From NCBI GenBank assembly GCA_937885075.1, contig CAKZYZ010000420.1, positions 1 to 33,559 of the forward strand: a stretch of DNA of 33,559 nucleotides. Reading direction: 5' to 3'. Positions 1-33,559 of the stretch are shown in pieces (the stretch's first letter is position 1; every line of letters starts with the position of its first letter). The DNA comes from an uncultured bacterium. GTDB lineage: Bacteria > Auribacterota > Erginobacteria > Erginobacterales > Erginobacteraceae. Under the pieces are notes generated by a model, which was not told the DNA's origin, did not search any database, and saw only the letters and a program-made list of their open reading frames with translations. A program made the translations under genes and the position numbers.

Positions 1-68
1 GGGGCGGCGTAGGGTGGGTGCTACCATGTCCCTGGACGCTCGGGTCCCGTGTGCGTCGTTGTACTTTT

Positions 69-126
69 AAGGACACGGCGCCCACGGAGATCTACCCTCT
101 TCCCCTACCAGACGCTCTTCCGATCT
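69..126 (+). other. Degraded Illumina P5/universal adapter (technical sequence)
   Basis: ggacacggcgcccacggagatctaccctcttcccctaccagacgctcttccgatct closely resembles AATGATACGGCGACCACCGAGATCTACACTCTTTCCCTACACGACGCTCTTCCGATCT; exact at GACGCTCTTCCGATCT. Confidence 0.93.
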
Positions 127-201
127 GGTATCGATCGAACCGACCGGCATCAGTGAAAAGATACCAGGCTCCTTCTCTATTACAGTAACCTTAAGTGCCA
201 T
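127..201 (-). CDS. N-terminal fragment of a STAS-domain / anti-sigma-factor antagonist-like protein
   Basis: Minus-strand ATG at 201 preceded by GGAGGACAAT; reads MALKVTVIEKEPGIFSLMPVGSIDT, truncated by the adapter. Resembles STAS anti-anti-sigma N-termini (PG.F.L.PVGSIDT). Confidence 0.55.
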
Positions 202-310
202 ATTGTCCTCCTTTCTTTTGGGACGGTTCTGGCAAACCCTTATATTTATTAACCTCTAATTGTTTTCTCTAAAACGGGTTAGAAGCCTTTCTTGGCAATC
301 CCCCCTTTTT

Positions 311-384
311 GAATATCCAACAACCAACAGGGAATATCCAATATCCAAGGTCCTTTCTCATTGGATATTCCTTGTTGGATATTC
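311..384. repeat. Inverted repeat of GGATATTC motif
   Basis: GAATATCCAACA(accaaca)GGGAATATCCAAT ... ATTGGATATTCCTTGTTGGATATTC; arms match apart from a short insertion; related motif at about 6437-6470. Confidence 0.7.
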
Positions 385-454
385 GGTTCCCCTTTTACGG
401 TTTAAATATTCTTTCATACAATTATTAACATTACCTTTGGGGATATGGCTTGCT

Positions 455-1231
455 TTATTTGTCCCCATGGACCATCGGAACAAAACGGACCGGGAGGTCT
501 TCCTCAACCACCACTTCCCCGTCCTTCTTCCGGCAGATGACCAGCCTCTGATGAGACCGTGCTCCCAGAGGAAGTATCATCCGCCCCCCTTCTTTGAGCT
601 GTTCAACCAGAGCCCGGGGGATCTTCTCCGGACCACAGGTCACGATAATGGCATCAAAGGGCGCGTGCTCCGGCCATCCCTTATAACCGTCACCGGTTAG
701 AAGATGAACCTTCTCGATACTCTGATCGGCCAGAACGGTCCGGGCATGTTCGGCCAACCCCGAAACAATCTCGATGCTATACACCTCGGCCCCGAGGGCG
801 GCCAGGACAGCGGCCTGATAACCGGAGCCTGTCCCGATCTCCAGAACCTTCTCCCCCGGCTTCAGGTCCAGCCGTTCCGTCATGTAAGCGACAATGTAGG
901 GCTGGGAGATTGTCTGTCCGTACCCGATCGGTCCGGGGTGATCGCCGTAAGGATCATAGGTATCGCGGTATTTCTCCGGGATAAAGAGGTGGCGGGGGAC
1001 AGTCTCCATGGCGGCAAGCACTTTCTTATCCCTGATCCCGTGCCGCTCCAGCTGCCGGACCATCCGGTCCCGGGACGCGCTCCGAACCTTTTCGGAGATC
1101 TCAGCCGGCTTATTCCCGCAAGAGGCGACAGATAATACCATCAATAAATAGCTCACATTCCTGCCGAACTTATTGATTATTGAAATCATCTTCATCCCAT
1201 GGCAATTCGTGGAAAAAATTTTTCTATACAA
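455..1231 (-). CDS. pcm: Protein-L-isoaspartate O-methyltransferase with lipoprotein-like signal peptide
   Basis: VPRHLFIPEKYRD, GYGQTISQPYIVAYMTERL, VLEIGTGSGYQAAVLA motifs; N-terminal hydrophobic segment ending VASCGN (lipobox-like). Confidence 0.9.
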   Translation of the reverse strand: MYRKIFSTNCHGMKMISIINKFGRNVSYLLMVLSVASCGNKPAEISEKVRSASRDRMVRQLERHGIRDKKVLAAMETVPRHLFIPEKYRDTYDPYGDHPGPIGYGQTISQPYIVAYMTERLDLKPGEKVLEIGTGSGYQAAVLAALGAEVYSIEIVSGLAEHARTVLADQSIEKVHLLTGDGYKGWPEHAPFDAIIVTCGPEKIPRALVEQLKEGGRMILPLGARSHQRLVICRKKDGEVVVEEDLPVRFVPMVHGDK

Positions 1232-1331
1232 ACTATAACAGGTATTATATCAGTATAGCAACGAGTATAATTATTTTTCGAAACAAGATAAGATAAACTA
1301 CTCGAAATATTGTTTCGAACCTCACAAAACT

Positions 1332-1380
1332 CTTATTTTTTCCCGCCCCGAGGTATTAATCGGGGGCAGAAAAAAATAAG
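1332..1380. promoter_or_regulatory. Hairpin upstream of the porin gene
   Basis: cttatttttt...aaaaaataag outer arms with inner GCCCCGA...TCGGGGGC, ending 21 bp before the ATG at 1402. Confidence 0.4.
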
Positions 1381-1401
1381 ATAACCCGGGAGACAAATTA
1401 C

Positions 1402-2724
1402 ATGCCGAGAAAAATAGTCTCATGGTTGCCTCTGGTTTTAGTTTTATCCTTAACCTCAATCTCGACTACCCCGAAGCTTTTCGCGGGCGGTTATGAAACC
1501 TTCGGTCTGGGATCACGGGCAGCTTCCATGGGCGGGGCTTTTATCGGCCTGGCCGATGACTGGACCGCCAGTTACTGGAATCCGGCCGGCCTGGCCCAGT
1601 TAGAGGGCGGCGCGGTCGGGTTTGATTTTCTCTCTCCTCAAGCGACTCTCCGGGGGAGCGGCTCCTATTCCAATCTTCCGCCAACTCCGCAGACCGCGGA
1701 GGAGTATAAATGGACCAAAGACGTCTTCATCAACTACAGCGGCATGGAACCGGACCAGTTCGATAAAACTTCCGTCAGCGAACAATTTTATCAGCCCCAG
1801 GGGTTGGGTTGTTACTATAGCTTCCCAGAATTCACGGCCGCGCTGACGTTCTATTCTCCGCTGGGTTACTATACTGACTGGAAAGATACCCTCTCCTACG
1901 GGATGGGGGAGATCTACGGCAAGAATTTCCAGAGCCTGGTCACGGTATCGAGCCAGATCACACTGGCCCGGGAGCTTTTTGACGGCTTCTACGCTGGCCT
2001 CGGTGTCTCTCTTCTATACGATCGCCTCGAACGGAAGACGGAGAAGATTGTCTCCAACTCCGGCATAATGGATTACACCTCTAAGTTTGATATGAAGACC
2101 GACGGAGTCGGCGCCGAAGGGCACGCCGGACTGCTCTACAAGGTCTGCGACTGGATGAGCCTGGGAGGGGTCTACCGGACCGGGGCCACCGTTAAGATGA
2201 CCGGGGATACCTCCGCTTCTCTATCCTTAACCGGAGCGGATGAGGACACCCATACCACCTATAAATTCCGCCACCCTCCCACCTGGGGCATCGGAGTAGC
2301 AGTCAAGCCGATCGGTGATCTGATAACCTTTACCGCGGACTTCCAGCAGACCCTCTGGTCTTTCTACCGGACCAACGTCCAGTATGATCAGCAAGGGATG
2401 ATCCTGCAGAGTACCAGTTATGACGAGGAGTGGAGTGACTCCGATCGATGGCGGGTTGGCTGCGAGTATATGCTCAAACCTACCTGGGCCATACGGGCGG
2501 GATTTGCTTATGATGAATCGCCGCTCCCGGCCAAATCCGTCAGCCTGGCCCATATCCCCGATGTGGACCGAAAGAACATCACCTTCGGTACCGGTTTTGA
2601 ACCGGCGGATGATTGGGTTATCGACATGGTCGGCGCTGTCGCCTGGGGAGATCGGGACGCCCGCGGCCAGACCTTCGAGCAGCGGGCCTGGGGTGTCGGC
2701 GCTGACGTTACCTGGTACTTCTAG
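1402..2724 (+). CDS. OmpP1/FadL/TodX-family outer membrane protein
   Basis: Signal peptide then GGYETFGLGSRAASMGGAFIGLADDWTASYWNPAGLAQLEGG; C-terminal DVTWYF (outer-membrane beta-barrel end). Confidence 0.85.
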   Translation: MPRKIVSWLPLVLVLSLTSISTTPKLFAGGYETFGLGSRAASMGGAFIGLADDWTASYWNPAGLAQLEGGAVGFDFLSPQATLRGSGSYSNLPPTPQTAEEYKWTKDVFINYSGMEPDQFDKTSVSEQFYQPQGLGCYYSFPEFTAALTFYSPLGYYTDWKDTLSYGMGEIYGKNFQSLVTVSSQITLARELFDGFYAGLGVSLLYDRLERKTEKIVSNSGIMDYTSKFDMKTDGVGAEGHAGLLYKVCDWMSLGGVYRTGATVKMTGDTSASLSLTGADEDTHTTYKFRHPPTWGIGVAVKPIGDLITFTADFQQTLWSFYRTNVQYDQQGMILQSTSYDEEWSDSDRWRVGCEYMLKPTWAIRAGFAYDESPLPAKSVSLAHIPDVDRKNITFGTGFEPADDWVIDMVGAVAWGDRDARGQTFEQRAWGVGADVTWYF

Positions 2725-2748
2725 TTCGATTTCCGCGAAATCGAACTA
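2722..2748. repeat. Perfect inverted repeat overlapping the porin stop codon
   Basis: TAGTTCGATTTC cgc GAAATCGAACTA, 12-bp arms, 3-nt loop, first base is the stop codon TAG; no T-tract. Confidence 0.7.
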
Positions 2749-2813
2749 TCTTTGAACCAGGGAGATCATAGATTAAGCATCCACCTATGATTGTCTGTTT
2801 TTAAGGTAAAACC

Positions 2814-4535
2814 TTAATCCTCGCATTCGCCTGTTGCCATATTAAGGGCGGTTTTCGCAGGGAAATAATCAGGACGTAATTCTACCGCCTTCTCCAGAAA
2901 AGGGAGAGCCTCCCGGGATCGGCCTTCTTTTATCAGGGCTACCCCCAGATTGTAGTATGCCGCGGGATCGGCGGGATCGATCCGGACCGCCTCCCGGAGA
3001 TGCTTGATCGCCTCCCCCCCCCTCCCCAGCTTGTAAAGCGCTACGGCAAGATTATTATGCGCTTCCACCGCGTCAGGATTGATCTCCAGTGACTTCCGGT
3101 AAAAATCAATCGCTTCCATCATCCTCCCCTCTCCGGCCAGGAGATTGGCCAGGTTATAATATGCCGCCTGATACCCGGGATCGACCCTGATGGCGGCCTG
3201 ATAGAGTTCAAACGCCTTCCGGTTATCACCCTGTCTGTTGATCAGGTTGCCGAGGTTATTATACGCCCGGGGGTTCGCGGGGCGCTTCCGGATCACGTCC
3301 TCCCACATCCCGATCGCGGTCCGGTAATCAACATTCCTCCGGATAGTTAGAACTCCCATCCCGGCCACTATCACCACAATCATGATGATGTTAAAGTTCC
3401 TCCGGAGATGGACTGATGAGAGAAATATCCGCCGCGAGATTTCATATCCTCCTATTACCCCGATCAGAACCACTGCCGCCAGGGGAAGATATAGCCTATG
3501 TTCAAATGCCAGGTCCTCCAGAGGAAGAATACTGGAAGTGGGAGCGAGAATCAGAAAGAACCAGAGACCGACGAATCCCAGCGGCGGATTCTTTATCAGC
3601 CCCCAGACTGTCAGAGAGAGGAGTCCCCCGATCAGCAGAGCGCCGGGAATAATTTCGGCAATCCCCTGAGCTACCGGCCAATAATAATCCAGGCAGAGAG
3701 GATAGGGGATAAATATAAGTCTGATGTAGTGGGCAACCACAGTGAATTGAGTTAACGCGTACTCCAGAGGAAGATGGGTCTTGATATCCTGGTAGGAAGT
3801 GGTGAGAATAAGGGCGATCTGAATAATCCAGGTCACGGCCAGACCAAGATAAAGCCCGCGCCGCTTATTCCAGAGTTCATGCCAGTTCCGGGTAAGAAAT
3901 ATCCGGTCGTAAATCAACGCTATCATCGGAGCTGTCACCATCACCGCTTTACTCCCCATCCCCAGCCCGCAGAGAAAGACTGAAAAGGCATACCAGGGAA
4001 CCGGGCGCCGGGATAAGGAACCCCGGATAATCGCGTATAACATCCCCAGGTAGAATAGCCCCATCAGAGACTCACACCGCTGGGTGATATAGGTAACACT
4101 CTCGGTCTGAAGCGGATGGACCTCCCAGATCAGCACCGCTGCCAGAGCAAGACCGGAGGCGGCAGCTCCATAGCGGAGCGAGAGCCGGGGAGTCAAAAAT
4201 GTTCTTCGGATGATACCGAAGAGCAGCAGAGCCGAAATCAGGTGAATAGCTAAGTTCGCCAGGTGATACCCGAATGGAGAGCGCCCGCCCAGGAGATAGT
4301 TGAGAGAGAGAGTCAGATTAACCACCGGCCGATCCCGGACCGGACTATCAGGAGGCGCGGAAAGTGCTTCGGATAAGGGCCAGATCTTCTCTATATGAGG
4401 ATTTTTAACAATAATCGACTCATCATCAAAGATAAACGCGCCGTTCAGGCTATTATAGTAGAAAATTATACCAACTGCGACAATGAGAAACTGATAATAT
4501 ATTATATTATACTTTATATCTTTTTTGAGAAACAT
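2814..4535 (-). CDS. Multi-pass membrane protein with C-terminal TPR repeats (TMTC / O-mannosyltransferase-like)
   Basis: FIFDDESIIVKNPHI (luminal acidic motif), HPLQTESVTYITQR, many TM segments, then several TPR units (AYNNLGNLI, AYYNLANLL, AHNNLAVAL, AYYNLGVAL). Confidence 0.75.
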   Translation of the reverse strand: MFLKKDIKYNIIYYQFLIVAVGIIFYYNSLNGAFIFDDESIIVKNPHIEKIWPLSEALSAPPDSPVRDRPVVNLTLSLNYLLGGRSPFGYHLANLAIHLISALLLFGIIRRTFLTPRLSLRYGAAASGLALAAVLIWEVHPLQTESVTYITQRCESLMGLFYLGMLYAIIRGSLSRRPVPWYAFSVFLCGLGMGSKAVMVTAPMIALIYDRIFLTRNWHELWNKRRGLYLGLAVTWIIQIALILTTSYQDIKTHLPLEYALTQFTVVAHYIRLIFIPYPLCLDYYWPVAQGIAEIIPGALLIGGLLSLTVWGLIKNPPLGFVGLWFFLILAPTSSILPLEDLAFEHRLYLPLAAVVLIGVIGGYEISRRIFLSSVHLRRNFNIIMIVVIVAGMGVLTIRRNVDYRTAIGMWEDVIRKRPANPRAYNNLGNLINRQGDNRKAFELYQAAIRVDPGYQAAYYNLANLLAGEGRMMEAIDFYRKSLEINPDAVEAHNNLAVALYKLGRGGEAIKHLREAVRIDPADPAAYYNLGVALIKEGRSREALPFLEKAVELRPDYFPAKTALNMATGECED

Positions 4536-4568
4536 AGAACTTAGCCATCGCTTTGCTCGGGCAACTTT

Positions 4569-4641
4569 ACCTCTAAGGAAAGCAGGAAATCAGGAGAATT
4601 TAAAGTAATCCCCCTCCTGCCTTCCTGCTTTCCTTAGAGGT
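4569..4641. repeat. Long inverted repeat (20-bp arms)
   Basis: ACCTCTAAGGAAAGCAGGAA ... TTCCTGCTTTCCTTAGAGGT with inner CAGGAG...CTCCTG. Confidence 0.8.
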
Positions 4642-4723
4642 TATTGTCCCAAGACTTTCAGGTTAATCAGGTAAATCAGGTGCTAAAATAACTCTCAGGT
4701 TAATCAGGCGCTAAGTTATAAGA

Positions 4724-5815
4724 TTATACTATACGGATCGGAACAGGAATGAAGCAGATTATGAGTATTATTAAAGCAGCAACAGCCAGCCACACCCGCC
4801 CCGGATTTAATGGTGTGATATCATCCAGCGGAGGTCCGTGGCGGCTACCCAGGAACAATATCAATATCCCGATAACAATCCAGAAGGGGGAGGAATAGAG
4901 TATACCCAAAAGAACCAGTACTGCCAGAACTAACCTGGTAATTAACTTATGATATCTCCCGAATAGCGCGTAGGAGATATGCCCGCCATCGAGCTGCCCC
5001 ATCGGAAGAAGATTCAGCCCGGTGACAAAGAGTCCCACCCATCCGGCGAAACCAATCGGCCCCAGGTTTACATCGAAACCAACCGGGATCGGATGATAAC
5101 GGAGCCAGAAGAGAGCGGTAGTCAGCAGAGAATCTCCCAGATAGAGGCCGGGCTCCGGACGGAAGATATCGGGGTATATCCTGACCAGCGTCATCCCGGA
5201 GAATCCCAGAATAATAGCTGCGATAGAGAGTACAAAGCTGGCCAGCGGACCGGCGATACCAACGTCAAAGAGACTTTTGCGATCAACAAATGGAGCGCGG
5301 CTGATAATAACGGCACCCATGGTTCCGATTATATTAGGGAAGGGAATAAAATATGGTAGGCTGGTCCGGATCCCGTATCTCTTAGAGACGAAATAATGAC
5401 TGAATTCATGGAGCCCTAAAATGATGATTAATGTAAATGAAAATGGTGCTCCATTCAGAAGCAAGAGAGGATTAGATAGAATATCGCTGTAAAAGGTGCC
5501 GCTGTTCAGGGCGCCGATAAGGAGGGTACTGATCAGGGTAACTACAAATAGCAGAATGGGAATAATGATGCGATTTTTTCTCCGCCCGGGATTGATTGGC
5601 GCGAATTTGACCAGCTCTTCTCTCCCGGATCTACTCAGATAAGCAATCAAACCATTAGACCCACCCCGGGAGTTAAGTTCCCGCGACGCTTCAGACGCGG
5701 GGATCTGCAATCTCCCCCGGAAACAGAGAAATGATCCCTCATACCCCCACTCCCGAATCTCCATAACCCGAGAGACGTCATCATATAGCTCCCAATTCAT
5801 GAGTAATAGCCGCAA
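4724..5815 (-). CDS. Site-2-protease-type (M50) intramembrane metalloprotease
   Basis: GLHEFSHYF (HExxH) and NLLPMGQLDGGH motifs; multiple TM helices. Confidence 0.88.
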   Translation of the reverse strand: MRLLLMNWELYDDVSRVMEIREWGYEGSFLCFRGRLQIPASEASRELNSRGGSNGLIAYLSRSGREELVKFAPINPGRRKNRIIIPILLFVVTLISTLLIGALNSGTFYSDILSNPLLLLNGAPFSFTLIIILGLHEFSHYFVSKRYGIRTSLPYFIPFPNIIGTMGAVIISRAPFVDRKSLFDVGIAGPLASFVLSIAAIILGFSGMTLVRIYPDIFRPEPGLYLGDSLLTTALFWLRYHPIPVGFDVNLGPIGFAGWVGLFVTGLNLLPMGQLDGGHISYALFGRYHKLITRLVLAVLVLLGILYSSPFWIVIGILILFLGSRHGPPLDDITPLNPGRVWLAVAALIILIICFIPVPIRIV

Positions 5816-5969
5816 ACCAGCCGTCGCTCTTCGAGCTATGGCGGGTCAAGAAAGGCGCAAAAAACGCAAAATTTCTATAGCGCTCCGGCTGGTTTTTTGT
5901 CCGGTCGGATCAGTCAAATCAGTCGGATCTCAAGGTTTCTCGATGACGGGGCACCTTGCCAATGCGTCG

Positions 5970-6058
5970 TTGAACAGCCTGCCCGCCGTAGCTTTAGCGA
6001 CGGCTGGTTGAAAGTTGAACAGCTTGCCCGCCGTAGCTTCAGCGAAGGCTGGTTGAAC
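5970..6058. repeat. Two tandem copies of a REP-like repeat
   Basis: ttgaacagcctgcccgccgtagctttagcgacggctggttga and ttgaacagcttgcccgccgtagcttcagcgaaggctggttgaa. Confidence 0.75.
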
Positions 6059-6217
6059 GCCCTTGTCACGTCCTGATTTAAAGTTGTCACCTTCTACTTG
6101 TTAAAACTTCTTCTTCCCCCTACCTCTCCCCCTTTTATGGCAGGACCATTACGAGCCCCGAATAAAATTCGGGGGGGGACCAGGACTATTGCCCCCTACC
6201 TCACCCCCTTTTTTTAT

Positions 6218-6304
6218 GACAGGACAATTGCAGACAGGACTATTTCCCTCGCATCGAGCTTTATTATTTTGTTTTTTAATAGTCCTGTCTGCAATTGTCC
6301 TGTC
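6218..6304. repeat. Perfect 27-bp inverted repeat at the edge of a TCCTGTCTGCAATTG repeat tract
   Basis: gacaggacaattgcagacaggactatt (6218-6244) and aatagtcctgtctgcaattgtcctgtc (6278-6304); further tandem copies to about 6431. Confidence 0.85.
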
Positions 6305-6588
6305 TCAATTCTTTTTGTCTTTAATCGTCCTGTCCCTAAATCGTCTTGTCTGTAATTGTTCTGTCTGCAATTGTCCTGTCTTTATTTCTTTTTGTCTTTA
6401 ATTGTCCTGCCTGCAATCGTCCTGCCTACAGTTGGTCATTGGATATTCCTTGTTGAATATTGGATATTCAATTGGTCTTCCACTCCCCAATTCAGGCTAT
6501 CAGGAAACCAGGATATCAGGTAGGCCTCCAGAGACCAGCTCCTGCCCCTCCCTGCTTCTCCCTCCATTCCCCATTCTCCACTCCCCAC

Positions 6589-7101
6589 CTAGTACAATCT
6601 AACCCGCCCCTCCATTCTCCTCAGAGTCTTATCTCCCACTCCATCCACCTTCTTCAACGCTTTCATTTTAATGAACCCGACATACTTATCCCGATAATCG
6701 AGAATCCGCTGGGCGGTAGTCGGGCCAATTCCGGGGAGTGTTACCAGTTCATCCAGATCCGCCTCATTGATATTGATGGTGGTATAATAATGACGGGGGA
6801 AGAAGATCCAGCCGTCTTCACTCATCTCTATCTCCATATCGCCGGGAAGGAGCGGTCGGGTCATGTAGACAACGTTCGGGTCGTGCGTTCCCTGCTCACC
6901 GGAGGGACGGACCCCCAGAAACTCCGGATCGGGCAATGCTTCCCGCAGTTCCCGATAGAGTGCGGGATGCGGCGTAGCGGACCGGATGAATGACGCCCGC
7001 AACTGCAGCGCTCCCCCCACCAACCCCCAGCCCAGAGCCGCCGCCAGACCCGCCAGCATCCATCTCTCCTTCGTAGTCAGATTTTCCAGTCGAAACCACA
7101 T
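6589..7101 (-). CDS. ComEA-like helix-hairpin-helix protein with N-terminal TM segment
   Basis: ININEADLDELVTLPGIGPTTAQRILDYRDKYVGF...LKKVDGVGDKTLRRMEGRVRL. Confidence 0.8.
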   Translation of the reverse strand: MWFRLENLTTKERWMLAGLAAALGWGLVGGALQLRASFIRSATPHPALYRELREALPDPEFLGVRPSGEQGTHDPNVVYMTRPLLPGDMEIEMSEDGWIFFPRHYYTTININEADLDELVTLPGIGPTTAQRILDYRDKYVGFIKMKALKKVDGVGDKTLRRMEGRVRLY

Positions 7102-7132
7102 AATAAAGTTGGAAATTCGACTTAACCAACAT

Positions 7133-7259
7133 TGTAGCCGCGGTCGCTGACCGCGGAATCCAGGACCGGGGTCAACGCCCCCGGCTCCAGGGCAACATTC
7201 TAACCGCGGTCACTGACCGCGGAAATACCAGGACCGGGGTCAACGACCCCAGCTACAGG
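7133..7259. repeat. Two REP/BIME-like GC-rich hairpin units
   Basis: tgtagccgcggtcgctgaccgcgg...ccggggtcaacgcccccggct and taaccgcggtcactgaccgcgg...ccggggtcaacgaccccagctaca. Confidence 0.75.
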
Positions 7260-7406
7260 CCGCCAGCCCAGGCGAAAGCGACAACTTTCATCTTTTTTAT
7301 CCGCCATAGTGCTTGCATCCCGAACTTGATTCGGGGCTTTAGCGACGGAGGAAGGCACTTTTCCGCCAGAGGCGGATCAGCCTCTGGCTGAAGCGCATTT
7401 AAAACT

Positions 7407-10052
7407 TTAGGCACTTCTTTCTACTTTAGGCACTTCTTTCACAACGATATTAACCAGCCGACCCGGTATCACGATCACCTTGACCACCTCTTTTCCCTCA
7501 AGATAACCGCTCACCGTATCATCAGCCAGCGCGGCCTTCTTCACCGTATCTTCTTTCGCGTCAGCGGAGAGAGTCAGACGGCTCCGGACCTTCCCGTTTA
7601 CCTGAACGGCAATCGTCACCTCTTCCACCCGGAGAGCGTCCGGATCCACCTCCGGCCAGGAACCCCGGAAGATGCTCTCCGGATGACCGAGCCGGCTCCA
7701 TAATTCCTCAGAGAAATGGGGCGCGATCGGTCCGATCAAAATCAGCATACTCTCCACCGCCTCCCGCAGGACCGCCGGGTGAACATCACCGGGGGAGCGG
7801 ACCGTATTCAATAATTCCATTACCGAGGAGATCCCGGTATTGAAACGGAACCCGCCTTCGATCGCCTCGGTGACCTTCCTGATACTGGTATGGGTCTTAC
7901 GGCGGAGAACCTTACTTGCTTCATCAAGATCGGAAGGTATCCGTAGATCCGAATCTTTCAGTCCGCCGGCGGCGCTCTCCACCGTATCCCAGAGCCGATT
8001 CAGAAACCGCCAGGACCCCTGCATCCTCTCCGCCGACCAGATCCGTTCCTGGTCGGGTGGGGTATCGGAGAGCATATATAGCCGCACGCAGTCAGCTCCG
8101 TACTTATCGATCATCCGGTCGGGATCGACAATATTGAGTTTGGACTTGCTGATCTTCGTCATCTCCTCCCGGACCTTCCCCCCGCAGACCGAGCAGCGCC
8201 CTCCGACAATAGCATCCCCTTCCCGCTCTCCGCCTTCTACCTGGTCCTCCGGTATCCACTTACATTTCTCGCAGTAATAAGCGGTCTTGCAGACCATCCC
8301 CTGACAGAAGAGTCTCCGGGCCGGCTCTTTAAAATCCAGGTATCCCAGATCGTGGAGGACCCGGGTGAAGAAACGGAAGTAGATCAGGTGCATGGTGGCA
8401 TGTTCTATTCCGCCGATATAGAGATCGATCGGCATCCAGTAACGAACTTTCTCGGGCGTAAAGGGCGCGCCCTCATCGCCGGGCGAGCAGTAGCGGAGAA
8501 AGTACCAGGAGCTATCGACGAAAGTATCCATGGTATCCGTCTCCCGGCGTCCGGGACCGCCGCATCGGGGACAGAGACAGTTGACAAAGGTCTCGCTCGA
8601 CTCCAATGGGTTTCCCGGTTTGTCAAAGTCCACGTCCATCGGAAGCTCCACCGGCAGCTCCGCTTCGGGGACCGGTACCGCCCCGCATTTTTCACAGTAG
8701 ATAATCGGGATCGGGGCGCCCCAGTATCTCTGCCGGGAGAGGAGCCAGTCCCGGAGCCGGTAGTTGATCTCAGCTCCGCCGATATCCTCCTCGGCGAGCC
8801 AGGCGATAATATCACTCATCGCCTCGGTATTTATCCGGCCGGAGAAAGGTCCCGACTCGATCATGATCCCGGGGTCCACATAGGCTTCAATCATCTTATC
8901 CGGAACAAGTTCTTCCCCTTCCGGCTGAATCACCACCTTGATCGGGATATCATATTTCCGGGCGAATTCGAAGTCCCGCTGATCGTGGGCCGGGACCGCC
9001 ATCACCGCGCCGGTGCCATAGGTCATCAGGGCGAAGTTTGCCACCCAGAGGGGGATCTTCTCCCCGTTGACGGGGTTGGTGACATGGAACCCGGTCCGGA
9101 CCCCGACTTTCTCCAGATCCGCCAGCTCCCGGACGGACCTTCCCTCCCTCCGCATCCTGCCCGCCGCCTCCATCACCTCTTCTTCCCGATCGGTCCCCTT
9201 GACCAGCTTTTCAATCAGGGGATGTTCCGGGGCCAGCGACATGAAGGTTACCCCCCAGAGCGTATCCGGGCGGGTGGTAAAGATCGGAATTTCCTCTCCG
9301 GTCTCGGTGACCTTGAAGACCACCCGGGCGCCCTCCGACCGGCCGATCCATTCTTCCTGCATCTTGATCACCCGGGAGGGCCAGGTATCCTTCAGTTCTT
9401 CATGTCCATCGAGAAGCTGCTGGGCGTAACTGCTCATCTTGAAGAACCACTGATTGAGATCCTTCTGGTCGACCGACGATCCGCACCGTTCGCAGGTCCC
9501 ATCTCCCATCACCTGCTCGTTGGCCAGCACCGTCCCGCAGGATTCACACCAGTTGACCGGGGCGACCTTCTTCTCGGCCAGGCCATGCTTATAGAAAAGG
9601 AGGAAGAGCCACTGGGTCCAGCGATAGTATTCGGGCCGGCTGGTGGCCAGCTCCCGGGACCAATCATACCCCCATCCGGCCCGGGCCATCTGGGTCTTCA
9701 TATGGGCGATATTCCGTTCGGTGAACTCTTCCGGGTGGAGCGGCTTCTCCCCGGCCAGTTTCGCGGCCGCGGCCTGTTTCCGGGCCGCGTTCTCGGCCGG
9801 GAGGCCGAAGGAGTCCCAGCCCATCGGAGAGAGGAGATTATACCCCTGGAGGATCTTATAGCGGACGATCACATCCCCCAGGGTATAGTTTATGACATGC
9901 CCCATATGGAGCACCCCGGAGGGATAGGGGTACATGGTCAGGCAGTAGAACTTCTCCTTCTTCTCGTCAAAGTCCCGGGCGGTAAAGAGCCCCATCTCCC
10001 GCCAGCGGGCCTGCCACTTCGGTTCAATATTTTTAAAATCATACTTATCCAT
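7407..10052 (-). CDS. leuS: Leucyl-tRNA synthetase
   Basis: MDKYDFKNIEPKWQARW, YPYPSGVLHMGHVINYTLGDV (HIGH-region variant), TKISKSKLN (KMSKS variant), DTMDTFVDSSWYFLRY. Confidence 0.97.
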   Translation of the reverse strand: MDKYDFKNIEPKWQARWREMGLFTARDFDEKKEKFYCLTMYPYPSGVLHMGHVINYTLGDVIVRYKILQGYNLLSPMGWDSFGLPAENAARKQAAAAKLAGEKPLHPEEFTERNIAHMKTQMARAGWGYDWSRELATSRPEYYRWTQWLFLLFYKHGLAEKKVAPVNWCESCGTVLANEQVMGDGTCERCGSSVDQKDLNQWFFKMSSYAQQLLDGHEELKDTWPSRVIKMQEEWIGRSEGARVVFKVTETGEEIPIFTTRPDTLWGVTFMSLAPEHPLIEKLVKGTDREEEVMEAAGRMRREGRSVRELADLEKVGVRTGFHVTNPVNGEKIPLWVANFALMTYGTGAVMAVPAHDQRDFEFARKYDIPIKVVIQPEGEELVPDKMIEAYVDPGIMIESGPFSGRINTEAMSDIIAWLAEEDIGGAEINYRLRDWLLSRQRYWGAPIPIIYCEKCGAVPVPEAELPVELPMDVDFDKPGNPLESSETFVNCLCPRCGGPGRRETDTMDTFVDSSWYFLRYCSPGDEGAPFTPEKVRYWMPIDLYIGGIEHATMHLIYFRFFTRVLHDLGYLDFKEPARRLFCQGMVCKTAYYCEKCKWIPEDQVEGGEREGDAIVGGRCSVCGGKVREEMTKISKSKLNIVDPDRMIDKYGADCVRLYMLSDTPPDQERIWSAERMQGSWRFLNRLWDTVESAAGGLKDSDLRIPSDLDEASKVLRRKTHTSIRKVTEAIEGGFRFNTGISSVMELLNTVRSPGDVHPAVLREAVESMLILIGPIAPHFSEELWSRLGHPESIFRGSWPEVDPDALRVEEVTIAVQVNGKVRSRLTLSADAKEDTVKKAALADDTVSGYLEGKEVVKVIVIPGRLVNIVVKEVPKVERSA

Positions 10053-10209
10053 TAATTTTTACTCCGTAAAAATTATCATCTTTTACTCATACATTCATCT
10101 TCCATCTTTCAGACAACTTTTTTACCACAAATTTGCGGAGACACAAAGGAAAGATAAATACACAGGAGATAAATACGCAGGAGAAATGAAACCAATCACC
10201 CAGTCCTAA

Positions 10210-10253
10210 CTTGTAGACACTTTCTGGACGATCGTCCAGAAAGTGTCTACAAG
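10210..10253. repeat. 44-nt perfect palindrome
   Basis: CTTGTAGACACTTTCTGGACGA|TCGTCCAGAAAGTGTCTACAAG, 22-bp arms without a spacer. Confidence 0.95.
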
Positions 10254-10348
10254 ATGGAAGGGAAGATATTTGAAGATTGAAGTTATCACCCCGCCTTGCG
10301 TTTCTCCTGCCGAGGTCAACGACCTTGACAACAAGTGGCAAGGCGAAA

Positions 10349-10408
10349 CTGTAGCCGCGGTCGCTGACCGCGGCAGGGCCAGTCCGGGGTCAGCGACCCC
10401 GGCTACAG
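10349..10408. repeat. REP/BIME-like element, third copy
   Basis: ctgtagccgcggtcgctgaccgcgg cagggccagt ccggggtcagcgaccccggctacag; two hairpins within outer CTGTAGCC/GGCTACAG arms. Confidence 0.85.
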
Positions 10409-10489
10409 GGAGCACACAGAGGAACCAATCACCATTTATACTCTATCTTCTTCTCTCTCAAACTCCGTGTTGATGCCTTTCACAAACCC

Positions 10490-11356
10490 CTAGAGTTCAG
10501 TTATGTCTTTTTCCGGCAGCCGAAAACTCTTCAGCAGCGCAATATTGCGAAGATCAGACTCGGGTGTATCTTTCGGGGTCTCCAGGATAAAGGTCTTATC
10601 CTGGAGAGCGGGATACCGGGCGATCCTCCGCATCCCGGCCAGCCCCATCTTGCCCTGACCGATATGCTCGTGCCGGTCCCGGCGGGTGCTCAGGCCGAAT
10701 TTAGTATCGTTGAAGTGGACCACTCTCAATCGGTCCAGCCCGATCAGCCGGTCGATCTCTTCCATGGTCTCATCCAGGCCCCGGACGGTCGCGATATCGT
10801 ATCCGGCGGCATAACCGTGACAGGTGTCGAAGCAGAGATAGAGTTTTTCCCCCACCCCGGACCGCTCCATGATCTCAGCGATATACTCGAACCGGTGGCC
10901 CAGGCTGGTTCCTTCGCCGGCGGTATTTTCCAGGAGAATTCGGGTTTTCAGTTCAGGAATATTTTCGATCGATTCCCGGAGCGATTCCGCCATCTTCCGG
11001 ATCCCGGCCTCTTTGCCCTCTCCCAGGTGGTGCCCGACATGGATAACAAAACCATCGGCTCCCAGCTGATCCGCCCGCTCCAGCTCATTCCGAAAGGCAA
11101 TCATCGACTTACGGTAGATCGTCTCATCCGGGGCGGATAGATTAATCAGGTAAGGGGCGTGGACGATCACCGGCCGGATATCTTCCTGCTGACAGAGGAG
11201 ATGAAACATCTTCAGTTCCTCCGGATCGAACGGCTTGACCTTCCACCCCCGGGGATTCCCGCTGAAGATCTGGACCGCCTCGCAGCCGGCCGCTTTCGCG
11301 CGCCCCACCGACTTTGATACCCCGCCGGCGATTGATATGTGAGCTCCAATTCGCAT
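10490..11356 (-). CDS. nfo: Endonuclease IV (AP endonuclease)
   Basis: MRIGAHISIAGGVSKSV, VQIFSGNPRGWK, VIHVGHHLG, LLENTAGEGTSLG, FDTCHGYAAGYD, HFNDTK, RHEHIGQGKMG. Confidence 0.95.
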   Translation of the reverse strand: MRIGAHISIAGGVSKSVGRAKAAGCEAVQIFSGNPRGWKVKPFDPEELKMFHLLCQQEDIRPVIVHAPYLINLSAPDETIYRKSMIAFRNELERADQLGADGFVIHVGHHLGEGKEAGIRKMAESLRESIENIPELKTRILLENTAGEGTSLGHRFEYIAEIMERSGVGEKLYLCFDTCHGYAAGYDIATVRGLDETMEEIDRLIGLDRLRVVHFNDTKFGLSTRRDRHEHIGQGKMGLAGMRRIARYPALQDKTFILETPKDTPESDLRNIALLKSFRLPEKDITEL

Positions 11357-11369
11357 GATATTAGAAGGG

Positions 11370-11466
11370 TAAGCAGTAAGCAGTGAGCGGTAAGCAGTGG
11401 GCCAAGCTACCGCTCACTGCTTACCGCTAACTGCTTACCGCTAACTGCTTACTGCTAACTGCTTAC
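11370..11466. repeat. GTAAGCAGT minisatellite containing an inversion
   Basis: gtaagcagtaagcagtgagcggtaagcagt followed by accgctcactgcttaccgctaactgcttacc...; about 9-11 nt units in opposite orientations around gggccaagct. Confidence 0.75.
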
Positions 11467-13055
11467 CTCTCTCCTTCTCCAAAAACCTCCGCGGTATAAA
11501 CATAAACCTCCGTCTCCGGGTCCTTCCAGGCATCCGGGGGGAGTCCGGCTTTGTGGGCGGCGCAGGAGGAGAGAAACTCTTCTTTCGACATATGGTGCTC
11601 GGTCGCTACCTGAGGGAGGTAGGTCCCGGTCCGCCAGCCCCGCTTGATATAGATCCCGTGCTTGCCCAGTTCCACTTCTTTCATCGGATCACTGATCCTC
11701 CGCATCGGGGAGAGAACCGAGATCTCAATTTTTATATCGTCCAGCTCGCCCGGCTGAACCGGCCGGAAACGGGTGTCGCGCAGAGATGCCGCCAGGGCCA
11801 TCCCCCGCACCACCTGGTAGAGCGGACGGTTGGCGGTAAACTGGCCGATACAGCCCCGGAGCTGACCTCTCTCATTTAAGGTGACAAAAGCCCCCTGATG
11901 GCCCTGAAGTTCCGGATCATCCACCGGCTCGTCCGGCAGCGGACGCCCGTTGACCGCGTCGGTCAGCGCCTGACGGGCGATCTCCAGCAGCCTCTGCCGG
12001 GAAGCTTCACTCAATCCTTCATCTACTATTTTTTCCTCGTTCATTATCTTCTCCTTAACCGGATTCTTACTTTCACTGGTTCGGATAAAAGCCACCGCCC
12101 CGTACCCCACCACCCGATTCTTATCCCCGTAGGAACTGTCAGCGGAGTTGGAGTGATTCAGGATCTCCACCCGGTCCACCCCCAGAATTTCCGCCGCCTC
12201 CATGGTGGCCAGAACCGCCTTCTCCCCGCAGAGTGTGCAGACCAGGTTGGATACCTTCCCGGGGATATACTTCTCCCGGACCGCGACAACTTTTTCCCGG
12301 TCCATTGACCTGATCGCCTCCAGGGTCTCCCGGTCTATCCGGCGGGAGTCTCCATCCGGGGGATAATGGGTCATATCGGTGCTGCAGACTATTATCGCCT
12401 CCGGGGTTTTCTCCATCGCTTCAGCCAGAACTTTTCCCAGCTTATCGATAACCCGGTCATCCGCCTGACCGATCAGGATTGGAACTATCCTGAACTCTTT
12501 CAGAACTTCCTGAAGGAAAGGCAGCTCAACCTCCAGAGAATGTTCCTGGCTATGGCCCTGAGGAAAATAATTAAAATTCTTATCCTGCTCCCGGATCCAG
12601 TTCGCCAGTTTCTTATCCACCGGGACCACGCCGAGCGGCGTCCGGTAGCCGTCATCTCCGAAGACCGATACCCCGGGAAAATAGGCCTTATGAGAGCACC
12701 CGATCAGGAAGACCGTCTTTACCCCGGAATCTTTAAGGAGCTTGAATGAAAAAGCGGCCGTCGGGCCGGAATAAACATATCCGGCGTGGGGAACAATCAG
12801 AGCAAGCACCTCCCCTCCCGGTTCTTCGACATCCGCCTCGTCGAGAAACCCTCTAATCATCTCCCTCAACCGGGATGGATTAGCGGGATAGAAACCTCCC
12901 GCCACCGCCGGAGGACGGATATTACCACCCGGCCCTTCTTTCAGCGCGGGACCCTCCGATTCGGAACAGGCGGAGATAGGAATGAGCAGGAGGAGAATGA
13001 TTAAGGGACTTATCTTTCGCGAATATTTCATGATGATTACTATACCATAATTCAA
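11463..13055 (-). CDS. MEMO1-like + AMMECR1-like fusion (AmmeMemoRadiSam B and A) with lipoprotein signal
   Basis: N-terminal LLLLIPISACSE lipobox; PPAVAGGFYPANPSRLREMI and IVPHAGYVYSGPTAAFSF (MEMO); GAFVTLNERGQLRGCIGQF and RTGTYLPQVATE (AMMECR1). Confidence 0.9.
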   Translation of the reverse strand: MNYGIVIIMKYSRKISPLIILLLLIPISACSESEGPALKEGPGGNIRPPAVAGGFYPANPSRLREMIRGFLDEADVEEPGGEVLALIVPHAGYVYSGPTAAFSFKLLKDSGVKTVFLIGCSHKAYFPGVSVFGDDGYRTPLGVVPVDKKLANWIREQDKNFNYFPQGHSQEHSLEVELPFLQEVLKEFRIVPILIGQADDRVIDKLGKVLAEAMEKTPEAIIVCSTDMTHYPPDGDSRRIDRETLEAIRSMDREKVVAVREKYIPGKVSNLVCTLCGEKAVLATMEAAEILGVDRVEILNHSNSADSSYGDKNRVVGYGAVAFIRTSESKNPVKEKIMNEEKIVDEGLSEASRQRLLEIARQALTDAVNGRPLPDEPVDDPELQGHQGAFVTLNERGQLRGCIGQFTANRPLYQVVRGMALAASLRDTRFRPVQPGELDDIKIEISVLSPMRRISDPMKEVELGKHGIYIKRGWRTGTYLPQVATEHHMSKEEFLSSCAAHKAGLPPDAWKDPETEVYVYTAEVFGEGER

Positions 13056-13219
13056 ATGATTAGCCGCCGATTTTTTCGAGCTTATTAAATATCCCGGAAT
13101 AATCTAGCTTCTTAGACACCAACTTTTTAGACGGAATAATTAAAGAAAATTGCTATAAACAATAGGATCATATTTCTAAATATCCGTTATTGACTTATTA
13201 TCAAGCGGATAGAACTCTT

Positions 13220-13384
13220 TTAAATGCCTGACATTATCTTCAGTCTTGCCGCAAGACTGAAGGCTTCGTCAATGTTTTTATCCGCTGAAACCAGACTGAT
13301 TTTATTCCCGCTATAGATAACCTGTATGATTGTAATTACCAATATGGCCCACACATAATTACAGAGAACCAATACTATTAACAT
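13220..13384 (-). CDS. Candidate small single-TM protein (54 aa)
   Basis: Minus-strand ORF MLIVLVLCNYVWAILVITIIQVIYSGNKISLVSADKNIDEAFSLAARLKIMSGI*; below the ORF-track cutoff; weak SD. Confidence 0.35.
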   Translation of the reverse strand: MLIVLVLCNYVWAILVITIIQVIYSGNKISLVSADKNIDEAFSLAARLKIMSGI

Positions 13385-13462
13385 TTAGATTAATTCTCGG
13401 TTGACATAATCATCAGTGTCGTTAATATTCATACTATTATTTTTTCGCAGAAAAAATAATAT

Positions 13463-13535
13463 GGGGCTGTAGCTCAGCTGGGAGAGCACATGGCTGGCAG
13501 CCATGGGGTCAGGGGTTCGAACCCCCTCAGCTCCA
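13463..13535 (+). tRNA. tRNA-Ala (anticodon GGC)
   Basis: ggggctgtagctcagctgggagagcacatggctggcagccatggggtcaggggttcgaaccccctcagctcca folds into a cloverleaf; anticodon loop CTGGCAG. Confidence 0.95.
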
Positions 13536-13536
13536 T

Positions 13537-13569
13537 AAAAAACCGGATCACTTGTGATCCGGTTTTTTT
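13537..13569 (+). terminator. Rho-independent terminator after tRNA-Ala
   Basis: aaaaaaCCGGATCA cttg TGATCCGGttttttt. Confidence 0.9.
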
Positions 13570-13674
13570 ATGCTCTGATATATGTCCTGAACTGAATCAT
13601 TACATCCAACGTATATACTATCACCAACCATCATAAATCTCTGAAACCACTCTAATCATAACGGAGGCAGGTAT

Positions 13675-14829
13675 ATGAAATTAAAAGTATTATCCATTAT
13701 TCTCATATCGGCATCACTGGTAACGACCGGATACGCGGCAACCGATCAGCCAGCGTATTACCATTCCTTCTTACTGGATGAAAGCACCTTTAAGCTGGGA
13801 GATACATTTATCAGACCGCCGGTCCTCCGGAAGACATACACCTTCCAGGTCGATCGGATCCCCATAGCGGCCCGTTTAAAGACTGAGATATTTCACCAGG
13901 GGTCGACGGAACTGCCGAAGATATCGGTGAACGGTAAGCCGGCCGGCTTCCTCTCTCCCCGCTGGGCGGACCTCTCATCCCGGGATTACGAAATCTTTTT
14001 TTTCGACCAGGGCGAAGGATTCTCCCAGGCCTTCGACTACAACAACTGGACTACGGCTGATTGCTGGATATCACCTGACCTGCTGAAGATCGGAGAGAAT
14101 AAACTCCTTATAACCACCGCCCGGGCCGAAACATCCCAGGCCGATGATATCAAACTGAGAAATATCGAGGTTGAGATTCGATATCTGGACCGGGAGGACA
14201 AGGTAACCGACTTGAGACAAAAAAGCAGAAACCTCCCCCTCCCTTATTCCTCCGGGGACAATCAGGCCGAGATTCCGGAGAAGCAGACCCATATCAAGTC
14301 CCGGGAAAAGAGCAAAAAAGAAATCCTGAACCAGCAGGCGAAGAATACGAAAAGTGATAAAAGAGCGTCCGGGGCGACCGCTGTCGCCGCGAAAACCCTT
14401 AAGCGGGGTGATCCGGTCCCGGACTTCAATGTAAAGAGACTGGACGGAGAGACCATCTCTCTGAAAGATCTCCGGGGAAAGGTGGTCCTCCTGGACTTCT
14501 GGGCTACCTGGTGTCCCCCCTGCCGCCCGGAGATCCCCAGAATCCGGGAAGCCTACCAAAAATACCACGGGCGGGGCTTCGAGGTAATCGGCATCAGCCT
14601 GGATAAAAGCCGGAAAAAGCTGGAGAAGTTCATCAAGGATAAGAAGATAATCTGGCCCCAGGTATTCGATGGAAAAGGATGGAGAACCGCTCTGGCAAAA
14701 CTCTACGGAGTCCACAGTATCCCCCGTCCGATCCTTCTCGACCGGGAGACCCTGGTCTATACCCCCAATGCCCGGGGAAAGAAGCTGGACCGGGCCCTGG
14801 CCGAGCTATTCAAAGACGACAGGAATTGA
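13675..14829 (+). CDS. TlpA/ResA-like thioredoxin-fold protein with extra N-terminal domain
   Basis: Signal peptide; C-terminal GDPVPDFNVKRLDGETISLKDLRGKVVLLDFWATWCPPCRPEIP (WCxxC). Confidence 0.9.
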   Translation: MKLKVLSIILISASLVTTGYAATDQPAYYHSFLLDESTFKLGDTFIRPPVLRKTYTFQVDRIPIAARLKTEIFHQGSTELPKISVNGKPAGFLSPRWADLSSRDYEIFFFDQGEGFSQAFDYNNWTTADCWISPDLLKIGENKLLITTARAETSQADDIKLRNIEVEIRYLDREDKVTDLRQKSRNLPLPYSSGDNQAEIPEKQTHIKSREKSKKEILNQQAKNTKSDKRASGATAVAAKTLKRGDPVPDFNVKRLDGETISLKDLRGKVVLLDFWATWCPPCRPEIPRIREAYQKYHGRGFEVIGISLDKSRKKLEKFIKDKKIIWPQVFDGKGWRTALAKLYGVHSIPRPILLDRETLVYTPNARGKKLDRALAELFKDDRN

Positions 14830-14985
14830 AACCTCGATCTCGGGAAGCTTAACCAGGCCCTGCTTGATCAAGGGCTTGCAGTAAAAGCCGGTGAAGACCG
14901 CGCTTATCAGCCCGAAGGTTCAGATAAGTCATATTCATTACAGACCCTCTTTCTCCGGATCCCAGTGAAATAAATAAAATTTTTA

Positions 14986-15014
14986 TTGACCGCCTGGGTG
15001 TTTCTATATATAGT
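14986..15014 (+). promoter_or_regulatory. Sigma70-type promoter for the trp leader
   Basis: TTGACC (14986-14991), 17-nt spacer, TATAGT (15009-15014). Confidence 0.65.
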
Positions 15015-15023
15015 AACACAACC

Positions 15024-15083
15024 ATGACGAAAAAGACTGAAAACGCAGTAGTTGTTCTTAGTTGGCGCTGGCCCCGGCAATAG
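15024..15083 (+). CDS. trpL: trp operon leader peptide
   Basis: ATG...TAG encodes MTKKTENAVVVLSWRWPRQ with a W-R-W motif, 38 nt before a terminator hairpin and upstream of trpE. Confidence 0.8.
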   Translation: MTKKTENAVVVLSWRWPRQ

Positions 15084-15155
15084 CCGCGGTCTGCCTCCGT
15101 TTTCATTAAAGGTGTCAATACCGCGGGCAAACCCGAAGAATGCCCGCGGTTTTTT
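15084..15155 (+). terminator. trp attenuator (antiterminator/terminator)
   Basis: CCGCGGT (15084-15090) can pair with ACCGCGG (15120-15126); competing terminator CCGCGGGCA (15121-15129)/TGCCCGCGG (15141-15149) followed by TTTTTT. Confidence 0.8.
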
Positions 15156-15559
15156 CTTTGCCACTAAGACACAAAGGCACAAAGAAGAAGAAAGGGATTA
15201 ATAATAAACAGATCATAACATTAGCGAAGATTCGCGAGCAGCGCAAAATGACCTTCGGTCATCGCGGGGTAAAATTAGCGGTTTATAAAAAAGAAGGTCG
15301 AGGCGAGGTGAACAATTCGCGTAATTTCTCCGCCCCGAAGTTTTAATCGGGGGCGAAATTCGTAGTTCAGAGAAGGCCGAGGGACATGAGGACGAAGGAC
15401 GAAAAGAGGCCGAGGCAGGGGGGCAATCCAGGAGAAAGGCGACAACTTTAGGCACTTTAAACTTAAGGCACTTTAGGCACTCTTATATCCAATCTTGAGT
15501 CATCGACAACTTTTTATTAACATTGATAACCAGTAAATTCTAAATATACGGAGTTCACC

Positions 15560-17035
15560 ATGTATTATCCAGACAAAAAACTATTTTTGGAGAAAGCCCG
15601 CCAGGGCAACCTGATCCCGGTCTATACCGAACTGGTCGCCGACCTGGAGACACCGGTCTCGGCCTTCATGAAACTGGGCGACTCTCCCTATGCCTATCTG
15701 CTCGAGAGCGCGGAATCCGGCGGCGGGATCGGCCGCTACTCATTTATCGGCAACTCTCCTTCCCTGGTATTCCGGAGCCGGGGGAACGAAGCCGAGATCA
15801 TCGAAGACGGTCAAACAAAAAAGGTCCGGGCGGAAAATCCCTTTATGATCCTGAAAGGGCTGCTCAAGAACTACCGCCCGGTAAGAGACGAGAACCTCCC
15901 CCCCTTCTTCGGAGGAGCGGTCGGTTATATCAGCTACGACTGCGCCCGCTACTTCGAGAAACTCCCCGACCAGAAACTCGATGAGTTGAATCTCCCGGAA
16001 CTGAATTTTATGATCACCGATACCATCATCATCTTTGACCGTTTGATGAATAAGATCAAGATCGTCGCTAACGCCCATATCGGGGGAGATCCCGGACGCG
16101 ACTACGATGACGCCATCGGCCGGATCGAGACGGTGCTGGGGCAGTTGATGGGTGTCTCCCCCGGAACCTACTTCCAGCCGCCGTCGATCCGGAAGCAGGC
16201 GGATCTGAAATCAAATTTTTCTCAGAAAGAGTTTGAAAAGGCGGTCCGGGCGGCCCAGGAGTACATCAAGGCCGGGGATATCCTCCAGGTGGTCCTCTCC
16301 CAGCGTTTCCAGGCCGAGACAACCTGCCCCCAGTTTGATATCTACCGGGCGCTGCGGACAATCAATCCATCCCCCTATATGTTCTTCCTCAAGTTTGATG
16401 ATCTCCATCTGATCGGATCGTCGCCTGAGATCATGACCCAGGTCATCGATGACGAGGTAAGGGTCCGGCCGATCGCCGGAACCCGCCCCCGGGGAGGATC
16501 GGAAAAAGAAGATCTCCGGCTGGAGAAAGAACTTTTATCCGACCCTAAGGAATTGGCCGAACACATCATGCTGGTCGATCTGGGCCGGAATGATGTCGGC
16601 CGGGTCGCCGTAACCGGATCGGTCCGGGTCAGTGATATGATGACCATCGAGCGGTATTCTCATGTAATGCATATAGTCTCGGATGTCCGGGGAAAGCTCC
16701 AGCCGGGAGAAGACGCCTATTCGGCCTTTGCCGCCACCTTCCCGGCCGGTACCGTTTCGGGGGCGCCCAAAATCCGGGCGATGGAGATCATCGATGAACT
16801 GGAGCCGATCCGGCGCGGGCCCTACGCCGGGTCGGTGGGATACTTCAGCTTCGATGGGAACCTTGACTCCTGCATCACTATCCGGACTATAATCGTCAAA
16901 GACCGAACCGCGTTCATCCAGGCCGGCGCCGGGATCGTGGCCGATTCCGTCCCGGAGAAAGAACACCAGGAGTGCCTGAATAAAGCCCGGGCGCTCTTCC
17001 GGGCCGTTCAGATGGCCGAAGGAGGATTATCATGA
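15560..17035 (+). CDS. trpE: Anthranilate synthase component I
   Basis: [21 protein letters not shown] (LLES box), [59 protein letters not shown]. Confidence 0.97.
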
Positions 17036-18627
17036 TTCTGATGATAGATAACTACGATTCATTCGTATATAACCTGAAACAATACATGGAAGAACTGGGC
17101 GAAGAAGTGCTGGTCCGGCGAAACGATCAGATTACGATCGAAGAGATAGAATCGCTTGACCCCGCCTCGATCGTCATCTCCCCCGGTCCGGGAAGGCCGG
17201 AAGAGGCCGGATTGAGCGTGGAGATCATCACCCATTTTGCCGGTAAAATCCCCATCCTCGGGGTCTGCCTGGGCCATCAGGCGATCGCCCAAGCCTTCGG
17301 CGGCACCATCAAAAGAGCCGAGCGCCTCATGCACGGCAAAACCTCACCGGTCAGCCATGACGGGAAGACCATCTTCTCCGGCCTCGATAACCCCTTTGAG
17401 GCCACCCGATACCACTCCCTGATAGTCGAGGAGGAATCACTCCCCCCCATTCTTGAGATCAGCGCCCGGACCCCGGAAGGGGACATAATGGGACTCCGCC
17501 ATAAGGAACTGCCGGTGGAGGGAGTGCAGTTCCACCCCGAATCAATTCTCACCAGATCCGGCAAACAGATCCTGCGAAATTTTATTACCGGCCGGACCGA
17601 ACGGATCCCGATAAAAGAGGCCCTGAGCCGGGTGACAGGCGGAGACAATCTCTCCCGGGAGGAAGCCGCCTCGGTAATGGATACGATTATGAACGGTGAC
17701 GCCACCCCGGCCCAGATCGCGGCCTTCATAGTCGCTCTCCGGATGAAAGGAGAGACAGTGGAGGAGATCAGCGGATGCGCGCAGATCATGCGGGAGAAGG
17801 CTAAGATCATTAAGGTTCCGGAAGGCAAGATCGTGGTCGACACCTGCGGTACCGGCGGAGACAAGAGCGACACCTTCAACATCTCGACCGCCGCCGCCCT
17901 AATCGCCGCCGGGGCCAGGATTACCGTCGCCAAGCATGGCAACCGCTCGGTCTCCAGCCGCTGCGGCTCGGCGGATGTCCTCAAGGAACTGGGAGTCAAT
18001 ATAATGGCTCCCCCGGAGGTACTGGAAGAGTGCCTGGCCGAGATCGGGATCGCCTTCCTCTTCGCCCCGCTCCTCCACGGAGCCATGAAGCACGCGATCG
18101 GCCCCCGGAGAGAGATCGGGGTCCGGACCATCTTCAACATCCTCGGCCCCCTCTCCAATCCGGCCGGCGCCGATGTCCAGCTCCTCGGAGTCTACGACAG
18201 AACACTCACCGGGACCATGGCCCGGGTCCTCGGTGACCTGGGTAGCAAGAGAGCCTGGGTAGTCCACGGAGAGGATGGTCTCGACGAGATCACACTCACC
18301 GCCGGGACAATAGTCTCGGAACTGAAAGAGGGAGAGGTTAAAACCTTCCAACTCCAACCGGAGAAATTCGGGCTCGGCATCTGCCGCCCGGAAGAACTGA
18401 AAGGCGGCGGACCGGAAGAGAACGCGAAGATCATCCTGGAGATCCTGAAAGGAGAGAAAGGCCCCAAACGGGACATAGCCCTCCTCAACGCCGGAGCCGT
18501 AATAATGCTGGGCGGCGGCGCCGTCACCCTCCTCGAAGGAATCAAAAAAGCCCAACAGTCGATCGATTCCGGCCAGGCAATGAAAAAGTTAGAAAGCTTG
18601 CGGGAATTAACCGGCAATGATTCGTAA
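17032..18627 (+). CDS. trpGD: Fused anthranilate synthase component II / anthranilate phosphoribosyltransferase
   Basis: [17 protein letters not shown] and [10 protein letters not shown] (GATase) then [27 protein letters not shown] and [21 protein letters not shown] (TrpD); ATGA overlap with trpE. Confidence 0.97.
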
Positions 18628-18751
18628 AAAGAAAGAGGATTTCTTACTCATCCAAGACCCCTGCCCCGGTTGATTCAACCGGGGCAGGTGAATCAGTTCA
18701 AAAGCTAACTTGCTCTTTCCAACACCTTACCTCGATATCATTCTGAGTTTT

Positions 18752-19969
18752 TCAAGATTTTCGACTATTCGCCGACCTGGATCGTGATTTGGATTTATGG
18801 CCTTTATTGATCGCTTTTCGTGGTCTTTGATTATGCTCTGGTTTCGGGGTATTATAATCGAAGTCTTCCAGTCTTTCCCGCGGGATTCTACCGCCGATTA
18901 TCCTCTCCAGTTTTTTAATCATATCATCATCTTCAGGTGTAGTGAGCGTAAAGGCGTCCCCGTTACGTTCGGCTCTCCCGGTCCGGCCTATCCGGTGAAT
19001 ATAGTCATCAGCGGTGGCGGGAATATCAAAATTTATAACATGAGAAATATTCTCTATATCAAGGCCGCGGGCGGCAATATCGGTGGCAACCATTATATGA
19101 TAAGTCCCATCTTTAAAGCCTTTAAGAGCGGACTGCCGCTGAGCCTGGGAACGATTACTGTGGATGCTGGTAACTGTATAATTTTTTTTGGCAATTTTTT
19201 TCGCGAGACTTTTAGCGCGATATTTAGTGCGTGTAAAAATCAGGACCGAATTTGTATCCGTATGCTCGAGTATTTTTAATAATAATTTAGGTTTTAGATG
19301 CTGTGGCACCGGGAAGATGGAGTGTGAGACGGTGTGGGCCGGGCGACTGAGCCCGATCGCGACTCTTCTGGGGTTATGAAGTACCTGCTTAGCCAGCGCT
19401 TCTATCTCCCGGGGAAATGTGGCGGAAAATAGCATTGTCTGTCTCTTTTTCGGAAGATACGAAAGGATTCGCTTTATATCGGGAAGAAAACCCATATCGA
19501 GCATGCGATCGGCCTCATCAAGCACCAGCACATTTATTCTATCCAACTTCGCGTAACCCTGATTAATCAGGTCCAGTAACCTTCCCGGGCAAGCCACGAT
19601 GATATCTACCCCGCGGCGCAAGGCTTTTATCTGCGGAGCCGCGCCCACACCGCCATAGACAGTCGTGCTGCGGATACCTGTTCTGTACTGTAGAATATCG
19701 ATATTCTCTTTGATCTGGGCCGCCAATTCACGGGTAGGCGTAACAATTAATACAGTCGCGTATTTATGCTGGTCGACTAATAATTTATGCAGGATAGGCA
19801 ATACAAACGCCGCGGTTTTGCCGGTTCCGGTCTGGGCTGTTCCTATCAGGTCTGTTCCTGACATCGCTAATGTGATCACCTTTTTCTGAATCGGTGTCGG
19901 CTCGGAATATCCGGCTTTTTTTATTCCCGCCTCAAGACGGGAATCTAAATTAAACTGATTAAAATTCAT
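18752..19969 (-). CDS. DEAD-box RNA helicase (RhlE-like)
   Basis: Q motif, AQTGTGKTAAF, PTRELAAQI, VLDEADRMLDMGF, SATF, IHRIGRTGRA; basic SRSRS tail. Confidence 0.95.
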   Translation of the reverse strand: MNFNQFNLDSRLEAGIKKAGYSEPTPIQKKVITLAMSGTDLIGTAQTGTGKTAAFVLPILHKLLVDQHKYATVLIVTPTRELAAQIKENIDILQYRTGIRSTTVYGGVGAAPQIKALRRGVDIIVACPGRLLDLINQGYAKLDRINVLVLDEADRMLDMGFLPDIKRILSYLPKKRQTMLFSATFPREIEALAKQVLHNPRRVAIGLSRPAHTVSHSIFPVPQHLKPKLLLKILEHTDTNSVLIFTRTKYRAKSLAKKIAKKNYTVTSIHSNRSQAQRQSALKGFKDGTYHIMVATDIAARGLDIENISHVINFDIPATADDYIHRIGRTGRAERNGDAFTLTTPEDDDMIKKLERIIGGRIPRERLEDFDYNTPKPEHNQRPRKAINKGHKSKSRSRSANSRKS

Positions 19970-20154
19970 TAATTTCCTTTGTTTTGATATTTATTCTGTC
20001 TCTGGATGGGAAATCCCCGATCGCAGAGTGTCATTCAGACTGTGACATAACATTGAGAGGAGCGGAATGGATGGCTACTTTAACCCGGAATATGAAAATA
20101 TATTCTTAATCCACAGGAAGGGATGGCTTCCTTTTTCTGCCGTGATTTTGAATT

Positions 20155-20550
20155 TCATCCATCCAGAAAGTTTCTAATATTTGCTTCTGATTGAACCCCG
20201 GCCAGAGCTCTGGAAATCTTGCCATCCTCAATAAAGGCGATAAAGGGAACTCCCATTACTCCGTAAGCCCGGGCCGCGTCCCGATTTTTCGAGGCATCAA
20301 TCTTGAATACCGCGTTGGCGTGCTGTTTATTTATCTGCGCGATAATCGGTTCCTGCATCTTACAGGCGCCGCATGAGGGGGTATAAAAATACAGGACCGT
20401 CTTTTCCCCGGATCTGATTCTATTGCCTGATGCTTTATGGAGGGTAGGCGCCGCCTTCCCCTTCATTCTCCCGGCCCTTAATTTCATCAGCCCGCGCGGA
20501 AGTAACATGAAGAGCAATAATACCACCCCAATAATAATAATAATGTTCAT
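20155..20550 (-). CDS. Membrane-anchored thioredoxin-family protein
   Basis: MNIIIIIGVVLLLFML TM segment; VLYFYTPSCGACKMQEPII (CxxC), GVMGVPFIAFIEDG; start taken at the internal ATG at 20550. Confidence 0.8.
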   Translation of the reverse strand: MNIIIIIGVVLLLFMLLPRGLMKLRAGRMKGKAAPTLHKASGNRIRSGEKTVLYFYTPSCGACKMQEPIIAQINKQHANAVFKIDASKNRDAARAYGVMGVPFIAFIEDGKISRALAGVQSEANIRNFLDG

Positions 20551-20724
20551 ATCTTCTCTGTTTTTTTTCTGTCTGCTTTTACAATGAAATCCAAAGCATG
20601 GTATACTCCCCACAGAGGAGTTTGACCAAGGGAATATTTTTTCAATCACCTTTATGTTGGTCGATGACTAGTGTGCCCCTTTGCCCTTCAAGGTCTCCAT
20701 TCCCGGGCAGTCTTCAATGAATGA

Positions 20725-20919
20725 TTATTCATATTCCGATTTGAAACCGATCTGACGGAGTGATGGATCGGGGGGAGGCTCGATAAGTTGGCTGATGATT
20801 TCAAAGATAGCTTGAATTTTTTCTTCATGTCCCCGGAAGTTTTGCTCTAATTCGTTAATCCTTCGATCCAGTTCAGTGTAAGAAGCAATCATACGGCGCA
20901 AGCGAACAAATACTCTCAT
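20725..20919 (-). pseudogene. C-terminal remnant of an ORF6N-domain protein
   Basis: MRVFVRLRRMIASYTELDRRINELE...IFEIISQLIEPPPDPSLRQIGFKSE aligns with the C-terminus of the ORF at 27210-27827 (MRTFVKLRSMLENHAELARKIGEME...VFEAIHQLTTSSDAPRRMIGFTPE). Confidence 0.7.
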
Positions 20920-20944
20920 AATCTCAATATTAACCTGAATAGCC

Positions 20945-21008
20945 CTGGAGTAGGGTGGGGAGTACCCACTTCACAATAAGTTAACAACTTAACAACGTCC
21001 CCTAAATT
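20945..21008. repeat. Dispersed repeat copy A
   Basis: ctggagtagggtggggagtacccacttcacaataagttaacaacttaacaacgtcccctaaatt; near-identical to 30052-30114. Confidence 0.85.
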
Positions 21009-21427
21009 CCAATCAATACCTGCCGAGCTTCCTTCTGCTTTGAATGGGCCCTCAGTATTATCTTCGGATAGGTTCCATATTCTTTCGCCACCGCGGCGGC
21101 AATCGCTTCCGCCGGGAAGGCTCTCTTTAATTCTTTCAGGCCGGGGTGATCCTTTTCCTTCAATGACTTAATCTCCAGAAACTGCTCCTTCACCCAGACC
21201 ACAAAACTATCGCTCCCCAGGATCGCCCCCGCTTTTACTTCTTTCAGCGGATTGGCCAACTTCTTTGAGAGACCCCGCAAGACAAAATCCCGATACCTGA
21301 GCCTCCCCTTCTTATAATCCCCACCCATGTACGCCAGGACTACATAGTGACAGAGAAAATCGTCTCGGCTCTGTATCTTCAAATACCCCGGAGGATGTGA
21401 AGGAGAGAATTGACATTTGACATCCAT
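21002..21427 (-). pseudogene. Truncated REP-associated (RAYT/TnpA-REP-like) transposase
   Basis: LAYMGGDYKKGRLRYRDFVLRGL..., AGAILGSDSFVVWVKEQFL, TYPKIILRAHSKQKEARQVLI match the ORF at 24014-24832; N- and C-terminal parts missing. Confidence 0.85.
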
Positions 21428-21446
21428 TCCTGATACTCTCTATTCT
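21417..21446 (+). promoter_or_regulatory. Candidate promoter of the kamA-like operon
   Basis: TTGACA (21417-21422), 18-nt spacer, TATTCT (21441-21446), at the RAYT-remnant boundary. Confidence 0.4.
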
Positions 21447-21519
21447 AATAATACAAACTATTGGCCAAAACATCGTTCATCCTTATCTTAATTGAGGGGG
21501 TTGAGGGGGAGGAATTATT

Positions 21520-22563
21520 ATGGAAGAGTGGGAAAAGATACTTAACAGTTGTATTTCTGATAGCGCTACTCTCTGCAAATATCTTGATCTTGACACAGGG
21601 GAAACTGATAAAGTCATTGCAGAGTATCCCATGCGAATAAATACTTATTACCTGAGCCTCATAAAAGGGAAAGGCGACCCTATATGGAAGCAATGTGTGC
21701 CTGATATTTTGGAAATTAAAAAGAAACTAGGAAGAAGAGACCCTCTGCTTGAAATAAATCATTCGCCTATTGATGGATTGGTTCACAGGTATAAAGATAG
21801 AGTGCTTCTTATTGTATCTGACATGTGTGCGGGATACTGCCGTTTCTGCACACGAAAAAGGATGGTAGGAACACAAGAGAACGTTCTCCAGGAAAAGGTT
21901 TTTCTAAAAGCCCTTCAGTACATCAAGCAACACAAGAAGATAAGGGATGTTATTATTTCAGGGGGCGACCCGCTTATCCTGGATGATAATAAACTTGAAT
22001 ACTATATTAAAAATATCAGGGAGATTAAACATGTTGAGATCATTCGAATAGACAGCCGAACACCCTGTTTCCTTCCGCAGCGAATAACATCACAGCTATG
22101 TAAGATGCTTAAAAAATATTCGCCTATATATCTCAATACCCATTTTAACCATTTTCAGGAAATAACCAGGGAAAGTCGCAAAGCCTGTAAGATGTTAGCC
22201 GAAAGTGGCATCGTTCTGGGGAATCAGACTGTTTTATTAGCTGGTGTTAATGATAATGCCGAAACATTAAAGAAGCTTTTCGAAGGATTACTTACCATGT
22301 GCGTCAGGCCTTATTATCTGTATATTCCTGATGCGGTAAAAGGCACATATCATTTCCGGGTAAGTATTGCCAAAGCTGTCAGTATTATGAAAGAGTTGAT
22401 AGGACATACTTCCGGCCTGGCTATACCACATCTCGTTATAGATTTGAAGCATGGTGGAGGGAAAACGCCGCTGCTTCCCAAGTATATTATTAAGCATAAA
22501 GGAAGAAGATATGTGTTTAAGAATTTTGAGAATGAGAAATTCTATTACGCGGATATCTCTTGA
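21520..22563 (+). CDS. KamA-family radical SAM / PLP aminomutase (lysine 2,3-aminomutase-like)
   Basis: CAGYCRFCTRKRMVG (CxxxCxxC), VIISGGDPLILDD, YYLYIPDAVKGTYHFR, HTSGLAIPHLVIDLKHGGGKTPLLP; SD gggggagg. Confidence 0.92.
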   Translation: MEEWEKILNSCISDSATLCKYLDLDTGETDKVIAEYPMRINTYYLSLIKGKGDPIWKQCVPDILEIKKKLGRRDPLLEINHSPIDGLVHRYKDRVLLIVSDMCAGYCRFCTRKRMVGTQENVLQEKVFLKALQYIKQHKKIRDVIISGGDPLILDDNKLEYYIKNIREIKHVEIIRIDSRTPCFLPQRITSQLCKMLKKYSPIYLNTHFNHFQEITRESRKACKMLAESGIVLGNQTVLLAGVNDNAETLKKLFEGLLTMCVRPYYLYIPDAVKGTYHFRVSIAKAVSIMKELIGHTSGLAIPHLVIDLKHGGGKTPLLPKYIIKHKGRRYVFKNFENEKFYYADIS

Positions 22564-22572
22564 GAGAAGCAT

Positions 22573-23499
22573 ATGGATATAGGTATAGCCCGTGAAAACA
22601 GGCCGGAAGAATTAAGGGTTATTTTAAGACCGGAAGAATTAAGAGATATTGCCGCATCGCACAGTGTTATTGTTGAGCAAGGCGCCGGCGAAGGGATAGG
22701 CATTAAAGACAGCAGTTATGAAGATGTGGGAGCGAGGATTGCTGAGAAGAAAGAGGTATATGCCTGTTCTTTAGTTGTACGGCTTAAAGAGCCACAAGAA
22801 GAAGAGCTCGCATTAATGAAGCCTGGTTCAGTTATGTTTTCCATGATGCATCTGCCGGGAAACCCTCATCTGCGAGACCTGTTAAAAAAATACAGGATCA
22901 TAGCTATTGCTATGGATGAAGTCGAAAATCCTCTGGGAGAACGGGAAATAGAAGCGCTTCATCAAACAGGTTATCTTGGTATGGAAAAGGGATTTGAGCT
23001 CTGGGGAGGAAAGCCATCTGAGTGTGTGGTAAAAATCATGGGATATGGTCATCTTGCTTATGGAGCTATCCAGTGTGCCGCAAGAAAATTTGCCCGGATA
23101 ATCATATTAAACAAACATGACTTTAAGAATATGCGAGAACATATCCCGGGAACGGATATATTGGTTAATGCCATAAACTGGCCAATGGAGAAGAGAGGAA
23201 AAGAATTTATCATCACTCGTGATATGTTAATACTGTTTAAAAAAGGAGCCATTATTCTTGATTTGATTTCCAACCCACCCGGGCAATCTCCTATTGAAAC
23301 TATGCATCCAACCACACTGGATAACATTTCATATCTTGTTGATAATATTATTCATACTTCCTGCTGGGGGTGGCCTGGGTTGGACCCTGTTAATATTTCC
23401 AAGCGATATAGTCTACAAGTTACTCCTATTCTAAAAGAAATCGCAGAGACCGAAATTGATAACCTTCCGGAATATATCAGACTCGCGACGCATAAATAA
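22573..23499 (+). CDS. AlaDH/PNT-family dehydrogenase, short form resembling N5-(carboxyethyl)ornithine synthase
   Basis: MDIGIARENRPEELRVILRPEELRDIA...IVEQGAG start; KIMGYGHLAYGAIQCAARKF Rossmann-like motif; HPTTLDNISYLVDNIIHTSCWGWPGLDP C-terminus; 308 aa rather than about 370 aa typical of AlaDH. Confidence 0.7.
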   Translation: MDIGIARENRPEELRVILRPEELRDIAASHSVIVEQGAGEGIGIKDSSYEDVGARIAEKKEVYACSLVVRLKEPQEEELALMKPGSVMFSMMHLPGNPHLRDLLKKYRIIAIAMDEVENPLGEREIEALHQTGYLGMEKGFELWGGKPSECVVKIMGYGHLAYGAIQCAARKFARIIILNKHDFKNMREHIPGTDILVNAINWPMEKRGKEFIITRDMLILFKKGAIILDLISNPPGQSPIETMHPTTLDNISYLVDNIIHTSCWGWPGLDPVNISKRYSLQVTPILKEIAETEIDNLPEYIRLATHK

Positions 23500-23589
23500 G
23501 GCGTTTTGATTATTGCTTTGTCTTGTGACTTTTTTTAGTGCCCTACGCGGTTAATTTTCCTGCTCATACATCAATTTAACAATCCCCTT

Positions 23590-23880
23590 TACGTGGTCGA
23601 TGACTGGGTCGGTGACTCTCGGGGAATCAGGCAAAACCACCGGCAGGAAAGTCACATACACAGAGCTTCTTCTTTACCGGAACCACCGGATACTTTAACC
23701 CGGAATATGAAAAAATAGTCTTACTCCAGGAAACATAATGGCTTTAAAACACGATTTCCGGGGTAAAATTTTACCCCGCGATGAATGAAGTTCATTTTGC
23801 GGGGCGGCAGCTTAAGATCAGAAAATCGGGGGTAATATTACGTCAGAGCCCAGGGGACAATCTATTGCTGTGGCGAATCC
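23590..23880. repeat. Dispersed repeat block (copy 1)
   Basis: Shares ggtcg.tgact..., tactttaacccggaatatgaaaa, gaaaatcgggggtaatatt, ggacaatctattgctgtggcgaatccacaa with about 31430-31767. Confidence 0.75.
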
Positions 23881-24013
23881 ACAATAACCCTGCGCCTTTC
23901 TCCAGGAATCCATTAAGAAAAGAATGAAAGAAAAAAGTATATTTACTTAGGTTATTAACGTCTTGAAGAAGAAATAGCCATGGGTCAAACCCCTCTTCGA
24001 GGTACAAACTTAA

Positions 24014-25041
24014 TTATTGGCTGACAATCTCCTGGTAAATCCGGTTCACCCGCCGGGACAACTTCTTATCCTTCTCCATTTTCTTCTCTATCCGATGATG
24101 AGTATGGGTCAGGGCCGCTCCACTTATTCCTCCCAGTTCCTCTCCCAGCTCACTAAGACTCTTTTTTCGGAAATTCAATCTATAACTCAGTTCAATCAAT
24201 ACCTGCCGGGCCTCCCTCTGCTTCGAATGAGCCCTCAGTATTATCTTCGGATATGTTCTGTATTCTTTCGCCACCAAGCCGGCGATCTCCTCCGCCGGGA
24301 TTAATCTCTTCAGCTCCTTCAGGCCGGAGTAATCCTGATTCTTCAATGCCTTGATATCCAGAAACTGCTCCTTGACCCAGACCACAAAACTATCCGAACC
24401 CAGAATCGCGCCCGCTTTGGCTTCCTCCAGGGGATTATTCAGCTCCTGTAACAGCCCCCGCAGGACAAAATCCCGGTACCGGATTCTCCCCTTCTTATTA
24501 TCACCCCCCATGTAGGCCAGAACTCCTCCGTAGCAGATAAAATCATCTCTCTCAGCTATCTTGAGAAGCCCCGGAAAACTACTCCAGGTATAAGCCTTGA
24601 GGATCTTACTCTTCTCCTCGATGGAGATATTACGATATTTTCTAAATCGTACCGGATTGAGGTAAATATAGCGGCTCAGTTCCAATAAATATTCATCCGC
24701 TTCCACCAGGATAGCCTTGTAACGCCCCTGGTAGAGATGCCCACTCTTGTGATGGCGCAGGTTGTAATAGGTGATGTAGGCCGTGTTGAAGCGCTGCATG
24801 AATCGGCCCAGATTTGCGTCCGGTGTCCTCAATAAGAAGTGTACATGTTATCTAACAGAGCATAGCAATGCACTTCCACGTTAAACGCTTCGACACTATC
24901 TCTTAAGGCCTTAAGGAATCTTAGCCGATCCTTATCGTCCCCGAAGATCCTTGCCCTCCGGTTCCCCCGGCAGGCAACATGATACCAGGCCCCCGGATAT
25001 TCAATTCTCAATGGTCTAACCATGTAGGCACTTCCCCACAA
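24014..25041 (-). pseudogene. REP-associated tyrosine transposase (RAYT) with apparent 1-nt frameshift
   Basis: ORF 24829-25041 (MVRPLRIEYPGAWYHVACRGNRRARIFGDDKDR...YALLDN) continues in another frame as 24014-24832 (RTPDANLGRFMQRFNTAYITYYNLRHHKSGHLYQGRYKAILVE); one added base restores DNHVHFLLRTPDANL. Confidence 0.9.
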
Positions 25042-25131
25042 TTCCCCCTATCAGTCAATAGTCAAGGTTTGACCCTGTGCCCTTCTGACCCTGTGCCCTT
25101 CCTGCTGATCTACATCGGATAGCCTGATCGA

Positions 25132-25557
25132 CTACGCGCCCGAAAGTGGGCTGTCGCTGTTCCAAATGTCGCAGGCGATCAGCCAGGTATCTCCCGATTC
25201 CCGTTGGTAGATCATGATGTACTTGCCAACATCCTGCATGGGTGGGCCCCCAGCATTGGGAAAAAGGCTAATCGTGTACCCGCCCCTTTCGAATGCCCAG
25301 TCGCCTGTGACGCGAATCTCATCGACTGCGAGAGCAAACTGTGAACTGTATTGATCAATTATAGCCTGTGCCGCGGATCTGATGATTGTCCTTCCCTTAT
25401 TCGCAGGCGCGTTGGGGGGCATCTGCACCCCGTCGCTGGTGAACAGTGCTGCGCATGCCTCGGCATCGCCGGCAATGAGCGCCGCCACATGTGCGTCTCG
25501 CGTCTTGTCGATAGCGGCCAGGTCCATCTCGTCTCCAATATATCCGTCCTCAGTCAT
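25132..25557 (-). CDS. SnoaL-like / DUF4440 (NTF2-fold) protein
   Basis: RDAHVAALIAGDAEACAALFTSDGVQMPPN...KGRTIIRSAAQAI...GKYIMIYQRESGDTWLIACDIWNSD. Confidence 0.8.
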   Translation of the reverse strand: MTEDGYIGDEMDLAAIDKTRDAHVAALIAGDAEACAALFTSDGVQMPPNAPANKGRTIIRSAAQAIIDQYSSQFALAVDEIRVTGDWAFERGGYTISLFPNAGGPPMQDVGKYIMIYQRESGDTWLIACDIWNSDSPLSGA

Positions 25558-25664
25558 GCCTGACCTCCTGATCGTTAGCCCCTCGTCGCGAGTAACCGAA
25601 CACTGGAATACGCAATCGTCGCGGGTTTCAGTGGTACGGTGGACTCGTCTTGCCGACCCTATGT

Positions 25665-25778
25665 TTACGGGATCCGGCGTTTCTGTTTGTCCTGTTTCTG
25701 TTTTGAGGCTTTTGCCTGTTTGGCAGCCTGCTGTCTCTTTCCTTTCGCCTTATCCTTCTTGCCCTTCTTATCGCCCAT
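25665..25778 (-). CDS. Lysine-rich 37-aa peptide
   Basis: MGDKKGKKDKAKGKRQQAAKQAKASKQKQDKQKRRIP*; strong SD AGGAGGTATCCCATG; 10 bp after the DraG-like stop, same strand. Confidence 0.6.
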   Translation of the reverse strand: MGDKKGKKDKAKGKRQQAAKQAKASKQKQDKQKRRIP

Positions 25779-25788
25779 GGGATACCTC

Positions 25789-26781
25789 CTATCTCAGGTT
25801 ATCCGCTGCCTTTCGCAGCGAATGTAATTTTTGGTCATCTGTGCTATTCCCGCGTTTCTCCAGTTCGAGTGAGTAAAGCCGATCCGCCAGTGATTCGATC
25901 AGGTCGCGTGAGGTCAGTTGCTGGAGCCAGTCGGCGGGGATTCCCGTTTCACCGTAGTACGCCCCCGCCAGCTGGCCGTAGACGGCTCCGGTGGTGTCAG
26001 CGTCATCCCCCAGGTTAACCGCCAGGAGCGCGCCTTGCCGGAAGGATTCACCATGAAAAAAAGCCCAGAGAGCGGCTTCGAGGGATTTGACCACATAACC
26101 GGAACCCACGATCTCCGGCGGATTTTTCCGCTTGAATGACCCCGCCGCGATCTCATCAATCTCCGGGCAGAGGGGATGCTCTCTCCAATAGCCCGGGATG
26201 GGGCAGTAGCGCCTGGAGAGGAGTTCCTCCTTCTCAACTCCATTTGCCGCACCGGCAATCAGCGCTCCGAAATAGCGGCAGCCGTCAAGGCAGGTGGTTG
26301 TCCCGTGAGTTGTCCGGGAACTTGCCTCGGACTTCTTGATCGCCTCCTCCGGCCGATGGGCATAGAAAAGAGGCACCGGCGCCAGCCGCATGATCGAGCC
26401 ATTGCCGGCGGAATGCTCATCTGTCGATCCGCAGTCAGGTCTCTGTTCGGACATGAATTTCATCAAAGCCGTTCTCACGGTCCCTCCTATGTCAAAACAG
26501 GAACCGGTGCTGCTCAGGTAACCATCCTTCCACCATTTCAGATACCGCTCCAGCTGATCGACCGGATCGAAGCCATTCTTCTCCACCAGGCTCTCCGCCA
26601 GGCAGAGTGCCATCGATGTATCATCCGTCCATTGCCCCGGCTTCAGCCGGAACGGCCCGCCCCCTACCATATCGTCAATCGGCTCAAATGTACCCGGCGG
26701 CCTGAACTCCAGCGTAGTCCCCAGCGCGTCCCCGGCCGCCAGCCCCAGAAGGCTCCCCCTATATCTCTCGATTTCTTTCAT
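25789..26781 (-). CDS. ADP-ribosylglycohydrolase (DraG/ARH-like)
   Basis: [74 protein letters not shown]; start moved to ATG 26781. Confidence 0.93.
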
Positions 26782-27209
26782 ATAAATTAAACATCTCCTG
26801 TATAATGACCTTTCGGGTTGCCGGAGGTTTGGAAAAACACTGAAAAAAGTATATCTGTTAAGAGCTCGGCAAACAAGGAGAAATCCGTCCGGCTCCCCGC
26901 ACCCCAAGACAAATAACCCTCTCCCCCGGGGAGAGGGTGCCCCCCGACAAAATTGTCGGGGGGCGAGTGAGGGGGGTAGAGGCTGCCTTCAGGCTGCCAT
27001 ATGATGGCCCCGCCATCGGGGCCTCTACGCGCACAGGGTAACCGGGTTCACTGAAAGCGCACACCCCCGCTTCCTCTTCCAAATGAAACGCCGGAATGGA
27101 GAATCTTCAACTGTTCCAGGGTTAAGCCAGAAGATAGTTTTCCCGGATTCCAGAACAATATATGGTCATCATGAATTTTGATCTGGGTATTGGCGCTTGA
27201 CGAAAACCT

Positions 27210-27752
27210 TTAATGGGTGACCCTGAGCCCTTCCGGTGTGAAGCCGATCATACGACGGGGAGCATCCGAGGAAGTTGTAAGCTGGTGTATCGCCTCAAAT
27301 ACAACCTGGAATTGCGTGTCATATTTTATCTCCATCTCTCCGATCTTTCTCGCCAATTCTGCATGATTTTCCAACATACTGCGTAACTTTACAAATGTTC
27401 GCATAATGGCAATATTTACTTCGATAGCTCTATCACTGCGTAGAACAGAGGAGAGCATGGCAATGCCCTGTTCAGTGAAAGCCATGGGAGGATGGCGTAG
27501 ACCCATCCGATCCGAATTGGAGGTCACAATTTGTGACCTCCAATTTTCAAGTTCTGTTTTGGTTAACTGGAACATGAAATCTTGCGGAAAGCGTTTTAAG
27601 TTTCGACGAACTGCCTGTTTTAATACCTTTGTCTCTACTCCATAGAGACGAGCCAGTTCACGATCAAGTATTACTTTTTGATCGCGTATAATGAGAATCA
27701 GCGATCCTATCTTCTCAACCGGAATTCTAACTGTAGAAATATTTTTCTTCAT
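27210..27752 (-). CDS. ORF6N-domain protein (phage/mobile-element associated DNA-binding)
   Basis: LIIRDQKVILDRELARLYGVETKVLKQAVRRNLKRFPQDFMFQLTKTE...SQIVTSNSDRMGLRHPPMAFTEQGIAMLSSVL. Confidence 0.9.
   Translation of the reverse strand: MKKNISTVRIPVEKIGSLILIIRDQKVILDRELARLYGVETKVLKQAVRRNLKRFPQDFMFQLTKTELENWRSQIVTSNSDRMGLRHPPMAFTEQGIAMLSSVLRSDRAIEVNIAIMRTFVKLRSMLENHAELARKIGEMEIKYDTQFQVVFEAIHQLTTSSDAPRRMIGFTPEGLRVTH
27515..27545. repeat. 31-nt palindrome inside the ORF6N coding sequence
   Basis: AATTGGAGGTCACAA t TTGTGACCTCCAATT. Confidence 0.85.
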
Positions 27753-27850
27753 ACTTTGCTCCCTCCCATCTCCAATTGTAATCCTGGTTTCACATGCCGA
27801 CGACGTAAGCCTCTGTATTATTTCCATCCCTCGGTTTGGATTTACCTGGA

Positions 27851-28018
27851 GGATAATTAGTGCCTGAACGAAAACCCCATAAACGTACCGAGTTTGTCAT
27901 TGCGAGGAGCGAAGCGACGAAGCAATCTCCCCACAAACTAAACAGATTGCTTCGTCGTCCCTCCTCGCAATGACCTTATTTGTGGGGTTTTCGGTCAGAC
28001 ACTAATTAGTTTATCCTC
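27851..28018. mobile_element. MITE-like inverted-repeat element
   Basis: Outer GGATAATTAGTGCCTGAACGAAAACCCCATAAA / TTTGTGGGGTTTTCGGTCAGACACTAATTAGTTTATCC and inner GTCATTGCGAGGAGCGAAGCGACGAAGCAATCT / AGATTGCTTCGTCGTCCCTCCTCGCAATGAC. Confidence 0.8.
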
Positions 28019-28232
28019 ATATACAACAGTCGGAGAAGTGGGAGTTTTATTCCGAAAAAAACAAAAAATCATGATTACCTATTTCCCTCGCTTACGTGGG
28101 ATAGGGATTGGGGAATAGGGATTAAGTAGAAGGGAGCTACTGAATTACCTGACCCCGGAATCTTTCGAATTATGTATGGTGTCCCCGGAATCCAGTGGAG
28201 TTTGACCAGGGGATTATTTTTCAATCATTTAA

Positions 28233-28270
28233 TTCACTTTCTCGCTTTCTCGAGAAAGCGAGAAAGTGAA
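28233..28270. repeat. 38-nt perfect palindrome
   Basis: TTCACTTTCTCGCTTTCTC|GAGAAAGCGAGAAAGTGAA. Confidence 0.95.
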
Positions 28271-28369
28271 AAAGGAAACATTTCAGTCCTGGTTGCTTTG
28301 ATTTACCCGGCGGTTGGAATGGGTGGTTTTTTATCTTTTGGAGAGAAATTTATTCTGCGGAAAAAGGGG

Positions 28370-28533
28370 GGCGTCCCGGCATGAACTCCTGGCTACTCCC
28401 TGCCAAAATGGAACCCCGGATTCACTGTCCACTTTGCTCCGGAATATACAGTCCGACCCCGGAAATCTCGAATATACGGCAAGAAAAGGGCCTTAGAAGC
28501 GTTTTTCAACCCCGAAAAACGCGTCTAAGGCTC
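28370..28533. repeat. Dispersed repeat (about 160 bp) ending in a hairpin, copy 1
   Basis: cccggcatgaactcctggctactccctgccaaaatggaaccccggattc...ccttagaagcgtttttcaaccccgaaaaacgcgtctaagg; copy 2 at about 30288-30445. Confidence 0.85.
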
Positions 28534-28590
28534 ATATAGAGCCATTTATTTTATGCAACTATATGTTATCCAACATGTTAGTGTGGTCCG

Positions 28591-28640
28591 ACCCCGGGCC
28601 TACCCCGGGCCTCACCCCGGGCCTCCCACCCCGGGCCTCC
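28591..28640. repeat. Short tandem repeat ACCCCGGGCCT(CCC)
   Basis: accccgggcct accccgggcctc accccgggcctccc accccgggcctccc. Confidence 0.85.
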
Positions 28641-28652
28641 CGGACCTAGAAA

Positions 28653-29906
28653 CTATCGTGATAATATGAATATGGTCATAAACAGAGTAAATACCCATGG
28701 CATCATTAAAGAAGTCCAAATCGCAAAAATATTTAAACTAGTGGCAAACCATAAATGCTTCTTCATGCGCTTAAGAATCACATACATTAGCGGGATATGA
28801 ATAGCTAAGAGACCATAACGAAAAATTACCATCCAATAAAAAAGGGGAAATGCAGTCAGGATTGTTGAAACAATAATTGCTCCAGTAATAAAAAATGGGG
28901 AAATAATTAAAATATAGAGGGAGAAATGACTGTTACCATGAAATGGATTACGGATGATTAATGCCAGCAACAGATTCAATGCGAGAATTATTGTAACCGA
29001 TAATACAAAATAGAGAACTGGAATATACTTTATACAACATTTCAGAGTCTTAACAATTTTGCCGGACTTTAGACACGCGTAACAGAGTAGTAAAGCAACA
29101 GGATAATCAGACTCGGGTTCGAGTTCTATCGCTTTAGCAAAGTCGTTCACTGCAAGGTCATAATCTCCCCTTCGATAATACGATTGCCCCCGCCAATAGT
29201 ACTCATTAACATATAAGGGATTCAATACAATAGCCTTGCTATAGTCAGCGATAGCCCGATCATAATCACCAATTAAATAATATGCTTGTCCGCGATTATA
29301 ATAGAACATCGGATTAATTTGCTTGAGTTCGATGGCCTTATCATAATTAGCTAACGCCCGGGAAGTTTCACCTGTTTCATCGCATAAAATCCCGAGGTTA
29401 TTATATACATCTGCGTCATTCGGATTGATCTCAATAGCTTTGTAATAGTCAGCGCGCGCGAGGTCATATTGCTTCCTCCGGGAATAAATAACACCTCGAT
29501 TTACGTAAGCGTTAGAATAGTCGGGTTTGAGTTTAATAGCTTGGTCATAATTGGCCATGGCCTGGATATAATTGCCTTTATTTCCGAACGCAACCCCGCG
29601 ATCATAGTATGCCCTGGCATAATCAGGTTTCAGCTTTATTGCCTTACTATAATTTAAAATTGCCAGGATGTATTCTCCTTGCTCAGCAAGGTCAAGACCC
29701 CGTTCGACATAATCATCCGCAACCTTTTGTATTTGTTCATCCCCTGGTTGAAGTCCATCTCTAGGAATAATGCCGGCCATATTTTCAGCGCTGATTACGG
29801 ATATTCCAAGGACTAGCCAGAACCAGGTTATAAAAAGTAAAAACCCGCCCGGAAGGAGAGACCGAAGACGGGTTTGGAAAATTATTTTCTTCAACTGATT
29901 TTTCAT
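28653..29906 (-). CDS. Membrane protein with TPR array
   Basis: Repeated units such as AYYDRGVAFGNKGNYIQAMANYDQAIKLKPDY; signal/TM at N-terminus and C-terminal TM helices. Confidence 0.85.
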   Translation of the reverse strand: MKNQLKKIIFQTRLRSLLPGGFLLFITWFWLVLGISVISAENMAGIIPRDGLQPGDEQIQKVADDYVERGLDLAEQGEYILAILNYSKAIKLKPDYARAYYDRGVAFGNKGNYIQAMANYDQAIKLKPDYSNAYVNRGVIYSRRKQYDLARADYYKAIEINPNDADVYNNLGILCDETGETSRALANYDKAIELKQINPMFYYNRGQAYYLIGDYDRAIADYSKAIVLNPLYVNEYYWRGQSYYRRGDYDLAVNDFAKAIELEPESDYPVALLLCYACLKSGKIVKTLKCCIKYIPVLYFVLSVTIILALNLLLALIIRNPFHGNSHFSLYILIISPFFITGAIIVSTILTAFPLFYWMVIFRYGLLAIHIPLMYVILKRMKKHLWFATSLNIFAIWTSLMMPWVFTLFMTIFILSR

Positions 29907-30051
29907 TTTTTGATATTTTCTCTCATACTCACATCTATGAAGTTCAGTTGATTTTTATTATATCCCATCTCCATTGCATTTCAATGGAATATTTATTCTC
30001 AATTCTGGAGCGGATTGGGTGGCTACTTTACTCCGGAGTATGCATCATACC

Positions 30052-30114
30052 CCCGGAGTAGGGGGGAGTACTCCATTCACAATAAGTTAACAACTTAACA
30101 ACGTCACCTAAATT
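30052..30114. repeat. Dispersed repeat copy B
   Basis: ccggagtaggggggagtactccattcacaataagttaacaacttaacaacgtcacctaaatt matches 20945-21008. Confidence 0.85.
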
Positions 30115-30287
30115 AGATTTGTCCATGCTATTTTGCTGATTCTGTACGGGGGGTGGTTATAACTTGTTGATCTTTTTGGGATTCCGTCAAGGTGGTGCCG
30201 TGGGCACCACTTTTAATTTAGGCAAATAGGCAGATTATAACCCGAGTTCCACCATTTCCCAACAGTCGGAATGGCCGGATTTGAAAG

Positions 30288-30445
30288 CATCCCGGCATGA
30301 ACTTCCGGCTACTCCTTGCCAAAATGGAACCCCGGATTCGGTGTCCACTTTGCTCCGGAATATACAATCCGACCCCGGGAATCTAGAATATACGGAAGAA
30401 AAGGGCCTTAGAAGCGTTTTTCAACCCCGAAAAACGCGTCTAATG
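30288..30445. repeat. Dispersed repeat (about 160 bp) copy 2, overlapping the YhcG-like 3' end
   Basis: cccggcatgaacttccggctactccttgccaaaatggaaccccggattcggtgtccactttgctccggaatatac...ccttagaagcgtttttcaaccccgaaaaacgcgtctaatg. Confidence 0.85.
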
Positions 30446-31227
30446 CCAATATCCTCAGGTAGGGTTAACTCAACCAGTGCATCGTTCTTGCTATGACAGA
30501 GAAGAATGCCGATTGTAGAATTTTCATCTTGTGTTTTTACGTGACGATCGAAGTAGTTAACATACATCTGCATCTGTCCCAGGTCGTGATGGATGAGTTT
30601 GCCGATCTTGAGGTCGATCAGAACATAGTAACGTAGTAGACGATTATAAAAAACCAGATCGACGAAGAAGTGTTCTTCATTGAAGGTAAAGCGTTTCTGG
30701 CGGGCCTCAAAGAGGAATCCCTTTCCTAATTCCAGGAGGAAGTGCTCAAGCTTATCTATGATGGCAGTTTCCAGATCGGTCTCGGAGTAGATTGCCTTTT
30801 CATCGAGTCCGGGAAACTCCAGTACATACGGATTTTTCAGCAGATCCCGGGGTCGATCAACAATCTGGCCCTTGGTGGACAGCTTCAGCACTTCATCCTT
30901 GTCACGACTGAGCGCCAGGCGTTCATAAAGGCACGAAGCGAACTGGCGCTTAAGCTCTCGTAGTGACCATCCCTGCGCAGCCGCCTCGATCTCGTAAAAA
31001 TTTCGTTCATCGGGGTTCTCCAGTGAGAGAAGAAAAACGTAATGCGACCAACTCAACAACAAAGGATGATCCAATTTCCCAGACATTGTCTGGGATTTCA
31101 GAGACTTTGCCAATTGGCCAGACACTGTCTGGCCAATCTGATGGTTTCGATTCCGGTAGAACAGGTAAAAGCGGCGCATATATTTGAGATTACTCAGGGA
31201 AAAGCCTTTGCTAAAGTCAAAAGTCAA
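30421..31227 (-). pseudogene. YhcG/DUF1016-family PDDEXK nuclease, probably N-terminally truncated
   Basis: FSKGFSLSNLKYMRRFYLFYR, LSWSHYVFLLSLENPDERNFYEIEAAAQGWSLRELKRQ, FLLELGKGFLFEARQKRFTFNEEHFFVDLVFYNRLLRYYVLIDLKIGKL; most of the N-terminal domain absent. Confidence 0.85.
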
Positions 31228-31419
31228 GTCCCTAAAATTTTTGAAGACAGAATAGGGGCTTCTTTGCTTCGGGATTGGTTACTACTCGAGTTCGGGATTT
31301 GATCCAATCCGGCCATTTATCATGCTTCACTGTTAATAGTCAAGGTTTTCCCTGCGCCTTTGTAGAACTTGGGACAGACTTAGGACAAACTTGGGACATC
31401 TTCCCCTGTGACTTCCCCG

Positions 31420-31490
31420 GTGACTTGATCGGTAACTTGGTCGGTAACTTGGTCGGCGACTTCGGGGGTGACTGGATCGGTGGCTTACGG
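31420..31490. repeat. Approximately 12-nt tandem repeat
   Basis: cttgatcggtaa cttggtcggtaa cttggtcggcga cttcgggggtga ctggatcggtgg. Confidence 0.75.
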
Positions 31491-31673
31491 AGTAGCAGTC
31501 AAAACAACCAGCCGGAAGGTTTCATACACGGAGGGTCTTCTTCCCCGGAATTGCCGGCTACTTTAACCCGGAATATGAAAAATTGGCTTAATCTGGGGAA
31601 ATATAATCCTTAAAATACGATTTTCGGGGCAAAATCAGCACTTTAAGACATGAAAATCGGGGGTAATATTCCG

Positions 31674-31767
31674 TAAGAGCCCCGGGAACAATCTATTACT
31701 ATGGCGAATCCACAAGCCCCTAAGAGCCCCGGGAACAATCTATTACTGTGGCGAATCCACAAGCCCC
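31674..31767. repeat. Tandem duplication 2 x 47 bp
   Basis: taagagccccgggaacaatctattacta/gtggcgaatccacaagcccc twice with one mismatch; diverged third copy near 23840-23880. Confidence 0.9.
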
Positions 31768-31906
31768 CAATTCCTCGCCCCCAGGCCTCGATCATCCCGG
31801 CCCGGAAGAACGCATTGGCAATGTCGGGATTGAATGGCTGCGATGAGTGTTTCGAGATGAGGTTCTTGATCGTCCAGTCATCAGGGAGCTGGCCGTTTCG
31901 TAATAA

Positions 31907-32860
31907 TCATGTTAATGGGTGGCCCAGGATTTTTTCCTCCTCCAAGAACTGTTCCTTGTAGTAATCAATAGATTTAACATCCAACCCCAATCGTTCTCCC
32001 TCTTCAAGGGACTCAATTATAATCCGATTGGTTATCGCGGGTTCATATGTTGGATCTAGTCTAATAGCTTCCTCAATGGCTCTAATTGCCTCTGCCTTTT
32101 TGCCTATTTGCGCGTAGCAAATCCCTAAATTCCCATAACTCTGAACATGGTTTTTGTTTTTGCTCAAAGACTCCTGGAAACTATCAATAGCTTTTTCCCA
32201 TTCTCGTTTTTCCATAAAGGAAACCGCCTCAGTAAATCGTTCTCCGGATTCTATATATAAATCCAGATCCATACCATCTGATTTTTTTATGCTTTGCTCA
32301 ATGTCTCCTAAAATATCCTGAGCTTGCCGGACAAGATCGTCCTCGCGATCACCAAATTCAACGACTCTCTGGAAGGCTTTTATCATATCTATTATATCAT
32401 TCTTTGACTTGTGAGCTACTGCCTTATTGAAATAGGCTTCAACAAAATAGGGGAAGATAGAAATAGCTTTATCAAAATACACAATAGCCTCATCATACTC
32501 CCCATTCAAGGAACGTACGACGCCCATCGCGTAATTAACCCAGTAATTATCCGGGTGCTCTCCTTTTAATTTGGAGATAATCGCCTCTCCTGCCTTTAGC
32601 TTCCCTTGTTCTACCAAGGTCAACGCACGATCAACAACCTCTTCAATTTCAGGATCAATCTCCATAATAAAATGCTCCGGTTCAGGCCGGGCTGTTTTTG
32701 ACCTAGCATACCTTTGCGCCACAGCATAATGCGGACACCTTTCACAATCCGGATTGCGCAATTGGGCACAACAGCGGGGACAGATCATTTTCTGGTCATA
32801 CAACTTGCACATACGCTTACCATTTCTCTGCCCGCATATTGCACATTTTACTTTTTTCAT
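31907..32860 (-). CDS. TPR protein with N-terminal cysteine-rich (zinc-binding-like) region
   Basis: MKKVKCAICGQRNGKRMCKLYDQKMICPRCCAQLRNPDCERCPHY followed by TPR units. Confidence 0.8.
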   Translation of the reverse strand: MKKVKCAICGQRNGKRMCKLYDQKMICPRCCAQLRNPDCERCPHYAVAQRYARSKTARPEPEHFIMEIDPEIEEVVDRALTLVEQGKLKAGEAIISKLKGEHPDNYWVNYAMGVVRSLNGEYDEAIVYFDKAISIFPYFVEAYFNKAVAHKSKNDIIDMIKAFQRVVEFGDREDDLVRQAQDILGDIEQSIKKSDGMDLDLYIESGERFTEAVSFMEKREWEKAIDSFQESLSKNKNHVQSYGNLGICYAQIGKKAEAIRAIEEAIRLDPTYEPAITNRIIIESLEEGERLGLDVKSIDYYKEQFLEEEKILGHPLT

Positions 32861-32950
32861 AATGGTTTTAACCCCCGTTGAGAATAAAGTACCGCTAGTT
32901 GAATGCCACCGTATCCATGGGATAGTGTACTTAATTTGGCTATGCTTGTT

Positions 32951-33408
32951 TTACATAACTTTTATCAATTGCTCCATCCTATCTAAAAATCGTGGCTCGT
33001 ATGTTCCTTTCACATGCCGCACATTCCAGAGGCCGGAGGCCCGGATAAATCTGTTCGGGCAGTAGTTCCCTAACCAGTTGCGGGATGGCGGGTCTATCGG
33101 CGGCTTTTCATAATTACTGAGGAGGGCGATCGAGTTGCGTTCCAGGTAGGCCCTCACACTTTTTGGACCGGCTTCATCACTCGCTTTAATCCACAAGAAG
33201 GGCATTGCCCGGATATGATGGCTAACCTCTATCTCGATCTCGTATTCCCGGTCCCTCACCTCACGTATGGCCGAGGATCCTTGCCCCCAGCTTTCGCTAT
33301 CCAGATTGTTCCGCTGGATAAGTGACATCCCGATATGTCGGCGGAAGACCGATCCGCGATGATTCCCGCCGCCTTCATGGACTCCCCCAATATGGCCGCG
33401 GTGAGCAC
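32951..33408 (-). CDS. C-terminal part of a GIY-YIG-nuclease-like protein (truncated by contig end)
   Basis: HRGHIGGVHEGGGNHRGSVFRRHIGMSLIQR...SHHIRAMPFLWIKASDEAGPKSVRAYLERNSIALLSNY...RASGLWNVRHVKGTYEPRFLDRMEQLI; family from recall only. Confidence 0.45.
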
Positions 33409-33559
33409 AGATCGGAAGAGCACACGTCTGAACTCCAGTCACACTGATATATCTCGTATGCCGTCTTCTGCTTGAAAAAAAAAAAAAAAAAAAAAACAAC
33501 TACATAATATATATTTCACATTATTGTACAACCTACATATCATCCACATCACCACACAT
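33409..33559 (+). other. Illumina TruSeq index adapter, poly-A and trailing noise (technical sequence)
   Basis: AGATCGGAAGAGCACACGTCTGAACTCCAGTCAC-ACTGATAT-ATCTCGTATGCCGTCTTCTGCTTG followed by a poly-A run of about 23 nt. Confidence 0.98.

Follow-up and report, generated by a model that had tools for sequence, protein, structure and literature searches.

A putative trpL-trpE-trpGD control region combining a TrpR-like operator with ribosome-mediated attenuation in an uncultured bacterial family

The window, that is, the whole 33,559-nucleotide stretch of DNA analysed here, carries trpE followed by trpGD, as the initial annotation had stated and as profile matches bear out. Upstream of these genes lie a promoter overlapped by a palindrome, a short ORF with two Trp codons and an intrinsic terminator. 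The features are as follows.

14986-15014, plus strand: predicted sigma-70-type promoter, TTGACC-17-TATAGT, 10 of 12 consensus matches
14998-15019, no strand: palindrome GTGTTTCTATATATAGTAACAC, 20-22 bp, overlapping the -10; proposed TrpR-family operator
15020-15023, plus strand: predicted 5' UTR of 0-4 nt, with a putative start 6-9 nt downstream of the -10
15024-15083, plus strand: putative trpL leader ORF MTKKTENAVVVLSWRWPRQ, 19 codons, TGG at 15063-15065 and 15069-15071
15038-15045, plus strand: long-range arm TGAAAACG, pairing with 15098-15105
15064-15095, plus strand: 1:2 hairpin from the Trp codons to just past the stop codon, -17.8 kcal/mol (15063-15105)
15084-15090, plus strand: arm 2, CCGCGGT, pairing with arm 3 in stalled-state folds
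15098-15105, plus strand: 3' partner of the long-range helix, CGTTTTCA
15120-15126, plus strand: arm 3, the antiterminator partner ACCGCGG, 7 bp with arm 2
15120-15155, plus strand: 3:4 intrinsic terminator, 10-bp stem and T6 tract, with equivalents in G001, G003 and G004
15156-15545, no strand: terminator-to-trpE spacer, at least partly repeat-derived
15560-17035, plus strand: trpE, anthranilate synthase component I (TIGR00564, 581 bits)
17032-18627, plus strand: trpGD, fused anthranilate synthase component II and phosphoribosyltransferase (PRK14607, 743 bits)

For comparison, 145 related genomes were searched for trpE. The order was sampled by five genomes, four of which have trpE: three members of the family (the genome of the window, G000, together with G001 and G003) and G004, from another family of the order. 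The G003 contig is PWXJ01000259.1 (L003, the same sequence). The trpC, trpF, trpB and trpA genes of the window's genome are on a separate contig (C65), apart from trpE-trpGD, unlike in G004, where trpL-E-GD-C-F-B-A are contiguous. Upstream of the separate trpCFBA cluster the motif scan gave no operator match, and no evident WxW leader was seen when the region was read by eye. The spacer between the terminator and trpE is ~400 nt here versus ~40 nt in G003. It holds, at 15161-15184, a dispersed repeat, CCACTAAGACACAAAGGCACAAAG, of which there are 42 copies in this genome (at most 2 mismatches) and zero copies in G001 and G003. A direct repeat, TTTAGGCACT, at 15444-15484 also lies between the terminator and trpE, and a different repeat element occupies the equivalent position in G001. 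Elsewhere in the window, a single ORF at 11463-13055 encodes fused AmmeMemoRadiSam system proteins B and A.

The leader ORF starts at ATG 15024 and ends with the stop codon at 15081-15083. Its two Trp residues, W14 and W16, form a WRW motif. The initial annotation had read this 19-residue ORF as the leader of a trp attenuator, and both the ORF and the attenuator find support in three other genomes, the latter also in computed alternative folds. The predicted leader peptides of G001 (MRKAAENAVEYFAWGWSRP) and G003 (MKTGAENTVRFFAWGWSRH) likewise have 19 codons and keep both TGG codons, and that of G004 is a diverged MKSPAEKAMVNTTWVWRGSTDGVRPPRL with a WVW motif. Both Trp codons are therefore kept in all four genomes that have the leader, and the loci homologous to this one in G001, G003 and G004 retain the hairpin as well. 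In G001 and G003 the promoter, the WxW leader, the position of the stop codon, the terminator and the alternative pairing are all kept. G004 keeps the leader, the terminator and the alternative pairing in diverged form, without the operator and without a TrpR-family gene. No WxW leader was found when ~15 trpE loci, drawn from the best matches, were inspected in other families of the phylum. Candidate unannotated Trp leaders were also noticed before trpE in other bacteria, with the motifs WW (L066), WWVW (L081), WWW (L015, an Armatimonadetes MAG) and WW (L004, a Thermodesulfobacteriaceae MAG).

The RNA downstream of the ATG can be folded into competing structures. The terminator had been described with a 9-bp stem and a T6 tract; the hairpin and the T6 tract stand, but the stem is 10 bp (ACCGCGGGCA/TGCCCGCGGT, 15120-15129 with 15141-15150), and the stem in G004 is 12 bp. 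The competing CCGCGGT/ACCGCGG pairing was confirmed as 7 bp (15084-15090 with 15120-15126), within a 1:2, 2:3 and 3:4 architecture, and the fold of 15018-15160 has z = -2.4. When a ribosome was placed at either Trp codon and the RNA was folded up to arm 4, the 2:3 antiterminator formed, at -15.3 kcal/mol here and at about -27 kcal/mol in G001 and G003. A ribosome placed at the stop codon left nothing but the 3:4 terminator, at -19.5 kcal/mol. The antiterminator and the intrinsic terminator are thus mutually exclusive in the computed folds. The stop codon (15081-15083) abuts arm 2 here, and the same is true of G001 and G003. The core of the 1:2 hairpin comprises 9 bp without a mismatch in both G001 and G003, and in the window arm 2 of this hairpin has one mismatch. 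The letters of the 2:3 pairing differ, being CCGCGGT/ACCGCGG here, CCGGGGT/ACCCCGG in G003 and nine pairs in G001, and because the partner in arm 3 is displaced by a few bases this represents a conserved ability to pair and not strict covariation. A long-range helix encloses the Trp codons, with 8, 9 and 10 bp across three genomes and a compensatory double change from U-A to C-G among them; as three sequences do not suffice for a covariation statistic, the helix is taken as supporting evidence only. A search of Rfam at the gathering and at a relaxed E-value gave only chance matches at the leader and no trp leader model, which places it outside all Rfam trp leader families. In summary, as far as can be judged from the letters and their folds, the predicted attenuator has each sequence-level feature of ribosome-mediated trp attenuation that was put to the test.

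The attenuator does not account for the whole of the region. The initial annotation's reading as an attenuator is supported, but it missed the palindrome over the -10, a TrpR-type repressor and an operator shared with trpR. The palindrome is 95-100% identical between genera, as against ~55% in the flanks just upstream and 63% in the ORF. At up to 3 mismatches it is unique in its own genome, occurring only at trpL. A second site was recognised from reading the trpR promoters, and not from the 3-mismatch search: the same ungapped motif lies there just past the -10, and in the window's genome (GTGTTTCTCTTTATAGAATCAG) it is identical to the trpL site at 17 of 22 positions. The pattern YGTTTCTNTNNNTAGWANCA, which was composed after the sites had been seen and is therefore partly fitted in its specificity, matched exactly two sites each in G000, G001 and G003 (the trpL and trpR promoters), a single site in G002 (the trpR promoter) and none in six other genomes (G004 and five others of the phylum); since it derives from the sites, what is informative is that it is missing elsewhere and that its sites fall at matching genes. 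A reversed control pattern gave 0 sites, and a looser two-mismatch scan gave no further site shared between genomes, with a background at the level of the control. A published survey describes the operators of the TrpR family as 20-bp palindromes that vary by lineage, with TGTAcTnGTnnACnAgTACA as that of TrpR (PMC9413887). The present motif, TGTTTCTATATATAGTAACA, also has 20 bp with TGT...ACA ends, as in the published operators of the family (PMC9413887).

A protein matching PF01371 above the cut-off is encoded in the window's genome (E 5.9e-18). Such a protein was found in 4/4 genomes of the family and in 0/40 others of the phylum, and the genomes with the TrpR-family gene are exactly the four that bear the motif. 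In all four, trpR lies directly upstream of trpB2, a tryptophan synthase beta gene named by sequence inspection. The repressor scores 51 bits against the TrpR profile versus 25 bits against YerC/YecD; because 51 bits does not reach the cut-off of 67 of the TrpR equivalog TIGR01321 (NCBIfam), we call the protein TrpR-like and not a certified TrpR. It keeps the residues aligned to T44, R54, R84 and G85 of E. coli TrpR, and the E. coli ligand residues as a whole are kept only in part. In G002 (L087), a further member of the family that is 94% complete, there is no match to trpE or trpA, yet trpR-trpB2 is present with the operator. This suggests regulated salvage of indole or serine rather than full synthesis in that organism.

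Taken together, these data favour, with a probability of about 0.84, a trpL-trpE-trpGD control region with two tryptophan-responsive layers, TrpR-like repression and ribosome-mediated attenuation. In the first layer, the TrpR-family repressor, encoded elsewhere in the trpR-trpB2 operon, would bind the palindrome over the trpL -10. At high tryptophan the bound palindrome would block initiation, and trpR, with this motif at its own promoter, would be autoregulated. In the second layer, transcripts that have been started would encode the 19-codon leader. When charged tRNA-Trp is scarce, the ribosome would stall at W14 or W16 and mask arm 1, arm 2 would pair with arm 3 and RNA polymerase would read through to trpE. 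When tryptophan is ample, the ribosome would reach the stop codon beside arm 2 and cover arm 2, resulting in formation of the 3:4 terminator.

Attenuation might act by itself, on constitutive transcription as in Sinorhizobium trpLE(G), the palindrome being the AT-rich context of the -10. The palindrome does contain the -10, which is itself constrained, and a leaderless trpL without repression is on record (PMC7298713). However, its 5' half sits in the spacer between the -35 and the -10, where there is no need of conservation, and yet it is conserved; in the trpR promoter the motif and the -10 are arranged differently; and TrpR and the motif occur together in four genomes and are both missing from G004 and the tested outgroups. 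We therefore consider this explanation unlikely. It is just as improbable that the palindrome is bound by a TrpR-family protein with a ligand other than tryptophan (HisR-like), or by another regulator, because both detected targets are tryptophan genes, the TrpR profile scores twice as many bits as YerC, and the equivalents of T44, R54, R84 and G85 are kept; the thought arises from the partial keeping of the E. coli ligand residues and from PF01371, which also takes in the HisR/YerC histidine repressors (PMC9413887).

The promoter-like TTGACC (14986-14991) and TATAGT (15009-15014), 17 nt apart, were already pointed out in the initial annotation, and we found the hexamers and the spacing kept in G001 and G003. 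The gap from the -10 to the ATG is 9 nt in 3/3 trpE-bearing family members, each of which has an A seven bases past the -10, and a 5' UTR of 0-4 nt is predicted from these two features. No SD precedes the leader ORF (upstream sequence TATAGTAACACAACCATG), unlike trpE, trpGD and several other genes of the window, so the earlier remark that none is visible holds. It is therefore plausible from the sequence that the leader mRNA has its 5' end 0-4 nt upstream of the ATG and that its translation proceeds in the absence of an SD. The constant distance between the -10 and the ATG in the family could, however, be imposed by the operator and not by leaderless translation. In the operator-less G004, a weaker promoter-like TTGCCG-17-GATTAT was seen by eye ten bases before the ATG. 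If transcription started further upstream, the palindrome, which is able to fold as RNA, would be a hairpin by the start codon, and the leader would have a normal 5' UTR. This is very improbable: the hexamers are kept around the palindrome with their exact 17-nt spacing, the trpR promoter bears a related motif, and the ATG lacks an SD, whereas several genes of the window, including trpE, have one. A chance ORF preceding an ordinary terminator is ruled out by conservation, since frame, length, both TGG codons and the terminator persist at a nucleotide identity of ~63% between genera, and although a short ORF with two Trp codons can arise randomly (26/4000 dinucleotide shuffles of 14830-15559 gave any WW/WxW ORF of 8-40 codons), 0/4000 gave such an ORF followed by an 8-bp terminator, a leader-terminator pair that occurs only once on either strand of the window.

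To our knowledge, the pairing of a repressor with an attenuator at trp genes is found mainly in E. coli and its relatives, with some disputed chlamydial cases. The proposed region resembles the E. coli trp operon in the operator over the -10 region, the short leader with Trp codons, the autoregulation of TrpR and the 1:2, 2:3 and 3:4 alternatives. It differs in its WxW leader (WW in E. coli), which is probably near-leaderless, in an operator sequence other than TGTAcTnGTnnACnAgTACA, in the linkage of trpR to trpB2, and in the trpCFBA genes, which are split off without the operator motif. Leaderless Trp leaders are already known from Sinorhizobium meliloti (PMC7298713) and Streptomyces (PMC8079986). 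The initial annotation had likened the locus to S. meliloti trpLE(G), where the leader is also translated from a transcript starting at or by the ATG and ribosome-mediated attenuation also acts before trpE. A leader of this kind is plausible here, but the comparison fails for repression, because S. meliloti trpLE(G) has no transcription repression (PMC7298713), whereas the promoter here is overlapped by a conserved operator and the locus would be doubly controlled. Streptomyces lividans trpL1-trpE likewise has a leaderless Trp leader ORF before trpE; it belongs to a different phylum and has a WWW motif, and the available portion of PMC8079986 describes no TrpR operator. In the chlamydial trpR-trpBA, trpR also heads a trpB operon and is autoregulated, and repression together with attenuation has been proposed (PMC3937554, PMC7755916). 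The chlamydial attenuators, which are disputed, are located between trpR and trpB, whereas here the attenuator precedes trpE in a separate operon.

In conclusion, the components and the mechanism are already known, and it is the combination, the lineage and the diverged operator that appear to be new. The new combination, as predicted from the sequence, would be that of a repressor site and a trpL that is probably near-leaderless. We give even odds to a wider proposal: that a lineage-specific TrpR-like repressor controls the near-leaderless trpL directly, that its detectable regulon comprises two promoters (trpL-trpE-GD and trpR-trpB2), that the repressor layer of one family sits atop an order-wide leader and terminator, and that dual control like that of E. 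coli has arisen separately in an uncultured phylum. Since G004 has the leader and the terminator and neither the repressor nor the operator, the order in which the layers originated is testable. This locus provides a comparatively well-supported case of dual control in an uncultured lineage, in which operator, repressor gene, autoregulation, leader and terminator are all recognisable, and a context in which a leader ORF, probably leaderless, directly adjoins a proposed repressor site.
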